Source: Sulfurimicrobium lacus (GTDB lineage: Bacteria; Pseudomonadota; Gammaproteobacteria; Burkholderiales; Sulfuricellaceae). From it: a stretch of 64,000 nucleotides of DNA. Position numbers and translations under genes: made by a program. How positions within the stretch are numbered: position 1 is the first letter of the stretch; every line of letters starts with the position of its first letter. Shown piece after piece: positions 1-64,000 of this stretch. The notes beneath the pieces are model-generated. The model had not been told where the DNA came from and did not search any database. It was given only the letters and a program-made list of their open reading frames with translations. The stretch is taken from NCBI RefSeq assembly GCF_011764585.1, contig NZ_AP022853.1, forward strand, positions 62,001 through 126,000, read 5' to 3'.

Positions 1-827
1 GTGAAGAGGATGCGCGGCGCTTTCTTCTGGGCGGCGCAAAAGCCGTCCTTTTCGCGCTGTGCCAGTTCGGCGTTGAGTTTTTCCACCGCTTCGGTCCAGC
101 GCTCGATGTCGTCGAAGAAGTAGGCGTTGGTGACCAGAAACACGTCCTTGCCCAGCACCAGCGAGGGCGTCTGGCGGCGGAAGTTGTGCAGGGTGCGAAA
201 GGCCGCCTGCGCACGGCCAGTTCTTGCCATGGCCGCCATCAGGTTCTTGCGGCTGAGTTTCTTCCCGGTGAGCTGCCGCAGGCGCAGGGCGAAATCCCGC
301 ACCGAGCGCCGCCAATACTCCCTGGACTGCTCGCTTTCCTTGGCAGGGGGCAGCTCCAGATCGTAGACGGTGTGCCCCATGCCCGCCATCATTCCGCTGG
401 CCTTCTTTTTCTGGTCACAGGTGGTGGGATTGACGATCAGGTCCAGCTTGCCCACCTTGGGGATCGCCGTCTCCGAGCTGAGCATGCCCAGGCTGGCCTT
501 GACCATGGCGCAGGATTTGGCCGGCATGAAATCGGCGCCGACCTGGTCGTAGTGGTAGGAACCGTTGCACAGGCGCACCGGTGTTGCTCCCATGGCGTAG
601 ATCAGTTCCTCCGGCGCATGGATGCAGGTCGTTCCCACCCGCACGCCCTGCCGCTCCAGCGATTCGCCATGGCAGTAGGCGCGCCGGAACAGGTCGTAGA
701 AATAGGCCATGGCCGCCGGGTTGTCGTCGAAATCGTCGGTCAGGTGGTCGAGCATGGTTTCCGCTTCGCGCGCCTGGCGGGTGCGGTTGTAGGGCAGGTC
801 TGCGATTTTAGTGTTTGGGTTGTTCAA
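1..827 (-). CDS. 2-hydroxyacyl-CoA dehydratase-like (double-cubane cluster type) protein, partial
   Basis: Reading leftwards, the frame stays open to the window edge (275 codons), so the C-terminus is missing. The sequence resembles the HgdB/FldB-FldC/BcrB-C family, whose members carry cysteine-bound iron-sulfur clusters and do ATP-driven low-potential reductions with a BcrA/HgdC-type activator. Visible features are the motif GTTCIHAPEELIYAMGA (about residues 65-81) and cysteines near 68, 87 and 106 spaced as cluster ligands. The start taken is a TTG at 825-827 with AAGGGA seven bases upstream; an ATG lies about 24 codons further in. It overlaps the polyferredoxin gene by 20 bp, so the two are translationally linked. 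Dehydratase or stand-alone double-cubane reductase cannot be separated here; the neighbours favour a reductase role. Confidence 0.8.
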   Translation of the reverse strand, partial: MNNPNTKIADLPYNRTRQAREAETMLDHLTDDFDDNPAAMAYFYDLFRRAYCHGESLERQGVRVGTTCIHAPEELIYAMGATPVRLCNGSYHYDQVGADFMPAKSCAMVKASLGMLSSETAIPKVGKLDLIVNPTTCDQKKKASGMMAGMGHTVYDLELPPAKESEQSREYWRRSVRDFALRLRQLTGKKLSRKNLMAAMARTGRAQAAFRTLHNFRRQTPSLVLGKDVFLVTNAYFFDDIERWTEAVEKLNAELAQREKDGFCAAQKKAPRILF

Positions 828-1815
828 GGCCGATTCCCTTCTGGCAGCGTTTGATGAAACCGGTTTCGGTGGATTCGAAGATGGAAATGCCGGCAAAGGT
901 GGCCTTGAGCGCGCCCGGCTCGGGGCAGGAAGCAACACACTTCAGGCATAGGGTGCAGTCGTCGGTCATGATGTCCTTGGTTTCGATGTCGTCGGCAATG
1001 GCGCGGATACCCATGTCGCAGACGGTATAGCAATCGCCGCAGCGGGTGCACTTGTCGCCGTTCTTCTTCAGCTTGAGCAGGGCCGGCTTGGAGATCAGGT
1101 AGTGCAGCGCGCTCATCGGGCAAAGGAAGCAGAAGAAGCGCTTCTTGACGAAGGAGCCGACCAGGAACAGCGCGGTGACGGCCATGCCCAGCGCGGTCAT
1201 GGCCAGCGCCGTCTTGCTGGAGAAGTCGATGCTGAACTGGGAGAAGTCGCCCGTGAACATCGGCAGGATCATGCGTGCCGGACAGATCAGGCAGAATGGC
1301 GGGCTCATGTCGTGGGAGAAGATGCCGCCGCCGACGCCGAGAGGGATCAGGATCATCAGCAAGAGCAGGATGTATTTGATCCTGGTCAGCTGTTCGAACT
1401 GTCCCCGGCTGTAGCTGGAGTAGCGGATGCCGAGGCGGCGGCGCAGGGCGGTGATCCAGTCCTGGATCGTGCCGAGCGGGCAGACGAAACCGCACCAGCC
1501 CTTGTTGAGGACGATGAACCACAGCGCGAAAATCACAAAGCCGGTGAGTATGGCGATGCTGGCGGCGCTGAACAGCATCGGCCAGGGGCGTCCCAGCTGG
1601 TGTTGCAGCGGCAGCAGAAAGCATACGCCAGCCCGGCCTTCCTGGTTGTAGCCGCAGGAAAAGAACGGCAGGCGCGTACCCAGGTCGACGGCGAGATAGC
1701 CGCCATAGACGAAGAGGACAAAGCCGACGAGCTGGAACCAGAAACGAAAGCGGTTGAAATCGACCTGATTGACGGCGTTACGCAGCGCCTGCAGGCGGGG
1801 CTTACCTGGCGTCAT
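808..1815 (-). CDS. NapH/CcoG-like membrane polyferredoxin (4Fe-4S)
   Basis: A 335-residue inner-membrane iron-sulfur protein. Several hydrophobic segments alternate with cysteine motifs: C108-x3-C112-P and C229-x2-C232-P, as in NapH/NosR/CcoG membrane ferredoxins, plus C175/C178. Two classical ferredoxin motifs follow near the C-terminus (C256, C259, C262, C266 and C287, C290, C293, C297). The family passes electrons from quinol or other donors across or along the membrane. Its start has a strong GGGAGG site, overlaps the 3' end of the upstream periplasmic gene by 14 bp, and its own 3' end overlaps the double-cubane gene. The likely job, by inference, is electron supply to that reductase or to the periplasmic partner. 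Confidence 0.85.
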   Translation of the reverse strand: MTPGKPRLQALRNAVNQVDFNRFRFWFQLVGFVLFVYGGYLAVDLGTRLPFFSCGYNQEGRAGVCFLLPLQHQLGRPWPMLFSAASIAILTGFVIFALWFIVLNKGWCGFVCPLGTIQDWITALRRRLGIRYSSYSRGQFEQLTRIKYILLLLMILIPLGVGGGIFSHDMSPPFCLICPARMILPMFTGDFSQFSIDFSSKTALAMTALGMAVTALFLVGSFVKKRFFCFLCPMSALHYLISKPALLKLKKNGDKCTRCGDCYTVCDMGIRAIADDIETKDIMTDDCTLCLKCVASCPEPGALKATFAGISIFESTETGFIKRCQKGIGLEQPKH

Positions 1816-3166
1816 CGAAGCGCACCTCCCGGAAAGGTTTGACCCGGCGGCGGCGGTAGAGATAGACCGCTGTGCCGCAGAACAGTGCGATCAGCAGGGC
1901 GACGCCGAGGCCCCAGGCATAGGAACGATAGTCCTCGGGCGAAGGGTAGTAGCTGCCGGACAGGGTGGCCTGATAACGTACATTTGCGTAGGGCTGATCC
2001 TGGTAGCGGCCCGCCTCGGCGGCATTGGCCTCGGCGATGAGCAGGAAAGTCGCCTTGAAGCGCTTCTGAAAATCGTTCCAGGGTGGGAAGTAATCGCGCA
2101 GGATCTGGAAGCTGACGCGGCCCTGTTCGTCGCTCACCGCTTCCTTGATCCAGCCCTGGTGGCTGACGAAGCGCACCCGTGCGTCTTGCAGCGGCAGACC
2201 CTTCTGCAGGACGAAGAAAGCCTGCTCGTCGCCGGACTTGAGCTGGAAAAACAGCTTCTCGTTCGGCAGCTTCTCGCGCACGATCTCGATCGCTGCGGAC
2301 TCCAGCGCCCTTGGTGCGGTCGCCGCCTTGGCGATCTCTTCCTCGTCGCCGCCATGGCTGAAATTGTTCACTTCCGCCTTGGCCACGCTGACGTTCAGCG
2401 TGTCGCCCTGTAGCTTGCGGGTGGTGACATAGAGCCGGTAGACGCCCTGTGTCGGCATCTCGAAAGAGAGATTCCTTCGGCCCTCGGTGGCCGGAGGAAG
2501 CGGCGCGCCTTCCGGCTTGCCTTGTGGCGTGACCAGCAGAATTTCCGGCGCCGCACCGGAAACTTCGCGGTAGAACGAGGATTTCTGGGGATCGGAGCCG
2601 CTGCGCAACCACAGCCGTTTCACCGGCGGACCACTGCGCTCGCCGCCCATGGCCATGCCGCCCATGCCGCGACGCGGCGGGCCATCGCCGCGCATCGGCG
2701 GCGAATCCGAAAGCCACACTGCCCCGCCGCTGCGCATTCCCATGCCCATGCCGCCGGGTCGGCCGCCATTGCCATTGCGGTTGGCTTCGTCCGGCTTGGC
2801 GGTAGCCAGCGGCGGCATGGCCGTCGCTGTCCCCGGCTTCTGCCCGTTGCCTGTGCTGTCCGGGCGCATGCCACCCATGCGGTGGCCGTCAGTGGCATGA
2901 GCCGTGGTCGGTGCGGTGGCATGATCGGCGATCGGGGCCCCGCTTTCCTCGGTCTTGGCACGTTCAGTTGCACGTTTTTGGTAAAAAGCGCGACGCTCTT
3001 CCTGTGTTGCATTCTCGGGCGGACGTTGTCTTGCATACGCGCCCCCGGCATCCGAGCCATCCGGAGTCCGCGGCGACGTTCCAGCATCGCCATCCTGCGC
3101 CAGGACTAGGCCAGTCGCCAGCAGCATCAGCAATGTCGGCACGAACCGATGTGTCATCATGTTCAT
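1802..3166 (-). CDS. Periplasmic membrane-anchored protein with Met/Gly-rich linker, DUF4198-like
   Basis: This 454-residue product starts with a signal-like segment (ending near LATGLVLAQ), then a long low-complexity Pro/Gly/Met-rich stretch containing MGMGM and MGGMAMGG. Next come two beta-rich regions, the second resembling carboxypeptidase-regulatory/DUF4198-type domains, and one C-terminal transmembrane helix followed by basic residues. Most of it should therefore lie in the periplasm. Methionine-rich stretches often bind Cu(I) or other soft metals, but that is inference. It sits 7 bp after the TonB-dependent receptor gene and overlaps the polyferredoxin gene. Three nearby ATGs (3166, 3160, 3157) are possible starts and none has a clear ribosome site. 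I do not recognise a named family for the whole protein. Confidence 0.7.
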   Translation of the reverse strand: MNMMTHRFVPTLLMLLATGLVLAQDGDAGTSPRTPDGSDAGGAYARQRPPENATQEERRAFYQKRATERAKTEESGAPIADHATAPTTAHATDGHRMGGMRPDSTGNGQKPGTATAMPPLATAKPDEANRNGNGGRPGGMGMGMRSGGAVWLSDSPPMRGDGPPRRGMGGMAMGGERSGPPVKRLWLRSGSDPQKSSFYREVSGAAPEILLVTPQGKPEGAPLPPATEGRRNLSFEMPTQGVYRLYVTTRKLQGDTLNVSVAKAEVNNFSHGGDEEEIAKAATAPRALESAAIEIVREKLPNEKLFFQLKSGDEQAFFVLQKGLPLQDARVRFVSHQGWIKEAVSDEQGRVSFQILRDYFPPWNDFQKRFKATFLLIAEANAAEAGRYQDQPYANVRYQATLSGSYYPSPEDYRSYAWGLGVALLIALFCGTAVYLYRRRRVKPFREVRFDDAR

Positions 3167-3173
3167 GATCGGA

Positions 3174-5450
3174 TCAGAACTTGTAAGACACGCCGGCGCG
3201 CAGAGTCAGCGGCGTGTAGCTGCCGCTATTGCCCTGCCCGGCGGATGCAGCCAGCATGCTTTGCCCGGCGATGGTCGAGTAACCGACGCGGGTCGCGTAT
3301 TTCTGGTCGGTGAGGTTCAATGCATGCAACCAGAATGACCAGTCCTTGCTGCGATAGCTGGCGCGCAGGCTGTAAAGGTTGGGCCGTGAATAGCTGCCGG
3401 AATTGGCAGTGTCCACGTAGTAGCTCGATATGTGGTCGCCTTCCAGCTCGACTTGCCATCCGGGCGCCGGTTTCACCGCGATCCGCAGGTTCAGCCGCTG
3501 CCTGGGCATCGCCTGGTAGGAGTTGCCGCTGTAGTCGGTCGTTATCGTCTTGTAACTGTCGTAGTAAGCGCGCGCATTGGTATAGGTGGCCCCGATATCC
3601 AGCCAGCGGGTCGCCGCCCAGGTAAACATGGACTCCAGCCCCTTGGCGGTCAGCCCGCCGGCGTTCTCGTTGATTTTGCAGGCGGCGCCAAGATTCAATG
3701 CTACGGCTTCGGCGGTAGTGCAGTCGCGGGCGACGACGAATCCTTTGTTGGAGGAGTGGTACACGGCAATGTCATAGTGCAGGCCGATGTTCTCGAAGCG
3801 GCCGCGGAAACCGATTTCCTTGGTGAGTCCTTGCTCTGGCTGCAAGACCGCGCCGATGGTATTGCCGGCGGTTCCCTTCGTTGTCGAATCCAGGAGCGTC
3901 GAGGTGGCTGGTGGGTTGAATGTTTCGCCGACGTTTCCCCATACCAGGTGGCTTTTGTCGAGTTCATAAGTGACGCCGCTCCTGAGGACATTGTCTTTGT
4001 ATGTCATCTCCACGTCCTTGTTGGCGGCGGTTCGGTCATCGGCCGTGTTGGTGACCTTGCCGAAGCGCTCGCCGAGATGGAACCGCAGCTTGTCCACAGG
4101 CGAAAATTCGACGTGAAGGAAGGGCGTGGTTTCCTTTTGCCTGGTCACCGACCCCTGCCCTGTCGCGGTCATGCTGCCTTGGGCCCATTGTCCGGATTGG
4201 GCCTGGAGAGCGTTATAGACGTTGTTGTACGTCGCCGAATCAGATGTGGTTTCGTACATGTCGGCCCCGACATAGAGGGTCGACTTGGCGAAATCGAACT
4301 CCTGACGGTACATCGCCGTTGTGGTGTCGGCCGTGCTAGTGCCTTTCTTGAGTGTATTCGTCATGGCAGGGCTGTTGTTGTTGACTGCCCGGCACTTCAC
4401 CGTCTTGCCCACCGGAATTGGTGCTGCCGCGGTGCTGGCATCGTCGCAGATCACGTTGTTGGAGCCACCGGAGCCGGCGCCGCCATTGGCGGTAGAGTCG
4501 TCGCTAACCTGAGAGTGTGCAAGCGTGAACTCGCCGCGTTCGCCGATCAGTTGCTGCAAACGCGCGGAGTAGGTCTCGTAGTCGTCAATCGCCTGGCCGT
4601 AAGTGCCTGCCTCGACTTGACGCCAGTCCTGGTCGAACTTGGTCATACGCAGGCTGCCTGCCCAGCGGTAATCGTAATGCAACTGGCTGAGGCCAAGGGT
4701 GATCTTGGTGCTGTCGGTGGGGCGGAACTGTGTCTTTAAGGACTGTCCGTCCTTGTGCTCGGCGGCTGCGTCCTTCGCTGCGGGCGCGCTGCTCAAGCGC
4801 CAGCCGTCGTTGTCCATGGTGCTGCCGCTAACGATGAAGCCGAAACGGCCGTCCGCCGTCGATGTGCCGGCATTTCCCTGCGTGCGCTGGAAGCCCCAGC
4901 TGCCAGCTTCTTGCGATAACTTGGCGCGGAAGTCCTGTGGCGGCTGGCGGGTGGACACGCTGATCGTGCCGCCCAGGGCACCACTGCCATAGAGCGCGGA
5001 TGCCGGCCCGGTAATGATCTCGATCTGCTCGATGTCGGCCATGTCGACTTCGTCGAGGATCGAGGTATTCGTCGCGATGGCGCGCATCCCGTCGACCCGG
5101 TTTTCGGTATATTGCTTGCCGCCATCCGGAATCCGCATATTGCGCACCATGCTGATGCCGGGAACCCGTTTGCCGAGTTCCAGCAGGTTGTTCACCAGTT
5201 GCAAGTGCTCGATGTCCTGCTGGTCGACTACTGCTCCGGAGATAGGCGTGTATTCCGTTAGCTTTCCCAACTCGGTGCGTTCCTGAACCGGTTTGTCGGA
5301 CTCTGCAGAAACCTTCATCTCCTTCAGCTGGACTTCGTTGTCGTCGGCAAGGGCGCCACCGGAACTGAAAGCGCCGAGCGCTACGGCAATAGCAATGGCC
5401 ATTGGCCGGTGAACGCCACGCTCTTCGGCGGCTTGAGACTTGCGAACCAT
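3174..5450 (-). CDS. TonB-dependent outer-membrane receptor
   Basis: A 758-residue receptor of typical length for active import across the outer membrane. An N-terminal signal peptide (cleavage near GGALADD) is followed by a plug domain with the typical run 'DIEQIEIITGPASALYGSGA' and then a large beta-barrel ending in an aromatic residue (GVSYKF). A start with AAGGAG eight bases upstream supports 5450. The substrate is not evident: the fold class includes siderophore, haem, cobalamin and copper receptors. It is transcribed with its own tonB-exbB-exbD upstream and with a redox module downstream, which suggests a ligand that is reduced or remodelled on import. Confidence 0.93.
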   Translation of the reverse strand: MVRKSQAAEERGVHRPMAIAIAVALGAFSSGGALADDNEVQLKEMKVSAESDKPVQERTELGKLTEYTPISGAVVDQQDIEHLQLVNNLLELGKRVPGISMVRNMRIPDGGKQYTENRVDGMRAIATNTSILDEVDMADIEQIEIITGPASALYGSGALGGTISVSTRQPPQDFRAKLSQEAGSWGFQRTQGNAGTSTADGRFGFIVSGSTMDNDGWRLSSAPAAKDAAAEHKDGQSLKTQFRPTDSTKITLGLSQLHYDYRWAGSLRMTKFDQDWRQVEAGTYGQAIDDYETYSARLQQLIGERGEFTLAHSQVSDDSTANGGAGSGGSNNVICDDASTAAAPIPVGKTVKCRAVNNNSPAMTNTLKKGTSTADTTTAMYRQEFDFAKSTLYVGADMYETTSDSATYNNVYNALQAQSGQWAQGSMTATGQGSVTRQKETTPFLHVEFSPVDKLRFHLGERFGKVTNTADDRTAANKDVEMTYKDNVLRSGVTYELDKSHLVWGNVGETFNPPATSTLLDSTTKGTAGNTIGAVLQPEQGLTKEIGFRGRFENIGLHYDIAVYHSSNKGFVVARDCTTAEAVALNLGAACKINENAGGLTAKGLESMFTWAATRWLDIGATYTNARAYYDSYKTITTDYSGNSYQAMPRQRLNLRIAVKPAPGWQVELEGDHISSYYVDTANSGSYSRPNLYSLRASYRSKDWSFWLHALNLTDQKYATRVGYSTIAGQSMLAASAGQGNSGSYTPLTLRAGVSYKF

Positions 5451-5501
5451 TGTGCTTACTCCTTCTTTAGTTTTTGTTTGAATTGATCGTGAGCCAAAGG
5501 C

Positions 5502-5912
5502 TTATCTGTTGGGCTCGGTGACGAAAGCGATCTTCATCACCCCGGCGCGTTGCGCTACGGCAAGGATGTCGGCTACCTTCTCATAGGGCGTGGTGCGCTC
5601 GGCGCGCAGATGAAGCTCCGGCTGAGACGGCGCCATTTCGGCGAGGCGCGCATGGACGCCCTCGCGGCTCGTCGGCGCACTGTCGAGAAACAGGTTGCCT
5701 TGGCTGTCCAGCGCCAGGTTGACGACAACGGGCTTGTCGTCGAGGCGGGTCGAATCCACGCGCGGCAGGTCGATCGGCACCGCCTGGTGGAACAGGGGCG
5801 CGGTGATGATGAAAATGACCAGCAGCACCAGCATCACGTCCACCAGCGGCGTGGTGTTGATCTCGGCCATGGGCTGGGTAACGCCGCCGCTTTCAAAGGA
5901 ACCGAAGGCCAT
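5502..5912 (-). CDS. exbD: Biopolymer transport protein ExbD
   Basis: This 136-residue inner-membrane protein has one N-terminal transmembrane helix (VDVMLVLLVIFIITAPLF) and a periplasmic domain, the usual ExbD plan and length. The conserved aspartate in the helix (LVDVMLVLLV) is the proton-coupling residue in the family. It joins ExbB and TonB to energise the receptor encoded just downstream. AAAGGAG precedes the ATG. Only 10 bp separate it from exbB. Confidence 0.94.
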   Translation of the reverse strand: MAFGSFESGGVTQPMAEINTTPLVDVMLVLLVIFIITAPLFHQAVPIDLPRVDSTRLDDKPVVVNLALDSQGNLFLDSAPTSREGVHARLAEMAPSQPELHLRAERTTPYEKVADILAVAQRAGVMKIAFVTEPNR

Positions 5913-5922
5913 GTCCGCTCCT

Positions 5923-6666
5923 TTAGGCTGCGACGGGAACCGAGACCGCGGCCAGGCGCGCCGAAGCGGCTTGTCCGGTGACCGCCGGCGAGTGCACGCC
6001 GGTGGTCAGGTAGGCATGCAGGTCGTGGGCGAAGCCGTCGAGTTGGGCGAAGATCAGGCGGTTGGCGCGGGTCAGCGCGTTGAAGGCCAGCACGGCGGGA
6101 ATGGCGACGAACAGGCCGGCGGCCGTCATGATCAGCGCTTCGCCCACCGGGCCTGCCACCTTGTCGAGTACCACCTGGGTGGCACCGGACAAGGCGACCA
6201 GGGCGTGGTATATCCCCCACACGGTGCCGAAAAGCCCGATGAAAGGCGCGGTGGCGCCGACCGAGGCGAGGAAGGTCAGCCCCGCTTCGATGCCGACCTG
6301 GGAGCGGACGATCTGGCTGCGCAGGGCGCGGGTAACGGTTTCGCTGAGGTTGACGCCGGCGCCGATGCCGCGTTCTCCATGGCGCTGGTGGGCCTGCGCT
6401 GCCTGGACGCCGGCCTGCGCCAGGCTCGCGAACACGCCGGTCCGGTCGTAACGCTCGATATCCTTGAGGGCGGCCTCGATGTTTTCCGCCCCCCAGAATG
6501 AAGCGAAAACACTATCCATGGCGCGGTTGAAGCGCAGTTGCTGGAAGAAGCGGGTGATGGTCAAGGACCAGCTGGCAATGGACAGAGCCAGCAGCAGGAT
6601 GGCAACACAGTGGGTTACGATGTCGCCCTGTTGCCAGAAATGGGTTAATCCGAGATTGGATGGCAT
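5923..6666 (-). CDS. exbB: MotA/TolQ/ExbB proton-channel protein ExbB
   Basis: The product (247 residues) has three hydrophobic segments and the family core 'GATAPFIGLFGTVWGI', followed by the AIPAVLAFN segment that lines the ion channel. It forms the proton channel with ExbD. The ATG at 6664-6666 is chosen over a GTG seven codons earlier because GAGGAG lies seven bases before it. The upstream tonB stop codon sits immediately before that ribosome site, so the three transport genes are tightly coupled. Confidence 0.94.
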   Translation of the reverse strand: MPSNLGLTHFWQQGDIVTHCVAILLLALSIASWSLTITRFFQQLRFNRAMDSVFASFWGAENIEAALKDIERYDRTGVFASLAQAGVQAAQAHQRHGERGIGAGVNLSETVTRALRSQIVRSQVGIEAGLTFLASVGATAPFIGLFGTVWGIYHALVALSGATQVVLDKVAGPVGEALIMTAAGLFVAIPAVLAFNALTRANRLIFAQLDGFAHDLHAYLTTGVHSPAVTGQAASARLAAVSVPVAA

Positions 6667-6676
6667 GGAGGTCTCC

Positions 6677-7342
6677 TCAACTTTCACTTTTCAAACTGAA
6701 TTCGATGGGCACTGCAACCCAGGCGGCCACAGCTTGCTCGCCGCGCCTTGCCGGCACGAAGCGCCAGTGGACAACGGCATTTTCGGCAGCCTGGTCGAGA
6801 CGCAGGAAACCGCTGGAGTGCTTCACTTCCACCCGCTTCGCATCGCCATCCGAACTGACAAAGACGCGCAATACCACTTTCCCTTCCTCGCCGAGGCGGC
6901 GGGATGCATGGGGATACTGCGGTTTTGGATTGTCCAGATAGTCGGCGTCGAAACGCGCGGAAGTAAAGGTGGGCGCCGGTTCGGGGGTGGGGGCGGCAAC
7001 GCTGTCCGGCGCAGTTGCTTGCGGTTGCGGCGGGACAGTGAAGGATGCCGCCGATTCGACCGGGCTGGCCAGCGCCATAACCGGCGGGGAAACATGAACG
7101 GGTGTCGGCTTGGCGGGCATGGGACGGGGCGGTGGCGGCGGTAGCGGCGTCGGTACTTCAGGTTCTGTCTCGATCAGGCGCACGGCAATGGGGTGAGCCA
7201 GTTCGGCCAACCGCTCGGCGGGCACGGCAAGCGCAAGCAATCCGAGAACAGCGATGTGTCCTGCCACCACTCCGGCAAAAGAAAGTTTCTGACCGCCGGA
7301 CCGACCTGTGTGGATTCCGCAGTTTGGATAGAAAATTCCCAT
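6677..7342 (-). CDS. tonB: TonB energy-transducing protein (dedicated copy)
   Basis: A 221-residue TonB: a single N-terminal transmembrane segment (AGVVAGHIAVLGLLALAV), a proline-rich spacer with a run of prolines and PKPTP-type repeats, and the C-terminal domain with YPHASRRLGEEGKVVLRVFV. It is the first gene of the apparent seven-gene operon and so presumably serves the receptor at 3174-5450; a second tonB lies at 53292. The ribosome site is weak and the start could be slightly different. Confidence 0.92.
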   Translation of the reverse strand: MGIFYPNCGIHTGRSGGQKLSFAGVVAGHIAVLGLLALAVPAERLAELAHPIAVRLIETEPEVPTPLPPPPPRPMPAKPTPVHVSPPVMALASPVESAASFTVPPQPQATAPDSVAAPTPEPAPTFTSARFDADYLDNPKPQYPHASRRLGEEGKVVLRVFVSSDGDAKRVEVKHSSGFLRLDQAAENAVVHWRFVPARRGEQAVAAWVAVPIEFSLKSES

Positions 7343-7554
7343 TGATGCCTAAGCCCGGAGGTCCCCGGGGATAGCACCCCGCAATTGGTAACAGCGGGTG
7401 GGCTTTACTGAGCGATTGCAGATAATGAATGTGTTGCCGAACACTGCTGAAATCTACCTTTCTTAGCATTAAGCGGGTGTAATCAGGATCTGTGTGTCCC
7501 GATTCAGGAGCGTGATGTTAAGTGAAATATTTCGACGCTAAAATGCGGCATAGC

Positions 7555-7579
7555 GTCGCGCGGCAGAGCGCCGCGCGAC
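7555..7579. promoter_or_regulatory. Perfect GC-rich palindrome, candidate RegA-type operator
   Basis: GTCGCGCGGC (7555-7564) and its exact complement (7570-7579) are separated by five bases. No T-run follows on either strand, so it is not a terminator. The same ten bases recur at 8251-8260, and nine of them at 11532-11540. RegA/PrrA/ActR sites are described as GCGNC/GNCGC half-sites with variable spacing, which fits. It lies about 210 bp before tonB. Confidence 0.5.
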
Positions 7580-7635
7580 ACTTTGAAGCACCCCGCCAAC
7601 AGGAAAATGACGCTGTCACAGCCGTCCTGCGGGCG

Positions 7636-7667
7636 AAAAAAACCGCCCGGAGCCAGGCTCGCGGACG
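7636..7667 (-). terminator. Rho-independent terminator of the Sel1 gene
   Basis: On the minus strand a GC-rich stem (CCGTCCGCGAGCC pairing with GGCTCCGGGCGG, one bulge and one wobble, two-base loop) is followed at once by seven T residues. It begins about 18 bp after the stop codon at 7686. Confidence 0.85.
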
Positions 7668-7685
7668 GTTCAGGGGGAAACGGTT

Positions 7686-8180
7686 TTATCGGGAAGCTAA
7701 ACGCGCTTGTGTTTCCTGGTTCATCTCGGCCAGTTGGCGCTGCCACTTCTGCCACTGTTCGTGGTCGTGGTGAGCATGATGCTGTTGCCGGTTCTGGGCG
7801 AACAGGCGGTTGGCCTCGGTTTCGCTGGCGACGACGCCTTCGCCGCGCAGGTACATCGTGGCGAGGATGTGGCGCGAATCCCGGTCGCCCTGATCGGCCG
7901 CCTTGCGGAACCATGCGGCGGCTTTAGCGGGGTTCTGCGCGGCTCCGTCGCCGTTCAGGAGCATGCGGGCCACATTGTACTGGGCGTCCACCTGGCCTTT
8001 TTCCGCCAGGGCCAGCCAGATGCCATAAGCGGTTTTGTAATCCTGCATCCGGTGCGCCATGGCGCCGCGCTCGAACTCCTTTTCCACCTCTTTGGGGCCG
8101 GCAGCCGCGTTGAGCGCGAAGGCGAGGAACAGGGGTGCGCACAGTGCGGCTGCGAATCGGGGTGCGGCGAATTGAATCAT
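7686..8180 (-). CDS. Secreted Sel1/TPR-repeat protein with His-rich tail
   Basis: Encodes 164 residues: signal peptide (APLFLAFALNAAAG), then Sel1-like repeats (GQVDAQYNVARMLLNGDG and GDRDSRHILATMYLRGEG), and a charged C-terminus with the histidine cluster HHAHHDHEQW. Sel1 repeats are protein-interaction modules. The ATG at 8178-8180 has AAGGAGA at proper distance; the longer frame to 8279 is rejected. It follows cydX in the same direction after a 168-bp gap containing GCGAC/GTCGC half-sites, so it may be co-regulated with the oxidase. A role in oxidase assembly or metal handling is possible but unproven. Confidence 0.8.
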   Translation of the reverse strand: MIQFAAPRFAAALCAPLFLAFALNAAAGPKEVEKEFERGAMAHRMQDYKTAYGIWLALAEKGQVDAQYNVARMLLNGDGAAQNPAKAAAWFRKAADQGDRDSRHILATMYLRGEGVVASETEANRLFAQNRQQHHAHHDHEQWQKWQRQLAEMNQETQARLASR

Positions 8181-8240
8181 GGCTATCTCCTTAAGTGGTT
8201 GAGCCCGGAAATCGTAACGAGATTTTTCCATGTAAAAAAT

Positions 8241-8260
8241 GCGACTTGGTGTCGCGCGGC
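8241..8260. promoter_or_regulatory. Candidate RegA-type site upstream of the Sel1 gene
   Basis: GCGAC (8241-8245), five bases, then GTCGC (8251-8255) form an inverted repeat of the GCGNC/GNCGC type. The right half belongs to GTCGCGCGGC, identical to the ten-base arm at 7555-7564. It lies about 60 bp before the Sel1 start. Confidence 0.45.
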
Positions 8261-8348
8261 AGGTTGTCGCAGGCCGCAATGCAGCCTGGCTGGGGCGTGA
8301 TTACGGCCGGAGCAGCCTTGGCGAAGCTTTCCCCGACCGTTCCACGCC

Positions 8349-8456
8349 TCAGTGTTTTTCCTGCTCCTGAGCCTCCCTTGATTCGAGCCACAAGACGTTG
8401 ATCACGGCGAAAAGTACAGCAAAGCCCAAGCCCAGAACCCAAGTGAAATACCACAT
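8349..8456 (-). CDS. cydX: Cytochrome bd small subunit CydX
   Basis: This 35-residue single-helix protein begins MWYFTWVLGLG and ends in charged residues (EAQEQEKH), the recognisable CydX/YbgT pattern. CydX stabilises haem binding and activity of the cytochrome bd quinol oxidase. It lies 14 bp after cydB with AAAGGGG before the ATG at 8454-8456. It is too short for most gene finders and is hidden inside a longer frame. Confidence 0.92.
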   Translation of the reverse strand: MWYFTWVLGLGFAVLFAVINVLWLESREAQEQEKH

Positions 8457-8470
8457 ATTTGACCCCTTTC

Positions 8471-9610
8471 TCAGTAAAGAACCTTGTCGTTGGCGCGGAT
8501 GAATTCGTCGGTCACCTTGCCGCGCATCACCCGGTAGGCCCAGCCGGTGTAGGCCAGCACCATGGGCGTGAAGATGAGAGCCACCCAGAACATCACCCAC
8601 AGGGTGTAGTGGCTGGACACCGCGTCCCAGGCCGTGATGCTGGAGCGGGGGTCGGACGAGGACGGCATGATGAAGGGGAACAGGGATACCCCGGCGGTGC
8701 CGATGATGCCGAGGCAGGCCAGCGACGAGCCGACGAAGGCGAGCAGGTTCCTGCCCGCGCGCACCATGAGCACGGCGAGCAGCGCGCCCCCCAGGCCGAT
8801 GGCGGGCACCAGCCACAGCAACGGGATTTTGCCGTAGTTGGCGAGCCAGCCGCCGGGAACGCGGCCGACTTCCTTCATCAGCGGGTTCATGGCCGCATTG
8901 GTGTCGATGGCCGAAGTGATTACATAGCCTTCCATGCCGGAGACCCAGACGCCCGCACCCGCAAAGCCCGCGATCAGCAGCACGCCGAATAGCGTGGCGG
9001 CATTCCTGGCCCTTGCCTGCAAGGGGCCTTCAGTGCGATGCGCCAGGAAGGTGGCGCCTTGCAGGGTTAGCATGGCGACGCTGACCACCCCGGTCAGCAA
9101 GGCGAAGGGGTTGAGCACCAATGCCCAGAAGCTGCCGGTGTAAAACGAGCGCATCGATTCGTCGAAGTGGAACGGCACGCCCTGCAGGAGATTGCCGAAA
9201 GCCACGCCGAATACCAGTGCGGGTACCGCGCTGCCGGCAAACAGGCCCCAGTCCCAGAAACTGCGCCAGGCAGGATTGGGCAGTTTGGAGCGGTAATCGA
9301 AACCGACCGGGCGGAAGAACAGTGCGAACAGCACCAGCAGCAAGGCCCAGTACATGCCGGAGAAGGCGGTGGCATAGACTACCGGCCAGGCGGCGAAAAT
9401 GGCGCCGCCGGCGGTGATGAACCACACCTGGTTGCCGTCCCAGTGGGGCGCGACGGTGTTGATCATCACGCGCCGTTCGACATCGTTCTTTCCCAGGAAC
9501 GGGAGCAGTATGCCCACCCCCATGTCGTGGCCGTCCATGATGGCGAAGCCGATGAGCAGTACGCCCACCAGCAGCCACCAGATAAGTTTCAGGGTTTCGT
9601 AATCCAGCAT
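8471..9610 (-). CDS. cydB: Cytochrome bd quinol oxidase subunit II
   Basis: The 379-residue product matches CydB in length and sequence, from 'YETLKLIWWLLVGVLLIGFA' at the N-terminus through GHDMGVGILLPFLG to the late helix before KVTDEF. It has eight or nine membrane helices and pairs with CydA to reduce oxygen with ubiquinol at high affinity. AAGGA precedes the ATG. It sits between cydA (19 bp upstream) and cydX in the operon cydP-cydA-cydB-cydX. Confidence 0.97.
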   Translation of the reverse strand: MLDYETLKLIWWLLVGVLLIGFAIMDGHDMGVGILLPFLGKNDVERRVMINTVAPHWDGNQVWFITAGGAIFAAWPVVYATAFSGMYWALLLVLFALFFRPVGFDYRSKLPNPAWRSFWDWGLFAGSAVPALVFGVAFGNLLQGVPFHFDESMRSFYTGSFWALVLNPFALLTGVVSVAMLTLQGATFLAHRTEGPLQARARNAATLFGVLLIAGFAGAGVWVSGMEGYVITSAIDTNAAMNPLMKEVGRVPGGWLANYGKIPLLWLVPAIGLGGALLAVLMVRAGRNLLAFVGSSLACLGIIGTAGVSLFPFIMPSSSDPRSSITAWDAVSSHYTLWVMFWVALIFTPMVLAYTGWAYRVMRGKVTDEFIRANDKVLY

Positions 9611-9629
9611 GATCTCGTTTCCTTTTCGA

Positions 9630-11192
9630 TTATGCGTTAGCGCCGGCCATCACCTGCGTGGCGGCCGGTTCGTCATGCCCTTCCGGACCGCGGCGGGCGT
9701 ACTTGAACATCAGGAACATCTCGGCGATGAGCAGCAGGGTGTAAAAACCCAGGAAGCCCGCCAGCGATCCCCACAGGCTGGCGGCCGAAAGGGAAGATGC
9801 GGAGAGGTGGGTGGGCAGCATGCCGTGCACCGTCCAGGGTTGGCGACCGTATTCGGCGACGATCCAGCCGAGGTGACAGGCAATCCAGGGCAGGGGCAGC
9901 GACCAGAATGCCCATTTCAAGAGCCACGGCTTGCTTTCGAAACTGCCCTTGGCGCTATGCCAGAACGAGAACGCGAACAGCATCAGCATGGAGAAGGCGA
10001 TCAGCACCATGCCGCGGAAAGTCCAGAACAGCGGCGCGACCCTGGGCACCGAATCCTGCGCGGCCTGGTCGATCATCTGCGGCGTGGCCAGGCTTGCCTG
10101 CTCGCTGTATTTCTTGACCAGCAGGCCATAGCCCATATCCTTTTCGTGTTCCCTGAAGCGGGTGCGCGCGGCCTCGTCCTGCGGGTTCTTGCGCATGGCG
10201 TCCAGCGCGGTGACCGCCTCGATGCCGGAGACGATGCGTTTCCTGTTTTCCGCGCGTATCTCGCGGATGCCCGGCAACACCTCGTCGGTCGAGCGCGTGG
10301 CGATCAGCCCCAGCACGTAGGGGATGCGCACCTCCCAGTCGTTGGCCTGTTTTTCCTCGTTGGGCCAGGCCAGCAGATTGAAGGCGGAGGGGGCGGGCTC
10401 GCTTTCCCACATGGCTTCGATGGCAGCCAGTTTGGATTTCTGGCTCTCGGACACGGCGTAGCCGGATTCGTCTCCCAGCACGATCACGGACAGCGCCGAG
10501 GCCAGGCCGAAGGCGGCGGCGATGCGGAAGGAGCGGCGCGCGAATTCCAGGTGCCGGCCCTTCATCAGGTACCAGGAGGAAATCGCCAGCACGAAGATGG
10601 AGCCGGTGACATAACCCGCCGAGACGGTATGCACGAACTTGGCCTGTGCCGCGGGATTGAACACCAGCGCCCAGAAGTCGTGCAGTTCCATGCGCATGGT
10701 GACGGGGTTGAACGCGGAGCCCACCGGGTCCTGCATCCAGCCGTTGGCGATCAGGATGAGTACGGCGGAGAGGTTGGTGGCCAGCGCCATGAGAGCGGTG
10801 ACCGACAGGTGTCCAACTTTGGAGAGCCGGTCCCAGCCGAAAAAGAACAGCCCCGCCATAGTGGATTCCAGGAAGAAGGCCATCAGTCCCTCGATGGCCA
10901 GCGGCGCGCCAAAGATGTCGCCTACGTAATGGGAGTAATAGGCCCAGTTGGTGCCGAACTGGAATTCCATGGTCAGCCCGGTGGTGACGCCCAGGGCGAA
11001 ATTGATGCCGTAGAGCTTGCCCCAGAAGCGGGTCATCTCCTTGTAGATGGGCTTGCCGCTCATCACGTAGGTCGCCTCCATCGCCACCAGCAGCCACGAC
11101 AGCCCCAGCGTCAGCGGTACGAAGAGAAAGTGATACAGGGCCGTCGCGGCGAATTGCAGCCGCGACAGGTCAACAACGGACGGGTCGATCAT
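9630..11192 (-). CDS. cydA: Cytochrome bd quinol oxidase subunit I
   Basis: This 520-residue protein carries the haem b558/b595/d subunit signature: LSRLQFAATALYHFLFVPLTLG with the conserved N-terminal histidine, and the GRQPW motif of the quinol-binding region. The segment after the sixth helix is long, so this is the long-Q-loop (Escherichia-type) form. AGGAGG precedes the ATG. It functions in microaerobic respiration and protection against oxygen and nitric oxide. The upstream cydP frame overlaps its start by 23 bp. Confidence 0.97.
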   Translation of the reverse strand: MIDPSVVDLSRLQFAATALYHFLFVPLTLGLSWLLVAMEATYVMSGKPIYKEMTRFWGKLYGINFALGVTTGLTMEFQFGTNWAYYSHYVGDIFGAPLAIEGLMAFFLESTMAGLFFFGWDRLSKVGHLSVTALMALATNLSAVLILIANGWMQDPVGSAFNPVTMRMELHDFWALVFNPAAQAKFVHTVSAGYVTGSIFVLAISSWYLMKGRHLEFARRSFRIAAAFGLASALSVIVLGDESGYAVSESQKSKLAAIEAMWESEPAPSAFNLLAWPNEEKQANDWEVRIPYVLGLIATRSTDEVLPGIREIRAENRKRIVSGIEAVTALDAMRKNPQDEAARTRFREHEKDMGYGLLVKKYSEQASLATPQMIDQAAQDSVPRVAPLFWTFRGMVLIAFSMLMLFAFSFWHSAKGSFESKPWLLKWAFWSLPLPWIACHLGWIVAEYGRQPWTVHGMLPTHLSASSLSAASLWGSLAGFLGFYTLLLIAEMFLMFKYARRGPEGHDEPAATQVMAGANA

Positions 11193-11421
11193 TGTTACCT
11201 CCTATTGCATTGGAAAAAAACGGGGAAAGCGAGAGGCGGCTGCCCATATGCGCGGGATCTACCTCGACCCGCTGGCCGTGGATGAAGACGGCCCACAGCA
11301 GCCAGAGCAGGGCGATCTTGAGCGCCAGCAAGATGGTGAGGTGGCGCAGCAGCGGTTTGTTGCGCAACACCTGGCCACATTGCCCGAGCCGGGAAGGCGA
11401 AGACCGGCGTGGATTTTCCAT
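11170..11421 (-). CDS. cydP: Cytochrome oxidase small subunit CydP
   Basis: The ATG at 11419-11421 (GGGAG seven bases before it) gives 83 residues. A single hydrophobic helix follows the conserved phrase KPLLRHLTILLALKIALLWLLW, then RVEVDP and a short tail. This pattern is the CydP family found ahead of cydAB in betaproteobacteria; its exact role in the oxidase is not settled. The 3' end overlaps cydA by 23 bp, making it the first gene of the cyd operon. Confidence 0.82.
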   Translation of the reverse strand: MENPRRSSPSRLGQCGQVLRNKPLLRHLTILLALKIALLWLLWAVFIHGQRVEVDPAHMGSRLSLSPFFSNAIGGNNDRPVRC

Positions 11422-11503
11422 GAACACGCTCCCATTGGGTTTTGTATAGATTCTCAGGCGGCAAATCTTAGTCTGGTTCGGATGGCGGGAAATGTGTCGT
11501 GAA

Positions 11504-11555
11504 GCCGCGCGCGACAATTTACCGCGCCCGTGTCGCGCGGGCTTGCGCTTACAAT
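11504..11555. promoter_or_regulatory. Divergent control region of cyd and regA with RegA-like sites and TACAAT box
   Basis: GCGCGACA (11509-11516) and its exact complement TGTCGCGC (11531-11538) lie 14 bases apart. A -10-like TACAAT at 11550-11555 reads towards regA. The stretch TTACAATTCACC is repeated exactly ahead of regB (12849-12860), so the two genes probably share a promoter type. There is no good -35, which fits an activated promoter. Confidence 0.5.
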
Positions 11556-11625
11556 TCACCGGCAAGCTGGGCAAAACAGCCCGGCTGGTTTATCCCTTAC
11601 CAAAATGACACGCAATCGGGTTCAA

Positions 11626-12180
11626 ATGCAGCTTGAAACAGAGAAACAAAGTTGCCCCAGCCTGCTGCTGGTGGACGATGACAAGACCTTCTGCCGCGTA
11701 ATGGCGCGCGCACTGGTCAAGCGCGGTTTCCGGGTGGTCCAGGCGCGCGACGTGGATTCGGCCATGATGCTGGCCGAAGCCGATCCGCCGGATTACGCCG
11801 TGGTGGACCTCAAATTGCCGGTGCATTCCGGCCTGGAACTGATCAAACACCTGAAGAAATTGGACGGCAATACACGCATCGTGATGCTGACCGGGTTCGC
11901 CAGCATTGCCACCGCGGTGGGGGCGATCAGGCTGGGCGCCACGCATTACCTGGCCAAGCCTGCGGATGCGGACGAGATCGTCGCCGCCCTGCATCGCGAG
12001 GCGGGCGATGCGGACGTCCCTCCCCTGTCGCTGCCCATTTCGGTCGATCGTCTGAAATGGGAGCATATCCAGACAGTCCTGGCGGATAACGGGAATAACA
12101 TTTCCGCCGCCGCCAGGTCACTCAACATGCATCGCCGCACCCTGCAGCGCAAATTGTCCAAGCACCCGGTACGGGAATAG
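11626..12180 (+). CDS. regA: RegA/PrrA/ActR-type redox response regulator (copy 1)
   Basis: Encodes 184 residues from the ATG at 11626, the same length as the paralogue at 14156. The receiver domain has the acidic pocket LLLVDDD, phospho-acceptor D61 in AVVDLKLP and K in LAKPAD. The C-terminus is the Fis-like helix-turn-helix with MHRRTLQRKL typical of RegA. Upstream in-frame starts (11530, 11605) lie before or just after the putative promoter and give extra residues absent from the paralogue. It faces away from the cyd operon across a shared control region, so it likely regulates that operon. Confidence 0.9.
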   Translation: MQLETEKQSCPSLLLVDDDKTFCRVMARALVKRGFRVVQARDVDSAMMLAEADPPDYAVVDLKLPVHSGLELIKHLKKLDGNTRIVMLTGFASIATAVGAIRLGATHYLAKPADADEIVAALHREAGDADVPPLSLPISVDRLKWEHIQTVLADNGNNISAAARSLNMHRRTLQRKLSKHPVRE

Positions 12181-12326
12181 AGCGGAAGCCCGGAAAGGCC
12201 CCCCGACCCGCGGCGGATTTCGCGGAAATACCCGGAAAGCACGCTTCATCCTGCTTTGGCATGGCGTTTTGACCGAACGCATGAGTCCGCCTTCAATAAC
12301 CAGAATTTCCTTTTCAGGAGAACGAA

Positions 12327-12800
12327 TTGGCGTATATAAAATGGACCAGCGACCTGGATACCGGGATTAGCGTAATCGACGGTCAGCACAGGAAAATTGT
12401 CGATTACATAAACATGCTGAATGCGGCCAAGGAAAACGGCGACAAGTCGGTTGTCGCGGAAGTGCTGGAGCAATTGGCTGATTACACGATGTCCCATTTC
12501 GCTTTCGAGGAAGGTCTGCAGGAGCAGGCCGGTTACCAGTACCTGCAAGCACATAAAAGAGTCCATGCCATATTCATCAAGAAAGTGGCCGAATACCAGT
12601 CGAGAATGACCAACGGAGAGGACGTCATCGATCAGGTACTGGCTACCCTGAAGCGATGGCTGGTAAACCACATCAAAAACGATGACGCCGACTACGTTTC
12701 TGCCGTCAGGGGCATGACGCCAGACAATCGCGGCGATAAGCGGAGAAACTGGTTTACCAAGCGCCTGCGGAGACTTTTAGGGTCGCCGCCGGCGGCATAG
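12327..12800 (+). CDS. Bacteriohemerythrin
   Basis: The product has 157 residues with the full di-iron ligand set: H21, H57, E61, H76, H80, H115 and D120 in the standard order. The family binds oxygen reversibly and supplies or senses it. The start is TTG at 12327, supported by CAGGAG six bases upstream and by the conserved first residues MAYIKWTSDLDTG. A basic tail (KRLRRLL) extends beyond the usual domain. Its place between regA and regB points to oxygen delivery or sensing for the respiratory switch. Confidence 0.93.
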   Translation: MAYIKWTSDLDTGISVIDGQHRKIVDYINMLNAAKENGDKSVVAEVLEQLADYTMSHFAFEEGLQEQAGYQYLQAHKRVHAIFIKKVAEYQSRMTNGEDVIDQVLATLKRWLVNHIKNDDADYVSAVRGMTPDNRGDKRRNWFTKRLRRLLGSPPAA

Positions 12801-12848
12801 ATCCCGCACGTGACGATTTGCCGCAGGCCACAAAGCGGCCCGTTGCGA

Positions 12849-12860
12849 TTACAATTCACC
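12849..12860 (+). promoter_or_regulatory. Putative promoter -10 region of regB
   Basis: TACAAT at 12850-12855 lies in TTACAATTCACC, identical to the region ahead of regA (11549-11560). Just upstream, GCCGC and GCGGC form an inverted repeat. The start codon follows 25 bases later. Confidence 0.45.
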
Positions 12861-12884
12861 AGCCTTTTGTGGACTTTGGATTAG

Positions 12885-14153
12885 ATGTTCGGACCTGATG
12901 CGCCCATGATGGCGCTCCCCACCAGCAATTTGCGGCGTATTTTCCTGCTGCGCAGCATCGAGATCGGCGGCCTGTTGCTGGCCATCGTGCTGGCCCGGCA
13001 CGTGCTCGAACTGCCGTTGCCATTGCCGCCGATTGCGGCGGTAATCGGGCTGCTGGCGCTGGTGAACCTGTTTACCTGGTGGCGGCTGCGCCAGGTCTGG
13101 CCGGTGGCCGATGGAGAGTTCTTTGCCCAGCTGCTGGTGGACGTCGTTGCCATTACCGTGCTGCTGTTCTACTGCGGCGGTTCGACCAACCCGCTGGTGT
13201 CGTTCTACCTGGTGCCCCTGGTCATTGCCGCCATCACCCTGCCCGCGGCCTACACCTGGGCCATGGCGCTGCTGACGGCCGGCTGCTACACCCTGCTGAT
13301 GTTCAATTACTATCCGCTGATGCCGAAAAGCGGCGACTTCAGCACCGCGATCTACCTGCACCTCACCGGCATGTGGATGACTTTTGTCCTTTCCGCCTTC
13401 CTTATCGCTTTTTTCGTGGTGCGCATGGCCTCCACCATCAGGGAACGCGACCGCCAGCTGGCCGCCGCGCGCGAGGAAACCCTGCGCAACGAGCGCATCG
13501 TGGCCCTCGGCACCCTGGCGGCAGGGGCTGCCCACGAGCTGGGCACGCCGCTCTCCACCATGGCGGTGGTGACGCGCGAGCTGCAGCGTGAATATGGCGC
13601 AAACCCGGATCTGGCAGACGACCTGCAGCTGTTGCGCGAGCAGGTGGACAACTGCAAGCACATCCTCTCCAGCCTGCTGGCTTCAGCCGGCCAGGCGCGC
13701 ATGGAGGACGCGGCCGGTGCCGCGCTGGATGCCTATCTGGAGGAAGTGCTGGAGAAATGGCGCCTGATGCGCCCCGGCGTGACGGCGGCGGTATCGTGGC
13801 TGGGCGCCCGCCCCGCCCCGCACATCATGACCGACCAGACCTTGAGCCAGGGGCTGCTCAATCTGCTTAACAACGCCGCCGATGCCTCGCCCGATAACGT
13901 GGAGGTCGAGGCGGACTGGGACGACGCGGAAATCAGGCTGCAAATCCGCGACCGCGGCCCCGGCCTGTCTGCGGAAGCGGTACAGCAAGCCGGCCGGCCT
14001 TTCTACACCACCAAGGGAAACGGCATCGGCATCGGCCTGTTTCTCGCCAATGCCACCGTCGAGCGCCTAGGCGGCAAGGTGTCGCTGCGCAATCGCGACG
14101 GCGGCGGCGCCATGACGGAAATCCGCTTGCCACTTTCAAAACTTCAGGCCTGA
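12885..14153 (+). CDS. regB: RegB/PrrB/RoxS-type redox sensor histidine kinase
   Basis: This 422-residue kinase has about six N-terminal membrane segments, the ubiquinone-sensing GGxxNP motif (GGSTNPL, residues 98-104), the phosphorylation box HELGTPL with H217, and a cysteine at 257 in REQVDNCKHIL. RegB of Rhodobacter uses H225 and redox-active C265; the 40-residue spacing is the same here. The ATPase domain has NAADAS and GIGIGLFLA. It senses the quinone pool and controls respiratory genes through RegA. It ends 2 bp before the second regA, forming one operon. Confidence 0.94.
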   Translation: MFGPDAPMMALPTSNLRRIFLLRSIEIGGLLLAIVLARHVLELPLPLPPIAAVIGLLALVNLFTWWRLRQVWPVADGEFFAQLLVDVVAITVLLFYCGGSTNPLVSFYLVPLVIAAITLPAAYTWAMALLTAGCYTLLMFNYYPLMPKSGDFSTAIYLHLTGMWMTFVLSAFLIAFFVVRMASTIRERDRQLAAAREETLRNERIVALGTLAAGAAHELGTPLSTMAVVTRELQREYGANPDLADDLQLLREQVDNCKHILSSLLASAGQARMEDAAGAALDAYLEEVLEKWRLMRPGVTAAVSWLGARPAPHIMTDQTLSQGLLNLLNNAADASPDNVEVEADWDDAEIRLQIRDRGPGLSAEAVQQAGRPFYTTKGNGIGIGLFLANATVERLGGKVSLRNRDGGGAMTEIRLPLSKLQA

Positions 14154-14155
14154 CC

Positions 14156-14710
14156 ATGACCCAACTGCCAAGCACCGATGACCGACCCAGCCTGCTGCTG
14201 GTGGACGATGACGAGACTTTCCGCCGCGTCTTGAGCAAAGCGCTTACCAAGCGAGGCTTCAACGTGAGCGTGGCGCACGACGTGGATGCGGCGTTGCTGG
14301 TGGCCGAGGAGAACGCGCCGGAATATGCCGTAGTGGACCTGAAAATGCCTGGCCCGTCCGGCCTGGTACTGGTGAAGCGCCTCAAGGAGCTGGACCAGGA
14401 AACGCGCATCGTCATGCTCACCGGTTTTGCCAGCATCGCCACGGCGGTGGAGGCGATCAAGCTGGGCGCGACCCATTACCTGGCCAAGCCGGTGGACGCG
14501 GATCAGATCATCGCGGCGTTCGAGCGCGAGGGGGGGGATGCAGAAGCGGAGGTGACAACGCAGCCGCTGTCCGTCGACCGCCTCGAATGGGAGCACATCC
14601 AGCGCGTGCTGGCGGAACACCAGGGCAACATCTCGGCCACTGCGCGGGCGCTCAAGATGCACCGTCGTACCCTGCAAAGAAAGCTGGGCAAGCACCCGGT
14701 TCGGGAATAG
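14156..14710 (+). CDS. regA: RegA/PrrA-type redox response regulator (copy 2)
   Basis: A 184-residue regulator with receiver motifs LLLVDDDETF, phospho-acceptor D61 (AVVDLKMP) and LAKPVD, and a Fis-like DNA-binding end with MHRRTLQRKLGKHPVRE. It starts 2 bp after regB and is the likelier cognate partner. It is strongly similar to copy 1 over its whole length, including the C-terminus HPVRE, so the pair arose by duplication around regB and the bacteriohemerythrin gene. Confidence 0.94.
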   Translation: MTQLPSTDDRPSLLLVDDDETFRRVLSKALTKRGFNVSVAHDVDAALLVAEENAPEYAVVDLKMPGPSGLVLVKRLKELDQETRIVMLTGFASIATAVEAIKLGATHYLAKPVDADQIIAAFEREGGDAEAEVTTQPLSVDRLEWEHIQRVLAEHQGNISATARALKMHRRTLQRKLGKHPVRE

Positions 14711-14728
14711 CCGGGCGCGGTTGGCGCC

Positions 14729-15310
14729 TTACTGTTTTGCCGCGTCTTCGTCGTCAGCCTGTTTGTAGCCGGTCAGCATCGGCCGGATCAGGTCTTCCTT
14801 CTTGAAAATCTTGTAAACGTAGACGGCGCCGACATGCAACGCGACCAGGGCCATCAGCAGGTTAAATCCAAGTTCGTGGACTTCCGTGAACAGATGGCTG
14901 AGCTGGTCCGATACCAGGTGGCGCAGCGGTCCTTCCGTCATGATGTCGTCGTTGGAAAAAAGCCCGGTGGCAATCTGCAGGGCCAATATGCCCAGTAGCG
15001 CCAGGATCATCCAGCCGCCCAGTGGGTTGTGGCCGAGATGGCGCGCTGCGGTTTTGGCGCGCATGGCGCGCGCGTAGTCGAGGGTCGGCCCCACGCCGCG
15101 CAGAAAGTTGCCGAAGCGCGCGTACTGGCCGCCGACGAAGCCCCACACCACGCGGAACAGCACCAGCGCGGCGATGGCATAACCTGTCAGCAAGTGGTAT
15201 TCCAGCAGGTCGCCGCCGATTTCGGCGCTGGCCCACTGGAACACGACCAGCCCCAGCAGCGTCCAGTGAAACAGGCGGGTGGGCAGATCCCAGACGTAAA
15301 CTTTGTTCAT
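14729..15310 (-). CDS. Cytochrome b561-family membrane protein
   Basis: The ATG at 15308-15310 gives 193 residues starting MNKVYVWDLPTRLFHW, the usual opening of the Ni-hydrogenase-type b-type cytochrome family. Four membrane helices carry histidines placed to bind two haems (LFHW, EYHLLTG, TEVHELGF, VALHVGAVY). Such proteins move electrons between quinones and soluble carriers. It converges with regA copy 2, ending 18 bp from it, and diverges from the ABC-F gene. Its electron partner is not visible here. Confidence 0.88.
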   Translation of the reverse strand: MNKVYVWDLPTRLFHWTLLGLVVFQWASAEIGGDLLEYHLLTGYAIAALVLFRVVWGFVGGQYARFGNFLRGVGPTLDYARAMRAKTAARHLGHNPLGGWMILALLGILALQIATGLFSNDDIMTEGPLRHLVSDQLSHLFTEVHELGFNLLMALVALHVGAVYVYKIFKKEDLIRPMLTGYKQADDEDAAKQ

Positions 15311-15373
15311 CTCTTTGTGTTCCGTAAAAAGCGCATCGGGCAGCATCGTAGCCCATTCTGGTATTATCGCGCT

Positions 15374-17230
15374 ATGTTATCACTGCAAAACCTGGTTTAT
15401 TTCCAGCACGGAACCCCCCTCTTCCAGAACGCCACCCTGCAAATCTTCGCCAACCAGCGCGTCGGCCTGGTGGGCAAGAACGGCTGCGGCAAATCCACCC
15501 TGTTCCGCCTGATCCGCGGCGAAATCCGCGCCGACGGGGGCGAGATTTCCTTCCAGCAGGGCAAGACCCTGGCCTTCGTGGAGCAGGAAATCGCCAACTC
15601 CGAGCGCCCGGCGCTGGAATTCGTGCTCGACGGCGACAGCGAGCTGCGCCAGCTGGAGGGCGTGTTGGCCAAAGAGCCGCACGACGCCGCCTGGTTCGAG
15701 GCCCAGCACCGTTTCGAAGCCATCGAGGGCTACGCCGCCCCGTCCCGTGCCGCGCAGCTGCTCAACGGGCTGGGGTTCAGCACCGAGCAGCTGGCGCGCC
15801 CGGTGGCGAGTTTCTCCGGCGGCTGGCGCATGCGCCTCAACCTGGCCCGTGCCCTGATGCGCCGCGCCGACCTGCTGCTGCTGGACGAGCCGACCAACCA
15901 CCTCGACCTCGAAGCCATCCTGTGGCTGGAGCAATACCTCGCGCGCTACCCCGGCAGCATCCTGCTGGTGTCGCACGACCGCGAATTCCTCAACGCCTGC
16001 GTCAACCGCATCGCCCACGTGCACGACCAGGTCATCGACAGCTACGCCGGCGACTACGACAGCTTCGAGCGCGCCCGCGCCGAGCGCGCCACGCAACAGA
16101 ACCAGGCCTTCGCGCAGCAACAGGAGAAGATCGCCCACCTCGAGGACTTCATCCGCCGCTTCCGCGCCAAGGCCAGCAAGGCCAAGCAGGCGCAAAGCCG
16201 CGTCAAGGCGCTGGAACGGCTGGAGCGCATCGCCCCGGCGCACGTCGACCACGGCCACTTCGAGCTGGAGATCGAGGCGCCGGAGCGCAGCCCGGACACC
16301 CTGATCCGGCTGGAGAAGGCCGCTTGCGGCTACGGCGACCAGACCCTGCTCGCCAACATCAGCCTGGTACTGCGCTCCGGCGCGCGTATCGCCCTGCTCG
16401 GCCCCAACGGCGCGGGCAAGTCCACCCTCATCAAGCTGCTGGTGGGCGAACTGCAGGCCACGGAGGGCAGCCGCGAAACCGCGCCGGACCTGCGCATCGG
16501 CTATTTCGCCCAGCACCAGCTGGAGCACCTCGACGGCGCCGCGACGCCGCTCGAACACCTGATGCGCATCGCCCCCCAAGCGACGGTCCAGGAACTGCGT
16601 AACTTCATCGGCCGCTTCGGCCTCGCCGGCGAAGGCGAAGACCGTCCCGTGGCCACCTTCTCCGGCGGCGAGAAAAGCCGCCTCGCGCTCGCCCTGCTGG
16701 CGTGGCAGAAGCCGCACCTGCTGCTGCTGGACGAGCCCACCAACCACCTCGACCTGGACATGCGCGACGCGCTCACCCTGGCGCTGGAAGAATACGGCGG
16801 CGCGATGGTGCTGGTGTCCCACGACCGCAGCCTGATCCGCGCCACCGCCGACGAACTGTGGCTGGTGGCGGACGGTACGGTAAAGCTGTTCGAAGGCGAC
16901 CTGGAAGACTATCGCACCTGGGTCGAGTCGCGCCGCCAAGCGGAGAATGCCGGCAGCAAGTCCGCCCCGGCGGAGAAGCCGCGGCGCGAGAACGCCCCGC
17001 GCAAGAAAGCGCTGCTGTCCAAACAGGCAAAACTGGAATCGGAGCTGCACAAGGCCCAGGCCGACCTGGCCGAAACCAACCGCCAGCTTGCCGACCCCGC
17101 CTTGTATCAAGGATCCGATGCGGCGCTGGCCAACAGCCTGAACCAGCAAAGGGAAACGCTCGAAGCGCGCGTGGCGCAGCTCGAAGAAGACTGGCTGGAA
17201 CTGGAAATGGCGCTGGAAGACGCGCTTTGA
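15374..17230 (+). CDS. ABC-F family ATPase (YheS/Uup-like)
   Basis: A soluble 618-residue protein with two ATP-binding cassettes and no membrane segment: Walker A GKNGCGKST and GPNGAGKST, signature FSGG in both, and two LLLLDEPTNHLDL Walker B motifs. A charged coiled-coil region follows at the C-terminus (KKALLSKQAKLESEL...). ABC-F proteins act on ribosomes during translation. Length and layout suit YheS or Uup better than EttA. The frame extends upstream to 15029 but the conserved N-terminus MLSLQNLVYF starts at 15374. Confidence 0.93.
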   Translation: MLSLQNLVYFQHGTPLFQNATLQIFANQRVGLVGKNGCGKSTLFRLIRGEIRADGGEISFQQGKTLAFVEQEIANSERPALEFVLDGDSELRQLEGVLAKEPHDAAWFEAQHRFEAIEGYAAPSRAAQLLNGLGFSTEQLARPVASFSGGWRMRLNLARALMRRADLLLLDEPTNHLDLEAILWLEQYLARYPGSILLVSHDREFLNACVNRIAHVHDQVIDSYAGDYDSFERARAERATQQNQAFAQQQEKIAHLEDFIRRFRAKASKAKQAQSRVKALERLERIAPAHVDHGHFELEIEAPERSPDTLIRLEKAACGYGDQTLLANISLVLRSGARIALLGPNGAGKSTLIKLLVGELQATEGSRETAPDLRIGYFAQHQLEHLDGAATPLEHLMRIAPQATVQELRNFIGRFGLAGEGEDRPVATFSGGEKSRLALALLAWQKPHLLLLDEPTNHLDLDMRDALTLALEEYGGAMVLVSHDRSLIRATADELWLVADGTVKLFEGDLEDYRTWVESRRQAENAGSKSAPAEKPRRENAPRKKALLSKQAKLESELHKAQADLAETNRQLADPALYQGSDAALANSLNQQRETLEARVAQLEEDWLELEMALEDAL

Positions 17231-17264
17231 TTAAAGCAATTCACACCACCAAGGAGGAAGGCAA

Positions 17265-17474
17265 ATGCGCAAATTCCTGATCATGCTCCTGGTGCTCCCG
17301 CTCGCCGGATGCGGCGTCGAAGTGGCAGGCACCGCCGCCACGGTTGCCGCCGCAAAAGCCAAGGAAGCCGAGGAGGCCAAGAAAACCATGGACCAGTTCA
17401 AGCAAAACCTGGATGCCGCGCAACAGGCGCAGCAGCAAGCGAACGAAGCGGCGGATAGGGAAGCCGGGAAATAA
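17265..17474 (+). CDS. Small lipoprotein with Ala/Lys/Gln-rich helix
   Basis: Encodes 69 residues: a short signal ending in the lipobox LAGC, then an alanine-rich helix with KEAEEAKKTMDQFKQNLDAAQQAQQQAN. AAGGAGG lies just upstream of the ATG. It should be an outer- or inner-membrane lipoprotein of coiled-coil type, function unknown. It follows the ABC-F gene by 34 bp and may be co-transcribed. Confidence 0.75.
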   Translation: MRKFLIMLLVLPLAGCGVEVAGTAATVAAAKAKEAEEAKKTMDQFKQNLDAAQQAQQQANEAADREAGK

Positions 17475-17532
17475 GCGGGGGATTCGTCAGCGCGCCTGGA
17501 CTGATGATGGCACGCCAGAACTTGCCCGGCCA

Positions 17533-17555
17533 TAGACTGGTCTATATACTGGTCT
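17533..17555. promoter_or_regulatory. Putative autoregulatory operator of the vapBC-type pair
   Basis: TAGAC-TG-GTCTA (17533-17544) is a palindrome. The eight bases ACTGGTCT (17536-17543) repeat exactly at 17548-17555 after ATAT. Paired palindromic boxes in front of a small antitoxin gene are typical sites for toxin-antitoxin self-repression. Confidence 0.55.
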
Positions 17556-17579
17556 GATCAGGCAGCCAAAGGAATTTAT

Positions 17580-17831
17580 ATGACCACCTACGTCGAGGTC
17601 GGAACTTATGATGCAAAAACACATTTCCCGGAGTACTTGAGAAAGGTGCGGGCGGGGATGGCATTCAGAATTACCAATCGGGGGGAGTACGTCGCCGATC
17701 TGGTGCCACCAGGCACAAGGGAAAAGCGTGATGGCGCTAAGGCGGCAGGGCGAATGCAGCAGTTCATTCAAGCCCACCCAGCGATCAAGGATGTTGATAT
17801 CAAGGGGTTGATCGAGGAAGGGCGCGACTGA
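17580..17831 (+). CDS. Phd/YefM-VapB-type antitoxin
   Basis: This 83-residue protein begins MTTYVEVGTYDAKTHFPEYLRKV, the Phd/YefM-like N-terminus that binds operator DNA, and ends in a charged tail (IKGLIEEGRD) of the kind that masks the toxin. Its stop overlaps the toxin start by one base (TGATG), the usual translational coupling. Codon choice is slightly less GC-rich than in the neighbours, in keeping with a mobile pair. Confidence 0.88.
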   Translation: MTTYVEVGTYDAKTHFPEYLRKVRAGMAFRITNRGEYVADLVPPGTREKRDGAKAAGRMQQFIQAHPAIKDVDIKGLIEEGRD

Positions 17832-18253
17832 TGCGTTTTGTGCTGGATAACTCGGTGGTTATGCGCTGGCTATTTGGAGACGGAACGCAGGACGACCTTG
17901 AATACGCCGCGCGCATTCTTGACCTCCTGAAACAGGAAGATCATGTCGCTGTTGTTCCCTGCGTATGGGCGCTGGAGGTCGGCAACGTAATCGTCCGGGC
18001 AGAAGCCAAGGGCTTGCTGCAGGAGGCTAGAAGCGCCGGGTTTCTCGGCATCCTTCAGGATATGTCCATCGAACCAGATGACCGCTCCAGTCGGCACGCG
18101 CTTGGCGACACCCTCCAACTGGCTCGCCGCTTCAGGCTGTCAAGCTATGATGCTTCATATCTCGAACTTGCGCTGCGGGAAGAATTACCCTTGGCCACTA
18201 ACGATGATGCACTTAGGAAGGCCTTGGCAAGCGCGGGAGGAAAGCTGGCCTAA
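17831..18253 (+). CDS. vapC: VapC-type PIN-domain toxin
   Basis: A PIN-domain ribonuclease of 140 residues. The acidic active-site residues are visible: D6 (FVLDNSVV), the ALEVGN glutamate, the aspartate in SSYDASYLELA and the TNDDALRKA aspartates. VapC toxins cleave tRNA or rRNA when free of antitoxin. It is co-translated with the antitoxin upstream and converges with xerC, leaving 11 bp between stops. Confidence 0.92.
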   Translation: MRFVLDNSVVMRWLFGDGTQDDLEYAARILDLLKQEDHVAVVPCVWALEVGNVIVRAEAKGLLQEARSAGFLGILQDMSIEPDDRSSRHALGDTLQLARRFRLSSYDASYLELALREELPLATNDDALRKALASAGGKLA

Positions 18254-18264
18254 GCGCGTGGCGC

Positions 18265-19176
18265 TCAAGGCTTTTTCCGTGCGCGCGGGTGAGCTGCGTC
18301 GTACACCTTGGCGAGATGCTGAAAATCGAGATGGGTATACACCTGCGTCGTTGAGATGTTGGCGTGGCCGAGCATTTCCTGCACCGCCCTTAAATCGCCG
18401 CTGGATTGCAGGACGTGGGTGGCGAAGGAGTGGCGCAGGACGTGGGGGTGGATGTTGGCGTTGATGCCGAGTTTGATGCCCCATTGCTTGAGGCGGAGCT
18501 GCACGGCCCGCGGCGTGAGTCGGGTGCCGGCTTTGCCGACGAACAGGGCTTTTTCTTCACTTTGAACCAGCAGCGTCCGCTCTGTCAGCCAGGTTTGCAG
18601 CGCTTCTACCGCCAGACGCCCGAGCGGGACGATGCGCGTCTTGTTGCCTTTGCCGGTGACGCGCACTTCCCCTGCCGCGAAATCGAAATCTTCCAGGTTC
18701 GTCCCCACCAGCTCGGCCAGGCGCAGGCCTGAGGAATAGAGCAGTTCCAGCATGGCGCGGTCGCGCAGCGCCAGCGCGTCGTCGGGCGGTACTTCCATGA
18801 GGTGCGCGGCCTGCTCCGGGGAGAGCGCCTGGGGCAGGGTCTTGGCGGCTTTCGGCGCCTTGAGGCCGGCGCAGGGGTTGTGGACGAAGCCGTGAGCGTG
18901 GCCGAGATAGCCGTAGAAGCCGCGCCACGCCGAGAGCATGCGTGCCAGGGTGCGGCTGCCCAGACCTCTGGCGTGAAGCTGGGCGATGAAACGCCGGATC
19001 TGCTGGATTTGCAGCTCGGCCAGCGGGGTTTCGCCGGCCAGGCGGAACAGTTCATCGATGTCGCGGGCGTAACTCTTGCCGGTCAGGGGCGACAGGCGGC
19101 GTTCGTGCTGGAGATGGGAAAGGTACTGCCGCAGCAGCTCGGCGTTGCCGCCCTCCTCTCTCCTCTCCCCGGCCAT
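18265..19176 (-). CDS. xerC: Tyrosine recombinase XerC
   Basis: Encodes 303 residues from the ATG at 19174-19176, which overlaps the stop of the DUF484 gene. It has the N-terminal SAM-like domain and the catalytic set R (SSGLRLAELVG), K (VTGKGNKTR), H-x-x-R (HVLRHSFATHVL) and Y (ISTTQVYTHLDF). XerC with XerD resolves chromosome dimers at dif. The longer frame to 19413 is antisense-like and rejected. Gene order dapF-DUF484-xerC is the common proteobacterial arrangement. Confidence 0.95.
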   Translation of the reverse strand: MAGERREEGGNAELLRQYLSHLQHERRLSPLTGKSYARDIDELFRLAGETPLAELQIQQIRRFIAQLHARGLGSRTLARMLSAWRGFYGYLGHAHGFVHNPCAGLKAPKAAKTLPQALSPEQAAHLMEVPPDDALALRDRAMLELLYSSGLRLAELVGTNLEDFDFAAGEVRVTGKGNKTRIVPLGRLAVEALQTWLTERTLLVQSEEKALFVGKAGTRLTPRAVQLRLKQWGIKLGINANIHPHVLRHSFATHVLQSSGDLRAVQEMLGHANISTTQVYTHLDFQHLAKVYDAAHPRARKKP

Positions 19177-19850
19177 CAGGCGGCGTCCTTGCCCTCGGAG
19201 ATGTAGGGCATCAGGGCGACGCTGACCAGCTCGCCGATGCGTTTTACATACAGGGTGCCCATTTCCGGATAGAAACGCTGGGCGTCCTCGCTGGCCATGA
19301 CCAGCAGGCCGAACACGTTTTCCGCGCGCAGCGCCACGACGGCGAAGGATTTCAGCAATTCGGCCGACTCGCCGAACCACGAGGCCACTTCGAATGGCGC
19401 GGTGGAATCGCAATAGGGTCGCACCAGTCCGTCCGCGAGCGCTTTGAGGTCGCCGCTTACGTCGGCGAATTCCGCCTGGTCGGTAACTTGCGCGGGCATG
19501 GCCCAGACGCGCAGCGCCACATGGGGCACGGCGAAATCGTCGCGCAGGCTGAGGGTGATGGTGGGCAGCAGGGACTCGAGGGTGCGGGCGGAGAGCAGGG
19601 CGAGGCTGAAACGGTGGACTTTCTCGCCGATCGCGTCGTTCTCCTCGCCGAACTGCAGCAGCTCGCGCAGTTTCGATTCCAGCAGCTTGTTCTTCTCGCG
19701 CAGTTGCAGCTGCTGCCGCTCGGCGAGCGAAATCGCCCGCCCGCCGTGAGGGTGGGGAATGGCGATGGCTTCCAGCAAGCCGGGCTTGTCTTCGAAGAAC
19801 TCCGGGTGTTCCGTGAGGAATTCGGCTACTGCTTCTGCGTTCAAATTCAT
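19176..19850 (-). CDS. DUF484 family protein (GAF-like)
   Basis: The 224-residue product opens with AEAVAEFLTEHPEFFEDKPGLLEAI, a hallmark of DUF484, followed by HPHGGRAISLAERQQLQLREKN coiled coil and a GAF-like C-terminal domain. Its function is not established; it is conserved between dapF and xerC in many proteobacteria. It overlaps xerC by one base and starts 13 bp after dapF. Confidence 0.9.
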   Translation of the reverse strand: MNLNAEAVAEFLTEHPEFFEDKPGLLEAIAIPHPHGGRAISLAERQQLQLREKNKLLESKLRELLQFGEENDAIGEKVHRFSLALLSARTLESLLPTITLSLRDDFAVPHVALRVWAMPAQVTDQAEFADVSGDLKALADGLVRPYCDSTAPFEVASWFGESAELLKSFAVVALRAENVFGLLVMASEDAQRFYPEMGTLYVKRIGELVSVALMPYISEGKDAA

Positions 19851-19863
19851 GTTCGTGTCCTTG

Positions 19864-20694
19864 TTATAGGTTTATTTCGCCTTCGAATACCGTTACTGCC
19901 GGGCCGGTCATCCATACCGGCTGGCCTTCGCCTTCCCAGCGGATGGCGAGTTCGCCGCCGCGGGTGCTGACTTGTACCTGTGCGTCCAGCAGGCCGCGCG
20001 TGATGCCGGCGACCGCGGCGGCGCAGGCGCCGGTGCCGCAGGCCAGGGTTTCGCCGGAACCGCGTTCGAAAACGCGTAGTTTAATATGAGTCCGGTCCAC
20101 CACCTGCATGAATCCGGCATTGACCCGCGCCGGGAAGGCGGGATGGTTCTCGATCAGCGTACCCTGCTCGGCGACCGGCGCGTAGTCGATATGGTCCACG
20201 ACTTGCACGGCATGCGGGTTGCCCATGGAAACGGCGCTGATGTCGATGATCTTGTCGCCGACCGGGAGCGGGTAAGTCAGTGCCCGCTTCTCGGCGAGGA
20301 ACGGAATTTCCATTGGCTCGAAGCGTGGTGCGCCCATGTTGACGGTCACCTGGCCGTCCGCTTCCAGGCGCGGCTCGATGATGCCCGACGCGGTTTCGAC
20401 GCGGATTTCGCTTTTGCCGGTCAGGCCCTTGTCGTGCACGAAGCGCACGAAGCAGCGCGCGCCGTTGCCGCACTGCTCCACCTCGCCGCCGTCGGCATTG
20501 AAGATGCGATAGCGGAAATCGGCGTCGGAGCGGGTGGGGTTTTCCACCAGCAGGATCTGGTCGCAGCCGATGCCGAAGTGGCGGTCGGCGAGAAAGCGGA
20601 ATTGCGCGCCGCTCAGGGAAATGTTCTGGCTGATGCAGTCGATCACCACGAAATCGTTGCCCAGGCCATGCATCTTGGTGAATTTCAGTTTCAT
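19864..20694 (-). CDS. dapF: Diaminopimelate epimerase
   Basis: This 276-residue enzyme interconverts LL- and meso-diaminopimelate for lysine and peptidoglycan. The two catalytic cysteines are in [10 protein letters not shown] and [10 protein letters not shown]. The ATG at 20692-20694 gives the standard start [15 protein letters not shown]; an upstream extension to 20988 is spurious. It follows the CoA-binding protein gene after 2 bp. Confidence 0.97.
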
Positions 20695-20696
20695 TA

Positions 20697-21110
20697 TCAG
20701 GCCATCAACTCGACATAGTCCTTGTAAATACAGCGGTCCATGACCACCGTCATGCCCGCGTCCCTGGCCTTTTGCGCCGCCGCCTCGTTTCTTATGCCTT
20801 CCTGGATCCAGATGGCGGGAATTTTCAGGCGCAGGCATTCGTCCACGATGGCATCCACATGCTCGGCGGCACGGAACACGTCCACCAGGTCGATGCGCTC
20901 CGGTATTTCTGCCAGGGTGGCATAGGCCTTCTCCCCCAGCACTTCGGACACCGCCGGGCGCACGGGAACGATGCGGTAGCCGAAACACTGCATCGACTTG
21001 GATACAAAATAGCTGGGCCGCGCGGGTTGCGGCGACAATCCCACCACTGCGATGGTGCGGACTTTTTGCAACAGGGCGCGGATTTCGGCCGGCGCAGGAT
21101 TCTCATACAT
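20697..21110 (-). CDS. CoA-binding domain protein (YccU-like)
   Basis: A 137-residue single-domain Rossmann protein with [18 protein letters not shown] at the nucleotide-binding loop and the [13 protein letters not shown] segment typical of the YccU/CoA-binding family. The substrate is unknown. It overlaps the methyltransferase gene upstream by 8 bp and precedes dapF closely. Confidence 0.9.
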
Positions 21111-21768
21111 GAATTGTTCCCCAAACCAGGAGATGGCGGTCGCTCACGGCCTCGACTCGCAGTTGTTCCAGCCCCGCAGCATCGAGTTGCTGCCGCACCT
21201 CGTCCGGTCGATAGGCGGCGAGCAGCGAGTGATGGAAGTCCCGTTGCAGTACCGGCGGGGCATCTGCTGCGTAGCGCTGCGTCAAACTTTCAGCCTCCGC
21301 TGCGCTTGCGGGCCGCATCAAATCCATCACCAGCAGTGCCGCGCCGCGTCTCGCAACGTGCCGCACAGTCTGCCACAGCACGGCGGGATCGTCGAGGTGA
21401 TGGAGCAGGCTGTTGCTGATGACGGCATCGAAGGCCCGGGGGGGAAGGTCCGTGTCGGGAAGGCAGCATTGCTGGAGCGTGAGCCGCTGGCCGAGACCCT
21501 CCGCGTCCACCGCCTTGCGCCCAAGATCCAGCATCGCTTGCGCCCCGTCCAGGCCGAGTATCGCCGCTTCCGGGTAGGCGCGGGCGAAGCGCATCGTGAC
21601 ATCCGCAGGCCCGCAGCCAAGGTCGATCGCAGCGCCGCCGGCAAAGCCGGGAAAGCGCTGGCGGAAATGGGCCACAAAGGCGTCGTGCGGTGCGGAGAAA
21701 TCGGCCTCGGCATAGGCGCGAGCCTGCTCCGGCTCATTCATCAGTTCGGGTTCGGGGATGCGCTGCAA
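21103..21768 (-). CDS. Class I SAM-dependent methyltransferase
   Basis: The 221-residue protein has motif I AIDLGCGPADVTMRFA, the acidic loop LGLDGA and a SNSLLHHLDDP post-core motif. The substrate is not predictable. The start is TTG at 21766-21768 because GAGGA lies at proper distance; an ATG nine codons later has no ribosome site. It is the first gene of the run ending at xerC. Confidence 0.85.
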   Translation of the reverse strand: MQRIPEPELMNEPEQARAYAEADFSAPHDAFVAHFRQRFPGFAGGAAIDLGCGPADVTMRFARAYPEAAILGLDGAQAMLDLGRKAVDAEGLGQRLTLQQCCLPDTDLPPRAFDAVISNSLLHHLDDPAVLWQTVRHVARRGAALLVMDLMRPASAAEAESLTQRYAADAPPVLQRDFHHSLLAAYRPDEVRQQLDAAGLEQLRVEAVSDRHLLVWGTIHV

Positions 21769-21861
21769 CGGCTTGTCCTCATTTCGGTCTGTGCTTGACT
21801 ACCTGCCAGCAGGGGCGGAAAAGGCAAATGTTCAGGTTATCAAGGGTGCCGCTGCTGTTCT

Positions 21862-22467
21862 TTAAGCCGGTTTCCTCGCCACCAGGTCCACCAATGCCGA
21901 CATGCCGCTATGGCCAGGGCCTTCGCTGATCACCGTCTCGTGTTCGCGCAACTGCAGGATTTCCATGGCGGCGAAATCGTGCTGCAGGTCCGCCGCGTTA
22001 TACAGGTTGTCGCGATTGGAAGGGCCGCCGGTCCTGAATTCCAGCTGTTTCGGCGTGTAGCCTTGCAACAGCAGCAGGCCGCCCGGTTTCAGGGCGCGCT
22101 GGATGGTCCGATGCAAGGCCGGGCGCTCCTGCGACGAAGCGAACTGGATGAAGATCGCCACGATTACGTCGAAACGGTTCTCTCCCCAGTTCCAGGTGTG
22201 CACGTCCACCAGCTCGGTTTGCAGGGCCACGCCCCTGGACTCGGCCAGCTTGCGCGATTTCTGCAGCGCCTTTTCGGAAAAATCCACCGCCAGCACGTCC
22301 AGCCCCTGCTCGGCCAGCCACACGCCGTTGCGCCCCTCGCCATCGGCGACCGAAAGCACGAGTTGTCCGGATTTCAACAGTGGGGCTTGCGACGCGAGGA
22401 AAGCGTTGGGCGTCGTACCGTAGAAATATTCCTCGCCGCCGAAACGTTCGTTCCAGAATTCCTTCAT
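21862..22467 (-). CDS. SAM-dependent methyltransferase (TehB-like)
   Basis: Encodes 201 residues opening FWNERFGGEEYFYGTTPN, as in the TehB/thiopurine-methyltransferase-like group. Motif I is VLSVADGEGRNGVWLAEQG and the acidic loop is LAVDFSEKAL. Family members methylate or detoxify small molecules, but the substrate is not shown. It lies 3 bp after dsbC with GGAAAG before the ATG. Confidence 0.85.
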   Translation of the reverse strand: MKEFWNERFGGEEYFYGTTPNAFLASQAPLLKSGQLVLSVADGEGRNGVWLAEQGLDVLAVDFSEKALQKSRKLAESRGVALQTELVDVHTWNWGENRFDVIVAIFIQFASSQERPALHRTIQRALKPGGLLLLQGYTPKQLEFRTGGPSNRDNLYNAADLQHDFAAMEILQLREHETVISEGPGHSGMSALVDLVARKPA

Positions 22468-22470
22468 TGT

Positions 22471-23193
22471 TTACTTTCCGGCTTTGCCGCCCAGTATCTG
22501 TTCCAGTTTTGCGGCCGGGATGGCGCCGGGCACGCGGGTGCCATCGGTAAAGATGATCGCGGGCGTGCCCTGGATGTTGAGCTTCTTGCCCAGTTCCGCC
22601 GTTTTTGCCAGGGGGTTGGCGCAGCTGCCGTCATTTTTCGGCAGGGTGTTGCGCAGCATCCAGTCTTCCCAGGCCTTGGCACGGTCCGGCGCGCACCAGA
22701 TCTGTTTCGATTTCTTGCCGGCTTCCGGGTGCAACTGGTCGAGCGGGAAAAGGAAGGTGTAAACCGTGATATTGGTCACGTTCTGCAGTTCGGACTCGAA
22801 TTTCTTGCAGTAAGGGCAATCGGCATCGGCGAATACGGCGATCTTGCGGCTGCCGTTGCCCTTTACCACCTTGATGGCGGTATCCAGCGGCAGGGTGTCG
22901 AATTTCACCGCGGTCAGTTTCTGGAAGCGCTCTTCAGTAAGGTTTTTCTGGGCATTGAGGTCCAGCACCGAACCCATGAAAAGGTAATTGGCCTTTTCGT
23001 CGGCATAGGCCAGTTGCGGACCTTCCATCAGTACTTCGTAAAGGCCGGCATAAGGGGTCTTGCTTACCGTCTGCACCTTGGCGCCGGGAAACTTGGCCTC
23101 GATGGTTTTCTTGATCAGGGCTTCGTCGGCGTGTGCCGAGGCGGTCAGCAGGGCAAACAGCAGCGGCGCGGCAAGGTTTTTGAGAGAGAACAT
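22471..23193 (-). CDS. dsbC: Thiol:disulfide interchange protein DsbC
   Basis: A periplasmic disulfide isomerase of 240 residues: signal peptide (LLFALLTASAHA), N-terminal dimerisation domain, then a thioredoxin fold with active site C126-P-Y-C129 and the cis-proline segment QGTPAI. The ATG at 23191-23193 has AGGAAA upstream; the earlier start at 23220 is less likely. It lies downstream of the ubiquinone hydroxylase genes. Confidence 0.94.
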   Translation of the reverse strand: MFSLKNLAAPLLFALLTASAHADEALIKKTIEAKFPGAKVQTVSKTPYAGLYEVLMEGPQLAYADEKANYLFMGSVLDLNAQKNLTEERFQKLTAVKFDTLPLDTAIKVVKGNGSRKIAVFADADCPYCKKFESELQNVTNITVYTFLFPLDQLHPEAGKKSKQIWCAPDRAKAWEDWMLRNTLPKNDGSCANPLAKTAELGKKLNIQGTPAIIFTDGTRVPGAIPAAKLEQILGGKAGK

Positions 23194-23239
23194 GTAATTT
23201 CCTGAGAAAGTGTTAAGCATTTATAAAGACTGAAAGAGT

Positions 23240-24415
23240 TTAACCGAGTTCCCCGATGGCATGGCGCATCAGCCGGTTTTTCAGGCCGCCGAGGTGATTG
23301 GTCAGGCTCAGGCCGGTGTTGCGCAAGGTGCGCAGCAGGGGATCGGCGTTGTTGAAAAGTTTGTGCAGCCCGTCGGTGACCAGTTGCATGGCCAGGATGT
23401 CTTCCTTGCGCGCCCTTTCGTAGCGGCGCAGCAGGAAATGGTCGCCGCAATCGCGTTGCGCTTCGCGCTGCAGCAGTACCTGGGCGAGCTGGTGGGCGTC
23501 CTGGAAACCGAGATTGACGCCCTGCCCGGAGAGTGGGTGGACGTTGTGGGCGGCATCCCCGATCAGCGCCACGCGCGGCTTGACCAGGTGCTCGAGGTTG
23601 AGCAGGCGCAGCGAGAAGGCGGCGGGCGGCGTAATCAGCTGCAGTTCGCCCAGGGTGTTCTTGCCGGCCTCCTGCACGCGGCGGCAGAATTCGTCGCCGG
23701 GCAGCGCCAGCAGTTCCTGCGCCACGGGTTCGTAAGCCGACCAGACGATGGAGATCTTGTTGTCGGGCAAAGGCAGGTAAGCCAGGATGCCGTCCTCGCG
23801 GAACCACTGGTAGGCGCAATTGCGGTGCGGCTTCTCGACCGTGAAGTTCGCCACCACGCCGGACTGGCGATATTCGCGCGGCTTGGCCTCGAAGCCGGCA
23901 TGGGCGCGCACCCAGGATTCTCGCCCGTCCGCGCCGACCACCAGCTTGCTGCGCAGCACGCGGCCGTCCTGCAGGGCCAGGATGGCGGCATCGTCGGCGA
24001 CTTCCAGCGCGGCGCAGGCGGCGGGGCAGAAGATTTCCACGTTGGACTGCCCCTGCAGGGCACGCCACAAGCCATCCTGCATCAGGCGGCTCTCGGCGAT
24101 GAAGGCGAGTTCCGCCACCCCGGCCTGGTATGCCGTGAAATCGAGCCGCGCCGCCGCATCGTCGCCCCACACGTGCATTTCATGCACCGGCGCGATGCGG
24201 CTTTGGTCGAGGCCGCCCCACACGCCGGACTGGTCGAGAAAACGGGCGTTGGCCGGGTTGACCGCGTAGATGCGCGCGTCCCAGCTGTCGTCCTGGGGCA
24301 GCGGCGCCGGTGCGCGACCCTCGATCAGCGCCAGCTTGAGCCCGCTGTCCTTAAGCGCCATGGCGAGCGAAGCGCCCACCAGGCCCGCGCCTACTATTAC
24401 GATGTCAAAATCCAT
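23240..24415 (-). CDS. UbiH/UbiF/COQ6-family FAD-dependent hydroxylase
   Basis: A flavoprotein of 391 residues with the dinucleotide motif IVGAGLVGASLA, the VVGADGRES motif and the FAD motif ALIGDAAHNVHPLSGQGVNLGF. Family members hydroxylate the ubiquinone ring at C1, C5 or C6; which position this one uses (UbiI- or UbiF-like) is not clear. Its start overlaps the stop of ubiH by one base, so the two hydroxylases are co-translated. Confidence 0.92.
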   Translation of the reverse strand: MDFDIVIVGAGLVGASLAMALKDSGLKLALIEGRAPAPLPQDDSWDARIYAVNPANARFLDQSGVWGGLDQSRIAPVHEMHVWGDDAAARLDFTAYQAGVAELAFIAESRLMQDGLWRALQGQSNVEIFCPAACAALEVADDAAILALQDGRVLRSKLVVGADGRESWVRAHAGFEAKPREYRQSGVVANFTVEKPHRNCAYQWFREDGILAYLPLPDNKISIVWSAYEPVAQELLALPGDEFCRRVQEAGKNTLGELQLITPPAAFSLRLLNLEHLVKPRVALIGDAAHNVHPLSGQGVNLGFQDAHQLAQVLLQREAQRDCGDHFLLRRYERARKEDILAMQLVTDGLHKLFNNADPLLRTLRNTGLSLTNHLGGLKNRLMRHAIGELG

Positions 24416-25578
24416 CAGCCCTTTGCTCCGAATATCATCTTTCGCGCGACCAGGCGCTTGGCCGCCGGCAGCAGGTCCAGCGCCGCCAGCCCGAGCCCGC
24501 GCCCGAGGCCGACGCCCGCGTAATCGTTGGAGAACAGCCGCACCAGCAGGTCGGTGAACAGGATGCTGCCGCCGGTATCGCGGCGGCGCCCCTCGCGGTA
24601 ATGCTGCAGCATGGCCGGGCCGCCGATCTCGGCATGGGGGGTGTTGAGGATTTCCTCACCCAGTTCCCAGGCATCGCGCAGACCGAGATTGAACCCCTGT
24701 CCCGCCACGGGGTGCATGGCCTGGGCCGCATTGCCGATCAGGGCCATGCGCTGCGCCGTGACCGGGCGGGCGTATTTGAGGCTGAGGGGGAAGCTGGCGC
24801 GCTTGCCGGCACTGGTGAACGCGCCGAGGCGGTCGCCGAAGCGTTCGTGCAGCTTGGCGAGGAAAGCGCTGTCGTCGAGTTGCAGCAGGGCTTCCGCTTC
24901 GTCCGGCCGGGCGGTCCACACCAGGTCGTAACCCGCGCCGGAAGGCAGCAGCGCCATCGGCCCGAACGACGTGAAGCGTTCGAAGGCGACATGGCGGCGC
25001 GGACGTTCCGCGGTGACGTGGCAGATCACCGCAGTCTGGTCGTAATCCACCACGTGCCGTTCCACGCCGGACACCTGGGCCAGGCTGCGCCCGCCGTCGG
25101 CGAGCACCAGCAGGCTGGCGGTCACTTCGAGCTGTCGTCCGCCGTGTTCGAACTCCGCTACGCCGAATCCGGGCGTGGATTTCACGCTGCTTACCACGGC
25201 GCCGGTCAGATACAGCGGGTTGGCCTGGCGCAGCGCCTGGTGCAGGGCGGTGCTGAGCGCGGAGTAGTTGACCACGTAACCCAGCGCGTCCACGCCGCTT
25301 TCGGCAGCGGTCAGCAGCGCCCGCCCGAACCCGCCGCGCTGCGAAATGTGTATGGTCTCGATCGGCGTCGCGCCCTCGATGCTGTCCCACACCCCGAGGC
25401 GCTGCAGCAGGATTTTCGCGCCGTAGGACAAGGCCAGCGCGCGCGGGTCGGCGGGGCGGGGAAAATCGTCCTGGGCTTCCAGCACCATCACCGTGCGGTC
25501 GCTTTCCTGCAGCGCGAGCGCCAGTGCCGCGCCGGCAGGTCCGCCACCGATGATGAGTACGTCTACGTGGCTAAGCAT
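24415..25578 (-). CDS. ubiH: Ubiquinone biosynthesis hydroxylase UbiH
   Basis: This 387-residue flavoprotein has IIGGGPAGAALALAL at the N-terminus, LVLADGGRS in the middle and ALIGNAAQAMHPVAGQGFNLG near the C-terminus. Placement directly after pepP (8-bp overlap) is the classical pepP-ubiH arrangement, which favours UbiH. It needs oxygen and makes a ring hydroxyl of ubiquinone, the electron carrier read by RegB. Confidence 0.9.
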   Translation of the reverse strand: MLSHVDVLIIGGGPAGAALALALQESDRTVMVLEAQDDFPRPADPRALALSYGAKILLQRLGVWDSIEGATPIETIHISQRGGFGRALLTAAESGVDALGYVVNYSALSTALHQALRQANPLYLTGAVVSSVKSTPGFGVAEFEHGGRQLEVTASLLVLADGGRSLAQVSGVERHVVDYDQTAVICHVTAERPRRHVAFERFTSFGPMALLPSGAGYDLVWTARPDEAEALLQLDDSAFLAKLHERFGDRLGAFTSAGKRASFPLSLKYARPVTAQRMALIGNAAQAMHPVAGQGFNLGLRDAWELGEEILNTPHAEIGGPAMLQHYREGRRRDTGGSILFTDLLVRLFSNDYAGVGLGRGLGLAALDLLPAAKRLVARKMIFGAKG

Positions 25579-26881
25579 TTCTTTTGTCCATCAGAGCTTC
25601 GATCTCCGCCACGGTCTTCGGTGCCCCGGCGCTGAGGACCTCGCAGCCGTCGTTGGTTACTGCCGCATCGTCCTCGATGCGGATGCCGATATTCCAGAAG
25701 TGCTCCGGCACGTTGTCGGCCGGACGGATATAGCAGCCGGGTTCAACGGTCAGCACCATGCCCGGCTTGAGCGTCCGCCACTCGCCGCCCTGCTTGTATT
25801 CGCCCACGTCGTGTACGTCCATGCCCAGCCAGTGACCGGTGCGGTGCATGTAAAACTGCTTGTAGCTTTCCTTTTCCAGCACTTCGTCGAGGCTGCCGTG
25901 GCACAGGCCGAAGTCGATAAAGCCCTGGGCCAGCACCCTGAGCGCCGCTTCGTGGGGCTGGTTCCAGTGGTTGCCGGGTTTCACGTGGAACAGCGCGGCC
26001 GCTTGGGCCGCCAGCACCAGTTCGTAGACATCCTTCTGCGCCGCGCTGAACTTTCCGTTGACTGGGAAGGTGCGGGTGATGTCGGCGGCGTAGCCGTCCA
26101 GCTCGCAGCCGGCGTCGATCAGCAGCAAGTCGCCGTCCTTGAGCGGGGCGTCGTTGAACACGTAATGCAGCACGCAGGCGTTGGCCCCGCCCGCCACGAT
26201 GGAGGTGTAGGCCGGTGCCTGGGCGCCGTGGCGGCGGAACTCGTGCAGCAGCTCGGCCTCGATCTCGAACTCGCGCCGGCCCGGCCGCGTCTGTTGCATC
26301 GCCCGGATGTGGGCGGCGGCGGAAATCTCGCCGGCGCGGCGCATGGTGGCGATTTCCGCGGCGTCCTTGACGAGGCGCATTTCGTCCAGCAGTGTCCGCA
26401 CATCCTGGATCGCTCCCGGTGCGGTGATGCCGCTGCGCACCTGTTCGCGCACGCTGTTGAGCCAGCCGACGGCGCGAGCGTCCCAGGCGCTGTCGGCGCC
26501 GAGGTGGAAGAACAGGCTGGGCTGGTCGGCGAGCAGCTTGGGCAGCATTTCATCGAGCTGGGCGATGGGGTAGGCTTCGTCGAAGCCAAACGCCTCTTTT
26601 GCTCCCTCGGGGCCATGGCGGAAGCCGTCCCAGATCTCGCGTTCGAGGTTCTTCTCGCGGCAGAACAGGATGCTCTTGTGCGGGTTGCCCGCCAGCAATA
26701 CCAGCACTGCCTCCGGCTCAGAAAAGCCGGTCAGGTAATGAAAATAGCTGTCGAAGCGAAACGGGAAATGACTATCCCGGTTGCGCACGCGTTCCGGCGC
26801 CGTGGGAATCACCGCGACCCCGGCGCCCATGGCGGCCGCGAGGCGCTGGCGGCGTTGCTGATATACTTGGACGTTGCTCAT
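25571..26881 (-). CDS. pepP: Xaa-Pro aminopeptidase P
   Basis: A 436-residue metallopeptidase with the N-terminal creatinase-like domain (SYFHYLTGFSEPEAVLVL) and a pita-bread domain whose metal ligands appear in LLIDAGCELDGYAADITRTFP, HRTGHWLGMDVHD, GMVLTVEPG and GIRIEDD. It removes N-terminal residues preceding proline. It heads the pepP-ubiH-hydroxylase set and diverges from rlpA. Confidence 0.95.
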   Translation of the reverse strand: MSNVQVYQQRRQRLAAAMGAGVAVIPTAPERVRNRDSHFPFRFDSYFHYLTGFSEPEAVLVLLAGNPHKSILFCREKNLEREIWDGFRHGPEGAKEAFGFDEAYPIAQLDEMLPKLLADQPSLFFHLGADSAWDARAVGWLNSVREQVRSGITAPGAIQDVRTLLDEMRLVKDAAEIATMRRAGEISAAAHIRAMQQTRPGRREFEIEAELLHEFRRHGAQAPAYTSIVAGGANACVLHYVFNDAPLKDGDLLLIDAGCELDGYAADITRTFPVNGKFSAAQKDVYELVLAAQAAALFHVKPGNHWNQPHEAALRVLAQGFIDFGLCHGSLDEVLEKESYKQFYMHRTGHWLGMDVHDVGEYKQGGEWRTLKPGMVLTVEPGCYIRPADNVPEHFWNIGIRIEDDAAVTNDGCEVLSAGAPKTVAEIEALMDKRNA

Positions 26882-26938
26882 TGGAAGATATTCGATAGAA
26901 TTCGCATGATTATTCAGGATTTACCCGGCAAAAGCAAA

Positions 26939-27901
26939 ATGACCCGTTTCCATAAAATCGGTTTCCTCCTCGCCGCTGTGGCAGCTTTCCAGCTGTCCGG
27001 CTGTTCCTCGGTCGCGCCGCGCGCAGAACGTCCGGCAAGCGTTGCCGCCAAGCCGATCAAGGGCGGCGGCTATTATCTCGACGACGGCCCGGGCGACAAT
27101 CCCCCCGCCAATCTCGACGCCATACCCGACGCCGAACCCAGGCTCGAACCCTTGCACAAGTTCGCCAACCGGCCCTACACCGTGCTGGGCCAGACCTATA
27201 CCCCGGCCACCCAGCTCGGCCCGTACAAGGCGCGCGGCATCGCTTCCTGGTACGGCCGCCGCTACCACGGCCAGAAAACGGCGGTGGGCGATACCTACGA
27301 CATGTACACCATGAGTGCCGCCCACCCCACGCTGCCCATCCCCAGCTACGCCCGGGTGACCAACCTCAGCAACGGCAAGTCCGTCGTGGTGCGCATCAAC
27401 GACCGCGGACCGTTCCACAGCAACCGCCTGATCGACCTTTCCTACACCGCCGCTTACAAGCTGGGCGTGCTGAACGGCGGCACCAACCAGGTCGAGGTGG
27501 AAAGCATCGACCCCGGCAATTACCAGGTGGCGACCGGCAAGCCCGCGGTCAATACCGCCGCGGCCGGCCCCGTTCCGCTGCAGCCCACGCCGGCTGCCGT
27601 GGCGCAACCGCTGGCACCGCCTGCCGAGAAAATCGCCGCCACACCGGCCGTGCCGCCGGCCACCGGCGCGGATGGCAGCGTATTCCTGCAGCTCGGCGCC
27701 TTCAGCTCGCGCGAAAATGCCGAGAATTTCAGCGGCAAGATGAAGCTGGGCCTGGGGGCGCTGGTGGAAAAAATCCAGATCGTCGACGCCGGCGGTCTGT
27801 TCCGCGTGCGCCTCGGGCCGTACGCCAGCCGTTCCGAAGCCAGTCAGGTGGCGAGCCAGATCGGCCAGGCGGCGAATATTTCTCCGGTCATTGCGCGCTA
27901 A
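26939..27901 (+). CDS. rlpA: RlpA-like septal lipoprotein with SPOR domain
   Basis: The start MTRFHKIGFLLAAVAAFQLSGC gives a 320-residue lipoprotein with a lipobox cysteine at 22. The double-psi barrel domain has GIASWYGRRYHGQKTAVGD and VVRINDRGPF; a proline/alanine linker and a C-terminal SPOR domain (VFLQLGAFSSRENAENF) follow. RlpA is a lytic transglycosylase acting on denuded glycan at the septum. An ATG at 26906 would add eleven residues before the signal and is less likely. It is followed by dacA. Confidence 0.92.
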   Translation: MTRFHKIGFLLAAVAAFQLSGCSSVAPRAERPASVAAKPIKGGGYYLDDGPGDNPPANLDAIPDAEPRLEPLHKFANRPYTVLGQTYTPATQLGPYKARGIASWYGRRYHGQKTAVGDTYDMYTMSAAHPTLPIPSYARVTNLSNGKSVVVRINDRGPFHSNRLIDLSYTAAYKLGVLNGGTNQVEVESIDPGNYQVATGKPAVNTAAAGPVPLQPTPAAVAQPLAPPAEKIAATPAVPPATGADGSVFLQLGAFSSRENAENFSGKMKLGLGALVEKIQIVDAGGLFRVRLGPYASRSEASQVASQIGQAANISPVIAR

Positions 27902-27949
27902 GCAGGAAATTTCAGGGGCAGCAGGAACCCGGCCGGGGAGTGGCTGTCT

Positions 27950-27957
27950 GCTATAAT
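27950..27957 (+). promoter_or_regulatory. Extended -10 promoter of dacA
   Basis: TATAAT at 27952-27957 is preceded by TG one base away (TGCTATAAT), an extended -10 element; no -35 match is seen at 17 bases. The dacA start follows 28 bases later. Confidence 0.55.
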
Positions 27958-27984
27958 TTTGCCGCTCTCACCTACGGAATTTAT

Positions 27985-29121
27985 ATGAAACGCCTGTTGC
28001 TGATTCTCGCCGCACTGTTCTTCTCCACCCTGGCCGCCGCCGAGCAAGTCCTGCCGCTCCCGCCCGCACCGCCCATCGCCGCGCGCGCCTACCTGCTCGC
28101 CGACTTCCCGAGCGGGCGCCTGCTGGTGCAGCAGGGCGCCAACGATCGCATCGAGCCCGCGTCGCTGACCAAGCTGATGACGGCCTATCTGACCTTCTCC
28201 GCGCTCAAGCAGGGCCGCCTCAAGATGGACCAGGTGTTGCCGGTTTCGGAGCGTGCCTGGAAAACCGAGGGTTCGCGCATGTTCATCGAGATGAACCGGC
28301 CGGTCACGGTTGTGGAGCTGATCCAGGGCATGATCGTACAGTCCGGCAACGACGCCTGCATTGCGCTGGCGGAGGGCGTGGCGGGAAGCGAGGAAGTGTT
28401 CGCCTCGATGATGAACCAGCAGGCCTTGCGTCTGGGCATGAAAAATACCCATTACATGAACGCCACCGGCCTGCCGCACGCGCAGCACTACACCACGGCT
28501 TACGACCTTTCCCTGCTGGTGGCGGCAATCATTCGCGACTTCCCCGAGTATTTCAAGTTTTACTCGATGAGGGAATACCGCTACAACAATATCACCCAGC
28601 CTAACCGCAACCGCCTGCTGTGGCTCGATCCCACGGTGGACGGCATGAAAACCGGCCATACCGAATCCGCCGGATACTGCCTGATCGCCACCGCCAAGCG
28701 CGACCCGATGCGGCTGATCTCGGTTGTGCTGGGAACGACCTCCGACCATTTGCGCGCAACCGAAAGCCAGAAACTACTCAACTACGGCTTCCAGTTCTTC
28801 GAAGGCAAGCGCCTTTACGCCAAAAACCAGACCATCTCCAACCTGCCGGTTTGGAAAGGCAGCGAGAAGACGCTCAAGGCTGGTCTCAGCCAGGATCTCC
28901 TGATCACCCTGCCCAAAGGCTACTACAGCCGCATCAAAGCTACGGTGACCAGCAAACAGCCCTTGCTTGCGCCGATTTCCGCAGGCCAGGTGGTCGGTGC
29001 AATCCATCTCACGCTGGACGACAAGCCCTTCGCCGATTACCCGCTGGTGGCACTGGAAAATGTGGCGGTGGGGAATATCTTCGGGCGTGCGCTGGATACC
29101 ATCAAGCTGTGGTTCAAATAG
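27985..29121 (+). CDS. dacA: D-alanyl-D-alanine carboxypeptidase (PBP5/6 type)
   Basis: This 378-residue periplasmic enzyme trims pentapeptides of peptidoglycan. It has a signal peptide, catalytic S60-L-T-K63, S120-G-N122 and K222-T-G224, then the C-terminal beta domain and an amphipathic membrane anchor (IFGRALDTIKLWFK). The start at 27985 removes an upstream 15-codon extension lacking support. It lies between rlpA and the D-amino acid transaminase, both connected with cell-wall D-amino acids. Confidence 0.95.
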   Translation: MKRLLLILAALFFSTLAAAEQVLPLPPAPPIAARAYLLADFPSGRLLVQQGANDRIEPASLTKLMTAYLTFSALKQGRLKMDQVLPVSERAWKTEGSRMFIEMNRPVTVVELIQGMIVQSGNDACIALAEGVAGSEEVFASMMNQQALRLGMKNTHYMNATGLPHAQHYTTAYDLSLLVAAIIRDFPEYFKFYSMREYRYNNITQPNRNRLLWLDPTVDGMKTGHTESAGYCLIATAKRDPMRLISVVLGTTSDHLRATESQKLLNYGFQFFEGKRLYAKNQTISNLPVWKGSEKTLKAGLSQDLLITLPKGYYSRIKATVTSKQPLLAPISAGQVVGAIHLTLDDKPFADYPLVALENVAVGNIFGRALDTIKLWFK

Positions 29122-29972
29122 TCTATCTGAACGGCGCCTTCCTCCCGCTGGAAGACGCCCGCGTGCCGGTGCTGGACCGCGGCTTCATCTTCGGCGACGG
29201 CGTGTACGAGGTAATCCCGGTCTACTCTCGCCATCCTTTCCGCCTTGCCGAGCATTTGCAGCGCCTGCAGCACAGCCTGGACGGCATTCGCCTCGCCAAT
29301 CCCCATTCCGATGTCGAATGGCGTGAACTGATACGGGAAATGATCGCGCGCAACGAGGGCGAGGACCAGTACCTTTACCTGCACATCACGCGCGGCGTGG
29401 CCAAGCGCGACCACGCTTTCCCCAAGGACACGCCGCCCACGGTGTTCATGATGAGCAGCCCGCTGCTGCCCGCCGCCCAGGCGCTGCGGGAACACGGCGT
29501 GGCGGCGATAACGGCGCCGGACAACCGCTGGCTGCGCTGCGACATCAAGGCCATTTCGCTGCTGCCCAACGTGCTGCTGCGCCAGCTGGCGGTGGATGCC
29601 GGCGCCGCCGAAACCGTGATGCTGCGCGACGGGTTTCTCAGCGAAGGCGCGGCCAGCAATATTTTCGTCGTCAAGGATGGCGTTCTGCTTGCTCCGCCCA
29701 AGGATCACCTGATGCTGCCGGGGATTACTTACGACGTGGTGCTGGAACTGGCAGCCGCCCACGGCATTCCTTCCCGCGTGGGACCGGTGGCCGAAGACAC
29801 GCTGCGCAGTGCGGATGAGATCTGGCTGACTTCTTCCACCCGGGAAGTGCAGGCCATCACCCGACTTGACGGCAGTGCCGTAGGTGCCGGCGAGCCCGGG
29901 CCTCTGTTCCAAAAAATGGACCGGTTTTACCAGGATTACAAGGCCACCATCATGCGCCAGCCCTCGCTATGA
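29109..29972 (+). CDS. dat: D-amino acid aminotransferase
   Basis: A class IV PLP enzyme of 287 residues. It opens VYLNGAFLPLEDARVPVLDRGFIFGDGVYE, with the PLP lysine in CDIKAISLLPN and the EGAASNIF motif. D-alanine transaminase makes D-glutamate from D-alanine, which suits a position between dacA and the lip genes. The start is GTG at 29109, 13 bp inside dacA; no better start exists in frame before the conserved region. Confidence 0.9.
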   Translation: MVQIVYLNGAFLPLEDARVPVLDRGFIFGDGVYEVIPVYSRHPFRLAEHLQRLQHSLDGIRLANPHSDVEWRELIREMIARNEGEDQYLYLHITRGVAKRDHAFPKDTPPTVFMMSSPLLPAAQALREHGVAAITAPDNRWLRCDIKAISLLPNVLLRQLAVDAGAAETVMLRDGFLSEGAASNIFVVKDGVLLAPPKDHLMLPGITYDVVLELAAAHGIPSRVGPVAEDTLRSADEIWLTSSTREVQAITRLDGSAVGAGEPGPLFQKMDRFYQDYKATIMRQPSL

Positions 29973-30250
29973 ACGATCAGGACACGAACAACCAGGAAAC
30001 CCTGCTGGAATTTCCCTGCGCCTTCCCCATCAAGATCATGGGGCGCATGGAGGACGGTTTCGTCGCCACCATGGTGGAAGTCGTGCTGCGCCACGCGCCG
30101 GATTTCGACGCCGCCAGCGTGACCATGAAAGCCAGCAGCAGCAACAAGTATCTGTCCCTCACCTGTACCATCAACGCCACCTCGAAACGGCAGCTCGACG
30201 ATCTCTACCGCGAAATCAGCGCGCATCCGCTGGTGGTAATGGCTCTTTGA
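29969..30250 (+). CDS. ybeD: DUF493 (YbeD) family protein
   Basis: Encodes 93 residues with 'TLLEFPCAFPIKIMGRMED' and the C-terminal YREISAHPLVVMAL, matching the YbeD fold. YbeD lies between dacA and lipB in Escherichia coli too. Its role is unknown; an ACT-like regulatory fold has been proposed. Overlaps the transaminase stop by 4 bp. Confidence 0.93.
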   Translation: MNDQDTNNQETLLEFPCAFPIKIMGRMEDGFVATMVEVVLRHAPDFDAASVTMKASSSNKYLSLTCTINATSKRQLDDLYREISAHPLVVMAL

Positions 30251-30252
30251 AC

Positions 30253-30331
30253 GTGAGGAGTGAAGAGTGAGGAGTGAGGAGAAAGCGGCGGTGGGGGGGG
30301 TACTCCTCACTCCTCACTCCTCACCCCTCAC
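30253..30331. repeat. Short-period inverted repeat (GAGTGAG type) at the lipB start
   Basis: Two 29-base arms (30253-30281 and 30303-30331) made of the unit GTGAGGA in slightly varied copies pair with two mismatches, around a 21-base loop. The hairpin covers the end of the DUF493 intergenic space and the first codons of lipB. Confidence 0.85.
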
Positions 30332-30941
30332 TAGGCACTTAGGCCTTGTCGAATACCAACCGACCTTTGACGCCATGCAGGACTTCACGGCGCAACGAGG
30401 GCCTGCAACCCCGGACGAAATCTGGCTTTTGCAGCATCCGCCGGTTTACACCCTGGGCCTTGCCGGGAAGCCGGAACACCTGTTGCGCAGTAGCGACATC
30501 CCGGTGGTGAAGATCGACCGCGGCGGCCAGATCACTTACCACGGTCCGGGTCAGGTGGTGGCGTACATCCTGCTCGACCTCAAGCGGCACGGCATCGGCG
30601 TCAAGGAACTGGTGCGACGCATGGAACAGGCGGTGATCGACCTGCTGGCGACCCATGGCGTGGCGGCCGAGCGGCGCGACAAGGCGCCGGGCGTGTACGT
30701 GAACGAGGCCAAGATCGCCGCGCTGGGGTTGCGCATCCGAAACAATTGCAGCTACCACGGCCTGTGCCTGAATGTGGACATGGACCTTTCGCCTTACGCC
30801 AACATCAATCCCTGCGGCTACCCCGGGCTGGAAGTGACGCAAACCTGCGACCAAGGCGTGAGCGCCGATGCGGATACGCTGGCCGATGCGCTGGCGCGGC
30901 ATCTTCAGCAGCAGTTGGGATATACTCAACCCCTTATTTGA
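30267..30941 (+). CDS. lipB: Lipoyl(octanoyl) transferase
   Basis: The 224-residue enzyme moves octanoate from acyl carrier protein to target proteins. Signatures are [22 protein letters not shown], the lysine in [12 protein letters not shown] and the catalytic cysteine in [10 protein letters not shown]. The conserved region begins [16 protein letters not shown] at about residue 25. All in-frame start candidates before it (GTG at 30267, GTG at 30291) lie inside the inverted repeat, so about 23 N-terminal residues are repeat-derived. Its translation may be affected by the hairpin. Confidence 0.92.
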
Positions 30942-30945
30942 ATTG

Positions 30946-31015
30946 ACAGGATTTGCAGGACGGACAGGACTTCGGGGCAATTTCGTTAGCCCGGTAAAGC
31001 CTGTCGATCCTGCCG
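30946..31015. repeat. Short-period inverted repeat (GACAGGA type) between lipB and lipA
   Basis: GACAGGATTTGCAGGACGGACAGG on the left is mirrored by CCTGTCGATCCTGC on the right (arms about 30956-30973 and 30998-31014). It is built from CAGGA units and fills almost all of the 87-bp gap. Confidence 0.7.
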
Positions 31016-31028
31016 GAATGGTTTTCTC

Positions 31029-31970
31029 ATGGCTGACCCAAAACTTCACAAAGGCGCCGCCAAGACGTCGCGCATCCCCATCAAGATCGTGCCCCAGGAG
31101 CCGCTGCGCAAGCCTGCGTGGATACGCAGCAAGGTTTCGTCGGGCGGCAAGTTCGGCGAGATCAAGCACATCCTGCGCGAGCACGGCCTGCACACGGTGT
31201 GCGAGGAAGCCGCCTGCCCCAACATCGGCGAGTGCTTCAGCCACGGCACTGCCACGTTCATGATCCTCGGCGACCTGTGCACGCGGCGCTGCCCGTTCTG
31301 CGACGTGGGCCACGGCAAGCCCCTGCCGCCGGACGCCGGTGAACCTGAGCAGCTGGCGCGCACCATCGCCGCCATGAAGCTGAAATACGTGGTCGTCACC
31401 AGCGTCGACCGCGACGACCTGCGCGATGGCGGGGCCGGCCATTTCGCCGCCTGCATCGGCGCGGTGCGCGCAGCTTCGCCGCATACCCGCATCGAAACCC
31501 TGGTGCCCGATTTCCGCGGCCGCCTGGACGTGGCGCTGGAGATTCTCGGCGACCAGCCGCCGGACGTGCTCAACCACAACCTGGAAACCGTGCCGCGCCT
31601 CTACAAGCAGGCCCGTCCCGGCGCCGATTACGCCCACTCGCTGCAGCTGCTGCAGGCTTTCAAGCAAAAACACCCGGGCATCCCCACCAAATCCGGCCTG
31701 ATGGTCGGGCTGGGCGAGACCGACGAGGAAATCCTCACCGTGATGCGCGACCTGCGCGCCCACGAGGTGGACATGCTGACCATCGGCCAGTATCTGCAGC
31801 CCTCGCGCCACCACCTGCCGGTCACGCGCTTCGTGACGCCGGAACAGTTCGAGGAATTCGCGCGGGCGGCAAAGGAAATGGGATTCAAGAATGCCGCCTG
31901 CGGACCAATGGTGCGATCCAGCTACCATGCGGATTTGCAGGCTTCTGATGTAACTGGAGAAAAGCAGTGA
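31029..31970 (+). CDS. lipA: Lipoyl synthase (radical SAM)
   Basis: This 313-residue enzyme inserts two sulfurs into octanoyl groups. The auxiliary cluster motif [12 protein letters not shown] and the radical-SAM [10 protein letters not shown] are present, with the C-terminal RSSYHAD serine ligand. It follows lipB after a repeat-filled gap and overlaps the DUF1456 gene by 4 bp. Confidence 0.97.
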
Positions 31971-32443
31971 TCAACAACGACGTGTTGCGCAGCATCCGCT
32001 ATGCACTGGACCTGAGCGACGCGCAGGTGGTGGCGATGATCAAACTGGCCGAGCGCGACGTCGAGTCAGCCGATGTCGCGAGTTTCCTGAAGAAGGAAGA
32101 CGAGGAAGGTTTCGTCGAGTGCGCCGACGATGTCCTGTCCGCGTTTCTGGATGGCTTGATCGTTCACCGCAGGGGCAAGATGGAACCGCGCCCGGAGACG
32201 GACAAGAAGCCGGAACGGCGTTTGACCAACAATGCCATTCTGAAAAAGCTGCGCGTGGCTTTCGAGCTGAAAGAAGAGGATATGCACAAGGTTCTGGAAC
32301 TCGCCGGGTTCGGCGTGTCTAAACCCGAGCTGAGCGCGTTGTTCAGGCAAAAGGGCCACAAAAATTACCGGGCATGCGGCGATCAGCTGCTGAGGAATTT
32401 CCTCAAGGGCCTGGTAATCCGGCTGAGAGGCGACAAGCAGTAA
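31967..32443 (+). CDS. yehS: DUF1456 (YehS) family protein
   Basis: A 158-residue soluble protein with two copies of a helical unit ([19 protein letters not shown] and [19 protein letters not shown]), the YehS layout. Function is unknown. The start is GTG at 31967 with GGAG eight bases upstream, overlapping the lipA stop. Its stop overlaps the RIO kinase start (TAATG), so the pair is co-translated. Confidence 0.88.
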
Positions 32444-33291
32444 TGAAAATTCCAAAAAGACTCCAGCCGCTGGTCGAAGACGGCCTGGTCGACGAGGTCG
32501 TCCGGCAACTCATGAGCGGCAAGGAGGCGATGGTCTTCGTGGTTCGCTGCGGGGACGAAGTGCGTTGCGCCAAGGTGTACAAGGAAGCCAATAAACGCAG
32601 TTTCCGCCAGAGCGTGGATTACACCGAGGGCCGCAAGGTCAAGAACAGCCGCCAGGCGCGTGCCATGGAGAAGGGCTCGCGCTATGGCCGCAAGGCCCAG
32701 GAGGAGGCGTGGCAGAGCGCCGAGGTGGACGCCCTGTACCGCCTCGCCGCCGCCGGCGTGCGCGTGCCGAAGCCGCATAATTTCCACGAGGGCGTGCTGC
32801 TCATGGAGCTGGTGACCGACGACAACGGCAATGCCGCCCCGCGCCTCAACGATGTGGTGCTGACGGAAGAACTGGCGCGCGAATACCACCACGCCCTGCT
32901 GCAGCAGGTCGTGCGCATGCTGTGCGCCGGCGTGGTCCACGGCGACCTGTCCGAGTTCAACATCCTGGTCGGCAGCGAAGGGCCGGTCATCATCGACCTG
33001 CCGCAGGCCGTCGACGCTGCGGGCAACAAACACGCGAGCAGCATGCTGGAGCGCGACGTGAGCAACCTGGCGAACTACTTCGGCCAGTTCGCGCCCGAGT
33101 TGCGGGACACCGACTACGGCAAGGAAATCTGGGCGCTGTACGAGAGCGGCGAGCTGCATATCGAAGTCAAGCTGACCGGTCTTTTCGAGCACAGCGAAAA
33201 GCCGGCCGATCTCGGCGGCGTGATGCGGGAGATCAATGCCGCACTCGCCGCAGAAGCTGCGCGCCAGCGTCCGCAGGAAACGGAGCAGTAG
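32443..33291 (+). CDS. RIO-type atypical protein kinase
   Basis: Encodes 282 residues with the RIO core: SGKEAMVFVV nucleotide loop, lysine in CAKVYK, catalytic loop VVHGDLSEFNILV and metal-binding aspartate in IIDLPQAVD. Archaeal and eukaryotic RIO kinases act in ribosome maturation; the bacterial targets are not established. The ATG overlaps the YehS-like stop. Confidence 0.92.
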   Translation: MKIPKRLQPLVEDGLVDEVVRQLMSGKEAMVFVVRCGDEVRCAKVYKEANKRSFRQSVDYTEGRKVKNSRQARAMEKGSRYGRKAQEEAWQSAEVDALYRLAAAGVRVPKPHNFHEGVLLMELVTDDNGNAAPRLNDVVLTEELAREYHHALLQQVVRMLCAGVVHGDLSEFNILVGSEGPVIIDLPQAVDAAGNKHASSMLERDVSNLANYFGQFAPELRDTDYGKEIWALYESGELHIEVKLTGLFEHSEKPADLGGVMREINAALAAEAARQRPQETEQ

Positions 33292-33357
33292 CGCGATGTT
33301 GCTGGACGACTCGCCTTGCATTGTCCCTGCATTAAAAGAAGTGTAGGGTACGACCCC

Positions 33358-33678
33358 ATGAAAGCCCGCGCGCGACTGCTATCGTTTCTGCTGCTAGCCT
33401 TCGCCTTGCTGTTCGCGCAGCAGGGCGCGGCGATGCACGCCCTGTCGCACCTGACCGAGCCGCTGCCTGGCCACTCGCAGCAGGACAAACAGCTTCCTCA
33501 TTCTCCCGCCTGCGAAAAATGCGTGGCATATGCCGGCGTTGGCAGCGCTGTTGCTGTCAGTGGCCTGAGCCTTCCCCCTGCGGCCGTTGCGGCCACCCTC
33601 CTTGAATTCGAACCTGGCTGCCGCCTGCCGCAATCCGTCCGCCACTACTACTCCCGCGCGCCCCCTTCCATCGTCTGA
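33358..33678 (+). CDS. Small secreted His/Cys-containing protein, DUF2946-like
   Basis: The ATG at 33358 gives 106 residues: basic N-terminus, one hydrophobic helix (LLSFLLLAFALLFAQQGAA), then HALSHLTEPLPGHSQQDKQ, CEKC and a second hydrophobic patch. This looks like the DUF2946/CopL-like group of small metal-related proteins. It is 60 bp ahead of the porin and metal-binding genes, which supports a metal-linked role, but the assignment is weak. Confidence 0.6.
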   Translation: MKARARLLSFLLLAFALLFAQQGAAMHALSHLTEPLPGHSQQDKQLPHSPACEKCVAYAGVGSAVAVSGLSLPPAAVAATLLEFEPGCRLPQSVRHYYSRAPPSIV

Positions 33679-33738
33679 ACCTTCCTGTCGAATGGCCTTG
33701 ACGGCCATTAATGATTGTTCGTTCTGACGAGGTTGCTT

Positions 33739-35136
33739 ATGTATAAACGCAAGATCATTGCGTCCGGCATCATCATGATGCTGGGCGCGCCGCTATCCGC
33801 TGTTGCCGGCGAGAGTGCGGAAATGCAGCAAATCCGGCAAGAAATCAACGCGCTCAAGCAGAGTTACGAAGCGCGTATCCAGGCTCTGGAGCTGCGCCTG
33901 CAGAAAACTGAAGCCGCCTCCAGTGCCGCCGAGAGCCATGCTGCCCAGGCCGAAGCCGCCGCCAGCCAGGCCGCGGCGGCGCCGCCCGCCCCAGCGCCGG
34001 CAGACAACATCAACGCTTTCAACCCCGGTGTATCGCTGATCCTGTCGGGCTTGTACAGCAATCATTCGCGCGATCCGGCGGGCCATGCCATCACCGGCTT
34101 CCACCTGCCCCCCGCCGTGATGGCGGATTTGCAGCCGCAGCGCGGCTTCAGTCTGGCCGAATCCGAGCTTGGCATTTATGCCAGCGTGGATCAGCTCTTT
34201 TACGGCGGGTTGAATTTCGCCATTCACCCTGACAACACGGTGTCCACGGAAGAAGCCTTCATCCAGACCACGGCGCTCAACCACGGGCTGACGCTGAAGG
34301 CCGGCCGCTTCTTCTCGGGTATCGGCTATCTCAACGAACAGCACGCCCACGTCTGGGATTTTGTCGACGCGCCGCTGGCCTACCAGGCTTTCCTGGGCGG
34401 ACAGATGAACAACGATGGCCTGCAGCTGCGCTGGCTCGCGCCGACCGATACCTATTTCGAGCTCGGCGCGGAAGTGGGGCGTGGCGCCAATTATCCCGGC
34501 ACCGGGCGCGACAAGAACGGCTCAGGTGCCAGCGCGCTGTTCGCCCACCTGGGCGGCGACGTGGGGGACAGCAACAGCTGGCGCGCCGGCCTTTCGCTGC
34601 TGACGACTGCGCCGCAGGACCGCCAGTGGGACGACACGAACCTGGGCGGTGCGGGCGTTACCAACAGCTTCAGCGGCAACAGCAAGCTGTGGATCGCCGA
34701 TGCGGTGTGGAAATGGGCACCCAACGGCAACGCCTATTACACCAATTTCAAGCTGCAGGGCGAGTACCTGCGCCGTGTGGAGGATGGCAGCCTGGTCTAC
34801 GACCTCAACGGCGTCGCCGTGCCGGGCAGTTACGCCGCCACCCAGTCGGGCTGGTACTTGCAAGGCATTTACCAGTTCGCGCCTTACTGGCGTGCGGGCT
34901 TGCGCACGGAGCGGCTGGACCCCGGCAGCGTGGATTACGGCGTCAACGACGGCGTTTTGTCCCGCCCCGCTTATCGCCCTGTCCGCCACTCGCTGATGCT
35001 GGATTACAACCCCAGCGAATTCAGCCGCATCCGTTTGCAGTTCGCTCAAGACAAAGCCACTCAGGGCGCGACCGACAACCAGATATTCCTCCAGTACCAA
35101 ATGAGCCTGGGCGCCCACGGCGCCCACAAATACTAA
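33739..35136 (+). CDS. Outer-membrane porin-like protein of a metal-uptake locus
   Basis: A 465-residue protein: signal peptide, a coiled-coil stretch (residues about 25-65), Ala/Pro linker, then a beta-barrel with repeated aromatic-ended strands up to the C-terminal YQMSLGAHGAHKY. Coiled coil plus barrel recalls OprP/OprO-type trimeric porins. GAGG precedes the ATG at 33739. It is followed after 12 bp by the ZnuA-like gene, so it probably admits the metal or its ligand. Confidence 0.75.
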   Translation: MYKRKIIASGIIMMLGAPLSAVAGESAEMQQIRQEINALKQSYEARIQALELRLQKTEAASSAAESHAAQAEAAASQAAAAPPAPAPADNINAFNPGVSLILSGLYSNHSRDPAGHAITGFHLPPAVMADLQPQRGFSLAESELGIYASVDQLFYGGLNFAIHPDNTVSTEEAFIQTTALNHGLTLKAGRFFSGIGYLNEQHAHVWDFVDAPLAYQAFLGGQMNNDGLQLRWLAPTDTYFELGAEVGRGANYPGTGRDKNGSGASALFAHLGGDVGDSNSWRAGLSLLTTAPQDRQWDDTNLGGAGVTNSFSGNSKLWIADAVWKWAPNGNAYYTNFKLQGEYLRRVEDGSLVYDLNGVAVPGSYAATQSGWYLQGIYQFAPYWRAGLRTERLDPGSVDYGVNDGVLSRPAYRPVRHSLMLDYNPSEFSRIRLQFAQDKATQGATDNQIFLQYQMSLGAHGAHKY

Positions 35137-35148
35137 GAAGGAGCCGCC

Positions 35149-36054
35149 ATGAACCGATATTCGAGATTTATCGCCGCCGCCATTTTGCTGGCTGTTGCCG
35201 CACCCGCTTCCGCCGCCCTCAATATCCTGGCCTGCGAACCCGAATGGGGCGCGTTGGCGCAGGAGTTGGGCGGCGACAAAGTGAACGTTTACAACGCCAC
35301 CAACGCTTTCCAGGACCCGCACCACATCCAGGCCAAGCCCAGCCTGCTGGCTCGGGCACGCAATGCCGACATGCTGGTTTGTACCGGCTCACAACTGGAA
35401 ATCGGCTGGTTGCCGGTTTTGCTGCAGCAATCGGGTAACCCGAAAATCCAGCCCGGCAAACCCGGTTATTTCGAGGCCGCGCGTTTCGTGCGCATGCTGG
35501 AAGTACCTACCCGCCTCGACCGCGCCGACGGCGACGTGCACCCCGGCGGCAATCCACATATCCAGACCGACCCGCGCAATATCGCTCTGGTGGCAACCGG
35601 GCTGGCAAAGCAACTGGCGGAGGCCGACCCGTCCAACGCCGCCTGGTACCAGGCTCGTTACCAGGCTTTCAGCGGTCGCTGGCAGCTTGCCGTGACGCGC
35701 TGGGAGAAAGAGTCCGCGCCGCTCAAAGGAGTGCCGATCGTGGTGCAGCACAAGGGTTTTCCCTACCTGGAAAACTGGCTGGGCCTGAGGGAGGTCGCGA
35801 CGCTGGAACCCAAGCCCGGCGTGGAGCCGAGCAGCGGACACCTGGTACAGGTGCTGGAACAGCTGCAGCGCCAGCCGGCGAAGATGATCCTGCGTGCGGC
35901 CTACAATGACGGCAGGCCGTCCGAATGGCTGGCGGAGCGCGCGAAGATTTCCGCCGTGGCGCTGCCGTTCACGGTCGGCGGGTCGGAGCAGGCCAAGGAC
36001 TTGTTCAGCCTGTTCGACGACACCGTGCAACGCCTGCTGGCGGCGGCGAAATGA
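35149..36054 (+). CDS. Metal ABC transporter substrate-binding protein (ZnuA-like)
   Basis: Encodes 301 residues with a signal peptide (AAAILLAVAAPASAA) and the cluster A-I fold. Metal-binding histidines appear in QDPHHIQAKPS, GGNPHIQTDPRN and VVQHKGFPYL. The loop rich in histidine seen in true ZnuA is missing, so zinc or manganese cannot be separated. It overlaps the permease gene by 4 bp. Confidence 0.9.
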   Translation: MNRYSRFIAAAILLAVAAPASAALNILACEPEWGALAQELGGDKVNVYNATNAFQDPHHIQAKPSLLARARNADMLVCTGSQLEIGWLPVLLQQSGNPKIQPGKPGYFEAARFVRMLEVPTRLDRADGDVHPGGNPHIQTDPRNIALVATGLAKQLAEADPSNAAWYQARYQAFSGRWQLAVTRWEKESAPLKGVPIVVQHKGFPYLENWLGLREVATLEPKPGVEPSSGHLVQVLEQLQRQPAKMILRAAYNDGRPSEWLAERAKISAVALPFTVGGSEQAKDLFSLFDDTVQRLLAAAK

Positions 36055-36839
36055 GCGCCTCCCTGGAGTGGGGCCTGCTGCTGCCCGCTTTTCTCGCCGG
36101 CCTGCTGGTGCTCGCGACGCACGTGCCGCTGGGGATGCAGGTGCTGGCGCGCGGCATCGTGTTCATCGACCTCGCCATCGCCCAGATCGCCGGGATGGGC
36201 GTCATCGCCGCCGACCGGCTGGGGTTCGAGCCGCAGGGCTGGGCGGTGCAGTTGTCGGCAGTGAGCGCGGCCTTGCTGGGCGCGGCGGTGTTCACCTACA
36301 CCGAGAAGCGCTGGCCGGAGGTGCAGGAGGCACTGATCGGCGTGGTGTTCGTGCTAGCCGCAAGCGGCGGCGCGTTGCTCCTTGCTGGGAATCCGCATGG
36401 CGGAGAGCAACTGCAGGATCTTCTGGTCGGACAGATCTTGTGGGCCAGCCCCGCCCAGTTGTGGCCGACCGCCTGGCTCACGGCCATTTTGCTTGGCGTG
36501 TGGCTGCGCTGGCGCGACCACCTGGGGCGCTTCGGTTTTTACGCCGTGTTCGCCTGCGCGGTGACCGCCTCGGTGCAACTGGTGGGCGTCTACCTGGTAT
36601 TCGCCAGCCTGATCGTACCCGCGCTGGCGACTCGTCATTATCCGCCGCGCTGGCGCATGCCTTTGGCTTATTCGCTGGGTGGTATAAGCTTTGCGCTCGG
36701 GCTGCTGCTTTCCGCTTGGAGCGACTTGCCCTCGGGGGCAGTTATTGTGTGGATGCTGGCTGGTTTCGGAGTGCTCGGAAGCTGGGTTGGGCCGAAATCA
36801 GGTGATCCCCTATTGAGCGATCAAGGCAAAGCGGCCTAA
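36051..36839 (+). CDS. Metal ABC transporter permease (ZnuB-like, ABC-3 family)
   Basis: The 262-residue membrane protein has about eight hydrophobic segments with GIVFIDLAIAQIAGMGV and VGVYLVFASLIVPALA, the ABC-3 family core. ATGA overlap with the binding-protein gene. No ATP-binding subunit gene follows; the next gene is a STAS-like protein, so the ATPase must be encoded elsewhere. Confidence 0.9.
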   Translation: MSASLEWGLLLPAFLAGLLVLATHVPLGMQVLARGIVFIDLAIAQIAGMGVIAADRLGFEPQGWAVQLSAVSAALLGAAVFTYTEKRWPEVQEALIGVVFVLAASGGALLLAGNPHGGEQLQDLLVGQILWASPAQLWPTAWLTAILLGVWLRWRDHLGRFGFYAVFACAVTASVQLVGVYLVFASLIVPALATRHYPPRWRMPLAYSLGGISFALGLLLSAWSDLPSGAVIVWMLAGFGVLGSWVGPKSGDPLLSDQGKAA

Positions 36840-36888
36840 AATGTAAAACTCTCGGTAGGATAATTTACGCATCTTGTAGGACAATTCC

Positions 36889-38076
36889 GTGTTTTCTTTC
36901 TTACGTAAGTCCAAACAAGCTGAAGCAACGCCAGCCCCCGTCCCGAAAAAGCCGGCGCCTTCTGCCGCGGCGACCGTGCCGCAGGAGCCCCAGCTTGCTT
37001 CGCCACTCGCGGCACCGGCTGCGGCTTCCCAGCCGGGCGAAGAAATCGTCGTGTTCGAAAGTATCAGCGCGGAAGCAGGATCGGCGGTCGAAGAGGCGGC
37101 GGTTTATTACGCAAACAACATGGCTGATCAGGCGCTGGCAACCCTGAGCCAGTACCTACAGGATTACCCGGAAAAAAAGGAAATGCAGCCGTGGCTCATG
37201 CTGTTCGACCTGTATCAGGTACAGAACAACAAGCCGGCATTCGACGAACTGTCGATGCAGTTCGTGGTCAAGTTCGAGCGCTCTGCGCCGATCTGGAAAA
37301 TGCCCGCGACGCCCGCAGCGACCAGGAAGATCGATACGGCGCAGAAGGAAATTCTTGCCTTGGGCAGCAAACTCGCCATTAGTCCGGAGCTGGAAAAGCT
37401 CTGCCTGCTGGCGCAGAGCGCAAATGAAGCGAGGGTGGATGTACGCGATGTCGCAAGTGTGGAACTGAGCGGCTGCAAGTTGATGCAGGAAGGCTTGTCC
37501 GCTTGCCGCAAGAAGGGAAAACTGCTGCAGCTCGTTGGTGTGGAACATTTGATCGATGTGGTGAAAGAGCAGATCGTGGCTGACGGCCATGGCACCGAAG
37601 ACCGCCTGGCCTGGCTGCTGCTGTTCGAGCTGTACCAGTGGCTGGGCAAGGAAGCGGAATACGAAGACCTCGCCATCGAGTACGCGGTAAATTTCGAAAT
37701 CTCCCCTCCGGCCTGGGAGGCGGTCAAGCCGGCCCAGGTGGCCGCACAGGCAAAGCCCCAAACATCCGATCAGACTGCGGCGGGAAGCGAAACTGGCGAG
37801 TCTTTTGCCATGCGCGGCGTGATTTCAGAGTCCAGCCAGTCACAGTTGCAGGATCTGTCCAACTACGCGGCGGACAAGCAGGAAGTTCGCATCAACCTGG
37901 CAGAGGTGACGCGGGTGGATTTTGTCGCTGTGGGCAACTTCATGAGTGCATTGATCAACCTCACCCAGGCGGGCAAGAAGATTCTCATCCTGGACGCGAA
38001 CGAAATGGTGCAGGCGCTGTTTCTCATGATGGGCATGTCAGAATTCGCCACCCTGATCCGCAAAAAGTCGCGCTGA
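36889..38076 (+). CDS. STAS-like domain protein with helical-repeat region
   Basis: A cytosolic 395-residue protein: basic N-terminus, Ala/Pro-rich linker, two helical repeat blocks with WLMLFDLYQVQNNKPAFDELSMQFVVKFE and WLLLFELYQWLGKEAEYEDLAIEYAVNFE, and a C-terminal STAS-like domain (EVRINLAEVTRVDFVAVGNFMSALINL). Such domains act in regulatory interactions. Start GTG at 36889 with AGGA eight bases upstream. No partner is evident nearby. Confidence 0.7.
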   Translation: MFSFLRKSKQAEATPAPVPKKPAPSAAATVPQEPQLASPLAAPAAASQPGEEIVVFESISAEAGSAVEEAAVYYANNMADQALATLSQYLQDYPEKKEMQPWLMLFDLYQVQNNKPAFDELSMQFVVKFERSAPIWKMPATPAATRKIDTAQKEILALGSKLAISPELEKLCLLAQSANEARVDVRDVASVELSGCKLMQEGLSACRKKGKLLQLVGVEHLIDVVKEQIVADGHGTEDRLAWLLLFELYQWLGKEAEYEDLAIEYAVNFEISPPAWEAVKPAQVAAQAKPQTSDQTAAGSETGESFAMRGVISESSQSQLQDLSNYAADKQEVRINLAEVTRVDFVAVGNFMSALINLTQAGKKILILDANEMVQALFLMMGMSEFATLIRKKSR

Positions 38077-38126
38077 GTCATTACCGGTCGGTACTATAAT
38101 CAGCTTTTATCTTTTTGATCTGCCCT

Positions 38127-38663
38127 ATGGAACAATATCACGGCACCACCATTCTTTCCGTCCGCCGCGGCACTAGCGTCGCCATGGGCGGGGACGGCCA
38201 GGTCACGCTGGGCAACATCGTGGTCAAGGCCACGGCGCGCAAGGTGCGCCGCCTCTACCATGACAAAATCCTCGCCGGATTCGCCGGCGGAACGGCGGAC
38301 GCTTTCACGCTGTTCGAACGTTTCGAAGCCAAGCTGGAAAAGCATCAGGGCCACCTGCTGCGTTCCGCCGTGGAACTCGCCAAGGACTGGCGCACCGACC
38401 GCATGCTGCGCCGTCTCGAGGCCATGCTCACCGTTGCCGACCACGAATCCTCGCTGATCATCACCGGCAACGGCGACGTGCTGGAGCCGGAAGAAGGCCT
38501 GCTCGCCATCGGCAGCGGCGGTGCCTACGCCCAGTCCGCGGCACGCGCGCTGCTCGATCATACTGATCTGGCACCGGCCGACATCGTGAAGAAATCGCTC
38601 ACCATCGCCGCTGATCTGTGTATTTATACCAATCAGAATCACATCATCGAAGTGCTTGAATAA
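38127..38663 (+). CDS. hslV: ATP-dependent protease subunit HslV
   Basis: The product has 178 residues. The short propeptide MEQYHG is removed to expose T7 (TTILSVRRG), the catalytic threonine of this proteasome-like peptidase. Later motifs GDGQVTLGN and [16 protein letters not shown] are standard. A TATAAT lies at 38095-38100. It works with HslU, encoded after an 80-bp gap filled by a hairpin repeat. Confidence 0.97.
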
Positions 38664-38741
38664 GCTATCAGCCATCAGCAGTCAGCTGTCAGTAAAACCC
38701 TTCGACTGCTGAAAGCTGAATGCTGACCACTGAAGGCTGAA
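38664..38741. repeat. Short-period inverted repeat (TCAGCNN type) between hslV and hslU
   Basis: Seven-base TCAGCNN units on the left (38665-38692) face GCTGANN units on the right (38706-38740), so the transcript can fold into a long imperfect hairpin. It begins at the hslV stop and ends 3 bp before the hslU ATG. Confidence 0.75.
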
Positions 38742-38743
38742 TT

Positions 38744-40063
38744 ATGTCCGAAATGTCCCCCCAGGAAATCGTCCACGAACTCGACAAACACATCATCGGC
38801 CAGGACGCGGCCAAGCGTGCCGTCGCCATCGCGCTCCGCAACCGCTGGCGCCGCTCGCAGGTCGCCGACCCGTTGCGCCAGGAAATCACGCCCAAGAACA
38901 TTCTGATGATCGGCCCGACCGGTGTCGGCAAGACCGAAATCGCCCGTCGTCTGGCCAAGCTCGCCAATGCCCCGTTCATCAAGGTGGAAGCGACCAAATT
39001 CACCGAAGTCGGCTACGTCGGTCGCGACGTGGACTCGATCATCCGCGACCTGGTGGAAATTGCCATCAAACAGACGCGTGAGCAGGAAACGCGCAAAGTC
39101 CAGTTCCGTGCCGAGGAACACGCCGAAGAGCGCATTCTCGATGCATTGCTTCCGCCGGCACGCGATGGCGGCGATGTTGACAAGGAAGGCGCCACGCGGC
39201 AGAAATTCCGCAAAATGCTGCGCGAGGGACAACTGGACGACAAGGAAATCGAGATCGACGTCGCCACCCCTCAGGCGCATATGGAAATCTTCGCCCCGCC
39301 CGGCATGGAGGACCTTACTTCGCAGATCCAGGGCATGTTCCAGAACATGGGCACCACGCGCAGCAAAACCCGCAAGCTCAGGATTCGCGAAGCGATGAAG
39401 CTGCTGAGCGAGGAGGAAGCGCTCAAGCTGGTCAACGACGAGGAGCTTAAAATCGCAGCGGTGCATAACGCGGAACAGAACGGCATCGTGTTCCTCGACG
39501 AGATCGACAAGATCACCAGCCGTTCGGAGAGCTCCGGCGCCGAAGTGTCGCGCCAGGGCGTGCAGCGCGACCTGCTACCGCTGGTAGAAGGCACCACCGT
39601 CACCACCAAGTACGGCATGGTCAAGACCGACCACATCCTGTTCATCTGCAGCGGCGCGTTCCACCTCGCCAAGCCCTCCGACCTCGTGCCCGAGCTGCAG
39701 GGGCGGCTGCCCATCCGCGTCGAACTCACCAGCCTGAGCGTGAGCGATTTCGAACAAATCCTCACCAGTACCGATGCCTGTCTTACCCGGCAGTATCAGG
39801 CGCTGCTCGAAACGGAAGGCGTCAAGCTCGAATTCAGTGTGGATGCCGTGCGCCGCCTGGCCGAAATCGCTTTTGAGGTGAATGAGCGCACTGAAAATAT
39901 CGGTGCGCGCCGCCTGCACACGGTGATGGAAAAGCTGCTCGAAGAAATTTCCTATGACGCCGCGCGGCACAGCGGCAAGACCGTTTCCATTGACGCCGGC
40001 TACGTGGACAGCCGGCTCAAGGAGCTGGCGCAGAGCGAGGATCTGGCGCGCTACGTGCTCTGA
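38744..40063 (+). CDS. hslU: ATP-dependent protease ATPase subunit HslU
   Basis: A 439-residue AAA+ unfoldase starting [20 protein letters not shown], with Walker [10 protein letters not shown], Walker [12 protein letters not shown], an intermediate I-domain rich in charged residues, and the C-terminal ARYVL tail that activates HslV. No ribosome site is obvious apart from the repeat-derived CTGAAGGCTGA just upstream. Confidence 0.97.
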
Positions 40064-40096
40064 GCCGCACGAAGGCGCAGGCTAGAAAAACTTGCA

Positions 40097-40145
40097 AACT
40101 CCTTTCGTCTAGTTGATAATCATTCTCAACTAGACGAAAGGAGTT
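40097..40145 (+). promoter_or_regulatory. Fur-box palindrome overlapping the ribosome site of an outer-membrane gene
   Basis: Two perfectly complementary 20-base arms (40097-40116, 40126-40145) flank TAATCATTC. The centre, GATAATCATTCTC, matches the Fur consensus in 6-1-6 form with one change. The right arm contains AAAGGAG, the ribosome site of the gene at 40152, so the hairpin could also hide it. Confidence 0.7.
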
Positions 40146-40151
40146 ACTGTA

Positions 40152-40928
40152 ATGAAATTTTTACCGCTTGCTTGTGGCTTGCTCGCCACCGTGACTTTTA
40201 CCTTAGGCAGTACGACCGTACTGGCTGCGCCGGACGAGATCCAGGTTTATACCGAGGAAATGGACGATCCGAGGGAGTTTGGCCTCGAGTTGCATGTCAA
40301 TTACGCTATCACCGGCGCCAAGGAGCCTTCTTATGAGGGGGAGATGCCCGGCCACCATATGCTGCAGATGACGCCGGAGTTTTCCTACGGCATCACCAAA
40401 TCGTGGGAAGCCGGCTTGTACCTTCCCTTTGCACTCAACCCGGACGGCAATCTCTACAACAACGGGCTGCGGCTGCGCATGAAATACATGGCGCCACGGG
40501 ATGACGGCGCAAGACTGTTCTGGGGGCTGAACACCGAAGTGGGATATTCGACGCGGCGCGTTTCGGAGAGTTACTGGGGCATGGAATTGCGCCCCATCAT
40601 TGGCTATCGGGACGAGGCCTGGCTGTTGAGTTTCAACCCGATACTGAACCTGAGCCTGTCTGACAACGTCAGCCGTGCACCCCAGTTCGAGCCGGCGCTG
40701 AAAATCACGCACGCCGCGGGCGAAGGCATTCAGGCCGGTTTCGAGTATTACGGCGAGTATGGCCCGCTGCACCAGATCCTGCCTGCGGACCAGCGCAGCC
40801 ACTCGCTGTACGCCGTGATGGATGTTGCCAGGGGGGATCTGGACGTCAATTTCGGCGTTGGCCGGGGCTTCGGCGCGAACCCCGACAAATGGGTGGCGAA
40901 GGCGATCATCGCATTTCCATTCAAATAG
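40152..40928 (+). CDS. Putative iron-regulated outer-membrane beta-barrel protein
   Basis: This 258-residue product has a signal peptide (LGSTTVLAA) and a series of aromatic-ended strands ending KAIIAFPFK, the usual barrel terminus. No specific family name is recognised. It resembles copper- or iron-associated small barrels, but the ligand is unknown. AAAGGAG precedes the ATG and the Fur-type palindrome lies directly upstream, pointing to derepression in low iron. It converges with waaA, 17 bp away. Confidence 0.7.
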   Translation: MKFLPLACGLLATVTFTLGSTTVLAAPDEIQVYTEEMDDPREFGLELHVNYAITGAKEPSYEGEMPGHHMLQMTPEFSYGITKSWEAGLYLPFALNPDGNLYNNGLRLRMKYMAPRDDGARLFWGLNTEVGYSTRRVSESYWGMELRPIIGYRDEAWLLSFNPILNLSLSDNVSRAPQFEPALKITHAAGEGIQAGFEYYGEYGPLHQILPADQRSHSLYAVMDVARGDLDVNFGVGRGFGANPDKWVAKAIIAFPFK

Positions 40929-40945
40929 TCCGGCGCATCATGTCG

Positions 40946-42214
40946 TTAATGTGATGGTGGCAGCAATCCTTGCAGTAAAGCCATCACGCGCCCGGTTGCC
41001 CCTTGATGCCGGCACGTGAACTCCAGCCCGGCCTGACCCATGCGCTGGCGCAACTCGGCGCTCTCCAGTAATTTCTGCAACGCCCGCGCCAACTCGGCTT
41101 CATCCGCGACCCGCAGCGCAGCACCTGCCTCCACCGCGCGTTCGGCCGCATCGGCAAAGTTGAAGGTATGCCTGCCGAGGAGCGCCGGTTTACCCACGCT
41201 GCAGGCTTCAATCAGGTTTTGGCCGCCGAACGGCAACAGGCTGCCGCCGATGAACGCCACATCGCAGGCGGCGTAGTAGGCGAACATTTCTCCCATGCTG
41301 TCGCCCAGCACGACTTGCGTCTCCACAGCGATGGCCTGCCGCGCGCTGCGCCGCTGATAACGCAGGCCGCGCCGTTCCAGCAGTTGCGCAACTTCGTCGA
41401 AGCGCTGCGGGTGACGGGGAACGATAACGGTCAGTAGTCCCGGGACGGTCAAGCCGCCCAATGCGTCGAGAATGCGCTCCTCCTCGCCATCACGGGTGCT
41501 TGCGGCGAGAAACACCTTCCGATCCGGGCCGAAGCCCTGGCGCAAGCTGCGGCCGAGCGTCAAAGCCGCATCGGGTGGAGCAATGTCGTATTTGAGGTTG
41601 CCCATCACAACAACATCCTGCGCTCCCAGGGCGGTCAGGCGCTGGGCGTCTTCCGCGGTCTGCGCCGCAACAGCGGTAAGCTGGCGCAAGCTGGCTTGAA
41701 TGAGACCGCCGAAGCGCGCATAGCGGCGCGCCGATTTCTGCGACAGGCGCGCGTTCACCAGGCACAGCGGCACCTCTGCGTCGTGGCAGGCTTGCACCAG
41801 GTTGGGCCAGATCTCGGTTTCCAGTAGCACGCCGAGTTGCGGCCTGAAGTGTGCAAGGAAACGCCGCACCGCGAAAGGGTAATCGTAAGGCAAGTAGCAG
41901 CGCAACACATCGGTTCCGAACAGCTGCTCCCCCGCCTCGCGCCCCGTGGGCGTCATGTGGGTCAGGAGGATTTGATGCGTCGGGTAACTGGCCTGCAGGG
42001 CTTTGATCAGCGGCGCTGCGGCGCGGGTTTCACCCACTGAAACGGTATGCAGCCAGATAACCGGGCGCATGGAACGGGTCGCATAGCGTCCGAAGCGTTC
42101 GTCCCAGTGCTGCAGGTATTCAGGCTGGCGCCGTGCGCGCCACAGCAGGTGAAAAACCACATAGGGGAGCAGCAGATACAGTAGCGCCGCGTAAAGCCAG
42201 CGTCGCCAATTCAT
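40946..42214 (-). CDS. waaA: 3-deoxy-D-manno-octulosonic acid (Kdo) transferase
   Basis: A 422-residue GT-B glycosyltransferase with an N-terminal membrane anchor (LYLLLPYVVFHLLWR), WLHTVSVGET, LLETEIWPNL, FLAASTRDGEEE and FIGGSLLPFGGQNLIEA, all typical of WaaA. It adds Kdo to lipid A precursor. It overlaps waaC by 4 bp, which is transcribed first. Confidence 0.95.
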   Translation of the reverse strand: MNWRRWLYAALLYLLLPYVVFHLLWRARRQPEYLQHWDERFGRYATRSMRPVIWLHTVSVGETRAAAPLIKALQASYPTHQILLTHMTPTGREAGEQLFGTDVLRCYLPYDYPFAVRRFLAHFRPQLGVLLETEIWPNLVQACHDAEVPLCLVNARLSQKSARRYARFGGLIQASLRQLTAVAAQTAEDAQRLTALGAQDVVVMGNLKYDIAPPDAALTLGRSLRQGFGPDRKVFLAASTRDGEEERILDALGGLTVPGLLTVIVPRHPQRFDEVAQLLERRGLRYQRRSARQAIAVETQVVLGDSMGEMFAYYAACDVAFIGGSLLPFGGQNLIEACSVGKPALLGRHTFNFADAAERAVEAGAALRVADEAELARALQKLLESAELRQRMGQAGLEFTCRHQGATGRVMALLQGLLPPSH

Positions 42215-43170
42215 GCTGCCATTACCCCGGAAAGCGCTGCGATGACCTCTTCAGGGTTCGGTATCCGGCCTGCTTGCCCCAGGTTGACGCCAGGTCCGGC
42301 GGTATAAACCCCGGTCAGTCCTGGTTCGGAGGCGCAGTAGAGGGCGACCACCGGCACTTTCAAGGCGGCGGCAAGATGTGTCAGCCCGGTGTCCACGCCG
42401 ACCACGGCGCGGGCGTTGCCCAGCAGCGCTGCGGCCTGGGTCAGGTTCAGGCGCGGCGCAACGAGGGCATTCGCCATCTGCGCTGCGAGGCGTTCGCTGC
42501 GCTCCTTTTCCTGCGAGCTCCCCCAGGGCAGGATGCAGCTCATGCCGGAAGCGTGGAGATGGGCCGCGAGCAGCAGCCAGTCGGCTTCGGGCCATTCCTT
42601 GTCGGCACGACTGGTGGCGTGGAGCAGCACGGCATAAGGCTGCGAGGACAGCCACGACAATTCCGTCTGCGGCGTCGCTACGCCGTAGTCCACCGGCGTG
42701 TCGGGCTCATACCCGAGCGCCCGCCCCGCCAGACGGCGATTGCGCTCCACCGCGTGGAGGTTTTTCGGGATGGCGATGGTCTTGTCGTAGGCCAATGCCG
42801 CGATCGCTTCGCGCGCGCTGGCGCGGTCATAACCGCAGTGCGGGCCGGGTGCGAGGAGCGTGATGGCCGCGCTTTTGACCAAACCCTGGCTGTCCAGAAC
42901 CATGTCATAGCGTAGCGATTGCAGTGCCTGTCGGAATGCCGCCATTTCCCGCCAGGTGGCGGGATTGAGCAAAGCGCGCCGCCAGCGCCGCACCGCCACA
43001 GGAATGACCCGGCTGACGCCAGGGTGCAAGGCAGGCAATTCGACGAAATTCTCTTCCACTACCCAATCGATCCTGGCATCCGGGAAATGGGTGCGAATGT
43101 CCGTGATAGCGGGAAGTTGATGGATGACGTCGCCCAATGAAGAGGTCTTGACCAGCAAAATTTTCAGCAT
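42211..43170 (-). CDS. waaC: Lipopolysaccharide heptosyltransferase I
   Basis: A GT9 enzyme of 319 residues with ILLVKTSSLGDVIHQLPA at the start and VVGVDTGLTHLAAAL in the sugar-nucleotide site. It adds the first heptose to Kdo in the LPS core. It diverges from the WaaE-like gene with 43 bp between starts. Confidence 0.95.
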   Translation of the reverse strand: MLKILLVKTSSLGDVIHQLPAITDIRTHFPDARIDWVVEENFVELPALHPGVSRVIPVAVRRWRRALLNPATWREMAAFRQALQSLRYDMVLDSQGLVKSAAITLLAPGPHCGYDRASAREAIAALAYDKTIAIPKNLHAVERNRRLAGRALGYEPDTPVDYGVATPQTELSWLSSQPYAVLLHATSRADKEWPEADWLLLAAHLHASGMSCILPWGSSQEKERSERLAAQMANALVAPRLNLTQAAALLGNARAVVGVDTGLTHLAAALKVPVVALYCASEPGLTGVYTAGPGVNLGQAGRIPNPEEVIAALSGVMAA

Positions 43171-43213
43171 GCGCTATTCTAGCCTACCCTGCCGACAGGC
43201 ATAATGGCCATCC

Positions 43214-43966
43214 ATGCCAAGCCAACCATTTTCCGTCGTCATCATTACGCTGAATGCCGCCCAGCAGCTCGAAGCCTGCCTGCGAAGCGCATCCTTTGCC
43301 GATGAGATCGTCATCGTGGACAGCGGCAGTGACGATGCAACGGCCGAAATCGCGATACAATATGACGCCCGCGTGATCGTTCAGCCATGGCTGGGGTTCG
43401 GGCGGCAAAAGCAGTTTGCCGTCAGCCAGGCGCGCAACGATTGGGTGTTGTGCCTGGATGCGGATGAGCGCGTGAGCGAAGAATTGCGGGTGAGCATTAT
43501 CGAAACCTTGCAACAGCCGCGCTTCTCCGCCTACAAAATGGCGCGCAGCAATCGCTTCATGGGGCGTTACCTGCGCCATGGCGAAGGTTATCCGGACTGG
43601 AGTTTGCGCCTGTTCGAGCGGCATCGTGCGCGCTGGAGCGACGATGCGGTGCATGAAAAGGTGTTGCATGACGACCCGGTCGGAACGCTGCACGGCGATC
43701 TGCTGCATGAATCAGCGGAAAACCTCCCCGACTATCTGGACAAGCAGAATCGCTACACGACGCTGCAGGCGCAGACGATGTACCGTGCGGGGCGCCGCGC
43801 AGGTCTGGGACAATTGTTGCTCAGTCCGGTCGTGCGCTTCATGCGGTTCTATTTCTTGCGCCTGGGCTGCCTCGACGGGGTGCCGGGCCTGGTACATATA
43901 CTGATCGGTTGCATCAACAGCTTCATGAAATACGCCAAGCTGATGGCCTTATACAGGGAAAAATGA
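43214..43966 (+). CDS. GT2 family LPS core glycosyltransferase (WaaE/KdtX-like)
   Basis: The 250-residue transferase begins FSVVIITLNAAQQLEACL, then IVDSGSDDAT and the acidic LDADERV motif; the DLLHESAENLPDYL segment is characteristic of the WaaE/LgtF group, which adds glucose to the inner-core heptose. Sugar specificity is inferred. It is followed by the epimerase after one base. Confidence 0.85.
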   Translation: MPSQPFSVVIITLNAAQQLEACLRSASFADEIVIVDSGSDDATAEIAIQYDARVIVQPWLGFGRQKQFAVSQARNDWVLCLDADERVSEELRVSIIETLQQPRFSAYKMARSNRFMGRYLRHGEGYPDWSLRLFERHRARWSDDAVHEKVLHDDPVGTLHGDLLHESAENLPDYLDKQNRYTTLQAQTMYRAGRRAGLGQLLLSPVVRFMRFYFLRLGCLDGVPGLVHILIGCINSFMKYAKLMALYREK

Positions 43967-43967
43967 C

Positions 43968-44978
43968 ATGAAAGTATTGGTAACCGGCGTGGCCGGCTTT
44001 ATCGGCATGCACACCGCTCAGCGCCTGCTGGCCTTGGGCAACGAAGTGGTCGGAGTGGATAACCTCAACGATTATTACGACGTGCAGCTAAAGCGCGATC
44101 GTTTGCAGCAACTAATGCCCCTGTCCGGCTTCAAGTTCATCCAGATGAACCTGGCGGACCAGCAGGCCGCGCAGCAGTTGTTCGCCACGGAAAAATTCCA
44201 GCGCGTGGTGAATCTGGCCGCCCAACCCGGCGTGCGCTATTCCCTGCAAAATCCTCACGCCTACGTCGAATCCAACATCGTCGGTTTCCTCAACGTGCTG
44301 GAAGGCTGCCGCCACAATCAGGTCGAGCACCTGGTCTATGCCAGCAGCTCCAGCGTGTATGGCGCGAACACCCGGATGCCCTTCTCCGTTCACGACAACG
44401 TGGACCATCCGGTCAGCCTTTACGCCGCCACCAAGAAATCCAACGAACTGATGGCGCACACGTACAGCCACCTCTTTGCCCTTCCGACCACCGGCCTGCG
44501 ATTTTTCACCGTTTACGGCCCCTGGGGGCGCCCCGACATGTCGCCCTCGCTGTTTACCTCAGCGATTCGCGCCGGGCGCGCGATCGACGTGTTCAACCAG
44601 GGCAAGATGCGGCGCGACTTCACGTACATCGACGACATCGTCGAGGGCGTGGTGCGCGTGCTGGACAAAACCGCCACACCCGACGCCGCCTTCGATCCCG
44701 CACAGCCAGATGCCGCGACCAGCTACGCGCCTTTCCGCGTCTACAACATCGGCAATCACGAACCGGTGGAACTGATGACTTTCATCGGAGCGATCGAAGA
44801 TGCGCTGGGCAAGAAGGCGGTCAAGAACATGTTACCGATGCAGGACGGTGACGTGGTGGCAACCTATGCCGACATCGATGATTTGCGTCAGGCGGTGGGT
44901 TTTTCGCCGGCTACGCCGTTAAAAGACGGGGTGGGGAAATTCGTGGCGTGGCATCAGGGGTATTACAAAGATCTGTAG
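43968..44978 (+). CDS. NAD-dependent nucleotide-sugar epimerase (UDP-glucuronate 4-epimerase-like)
   Basis: This 336-residue short-chain dehydrogenase-type protein has VLVTGVAGFIGMHTAQRLL for NAD, the catalytic SSSSVYG and YAATKKSNE, and FFTVYGPWGRPDMSP, typical of UDP-GlcA 4-epimerases. It would supply galacturonate-like sugars for LPS or capsule. After it, about 80 bp hold only a GGGCAC/GTGCCC hairpin without a T-run. Confidence 0.88.
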   Translation: MKVLVTGVAGFIGMHTAQRLLALGNEVVGVDNLNDYYDVQLKRDRLQQLMPLSGFKFIQMNLADQQAAQQLFATEKFQRVVNLAAQPGVRYSLQNPHAYVESNIVGFLNVLEGCRHNQVEHLVYASSSSVYGANTRMPFSVHDNVDHPVSLYAATKKSNELMAHTYSHLFALPTTGLRFFTVYGPWGRPDMSPSLFTSAIRAGRAIDVFNQGKMRRDFTYIDDIVEGVVRVLDKTATPDAAFDPAQPDAATSYAPFRVYNIGNHEPVELMTFIGAIEDALGKKAVKNMLPMQDGDVVATYADIDDLRQAVGFSPATPLKDGVGKFVAWHQGYYKDL

Positions 44979-45057
44979 GGATTTTACGGCTGGCAACACG
45001 TGCCTCAACCGCGTGGGCACGGCCTGGTGCCCCGCCCTATACATTCATTTGCTTCGC

Positions 45058-45372
45058 TCAAAACCCGCTGAACAGGAAATCCAGCGCCGCAATAATCTCA
45101 TCTCGCCGATGCGCCAACGACAGCACCTTGTCGCCAAGCAAGCGTGAAGGCACACCAGCCAGTTCGGCCGTGGACATCACAAGCGCGATGCCCTCGACTT
45201 CGACATGCGGATTCAGGTGTTTTGCGGCCTTGCCCATCTCGCCCGTCTTCACTAATGGGATAACGACCCGAGTGGAAAGAGGTTCCAGCATGTCCGACTG
45301 GACATCCAGCAGATACGGGGTTATTTCGCAGGAAGCTGGATTGGCGTTTCGGTAAACATCGAACCGCGCCAT
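45058..45372 (-). CDS. ccdB: CcdB-type toxin
   Basis: A toxin of 104 residues starting MARFDVYRNAN, with PYLLDVQSDML, VVIPLV and the C-terminal IIAALDFLFSGF. CcdB poisons DNA gyrase; the three C-terminal residues and the tryptophan region mediate this in plasmid F (the last residues differ here). Its start overlaps the antitoxin stop. Confidence 0.9.
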   Translation of the reverse strand: MARFDVYRNANPASCEITPYLLDVQSDMLEPLSTRVVIPLVKTGEMGKAAKHLNPHVEVEGIALVMSTAELAGVPSRLLGDKVLSLAHRRDEIIAALDFLFSGF

Positions 45373-45620
45373 CAGAAAGTCCGCAGTCCTTCACTGAACA
45401 CGCCATTGCGATCGATGCGCTGGTTATACGCGTCGATTGCCGCGCGATTCTCTTCCAGCCAGTTTTTTTGCAAAGACTCTCGCAGATGTTCTACCAGACG
45501 TTGTTCCAGCAATTGCGACAAATTGAGGTTGAGTGCCTTTGCCTGCCGTAACAAGCTCTCATTAATGCTCAAGTTGACAGATTTCTTTTTCGCCGCTGAA
45601 TTGTAAAAGTCCTTATGCAT
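45372..45620 (-). CDS. ccdA: CcdA-type antitoxin
   Basis: Encodes 82 residues with a ribbon-helix-helix N-terminus (KKKSVNLSINESLLRQAKALNLNLSQLLE) and a toxin-binding C-terminus with NWLEENRAAIDAYNQRIDRNGVFSEGLRTF. It represses its operon with CcdB; the palindrome just upstream is the likely operator. Confidence 0.92.
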   Translation of the reverse strand: MHKDFYNSAAKKKSVNLSINESLLRQAKALNLNLSQLLEQRLVEHLRESLQKNWLEENRAAIDAYNQRIDRNGVFSEGLRTF

Positions 45621-45629
45621 GAAGAATTC

Positions 45630-45676
45630 CTTTGGTCATACAATGCGCATTATATATGCGCATTGTATGACCAAAG
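45630..45676. promoter_or_regulatory. Perfect 20-bp-arm palindrome, likely ccdAB operator
   Basis: Arms 45630-45649 and 45657-45676 are exactly complementary, around TTATATA. It starts 9 bp before the ccdA ATG. AT-rich centre plus GCGCAT sub-repeats suit a ribbon-helix-helix operator covering the promoter. Confidence 0.7.
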
Positions 45677-45686
45677 CAACGCCCAT

Positions 45687-45710
45687 AAAAAACGGGCGCC
45701 GAGGCGCCCG
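45687..45710 (-). terminator. Rho-independent terminator of the porin gene
   Basis: CGGGCGCC-GA-GGCGCCCG (45693-45710) is a perfect eight-pair stem. On the minus strand it is followed by six T residues; TTTT on the other side makes it possibly bidirectional. It lies 30 bp after the porin stop. Confidence 0.9.
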
Positions 45711-45739
45711 TTTTAACTTCTAGTTTAGCCTAGGCTAAA

Positions 45740-46861
45740 TTAGAAGGAGTGCTTCATGCCCAGAGAGAACACGGACGGATCGGAGTTGAAGTTGCCAATC
45801 GGCGTGCCGCCGTTGGAACCACCTACCAAGCCGTAGCCGGAGTTTTCTTCGTTGGTCAGCTTGGAGTACAACGCATAAACCGTGGTGCGCTTGCTCATGT
45901 TGTGATCAAAGCCCAAGGACCATTGCTTGACGCCGGAGTTTGTGATGCTGTTCAGGCTGCCTGCTTTGGTGTATGCCGCCTTGATGACGTTGGCACCCAT
46001 GGTGTATGCACCGCTCAGGTAGAACGCGTGGTGGCCATATGCATCGGAGCTGTCAGCAGCGAAGTTGTCGCTGAGTTTTTCATAAGCAAGACCGACCTTG
46101 AAGTCGCCCATGTTGTAGCCAGCGCCCAGTTTCCATGCTTTTTCATTCTTGCCGGTAATGCCAGCAAGTCCGAGAGTACCCGTTCCAGCGGTACCAACGT
46201 TGTGTTTCTCGTAGGCCAAGCTGGCGAAGATCGGGCCGTTGGCATAAGTACCCATTGCGGACCATGCATCACCCTTGGTTTGACCGTTGGTCAGTGCGCC
46301 TTCAGCACCTGCAACGTAGGCGACGGCGCCAGTGAAGCCGCTCAGGCTCGGGGAGATGTAGGCGATGACGTTGGATTGACGACCGTCGAAGGTGGTTGCG
46401 CCGTTGGCGGATACACCCATGATGGAGCGGTTATCAGCGATGTTGTCGGCGAACACGTCCAGGCTACGGGTAGCCAGTTTGTACGGGGTGTCGTGACGAC
46501 CCAGAACTGCAGTACCGAAGCCGCCGGTCAGGCCAACGAAGGTGTTACGTGCGTTCAGAGCGCCGTTGCTCGAGCCTTGGAAGGCAGCGGTGCGGCCAGC
46601 GCCGTCGCCAACGATGGAGCTTTCGATCTGCCACACAGCGGTCAGGCCATTGCCCAGGGCTTCAGTGCCCTTGAAGCCGAGGCGGGAAGAGTTGTCGTTG
46701 ATTTGCGTGGTGCGTTGACCAGCGCCAGCTGCGTAACCGGATTCAACTGAATCAACGGAAACGTTCATTTGACCGTAGATGGTCACGTTGCCGCTGTCGG
46801 CCATTGCGGCGACAGGAGCCAGAGCAGCAGCGATTGCTACAGCGATAAGTTTCTTGTTCAT
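45740..46861 (-). CDS. General outer-membrane porin (betaproteobacterial type)
   Basis: A 373-residue porin with signal peptide (LIAVAIAAALAPVAAMA), N-terminal strand NVTIYGQMNVSVDSVES, the GTEALGNGLTAVWQIES and NTFVGLTGGFGTAVLGRHDTPYK segments of the Burkholderia/Neisseria porin family, and a terminal phenylalanine (GMKHSF). It forms trimeric channels. ACGGAGAG precedes the ATG. Its codon use is less GC-biased and its terminator strong, as expected for an abundant protein. Confidence 0.95.
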   Translation of the reverse strand: MNKKLIAVAIAAALAPVAAMADSGNVTIYGQMNVSVDSVESGYAAGAGQRTTQINDNSSRLGFKGTEALGNGLTAVWQIESSIVGDGAGRTAAFQGSSNGALNARNTFVGLTGGFGTAVLGRHDTPYKLATRSLDVFADNIADNRSIMGVSANGATTFDGRQSNVIAYISPSLSGFTGAVAYVAGAEGALTNGQTKGDAWSAMGTYANGPIFASLAYEKHNVGTAGTGTLGLAGITGKNEKAWKLGAGYNMGDFKVGLAYEKLSDNFAADSSDAYGHHAFYLSGAYTMGANVIKAAYTKAGSLNSITNSGVKQWSLGFDHNMSKRTTVYALYSKLTNEENSGYGLVGGSNGGTPIGNFNSDPSVFSLGMKHSF

Positions 46862-47176
46862 AAATCTCTCCGTAAGAGTTGAGTTTTAGAGTTGCTTAGC
46901 GGTCCGGATGTCCGGGCCACCTAACCTCCCTATTGAGAAGTTGGGACCATTCTTGCAAAGAGTCAAAGGCGCTGGCAAGGTAAATTTGCTGTTTTCGCAA
47001 CAGGGCGGAAAGTTATGTTGTTTTTGTGCAACACACATGCTTTGAGCTAGCCATGGATAAGATTAACCATTGATTTTTCGCAACATTCGATTCCGGGCGA
47101 ATGATGGGGTTATTCTTTAGGAAAGCGAGCGGCAAATATGGGAAAATTCTCGCTATAACCAGGCCATTATCGTGAA
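46862..47176. other. Intergenic region between porin and TPR gene
   Basis: A 315-bp spacer with divergent promoters expected. It has the CCGGATGTCCGG inverted repeat near 46904, and AT-richer stretches with TTTTCGCAA and TTTTTCGCAA at about 46993 and 47075. No gene, terminator or recognised operator is seen. Confidence 0.5.
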
Positions 47177-49477
47177 ATGACAACTTCTTTCCAACTCGTA
47201 GCGCAATGGATTCATTCTGCCCATGTTGCCAACACCTGCGGCAAATATGAATCTGCGGCTGGCTTGTGCAAGCAGGCACTGAAAGTCGCGCCGGACATTC
47301 CGGAAGCCTGGTACAACCTTGGTGTTGCGCTGCGTGGTTTAGGTAGGCTTGCCGAAGCGACGGATGCCATTAATAAGGCCAGGGCACTTACGCTCAACTC
47401 TGCCGATGCGCAAAACAGCATCGGCCTGGAGTTTTTTGAACTGGGAGCTCACTCCGAGGCCATGCAATGTTTTGAACGTGCAATTGCGCTGGCACCGGAC
47501 TATCCCTTCCCCTATTCCAACATGGGCAAGCTCCAGGAAAAAATGAAGCGCTATGAAGATGCCGAAGCCTCTTTCAGGAATGCGCTCAGGCTGCAGCCAG
47601 ATCTTGCACCGGTGCATGCCAATCTTTGCGGCATCCTGAATGCCCAGAAACAGCATGCGGCCGCCGATGCTGCTTGCCGCAAAGCACTCGAGCTTGACCC
47701 GAACTCCCCGGAAGCGTGGAGCAATTTGGGCGGGGCGCTTGTTGGACTGAAACGCTTTGAGGCGGCCGAAACGGCCGGTCGCAAAGCTATTGAGCTTGAC
47801 CCGAACTCCCCGGGAGCGTGGAGCAATTTGGGTGGGGCACTTGTTGGACTGAAACGCTTTGAGGCGGCGGAAACGGCCAGTCGCAAAGCTATTGAGCTTG
47901 ACCAGAATTCCTCGGAAGCGTGGAACAATTGGGGGCGCTCACTTGCCGGATTAAAACGTTTCGAGGCGGCCGAAATGGCCAGTCGTAAAGCTATTGAATT
48001 CGATCCGAACTCTCCGGAAGCATGGAGCAACCTGGGGAGTTCGCTTTCTGAACAATTCCGATCGGAAGAGGCCGAAATGGCTTGCCAAAAGGCCATTGAA
48101 CTCGATCCGGAACTGGCGTTCCCGCATAGTGTGATGGCGAAAGTCCACTTGGAAAAGGGTGCTTCTCAAGAGGCTGCAATAGAATTCCAACAGGCGCTAG
48201 CTAAAGATCCACACGATCTGGATACCCTTTCCAATCTCCTTTTTTGCCTTAACTACGAACCCAACACGTCTCCGAGCGGGATGATCGCAATAGCTCAGCA
48301 ATTCGACCAGGAAGTGCACGCTGAGGTTGTTCCCTTCAATTCATGGAAGTGCAGTTCCGATTGCGACCGGAAACTCAGGATAGGGCTGGTTTCAGGAGAT
48401 TTCCGACGGCACCCGGTTGGCTACTTTCTGAAAGGGCCGCTTCAAGAGATCGATAAATCTGTGTTCGAGATATTTGCCTATAGCAATTACCCAAAGGAAG
48501 ATGATTTAACGGCCGAACTCAGGCAGCATTGCGCGGCATGGACGAAGGTCGTCGGGAAAAGCAATGCCGAGCTGGCCAGGCAGATACATGACGACCAGAT
48601 CGATATACTGGTCGACCTTTCCGGGCACACGGAATGCGGCCGCTTGCCCACATTCGCCTGGAAGCCCGCCCCGGTGCAGGTTACATGGCTTGGCTATTTT
48701 GCAACCACCGGGGTCAAGGAGATTGACTGGAAAATCGGCGACCCATGGGTTACGCCCTGCGAAGAGGAACATCATTTCACGGAAAGGATATGGCGGCTTC
48801 CGGACAGCTGTTTCTGTTTCTCCCCCCCTGACGGTGCGCCAGCTGTTGCCGAGTTGCCGAGTCAAAGGAATGGCTACACTACATATGGCTGCTTCAATAA
48901 TCAGACCAAGGTCACCGATGAGGTGATTGAAGTCTGGTCGCGCATTCTGCGGGCCGCGCCGGAAGCCAAACTGTTTTTAAAAGCGCATCAGATGGCCAGC
49001 CGCGAGCTTAGAGAAACGCTACTGGCTCGTTTTGCGCGCCACAATATCGGTCCGGAGCGCCTGCTGCTGGAAGGCTCGGGCACGTATGCAGAATATCTGG
49101 ACGCCTATGCGCGGGTAGACATCGCGCTAGACCCGTTTCCTTACGCCGGCGGCACCACCACGGCCGAGGGGCTGTGGATGGGAGTGCCTGTCGTAACCCT
49201 CAAAGGCGATCGTTTCATTGCCCATCAGGGAGAAAGCATTCTCAATGCGGCGCTACTTCCGGACTGGATCGCTCAAGACAAGGACGAGTACGTGCATATT
49301 GCATTATCCCGCGCCGCAGATCGAACGGCTTTGGCCGGGACGCGAGCGGGTCTGCGCTCACAGGTCGCCGAGTCGCCGCTGTTTGATGCCCCACGTTTTG
49401 CCTGCAATCTTGAAGAAGCCTGGAGGGGTATGTGGCAGGCGTGGTGCAAGCTGCAAAATCAAACTGAACGAAGCTAG
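47177..49477 (+). CDS. TPR-containing O-GlcNAc transferase-like protein (GT41/SPINDLY type)
   Basis: This 766-residue protein carries about nine TPR units in residues 1-350, then a GT41 catalytic half: RIGLVSGDFRRHPVGYFL, DILVDLSGHTECGRLPTFAWKPAPVQVTWLGYFATTG, YTTYGCFNNQTKVTDEV and PYAGGTTTAEGLWMGVPVVTL. It should add a sugar to serine/threonine of proteins, possibly flagellin, pili or adhesins. No target gene is near. The TPRs from residues 172 to 307 are near-identical at DNA level. It converges with metF. Confidence 0.9.
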   Translation: MTTSFQLVAQWIHSAHVANTCGKYESAAGLCKQALKVAPDIPEAWYNLGVALRGLGRLAEATDAINKARALTLNSADAQNSIGLEFFELGAHSEAMQCFERAIALAPDYPFPYSNMGKLQEKMKRYEDAEASFRNALRLQPDLAPVHANLCGILNAQKQHAAADAACRKALELDPNSPEAWSNLGGALVGLKRFEAAETAGRKAIELDPNSPGAWSNLGGALVGLKRFEAAETASRKAIELDQNSSEAWNNWGRSLAGLKRFEAAEMASRKAIEFDPNSPEAWSNLGSSLSEQFRSEEAEMACQKAIELDPELAFPHSVMAKVHLEKGASQEAAIEFQQALAKDPHDLDTLSNLLFCLNYEPNTSPSGMIAIAQQFDQEVHAEVVPFNSWKCSSDCDRKLRIGLVSGDFRRHPVGYFLKGPLQEIDKSVFEIFAYSNYPKEDDLTAELRQHCAAWTKVVGKSNAELARQIHDDQIDILVDLSGHTECGRLPTFAWKPAPVQVTWLGYFATTGVKEIDWKIGDPWVTPCEEEHHFTERIWRLPDSCFCFSPPDGAPAVAELPSQRNGYTTYGCFNNQTKVTDEVIEVWSRILRAAPEAKLFLKAHQMASRELRETLLARFARHNIGPERLLLEGSGTYAEYLDAYARVDIALDPFPYAGGTTTAEGLWMGVPVVTLKGDRFIAHQGESILNAALLPDWIAQDKDEYVHIALSRAADRTALAGTRAGLRSQVAESPLFDAPRFACNLEEAWRGMWQAWCKLQNQTERS
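47690..48097 (+). repeat. 102-bp tandem repeats within the TPR region
   Basis: Units start at 47690, 47792, 47894 and 47996 (each opening GAGCTTGACC-like), every 102 bp, equal to one 34-residue TPR. Units 1 and 2 differ at only a few bases; units 3 and 4 have diverged more. This indicates recent expansion by duplication. Confidence 0.85.
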
Positions 49478-49499
49478 TCAGTCTGCGAAGCTTCCCAAA

Positions 49500-50333
49500 C
49501 TACAACCCCAGCCGTTGCCAGATCGTAGTAATAAGTCCTGCCTGATTGAGCGTATAGAAATGCAGCCCCGGCGCGCCGCCCTGCAGCAGGCGGTCGCACA
49601 TGGCGGTCACCACGTCCAGGCCGAAGGCGCGAATGGAGGCCGTGTCGTCGCCATAGCCCTGCATCTTGAGGCGCAGCCAGCGCGGGATTTCTGCGCCGCA
49701 GGCGTCGGAGAAGCGCGCCAGCTGCGAGAAATTGCTGATCGGCATGATGCCGGGCACGATCGGGATAGCGATGCCCATGGCGTCGCATTCGTCGCGGAAG
49801 TTGAAGTAGGCGTCGGCATTGTAGAAGTACTGGGTGATCGCCGCATTGGCACCGGCGTCGACCTTGCGCTTGAAGTTGGCGAGATCGGCCTGTGCCGTCG
49901 GTGCCTGGGGGTGAAACTCGGGGTAGGCCGCCACTTCGATCTGAAAATAGTCGCCGGTTTCGGCGCGGATAAAGGCTACCAGCTCGTTGGCGTAGCGGAA
50001 TTCGCCCACGTCCTGCGTGCCGGACGGCAGGTCGCCGCGCAGCGCGACGATGTGCCGGATGCCGTGACCCTTGTATTCGTCGAGGATGGCACGGATGTTT
50101 TCCCGCGTCGAGCCGATGCAGGACAGGTGCGGTGCGGCCTTGCGGCCCTCCTGCTGAATCTCGACCACGGTTTCCAGCGTGCGATCGCGCGTGGAGCCGC
50201 CGGCGCCGAAGGTCACCGAGAAGAATTCCGGGTTGAGCTGCGCGAGCTGCTGGCGCGTGGCGCGCAGCTTGTCCATGCCCTCGGGTGTTTTCGGTGGAAA
50301 GAATTCGAAGCTCAGGATGGGTTTGCTGTTCAT
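49500..50333 (-). CDS. metF: 5,10-methylenetetrahydrofolate reductase
   Basis: A flavoenzyme of 277 residues that makes 5-methyltetrahydrofolate for methionine synthesis. It begins PILSFEFFPPKTPEGMDKL and has SVTFGAGGSTRD, HIVALRGDLP and AITQYFYNADAYF. It is downstream of ahcY with a hairpin repeat between them. Confidence 0.97.
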   Translation of the reverse strand: MNSKPILSFEFFPPKTPEGMDKLRATRQQLAQLNPEFFSVTFGAGGSTRDRTLETVVEIQQEGRKAAPHLSCIGSTRENIRAILDEYKGHGIRHIVALRGDLPSGTQDVGEFRYANELVAFIRAETGDYFQIEVAAYPEFHPQAPTAQADLANFKRKVDAGANAAITQYFYNADAYFNFRDECDAMGIAIPIVPGIMPISNFSQLARFSDACGAEIPRWLRLKMQGYGDDTASIRAFGLDVVTAMCDRLLQGGAPGLHFYTLNQAGLITTIWQRLGL

Positions 50334-50343
50334 GTTTTTTTAG

Positions 50344-50412
50344 CCACAGAGTTCACAGAGAACACAGGGGCACACAAAGATCGCGTCTCTGTGCTCTCTG
50401 TGTTCTCTGTGG
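50344..50412. repeat. Short-period inverted repeat (CACAGAG type) between ahcY and metF
   Basis: CCACAGAG/AACACAG units at 50344-50369 are mirrored by CTCTGTG/CTCTGTGG units at 50387-50412, about 26 bp each, with few mismatches. It fills the 85-bp gap ahead of metF. Confidence 0.8.
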
Positions 50413-50418
50413 CAAACA

Positions 50419-51819
50419 TCAATAACGGTAGTGATTCGGCTTGTACGGACCGTTCTTCGGCACGCCGATATAGCCGGCCTGCTCTTCCGACAACTCGGTG
50501 AGGTTCACGCCGATCTTCTTCAAGTGCAGGCGTGCCACTTTTTCATCCAGGTGCTTGGGCAGCACGTACACGCCCACCGGGTATTTGTCGGGGTTGTTGA
50601 ACAGGTCGATTTGCGCCATCACCTGGTTGGTGAAGGAGGCGGACATGACGAAGCTGGGGTGGCCGGTGGCGCAGCCCAGGTTCACCAGGCGGCCTTCGGC
50701 CAGCACGATGAGTTTTTTGCCGTCGGGGAATACCACGTGATCGACCTGCGGCTTGATGTTGTCCCACTCGTACTTGCGCAAGCTGGCGATGTCGATTTCC
50801 GAATCGAAGTGGCCGATGTTGCACACGATGGCTTCGTTCTTCATCTTGGCCATGTGGTCGTGGTTGATGACGCTGAGGTTGCCGGTGGCGGTCACGAAGA
50901 TGTCGCCCTGGTCGGCCACGTCTTCCATGCGCACTACGCGGTAGCCTTCCATGGCGGCTTGCAGGGCGCAGATCGGGTCGATTTCGGTGACCCACACGGT
51001 GGCGCCCATGCCGCGGAAGGCCTGCGCGCAACCCTTGCCCACGTCGCCGTAGCCGAGCACCACGCAGATCTTGCCCGCGACCATCACGTCGGTGGCGCGC
51101 TTGATGCCGTCCAGCAGGGATTCGCGGCAGCCGTACAGGTTGTCGAACTTGGATTTGGTGACCGAGTCGTTGACGTTGATGGCGGGGAAAGCGAGGCGGC
51201 CTTCGGCGTGCATCTGGTAGAGGCGGTGGACGCCGGTGGTGGTTTCCTCGGTCACGCCGCGAATCGCAGCCAGGCGGGTGGAGTACCAGCCGGGGTGAGT
51301 CTTGAGGCGCTTGTTGATCGCGGCAAACAGGGCGGTTTCTTCCTCGTTGGTGGGCTTGGCAACCACCGAGGCGTCTTTCTCTGCACGGGTGCCGAGGTGC
51401 AGCAGCAGGGTCGCATCGCCGCCGTCGTCGAGGATCATGTTCGGCATGCCGCCGTCGTGCCACTCGAAAATGCGGTGGGTGAAGTCCCAGTATTCATCCA
51501 AGTTCTCGCCCTTGTAGGCGAACACCGGAACATTGTCGGCGGCGATGGCGGCCGCGGCCTGGTCCTGCGTCGAATAGATGTTGCAGGACGCCCAGCGCAC
51601 TTCCGCGCCCAGCGCGGTCAGCGTTTCGATCAGCACGGCGGTCTGGATGGTCATATGCAGGGAGCCGGCGATGCGTGCGCCCTTGAGCGGTTGCGTGGCG
51701 CCAAATTCCGCGCGCACAGCCATCAGGCCGGGCATTTCGATTTCCGCGATGGAAATTTCCTTGCGCCCCCAGGCGGCGAGGGACATGTCGGCGACTACGT
51801 AGTCGGTAAAGGTGCTCAT
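50419..51819 (-). CDS. ahcY: S-adenosylhomocysteine hydrolase
   Basis: The 466-residue enzyme splits SAH to homocysteine and adenosine. It has the NAD site [22 protein letters not shown], the substrate part [11 protein letters not shown] and the C-terminal NHYRY that reaches the neighbouring subunit. The ATG at 51817-51819 is chosen since GGAGAACACC puts GGAG seven bases upstream. It is controlled by the SAH riboswitch in its leader. Confidence 0.97.
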
Positions 51820-51844
51820 GGTGTTCTCCATTCAAGTTTCTGAA

Positions 51845-51912
51845 TGGGCGCAGTTGTTGCGGTAATCCCGCCCCGAGCCTGGCCCCGTGTCGGGGTCGCA
51901 GCGCCCCTCGGA
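51845..51912 (-). ncRNA. SAH riboswitch
   Basis: On the minus strand the leader of ahcY contains CGAGGGGCGCTGCGACC, then GGGCCAGGCTCGG, and TGCGCCCA further on that can pair with GGGCGC as the pseudoknot. These are the conserved parts of the SAH aptamer, which turns on ahcY when SAH accumulates. It ends 25 bp before the start codon. Confidence 0.9.
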
Positions 51913-51932
51913 GGGGGTTTAAAATGAAACGT

Positions 51933-52001
51933 GTAGGGCGCAATAACCAACGGGCATTGCGCCGGATGTTGGTGCAATGCGCTACGCTTATTGCACCCTA
52001 C
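51933..52001. repeat. REP-like inverted repeat (GTAGGGTGCAATAA type)
   Basis: GTAGGGCGCAATAACC on the left faces TTATTGCACCCTAC on the right, with inner GGGCATTGCGCC/GGTGCAATGCGC pairing. The pattern GTAGGGTGC...GCACCCTAC is widespread as an intergenic repeat in proteobacteria. It occupies nearly the whole space between the metK stop and the SAH riboswitch. Confidence 0.75.
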
Positions 52002-52006
52002 AATAA

Positions 52007-53170
52007 TTACAGCCCCGCATCCGCGCGCAGTGCGTCTGCCTTGTCTGTCGCTTCCCATGTGAACTCCGGTTCGTCGCGGCCGAAGTGGCCGTAGGCGGCG
52101 GTGCGGGAGTAGATCGGGCGCAGCAGGTTGAGCGTCTTGATAATGGCGCGCGGGCGCAGGTCGAAGTGAGCTTCGATCAGCTTGGCGATCTTGGCGTCGC
52201 TGATCTTGCCGGTGCCGAACGTGTCCACCATCAGGCTGACCGGCTTGGCGACGCCGATGGCGTAGGCCACCTGCACTTCGCACTTCGACGCGAGACCCGC
52301 GGCGACGATGTTCTTGGCCACGTAGCGGCCGGCGTAGGCAGCAGAGCGGTCCACCTTGGACGGATCCTTGCCGGAGAACGCGCCGCCGCCATGGTGCGCT
52401 GCGCCGCCGTAGGTGTCGACGATGATCTTGCGGCCGGTCAGGCCGCAGTCGCCCATCGGGCCGCCGACTACGAAGCGTCCGGTGGGGTTGACCAGGTATT
52501 TCACCTCGCCGCACAGCATTGCTTCGGGAATCACCGGCTTGATGAGTTCCTCGATCACAGCCTCGCTGATCTGGGCGTGCGACACGTCCGGGTGGTGCTG
52601 GGTGGAAATCACCACGGTGTCGACGTGCGCCGGCTTGCCGTCCACGTAGCGGATGGTGACCTGTGACTTGGCGTCCGGGCGCAGCCAGGGCAGGCGGCCG
52701 TCCTTGCGCAGCTCGGCCTGGCGTTGCATGAGGCGGTGCGCGTAGTAGATCGGCATCGGCATCAGTTGCGGGGTTTCGTCGCAGGCGTAGCCGAACATCA
52801 GGCCCTGGTCGCCGGCGCCCTGGTCCATCTCTTCCTCGGGCGTGCGATTGACGCCCTGCGCGATGTCGGGCGACTGCTTGTTGAGCGCGGTGAGCACGGC
52901 GCAGGTCAAATAGTCGAAGCCGATGTCGGAACTGTTGTAGCCGATGCGCTTGACCACTTCGCGCGCGATGTCGATGTAGTTCACCGTGGCGTGGGTGGTG
53001 ATTTCGCCGGAAATGACCACCAATCCGGTGCTCACCAGCGTTTCGCAGGCTACCCGGGCTTTCGGGTCCTGCGCCAGGATGGCGTCGAGCACGCCGTCGG
53101 AAATCTGGTCGGCCACTTTGTCCGGATGGCCTTCGGATACTGATTCGGAAGTAAACAGATATTCGTTCAT
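52007..53170 (-). CDS. metK: S-adenosylmethionine synthetase
   Basis: A 387-residue enzyme making SAM from methionine and ATP: '[20 protein letters not shown]', the [13 protein letters not shown] loop and [19 protein letters not shown]. The ATG at 53168-53170 with GAGGGA upstream is taken rather than 53197. Its leader contains an attenuator-like hairpin. With ahcY and metF it forms the activated methyl cycle. Confidence 0.97.
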
Positions 53171-53186
53171 AAATCCCTCAAAAAGC

Positions 53187-53239
53187 AAAAACCCCATTTA
53201 GCGGCGGCTAGAACGGGGTTTTTGTCCTCGCTTTAGCCG
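53187..53239 (-). promoter_or_regulatory. Attenuator-like hairpin in the metK leader
   Basis: On the minus strand, CCCCGTT(C)TAGC and GCTAAATGGGG form an 11-pair stem (53192-53218) followed by five T residues, ending about 10 bases before the metK ribosome site. Upstream CGGCTA (53234-53239) can instead pair with TAGCCG (53205-53210) inside it, so two exclusive folds exist. Alternatively, it is merely the terminator of the preceding gene. Confidence 0.6.
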
Positions 53240-53291
53240 TATTTTTAACGCGCCCGCAAGCTGAATCAAATCGGCGCAAGCCGCGTTTATC

Positions 53292-53996
53292 TCATTTTTG
53301 TTTTGCCTTGTCAACCGCGGTCTTGTCGTCCGTCAACTCGTAAGTCACCTTGATCCGTACCCGGCTTTTTACCGCTCGGCCATGGCGCTGGGCGGGCGTG
53401 AAGCGGGCATTGCGGAATGCCTCCAGCGCGGATTTGTCGAATATGCCGGGCGGGCTGGATTCTTCCACCGTGATGTCCTGTACCTTGCCGCTTTCATCCA
53501 GCAGCAGTACAAGCGTTACGCTGCCGGCCATGTTGGCGTTCGCCGCTTCGGCCGGGTAGGCGGGCTGAATGCTCTGCAATGCCGTGGGGTGAACATCCAC
53601 TTCCTGCGCCGGGTAGTAGGTGGGATCTTCGAGCAGGGGAACTTCGATACTGGGCAGGTTGGCGCTTTTCTCCGGTGCCGCCGCACTGGCTGGCGGCTCG
53701 GGCGCCGCAGGCTCGGTGGCCGCCGGTTCAGGCTGTGGCGGCGGAACCGGCTCAGCGTCTTGAAGCGTCGGTGTATCCGGCGTTGGCTCCGGCTCTGCTG
53801 GCTGCTGTGGCGCCGTGATGGGGCGAGGCGCCTCCACCAATCGTGCCCGGATGATGTGTGTGGACGGGGCCGCAGCGGGCACCGCCCGGATTTGCAGGCC
53901 GAAAATCAGCGCAAAGTGAATCAGCATGGAGCCGGCCAGCGTCAGTGCGAGTTTTTCTGCCGCTGCCGCACTCGCAGAAGGAGGGTTGAGCGCCAT
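53292..53996 (-). CDS. TonB family energy-transducing protein (second copy)
   Basis: This 234-residue protein has an N-terminal membrane helix (LAGSMLIHFALIFGLQI), a Pro/Glu/Ala-rich spacer with EPxP repeats and the TonB C-terminal domain (QPAYPAEAANANMAGSVTLVLLLDESG... FTPAQRHGRAVKSRVRIKVTY). No exbB or exbD is adjacent, so it must share partners or be a periplasmic scaffold. It lies 6 bp after the carbonic anhydrase-like gene. Confidence 0.88.
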   Translation of the reverse strand: MALNPPSASAAAAEKLALTLAGSMLIHFALIFGLQIRAVPAAAPSTHIIRARLVEAPRPITAPQQPAEPEPTPDTPTLQDAEPVPPPQPEPAATEPAAPEPPASAAAPEKSANLPSIEVPLLEDPTYYPAQEVDVHPTALQSIQPAYPAEAANANMAGSVTLVLLLDESGKVQDITVEESSPPGIFDKSALEAFRNARFTPAQRHGRAVKSRVRIKVTYELTDDKTAVDKAKQK

Positions 53997-54002
53997 GCCG
54001 CG

Positions 54003-54530
54003 CTAATAGCCCTGCTGCAGCCTGACGTAATGAGCGGCGGAATAGTTGAAATAGGCCAGTTCGTCCGCCGTCAGGGGGCGCACTTCGCGCACCGGGCTGC
54101 CGAGATAGAGGTAGCCTCCTTTCAGACGCTTGCCCTCCGGCACCAAGCTGCCCGCGCCGAGCATGACGCGCGGCTCCAGCACGGCGTGGTCCATGACGAT
54201 GGAACCCATGCCGATCAGGCACTCGTCGCCGATTTCGCAGCCGTGGAGGATCACGCGGTGGCCCACGGTCACGCGGTCGCCGATCAGCAACGGCGCGCCT
54301 TCCGGCCGGGCGGCACTTCTGTGGCTGACATGCAGCACGCTCAAGTCCTGGATATTGCTCTCGGCGCCGATGCGGATGCTGTTCACGTCGCCGCGAATCA
54401 CCGCGCCGCACCAGATGGACGTGCGCGCGCCGATCGCCACGTCGCCGATGATCTGGGCGCTGGCGTGGACGAACACTCCTTCCGCGATGACCGGTGCAAT
54501 GCCCTTATAGCTTGCGATATTCGAATTCAT
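54003..54530 (-). CDS. Gamma-carbonic anhydrase-like hexapeptide protein (YrdA/PaaY type)
   Basis: Encodes 175 residues of left-handed beta-helix with hexapeptide turns. Metal-ligand histidines occur in SVLHVSHRS, TVGHRVILHGC. Many members bind zinc but lack activity. The neighbouring divergent gene is oligopeptidase A; no functional link is evident. Confidence 0.9.
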   Translation of the reverse strand: MNSNIASYKGIAPVIAEGVFVHASAQIIGDVAIGARTSIWCGAVIRGDVNSIRIGAESNIQDLSVLHVSHRSAARPEGAPLLIGDRVTVGHRVILHGCEIGDECLIGMGSIVMDHAVLEPRVMLGAGSLVPEGKRLKGGYLYLGSPVREVRPLTADELAYFNYSAAHYVRLQQGY

Positions 54531-54598
54531 GGTTGAAATGGGCCTCCATAGACCCAGATAGTATAATCAATTCGCCACTATTCTCGGATTCCACCAAC

Positions 54599-56626
54599 AT
54601 GAACAACCCCCTGCTCGACTTCTCCGGCCTGCCGCGTTTTCCCGACATCGAGCCGGCACATGTCACGCCTGCGGTCGAACAACTGATCGTCGACAACCGC
54701 GCCCTGGTGGAGAGACTGGTGGCCGACGTCGCGCCCCCCGCCTGGGATAACTTCGTGCGCCCGCTGGAAGACGCCAACGAGCGCCTTTCCCGTGCCTGGG
54801 GACAGGTTTCGCACCTCAACGCGGTGATGAACAGCCCCGAGCTGCGCGAGGTTTACAACGCCAACCTGCCCACCCTCACCGCCTTCTACGCCGACCTGTC
54901 GCAACACCAGGGCTTGTTCGACAAATTCAAGGCGCTCAAAGCCTCCCCCGCCTTCGATACGCTGACCCCGGCGCAAAAGAAAATCGTCGCCAACGAACTG
55001 CGCGACTTCGTGCTCGGCGGCGCCGACCTGGCGGAGGACAAGAAGGGCCGCTTCAAGGCCATCCAGGAGGAGCTTTCCACCCTCTCCGCCAAGTTCGAGG
55101 AAAATCTGCTCGACACCACCAACGCCTTCGCCCTGTTCGTCGAGAGTGAGGACGAGCTAACCGGTATTCCCGCCGATGCGCTGCAGGTGGCGCGCGAGGC
55201 GGCCCAGGCCGACGGCAAGGCGGGCTGGAAATTCACGCTGCACATGCCGTCCTACATGCCGCTGATGCAGTACGGGGAAAACCGCAAGCTGCGCGAGCAG
55301 ATGTACTACGCCTACGTCACCCGCGCTTCCGAATTCGGCAAGCCGGAACTCGACAACACCGCGCTGATCACGCAAATCCTCAAGCTGCGCCGCGAAGCCG
55401 CGCAAATGCTGGGGTTCAACAATTACGCCGAGGAATCGCTGGCCACCAAGATGGCGGAAACACCGCAGCAGGTGCTGGACTTCCTCAACCAGCTGGGCGC
55501 CCGCGCCAAGCCTTACGCCGAGCGCGACCTCGCCGACCTGCGCCAGTTCGCCCGCGAGGAAATGGACATGGACAAGCTCGAAGCATGGGACGTCGCCTAC
55601 GCCAGCGAGAAAATGCGCCTCCAGCGCTACGCTTTTTCCGACCAGGAAGTGAAGCAGTACTTCCCGGAAAACAAGGTCTTGCCGGGCATGTTCAAGGTAG
55701 TGGAAACTATTTACGGTCTCTCCATCCATTCTTCCAGCGCGCCGGTATGGCACCAGGATGTGAAATTCTTCGACATCCGCGACCAGCAGAACCAGCTGGT
55801 CGGCCAGTTCTACCTCGACCTCTATGCGCGCCAGAACAAGCGCGGCGGCGCCTGGATGGACGACGCCATCACGCGGCGGCGCAAGGAATCCGGCATCCAG
55901 GTGCCAGTGACCTACCTGAACTGCAATTTCGCCGCGCCGGTGGGCGACAAACCCGCGCTCTTCACCCACGACGAAGTCATCACCCTGTTCCACGAGTTCG
56001 GCCACGGCCTGCACCACATGCTGACCCGGGTGGAAGACCTCGGCGTGTCCGGCATCAACGGCGTGGAATGGGACGCCGTCGAGCTGCCGAGCCAGTTCAT
56101 GGAAAACTTCTGCTGGGAATGGGACGTGCTCAAGCACCTGGCCCGCCACGTGGATAGCGGCGAACTCCTGCCGCGCGCGCTGTTCGACAAGATGCTGGCG
56201 GCGAAGAACTTCCAGGGCGGCTTGCAAACCGTGCGCCAGCTCGAATTCGCCCTGTTCGACATGCATCTGCACGCCGATTTCGACCCGGCCGGTACCGTGA
56301 CGCCGCTGCAGCTGCTGGAGCGCATCCGCGCCCAGATCGCGGTGCTCATCCCGCCCGCCTACAACCGCTTCCCCAATAATTTCTCGCACATCTTCGCCGG
56401 GGGCTACGGCGCCGGTTACTACAGCTACAAGTGGGCGGAAGTGCTGTCGGCGGATGCCTACAGCCTGTTCGAGGAAAACGGCGTGCTGAGCGAAGAAGTC
56501 GGCCACCGTTTCTGGAGCGAGATACTCGGCGTCGGCGGCAGCCGTTCGGCGCTGGAATCCTTCGTCGCCTTCCGCGGGCGGGAGCCTTCCATCGACGCGC
56601 TGCTGCGGCATAATGGCATGGTCTAG
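54599..56626 (+). CDS. prlC: Oligopeptidase A
   Basis: This 675-residue M3 metallopeptidase has H465-E-F-G-H469 with the third ligand further along, in LFHEFGHGLHHML, and starts MNNPLLDFSGLPRFPDI. It degrades signal peptides and short peptides in the cytosol. A TATAAT at 54562-54567 lies upstream. The earlier in-frame start at 54494 would run through the promoter and is rejected. Confidence 0.96.
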   Translation: MNNPLLDFSGLPRFPDIEPAHVTPAVEQLIVDNRALVERLVADVAPPAWDNFVRPLEDANERLSRAWGQVSHLNAVMNSPELREVYNANLPTLTAFYADLSQHQGLFDKFKALKASPAFDTLTPAQKKIVANELRDFVLGGADLAEDKKGRFKAIQEELSTLSAKFEENLLDTTNAFALFVESEDELTGIPADALQVAREAAQADGKAGWKFTLHMPSYMPLMQYGENRKLREQMYYAYVTRASEFGKPELDNTALITQILKLRREAAQMLGFNNYAEESLATKMAETPQQVLDFLNQLGARAKPYAERDLADLRQFAREEMDMDKLEAWDVAYASEKMRLQRYAFSDQEVKQYFPENKVLPGMFKVVETIYGLSIHSSSAPVWHQDVKFFDIRDQQNQLVGQFYLDLYARQNKRGGAWMDDAITRRRKESGIQVPVTYLNCNFAAPVGDKPALFTHDEVITLFHEFGHGLHHMLTRVEDLGVSGINGVEWDAVELPSQFMENFCWEWDVLKHLARHVDSGELLPRALFDKMLAAKNFQGGLQTVRQLEFALFDMHLHADFDPAGTVTPLQLLERIRAQIAVLIPPAYNRFPNNFSHIFAGGYGAGYYSYKWAEVLSADAYSLFEENGVLSEEVGHRFWSEILGVGGSRSALESFVAFRGREPSIDALLRHNGMV

Positions 56627-56708
56627 CGGGGCTTCATGTCCCTGATTTTGCGCTATACTTCAACCCATTTTATTAGCTGACTCGCGGCGAAAACCGCTGG
56701 CAGATCCA

Positions 56709-57632
56709 ATGTCCCCACAAAACCCGACAGATATCGCACGCGCCGCCCTCTATCAGCTTACCGAGGACGGCCTGCCGCCGACGCCCGAAAACTACGGCAA
56801 GTATTACCGCAAGGTTTCCGGCGAGGAGGCGCCGCAGGAGCAGGTCGACCAAAATACCTGCGGCCCGCTGTTGACCATGATCCGCGACATGCTGGGCGAG
56901 GCGAGCGAACGCACCGGCACTCTTGCCAGCGATCTTCAGAGTCACAACAAGACGATCAAAAGTTCCATCGACGACTTGAGCCAGGCGCAGGAAAAGAAGC
57001 GCATGCTGCAACTGCTCGGCACCATTCTGACCACCACCACCTCGATCCACTCCTCGGTGGAAGACGCCCATCTCGATCTCGCCGCCACCAAGATGGCGCT
57101 GGAGCACATCAAGAACGAGCTGCAGGAAAGCCGCCACCTGATGCAGGAAGACTGGCTCACCGGCGCCCAGAACCGGCGCGCCATGGACATGGTACTGACC
57201 AAGGAAGTCGCTCGCGCCCAGCGCAGCGCCACCAAGCTGACGGTGGCGATGCTGGACCTGGACTATTTCAAGCGCATCAACGACGAATTCGGCCACGACG
57301 CCGGCGACAAGCTGCTGCAGCACCTGACCCTGATCACCAAGGCGGTGCTGCGCGAGGCGGATTCCCTGATCCGCTACGGCGGCGAAGAATTCCTCATCAT
57401 CCTGCCGGAAACCGACATCAACGGCGCGCAGTTCGTCATGGACCGCCTCAAGCAGGCTTTCCAGAAAACGCCGCTGGCTTACGACGGCAAGCCGATCCCC
57501 GTCACCTTCAGCGCCGGACTGGCGCGCCTGACCTCCGACGAAAACGGTCATGCCCTGGTGATGCGCGCCGATGCTGCCCTGTACGAGGCCAAGCACGCCG
57601 GCCGCAACTGCGTCAAAATCGCCGCCGACTAG
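56709..57632 (+). CDS. Diguanylate cyclase (GGDEF)
   Basis: A cytosolic 307-residue enzyme: N-terminal helical region of about 140 residues with TPENYGKYYRKVSGEE, as seen in GGDEF proteins of this type, then the GGDEF domain with G224-G-E-E-F228 (GGEEF variant, active) and the inhibitory I-site R215-E-A-D218 five residues before it. It makes cyclic di-GMP, feedback limited. No sensor domain or membrane segment is visible. Confidence 0.94.
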   Translation: MSPQNPTDIARAALYQLTEDGLPPTPENYGKYYRKVSGEEAPQEQVDQNTCGPLLTMIRDMLGEASERTGTLASDLQSHNKTIKSSIDDLSQAQEKKRMLQLLGTILTTTTSIHSSVEDAHLDLAATKMALEHIKNELQESRHLMQEDWLTGAQNRRAMDMVLTKEVARAQRSATKLTVAMLDLDYFKRINDEFGHDAGDKLLQHLTLITKAVLREADSLIRYGGEEFLIILPETDINGAQFVMDRLKQAFQKTPLAYDGKPIPVTFSAGLARLTSDENGHALVMRADAALYEAKHAGRNCVKIAAD

Positions 57633-57652
57633 TTTTACCCCTCCTTAAATTC

Positions 57653-57670
57653 CGTTCAGCTTGCGTTCAG
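57653..57670 (+). promoter_or_regulatory. Direct repeat, candidate OmpR-family operator
   Basis: CGTTCAG at 57653-57659 and 57664-57670 are repeated with 11-bp spacing, the pitch expected for an OmpR/PhoB-type dimer. It precedes a gene cluster that includes such a regulator (58566), so autoregulation is plausible. Confidence 0.5.
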
Positions 57671-57737
57671 TCTCCCGCGCGTAGGATGCGTCACATCAGG
57701 CCACGCCTGAAATATCCCAACGCAAAAGGAGATGGGC

Positions 57738-58250
57738 ATGAAAACTACCAAACTGGTGCTCGCCGGCTTGACCGCCGCGCTGGTGCTGGCTTCCGGCGCC
57801 GCCCTGGCGGAACAGTATTCCGACCGCGCGCGCGTCGTCAGCGCAACGCCGGAATACGACCGCGTCAACGCGCCGCGCCAAGAGTGCTACGACGAATACC
57901 AAGCGGCGCAGCCTTATGGCGAGCGTTCCTATGGCGGTTCGGTGATCGGCGGCATTACCGGCGCCCTGGTCGGCAACCAGATCGGCCGCGGCCACGGCAG
58001 GGAAGCGGCTACCGCCTTGGGTGCCATTACCGGTGCCATCGTCGGCGACCGTCTGCAGAACCAGAATATCGACGACAACCGGGGGCCGCGCAGCGTGCGC
58101 CGCTGCCGCGAAATCGACAACTGGGAGAACCGCCTCGCCGGCTACCGTGTGGTGTACGAATACGGTGGGCACCGCTACGCCACGATGATGCCGAACGACC
58201 CCGGCAACTATGTGCGGGTGCGGGTTTCAGTCGATGCTTATGAAGATTAG
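57738..58250 (+). CDS. Glycine-zipper 17-kDa surface-antigen-like protein
   Basis: A 170-residue protein with a signal peptide (LASGAALA) and the glycine-zipper membrane domain (GGSVIGGITGALVGNQIGRGHGREAATALGAITGAIVGD) of the Rickettsia 17-kDa/SlyB group, and a C-terminal domain with two cysteines (QECYDEY, RRCREID). AAGGAG precedes the second ATG at 57738; the ATG at 57732 abuts it and cannot be used. Such proteins are envelope-stress targets of PhoPQ-type systems, which fits the genes following. Confidence 0.85.
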   Translation: MKTTKLVLAGLTAALVLASGAALAEQYSDRARVVSATPEYDRVNAPRQECYDEYQAAQPYGERSYGGSVIGGITGALVGNQIGRGHGREAATALGAITGAIVGDRLQNQNIDDNRGPRSVRRCREIDNWENRLAGYRVVYEYGGHRYATMMPNDPGNYVRVRVSVDAYED

Positions 58251-58281
58251 AATTGACCCATTCTGAGCCAGGGAAACTTCC

Positions 58282-58569
58282 ATGAAACGCCTCGCTTTGC
58301 TCTGTGTCCTGTTGCTCCCCCTTTTCGCCACGGCCGGCGAGCACTGGCGGCCGTCCTCGTCCTTCCACCTGGCCGAAGCCGGTCGCGGCCAGCCCCGCAT
58401 CAGCATGGGGGACGCCATGGAGCGGGTGGCTCGGGCAACCGGCGGGCGCGTCATCCAGGCGCAGCCCGCCACGGTGAACGGGCACGAGGGCTATCGTATC
58501 AAGGTGCTTACGGCGCGCGGCGAAGTGCGGGTGGTTTACGTCGATGCCGAAACCGGTGCCATGCAATGA
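58282..58569 (+). CDS. Periplasmic PepSY-domain protein
   Basis: Encodes 95 residues: signal peptide (LCVLLLPLFATAGE) and a single PepSY domain (ISMGDAMERVARATGGRVIQAQPATVNGHEGYRIKVL). PepSY proteins next to two-component genes often sense or modulate the kinase. It overlaps the response regulator start by 4 bp (ATGA). Confidence 0.9.
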   Translation: MKRLALLCVLLLPLFATAGEHWRPSSSFHLAEAGRGQPRISMGDAMERVARATGGRVIQAQPATVNGHEGYRIKVLTARGEVRVVYVDAETGAMQ

Positions 58570-59237
58570 GGGTGCTGGTCATCGAGGACGAAGCCAGCCT
58601 GCAGGCACAGCTCCGCGCCGGGCTGGAGGGCCAGGGTTACCGGGTGGACAGCACGGGCGACGGCAAGGACGGGCTCTACCTCGCCACGGAATACCCCTTC
58701 GATGCCGCCATCGTCGATCTCGGCCTGCCCGGCCTGTCGGGCATCGAGATCATCCGCGCGCTGCGCCGGCAGGGCAAGACGCTGCCCGTGCTCATCCTCA
58801 CCGCACGCGGCCGCTGGCAGGACAAGGTGGAAGGGCTGGAAGCCGGCGCGGACGACTATCTCGCCAAACCGTTCCAGATGGAAGAACTGCTGGCGCGCCT
58901 GAAAGCCCTGCTGCGGCGCGCCTCCGGCAGCGTCGACCAGGTTTTGCGCGGCGGTCCGGTCACCCTCGACATCGCGGCGCAAAAGGCTTTCGTGGCGGCG
59001 CACGAGATCGAGCTCACCGCATTCGAATACCGCCTGCTGGAATACCTCATGCAGCACCGCGCCAAGGCCATCCCCAAGAGCGAGCTCACCGATTACCTCT
59101 ATCCCCACGACCAGGATTGCGACAGCAACGTGCTGGAAGTGCTGGTGAGCCGCCTGCGGCGCAAGCTCGACCCGGACGGCGCGTTGCAGCCGATCGAGAC
59201 CCTGCGCGGCAGGGGTTACCGTTTTACACTGCAATAA
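58566..59237 (+). CDS. OmpR/PhoP-family response regulator
   Basis: A regulator of 223 residues with receiver MRVLVIEDEASLQ, phospho-acceptor D51 (AIVDLGLPG), LAKPF, and a winged-helix C-terminus (ETLRGRGYRFTLQ). PhoP-like. Its kinase is encoded downstream at 59333, separated by an inverted repeat. Likely binds the direct repeat at 57653. Confidence 0.94.
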   Translation: MRVLVIEDEASLQAQLRAGLEGQGYRVDSTGDGKDGLYLATEYPFDAAIVDLGLPGLSGIEIIRALRRQGKTLPVLILTARGRWQDKVEGLEAGADDYLAKPFQMEELLARLKALLRRASGSVDQVLRGGPVTLDIAAQKAFVAAHEIELTAFEYRLLEYLMQHRAKAIPKSELTDYLYPHDQDCDSNVLEVLVSRLRRKLDPDGALQPIETLRGRGYRFTLQ

Positions 59238-59251
59238 TTAAAAAAACAGTT

Positions 59252-59314
59252 AACCACGGAGAACACGGAGAAAGCCTATGTTTTTCCTCCGTGTTCTCCG
59301 TGTTTTCCGTGGTT
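59252..59314. repeat. Short-period inverted repeat (CACGGAGAA type) between regulator and kinase
   Basis: AACCACGGAGAACACGGAGAA (59252-59272, 21 bases) is mirrored at 59294-59314 with one mismatch. The same sequence recurs at 60695-60767 beyond the kinase gene. Confidence 0.9.
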
Positions 59315-59332
59315 CAAAAGGTTTTTAAAATC

Positions 59333-60685
59333 ATGACCATCAACGCCCGCATCGTTCTTGCCGCTTCGCTCGTGCTGGCGATTTTCCTCGCGCTCACCGG
59401 GATCGCGCTCGACCAGGCGTTCCGCGACAGCGCGCGGGCGGCCCGGGAGGAACGCCTGCAGGGGCAGCTTTACCTGCTGATCGCTGCGGCGGAAGTGGAT
59501 GAGGCCGGACGGCTGTCCATGCCGGACCAGCTGCAGGAGCCGCGCTTCGGCCAGCCCGGATCGGGGCTTTACGCCTCCATCGACGACGGGCGTGGAAGGC
59601 AGCGCTGGCTTTCGCACTCGGCCCTGAACGTGGTCCTGCCGGCGGGCAGCGTGCTGGCTGCGGGCGAACGTCGCTTCGCGGAGCTGCCGGGTGCGCGCGG
59701 CGCCCATTTTTTCGTCAGCAGCATGGGGGTGAGCTGGAGCGAGGGAAAGCGCAAATTCCCCTTCACTTTCCGCGTGGCGGAAGACCTGGACGCCTTCGAT
59801 ACCCAGCTCGCCCGTTACCGTCGCAGCCTGTGGGGCTGGCTCGGCGCGATGGCCTTGCTGCTGCTGCTGGCGCAAGCCGCGCTGCTGCGCTGGGGGCTGC
59901 GCCCGCTGCGCCGGGTGGCGGCGGAAATCCGCGCCATCGAGGCGGGAGAGAAGGAGCGCCTGGGCGGCGATTACCCCGCCGAGCTCAAGGCGCTGACCGA
60001 AAACCTGAACGGCCTGCTGCAGCGTGAGCGCGCGCACCAGCAACGCTACCGCGACGCGCTGGGTGACCTCGCCCATAGCCTGAAAACGCCGCTGGCCGTC
60101 ATGCGGGGCGCGTTATCAGAACAATCGCGCAGCGCGCTTTCGGAACAATCCTCGCTGGCCGCCACGGTAGCGGAGGAGAGCGAAAAAATGCAGCGCATCG
60201 TGGACTATCAGCTGCAGCGCGCAGCGACCATGGGGCCTTCTTCGCCCTTGGCGGGCACGCTCGAAATCGAGCCGCTGGCGCAAAGAATCATGGCCTCCCT
60301 CGACAAGGTTTATCGCGACAAGGCGATCAGCGCGGAAATGCACGTCGACAAGGCGCCCGGATTCCGCGGCGACCAGGGGGATTTGCTGGAATTGCTCGGC
60401 AACCTGCTCGACAACGCATACAAGTGGAGTGCAAGCCGGGTGATGTTGTCCGTTGCGGCAGAGGCAGGGAAATTGACGCTGTCGGTGGAGGACGACGGTC
60501 CGGGCATCCCGCCCGCCGACATCGACCGCATCCTGCAGCGCGGCGCCCGCGCCGACCAGTCCGCACCGGGCCAGGGCATCGGCCTGGCGGTGGTGGCCAG
60601 CATCGTGCAGGCTTATGGCGGAGAGGTGGCGATCGGCCGCAGCGCGCTGGGTGGCGCTGCCATCACGATTCGGCTGCCAGGGTAA
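59333..60685 (+). CDS. PhoQ-like sensor histidine kinase
   Basis: The 450-residue kinase begins MTINARIVLAASLVLAIFLALTG, has a periplasmic sensor of about 120 residues, a second helix (LWGWLGAMALLLLLAQAALL), HAMP, the H-box AHSLKTPLAVM and the ATPase domain (LLDNAYKWS, DDGPGIP, GIGLAVV). HSLKTPL is the PhoQ-type box. Start 59333 leaves AAAAGG eleven bases upstream. It partners the regulator at 58566. Confidence 0.93.
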   Translation: MTINARIVLAASLVLAIFLALTGIALDQAFRDSARAAREERLQGQLYLLIAAAEVDEAGRLSMPDQLQEPRFGQPGSGLYASIDDGRGRQRWLSHSALNVVLPAGSVLAAGERRFAELPGARGAHFFVSSMGVSWSEGKRKFPFTFRVAEDLDAFDTQLARYRRSLWGWLGAMALLLLLAQAALLRWGLRPLRRVAAEIRAIEAGEKERLGGDYPAELKALTENLNGLLQRERAHQQRYRDALGDLAHSLKTPLAVMRGALSEQSRSALSEQSSLAATVAEESEKMQRIVDYQLQRAATMGPSSPLAGTLEIEPLAQRIMASLDKVYRDKAISAEMHVDKAPGFRGDQGDLLELLGNLLDNAYKWSASRVMLSVAAEAGKLTLSVEDDGPGIPPADIDRILQRGARADQSAPGQGIGLAVVASIVQAYGGEVAIGRSALGGAAITIRLPG

Positions 60686-60694
60686 AGACAGGGT

Positions 60695-60767
60695 TTAACC
60701 ACGGAGAACACGGAAAAAGCAAAGAGCCGTGGATTTCCTTCCGTGTTCTCCGTGTTTTCCGTGGTTA
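60695..60767. repeat. Short-period inverted repeat (CACGGAGAA type), second copy
   Basis: TTAACCACGGAGAACACGGA at about 60695-60717 is mirrored at 60745-60767 with two mismatches. The right arm contains the stop codon of the convergent Lon-like gene. Same family as 59252-59314. Confidence 0.88.
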
Positions 60768-63173
60768 ATTGCCTTTCCCAGACGTCTTTCCCTTTTTGCG
60801 CTCCTGCGCGGCCTTGGCCAGCGCCTGGCGCAATTTCAGCAGGGCGGCGATGCGCCCGTCCACTTTGGCGTTCACTTCCTGGGCCGCGATGCCGGTCAGC
60901 AGCTCCAGCGCCTCGTCCACCTGCGCGACCGGGTAGACATGGAAGCGTCCTTCAGCCACTGCCTGCACCACGTCCTGGCGCAGCATCAGGTGCTGGACGT
61001 TGGCGGCGGGAATCACCACGCCCTGCTCGCCGTTCAGTCCGCGGGCGCGACAGATGTCGAAGAAGCCCTCGATTTTCTCGTTCACCGCGCCGATCGCCTG
61101 CACCTGCCCGAACTGGTTGATCGACCCGGTCACCGCCATGGACTGCCTGACCGGCACTTCCGCCAGGCTGGAGAGCAGGGCGCAGAGCTCCGCCACCGAC
61201 GCGCTGTCGCCTTCCACCCCGCCGTAGGACTGCTCGAACACCAGGCTGGCGGCCAGCGGCAACGGTCGGTTCTTGGCGTAGCGCGAGGCGAGGTAGGCCG
61301 ACAGGATCAGCACGCCCTTGGAATGGATCGCGCCGGAGAGCTTGGCTTCGCGCTCGATGTTGAGCAGTTCGCCCTCGCCCAGGCGGGTCGTGGCGGTAAC
61401 GCGCGAAGGCTGGGCGAAGGCGGCGTTGCCGAGGTCGATGACGGACAGGGCGTTGACCTGCCCCACCCTGGCGCCGCTGCTGTCGATCAGCACGGTGCCG
61501 CGCAGGATTTCCTCCTGCACCCGCTCCTTGAGGCGGCTGGCGCGCAGCAGCTGGGTGTCGATGGCGTACTGGACGTCGGCCATGGCCACTGCCTCGCGCC
61601 CTTCCTTGCGTGCCCAGTAATCGGCTTCGCGCAGCAGGTCGGCGACCGACTGCAGGTGGGCGGAAAGCTTGTGGGCCTCGCCCGCCAGCCGTGCGCTGTG
61701 TTCGATCACCCGCGCCACGGCGGCGGGGTCGAAAGGCAGCAGCTTTTCCTTGCGGGCGACGGTGCCGATCAGGCGGGCGTAGAGCAGGTCCGATTCGCCG
61801 TTGCGCTCGAAACGGTCGTCGAAGTCGGCTTCCACCTTGAACAGCTCGGCGAATTCGGGGTCGTAGGCGTACAGCAGGTAGTAGAGGATGCGCTCGCCGA
61901 ACAGCACGACCTTGACATCCAGCGGCACCGGCTCAGGCTCCAGCGATACGGTGCTGACCAGGCTGAGTATCTGCGCCAGCGATTCGATGCGGATTTCGCG
62001 CGCGTGCAAAACGCGTTTCAACCCCTCCCAGGCATAAAGCTGGGTCAGCAGCTTGCGGGCGTCGAGCAACAGGTAGCCGCCGTTGGCGCGGTGCAGCGAC
62101 CCCGGCTTGATCAGGGTGAAATCGGTGACCAGGTTGCCGAACTGGGCCAGGTGCTCCACCCGCCCGATCAGGTTGTGGTGCATCGGGCTGTCCTCGTACA
62201 CTACCGGAGCGCCCTGCGACGCGGTGTGGTCGACCAGCACGTTGATGCCGTAACGGCGGAAATGGGGGCCGTCGTTGCCGCTCTGTCCCTCCTCGGTGCG
62301 CCTGAAATCCCCCACGTTTTCGATCACATCCTGCTGCACCGCGTCGAAATAGGTCATCACGGCGGGGATGAGCAGGAACGGCAGCCGGGCTTCGTCCACC
62401 AGGTGTTCCACGGCGAACATGGTGATCAGGCGGTTGAGGTGCTTGAGCTTTTCACGCGCTTCGCGCTTCCACTGCGGGATGTCGTGGCGCAGGATTTTTT
62501 CCAGCTGGGCCTGCAGTTCGCCAATGGTCGCCTCGATGCGCGCCTTTTCCTGTTCGTCGAGCTTGTCGTATTCTTCCGGCTTGATCACCTCGCCGTCTTT
62601 CAGCGGCCCGAAGCCGAAGCCGTTCTGCGAGCGCAGCAGGGCGATGCCGCGCAGGTTGGCATCCTCGCCCAGCGACTTGACGGCATCTTCTTCCCGCGCG
62701 GTGAAGGATTCCTGGATTTCCTCCGTCTTGGCGCGGTATTCCTCGCTCTCGAACGCCGCCGCGATGGTGGCGCGCAGCTCTTCCACCAGCAGCTCCATGG
62801 AACGGTGCAGCCTGACCGCCATGCCGGCCGGAAGCAGCAGGGCGCGCGGCTTGTGCGGCTGTTCGAAGTTGTTGACGTAGCACAGGTCGGCGGGAACCGG
62901 CTCCTTGCCCGCCTTGTTTTCGAGGAACTGGGTAACGAAGGTGTGCTTGCCGGTACCGTACGGCCCCATGACGAAAAGGTTGTAGCCCTCGCGCTGGATG
63001 TCGCTGCCGAAACGGATGGCGTTGAGCGCCCGCGTCTGGCCGATGATTTCGGCGAGATCTTCGAGTTCGGCGGTGGTGGCGAAGGCAAACTGCCCCGGAT
63101 CGCAGCGGCGGTAGAGTTGTTCCGGGGTGAGGGACGGAATGGTGGACACGGTATTCCTCGCTTTATTCTTCAT
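60765..63173 (-). CDS. Lon-like ATP-dependent protease
   Basis: An 802-residue member of the Lon-related group lacking the canonical Lon N-domain. N-terminal ATPase motif GPYGTGKHTF, a coiled-coil-rich insert, then the serine-lysine protease domain with S657 (EGDSAS) and K700 (NEKIEGF), 43 residues apart as in E. coli Lon. A variant Walker A (GTGKHT) is present. Substrates are unknown. It converges with the kinase operon. Confidence 0.92.
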   Translation of the reverse strand: MKNKARNTVSTIPSLTPEQLYRRCDPGQFAFATTAELEDLAEIIGQTRALNAIRFGSDIQREGYNLFVMGPYGTGKHTFVTQFLENKAGKEPVPADLCYVNNFEQPHKPRALLLPAGMAVRLHRSMELLVEELRATIAAAFESEEYRAKTEEIQESFTAREEDAVKSLGEDANLRGIALLRSQNGFGFGPLKDGEVIKPEEYDKLDEQEKARIEATIGELQAQLEKILRHDIPQWKREAREKLKHLNRLITMFAVEHLVDEARLPFLLIPAVMTYFDAVQQDVIENVGDFRRTEEGQSGNDGPHFRRYGINVLVDHTASQGAPVVYEDSPMHHNLIGRVEHLAQFGNLVTDFTLIKPGSLHRANGGYLLLDARKLLTQLYAWEGLKRVLHAREIRIESLAQILSLVSTVSLEPEPVPLDVKVVLFGERILYYLLYAYDPEFAELFKVEADFDDRFERNGESDLLYARLIGTVARKEKLLPFDPAAVARVIEHSARLAGEAHKLSAHLQSVADLLREADYWARKEGREAVAMADVQYAIDTQLLRASRLKERVQEEILRGTVLIDSSGARVGQVNALSVIDLGNAAFAQPSRVTATTRLGEGELLNIEREAKLSGAIHSKGVLILSAYLASRYAKNRPLPLAASLVFEQSYGGVEGDSASVAELCALLSSLAEVPVRQSMAVTGSINQFGQVQAIGAVNEKIEGFFDICRARGLNGEQGVVIPAANVQHLMLRQDVVQAVAEGRFHVYPVAQVDEALELLTGIAAQEVNAKVDGRIAALLKLRQALAKAAQERKKGKTSGKGN

Positions 63174-63253
63174 TAAGATCAGCGCTGAAATAGTTTCTCA
63201 CACTTCCACTCTTGTTTAGCATAGGCAGACGCCTTATGGTTAGAATCGTCCCG

Positions 63254-64000
63254 ATGAACAAGCTTTTCGCTGAAACTTATGCCTGCCTCATGACGCCAGA
63301 GCCAGACGCCAAGGCGGCGTGCGCGGTCGCCCTGTGGCAGCAGTGGCAAGCCGGCCGGCTGCTCATGGACGAGGCCACGCCGGTTGTGCCGGTCGGCGAG
63401 CCGGGGCGCCCGGACAAGCCGCAACTGGTCGCGCCGGGCAAGGTGGAACGGCGCAGGCTGTCTACCCCCCAAGGCCAGGCGGCGCTGATCCATTCCCTGG
63501 CGCATATCGAGTTCAACGCCATCAACCTGGCGCTGGACGCGGTGTATCGTTTCCGCGCCCTGCCGCCCGACTTTTACGGCGACTGGCTGCGGGTAGCAGC
63601 GGAAGAAGCGCTGCATTTCACCCTGTTGCGCGACCACCTGCGCACGCGGGGTTACGACTACGGCGATTTCAACGCCCACAACGGGCTGTGGGAGACGGCG
63701 CTCAAGACCGCCCACGACCCGCTGGTGCGCATGGCCCTGGTGCCGCGCCTGCTGGAAGCGCGCGGCCTGGACGTCACGCCGGCGATCAGCGCCAGGCTGG
63801 CCGCCAGCGGGGACCGGAAAGCGGTGGAAATCCTGGCGATCATCCAGCACGACGAAACGGGCCATGTCGCCATCGGCAACCGCTGGTATGGCTATTTATG
63901 CGCGCAGCGCGGCATCGATCCGATGACTACTTTTTTCGATTTGCTACGCGAGTACGACGCGCCGGCCCTGCGTCCCCCGTTCAACATGGAGGCGCGGGCG
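63254..64000 (+). CDS. DUF455 ferritin-like protein, partial
   Basis: Starts at the ATG 63254 and runs off the right edge (249 codons present). The di-iron-type four-helix signature is clear: HSLAHIEFNAINLALD, AAEEALHFTLLRDHL and IIQHDETGHVAIGNRWY. DUF455 proteins are related to ferritin-like and MiaE-type hydroxylases; function is not established. It diverges from the Lon-like gene. Confidence 0.9.
   Translation, partial: MNKLFAETYACLMTPEPDAKAACAVALWQQWQAGRLLMDEATPVVPVGEPGRPDKPQLVAPGKVERRRLSTPQGQAALIHSLAHIEFNAINLALDAVYRFRALPPDFYGDWLRVAAEEALHFTLLRDHLRTRGYDYGDFNAHNGLWETALKTAHDPLVRMALVPRLLEARGLDVTPAISARLAASGDRKAVEILAIIQHDETGHVAIGNRWYGYLCAQRGIDPMTTFFDLLREYDAPALRPPFNMEARA

Follow-up and report, generated by a model that had tools for sequence, protein, structure and literature searches.

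Transcription leaks from gene to gene in dense bacterial genomes, and the silence of tightly repressed genes is rarely examined; the insertion sequence IS10 is guarded against outside transcription. For IS200, another such insertion sequence, a structure is described that occludes the ribosome site of the transposase, beside a terminator for impinging transcripts (PMC3196728). In phage T4, the promoter of gene e (lysozyme) occupies the DNA that encodes the 5' strand of an inhibitory hairpin, and the long transcripts yield about 100-fold less protein (PMC3014915); in this leader and in the related soc and I-TevI leaders, transcripts initiated upstream fold and hide the Shine-Dalgarno sequence. 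The 5'-UTR of S. aureus sigH carries a perfect inverted repeat covering the ribosome site, which lowers translation (PMC3486894). In a classical Fur-repressed promoter, the Fur box lies over the -10 element and the start region.

The locus described here shares the layout of T4 gene e, with a predicted promoter (40092-40120) within the DNA of the hairpin's 5' strand (left arm, 40097-40116) and a start site predicted from it, and it resembles IS200 in the predicted occlusion of a ribosome site by structure. The T4 genes belong to a phage and are under temporal control by a late promoter, whereas the gene considered here is chromosomal and its promoter carries a Fur box, which would tie insulation to iron. 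Unlike the guards of insertion sequences, this region has no transposase or element ends, and what appears to be protected is an ordinary regulated gene; unlike sigH, in which the whole repeat is described in the 5' UTR, the promoter sits inside the repeat. The placement of the Fur box is classical, whereas no ribosome-site masking was seen at the other Fur promoters examined in these genomes. Our reading, to which we give a probability of about 0.68, is that a Fur-repressed promoter is embedded in a hairpin that silences read-through RNA and thereby insulates a gene for an outer-membrane beta-barrel protein. If true, repressor site, promoter and RNA lock are written in the same bases of a cellular gene, a logic that has been documented in phage T4 and is akin to the guards of certain insertion sequences. 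A search of the open-access literature for a precedent combining Fur control with read-through found no fitting paper; as we read it, the locus is a variation on a known arrangement, in which a promoter-in-hairpin insulator serves an iron-regulated gene of the chromosome and is built anew from other sequence in related bacteria.

The palindrome and the promoter within it

In the window (the whole stretch of 64,000 nucleotides that was analysed), the arms AACTCCTTTCGTCTAGTTGA (left, 40097-40116, + strand) and TCAACTAGACGAAAGGAGTT (right, 40126-40145, + strand) are exact reverse complements over 20 bases each, with a 9-nt centre between them. The earlier note had described a perfect 49-base palindrome, which holds for the arms and slightly overstates the whole, 23 of 24 positions matching when it is counted as 24-nt arms with 1 nt between. 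The ribosome site had been assigned to the right arm, and AAAGGAG is indeed present there (40137-40143, + strand), 8 nt before the ATG at 40152. The judgement that such a palindrome is unlikely by chance is borne out by shuffling and simulation: an arm at three or fewer mismatches appeared in 0 of 100 shuffles of the window, and Markov-simulated 64-kb sequences contain ~1.7 inverted repeats with perfect arms of at least 11 bases, a count that drops about four-fold per extra arm base, so that 20-base arms lie far outside chance. The palindrome is real, its chance origin is excluded, and the sequence evidence indicates that it is probably functional. Its predicted RNA fold has an energy of -30.7 kcal/mol (z = -10.8). 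When the 3.83-Mb genome was searched with the palindrome DNA, the sole other match was a weak 18-base one (E 0.6) at another Fur box, and a repeat or mobile element was rejected, there being no further copies in the genome and one locus apart from that weak match. An intrinsic terminator was also rejected, as the right arm is followed by ACTGTAATG with no T-run and the terminator scan does not report the palindrome. Rfam returned no family at gathering score and only sub-threshold matches to miRNA models.

Inside the left arm and the centre lies a predicted sigma70-type promoter, TTGCAA-17-GATAAT (40092-40120), the only promoter-like site found within 39600-40600. Its -35 element TTGCAA occupies 40092-40097 and its -10 element GATAAT, a consensus match kept in orthologs, 40115-40120, both on the + strand; just upstream of the -35 element, an A-tract (40086-40090, + strand) may serve as an UP-like element, and A-tracts occur near the same place in L007, L008, L009, L024 and L034. 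The Fur box TGATAATCATTCTCA (7-1-7; 40114-40128, + strand) overlaps the -10 element and the predicted start site. That a Fur box lies inside the palindrome, as had been claimed, agrees with its match to the 7-1-7 consensus TGATAATNATTNTCA with 0 mismatches, a pattern which occurs without mismatch at two places in the 3.83-Mb genome, TGATAATCATTCTCA included. The Fur box and the TTGC-17-GATAAT promoter are kept in nine upstream regions of the same family, and in orthologs a Fur-like core stands at the same promoter position and retains its overlap with the promoter elements. TTGC is found at identical spacing in 9 of 9 family upstream regions as well as in L011 and L034, and TTGC and GATAAT of the orthologs keep the same 17-nt spacing, with the bases between them varying (~1.5 bits of information per TTGC position vs no more than 0.8 at the 12 outer positions of the spacer).

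Transcription is predicted to start at 40127 (+ strand), ~7 nt after the -10 element, and moving this start 3 nt either way kept the results. Since the promoter lies within the palindrome, the gene's own mRNA should begin near 40127 without the left arm, its leader of ~25 nt consisting mostly of the right arm; the left arm (the anti-Shine-Dalgarno strand) lies mostly in the -35/-10 spacer and would therefore be transcribed only by read-through from upstream. In the predicted folds, the Shine-Dalgarno sequence is paired in read-through RNA and free in RNA from the gene's own promoter, with ribosome-site opening energies of 18.5 kcal/mol in the former vs 4.5 in RNA from the predicted start. The earlier note's idea of one element acting twice is thus retained for the Fur box on DNA and for predicted masking on RNA, and it is given up for the gene's own mRNA, which should begin within the palindrome and is therefore unlikely to contain the hairpin. 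Such an internal start had been regarded as fatal to the idea; the start is predicted inside, and the comparative data rescue a version in which the masked RNA is the read-through transcript.

The gene behind the palindrome (40152-40928, + strand), putatively under Fur control, encodes a 258-aa protein with a signal peptide for which no Pfam or NCBIfam family was found above cut-off. The protein is predicted to form an outer-membrane beta-barrel (mean pLDDT 77.6), with a fold nearest the FapF, OmpG, NanC and COG4313 channels. The family is conserved, again without a Pfam entry at cut-off; of 399 genomes sampled from the order, 48 carry it, in one or two copies each. Upstream and co-directional (+ strand) are hslV (proteasome-like peptidase, 38115-38663) and hslU (AAA+ ATPase, 38744-40063), the latter being the presumed source of read-through, with its stop codon (40063) 33 nt from the left arm and no + strand terminator-like site found between this stop and the palindrome. 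The convergent downstream gene is waaA (Kdo transferase, 40946-42214, - strand).

The start site, Fur binding, read-through and the translational effect, each of which we infer from sequence, would combine into the following mechanism. Under iron scarcity, Fur would leave and RNA polymerase would start near 40127, producing a short mRNA that lacks the left arm and would be freely translated. When iron is plentiful, Fur would block the promoter, and read-through transcripts from hslVU that cross the barrel gene would carry both arms and fold into a hairpin of about -30 kcal/mol that hides the ribosome site. The hairpin would in this way insulate the Fur-controlled gene from read-through.

Re-created pairing and neighbour orientation

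The comparison between species covered sixteen upstream regions with a Fur-like box; Sulfuricella and Sulfurimicrobium species were the nearest relatives found. Within the family, the arm sequences are wholly different and unrelated, yet they pair with each other in most of its nine upstream regions (CAGTTAATTG with CAATTAACTG in L004, CAATCCATT with AATGGATTG in L008, and CGACCTGTT with AACAGGTCG in L009); the pairing between the arms is broken in L007. The outer arms of the orthologs have no common motif and are not fixed in place with respect to the Fur box. Within the compared regions, the longest perfect stem between spacer and leader reaches 19 at the locus in the window, 10 in L004, and 9 in L006, L008/L022 and L009, whose sequences are unrelated. 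No long stem is present in L005 or L024 (4-5 bp), each of which is weak on its own, and the masking of L024 is equalled by 23-45% of shuffled left arms. The left arm of L008 lies within the last codons of a glycerate kinase gene, so that translating ribosomes would open it part-time.

This pairing was evaluated against controls that re-pair the arms among relatives, so that shared inherited sequence cannot produce the signal. When left arms were swapped, no more than 1 of the 14-15 substitutes equalled the native masking in any of the family's nine upstream regions. By opening energy, the native pairing is the best of 5040 permutations of seven family representatives, the best of 720 without the locus in the window, and it again ranks first of 5040 when six family members are combined with L010; no pairing signal was seen for six more distant loci in the same permutation (p = 0.83). 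Contiguous stem length is likewise greater for own than for swapped pairing (p = 0.0001; 0.0015 without the locus in the window), these p-values and those for opening energy being somewhat optimistic because both statistics were chosen after seeing the data, following the weaker statistic of RNAduplex energy alone (p 0.03 over all, 0.33 without the locus in the window).

The orientation of the upstream neighbour provides a further line of evidence, as masking is present in 11 of 12 loci with a co-directional upstream gene, and at all 4 loci whose neighbour is divergent the masking barely exceeds that of the own mRNA, if it does so at all. This difference, noticed after the folds had been computed, gave Mann-Whitney p values of 0.0005-0.007 over 18 settings that varied the start site, the upstream length and the analysis window, across ~11 independent contexts (seven co-directional, four divergent) of which the divergent ones are also the more distant relatives. 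The co-directional upstream genes of the family and L010 are unrelated and encode HslU, a 114-aa protein, a DUF3426 protein, glycerate kinase, a 2-hydroxyacid dehydrogenase and P-II; the divergent neighbours are Dus and FeoA (by Pfam) as well as a ferredoxin-reductase-like gene and Maf (named from sequence). Little masking is seen in L028, co-directional behind a MenD-like gene, and L027, also behind a MenD-like gene, masks through the Fur core, which the swap test cannot credit. At L034, the ortholog of the barrel gene is divergent from the FeoA gene across a Fur-like box, a neighbourhood that suggests a role for the barrel gene in iron uptake.

Masking as a general property of Fur boxes was rejected, since the other Fur promoters checked in nine genomes showed no masking clearly above that of shuffled left arms. 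Among the Fur promoters seen in that comparison was L077 (G013:C1:320843-320857, - strand), which precedes a 120-aa gene; its tandem Fur boxes are enclosed by long inverted arms (AATTCATTGCAATTGATAA), and its ribosome site lies outside them.

Competing explanations

A palindrome centred on a Fur box could be an element of DNA alone, namely an extended operator, bound by Fur or by a second regulator, with an incidental RNA hairpin, and the tandem boxes of L077, set in long inverted arms off the ribosome site, would fit such an operator. A protein site should conserve its sequence, and so the outer arms, which lack a common motif and vary in position yet pair within each genome, count against it; other Fur promoters in the same genomes are also mostly without arms, and we regard this explanation as unlikely. 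Quite unlikely, in our assessment, is a hairpin that belongs to a regular mRNA from an upstream promoter and acts as a switch in addition to control by Fur, whether as thermosensor, riboswitch or lock opened by an sRNA. In its favour are the high stability of the hairpin, its coverage of the ribosome site and the precedent of masking hairpins in regular 5' leaders, such as the 13-bp repeat of S. aureus sigH (PMC3486894). Against it, the promoter elements within the palindrome keep a fixed spacing, from which the start is predicted to lie beyond the left arm; relatives differ freely in the sequence of the arms, the length of the stem and the size of the loop and show no conserved sensor; and no Rfam family reaches its gathering score.

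The link to neighbour orientation also bears on whether the hairpin serves the upstream gene, stabilising the 3' end of hslVU and its counterparts at other loci or terminating their transcription, since its position directly behind co-directional genes and its absence next to divergent neighbours would fit such a role. The lack of a T-run, the silence of the terminator scan, the need for unrelated upstream genes all to require such a hairpin, and a placement that follows the downstream promoter and ribosome site make this very improbable, although the hairpin may be of side benefit to the upstream gene. We see the slimmest chance in the proposal that the exact 20-bp arms are largely a mutational product, a weaker inverted repeat having been made perfect by template switching, and add little function to that of the Fur site. 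The arms are far more perfect than those of any ortholog, and the window contains another two inverted repeats whose arms, of 17 and 21 bp, are perfect; however, independent stems of different sequence are present in several other lineages, and template switching may account for the perfection of the stem, not for its presence.

If the hairpin insulates the barrel gene from read-through, it might represent a general and hitherto unrecognised class of promoter-in-hairpin insulators in bacterial chromosomes, in which a regulated promoter also supplies the anti-Shine-Dalgarno strand and selection rebuilds the pairing behind co-directional neighbours and drops it otherwise, an extension that we put forward tentatively and at less than even odds. 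Ordinary motif or covariance searches would miss this arrangement because the arms have no common sequence; the footprint to seek is that pairing of the leader with the promoter spacer is re-created and goes with the orientation of the neighbour, a pattern that is testable genome-wide.

Other inverted repeats in the window

A second perfect palindrome, with 21-bp arms, was observed at 45630-45676 (- strand), with TATAAT on the - strand at its centre. It stands directly before a gene for an 82-aa CcdA antitoxin-like protein (45372-45620), which is followed by a CcdB-like gene (45058-45372), both named by reading the sequence. The distal arm of this palindrome takes in AAAGG of the ribosome site, giving the same promoter-in-hairpin layout, and the palindrome is perhaps just an autoregulatory operator. 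Inverted repeats at 59238-59328, 60695-60768 and 50340-50416 consist of (T)TAACCACGGAGAACACGGAGAA-like units and are perhaps a dispersed repeat family, and the inverted repeat at 30253-30332 is built from GTGAGGAGTGA-type units.
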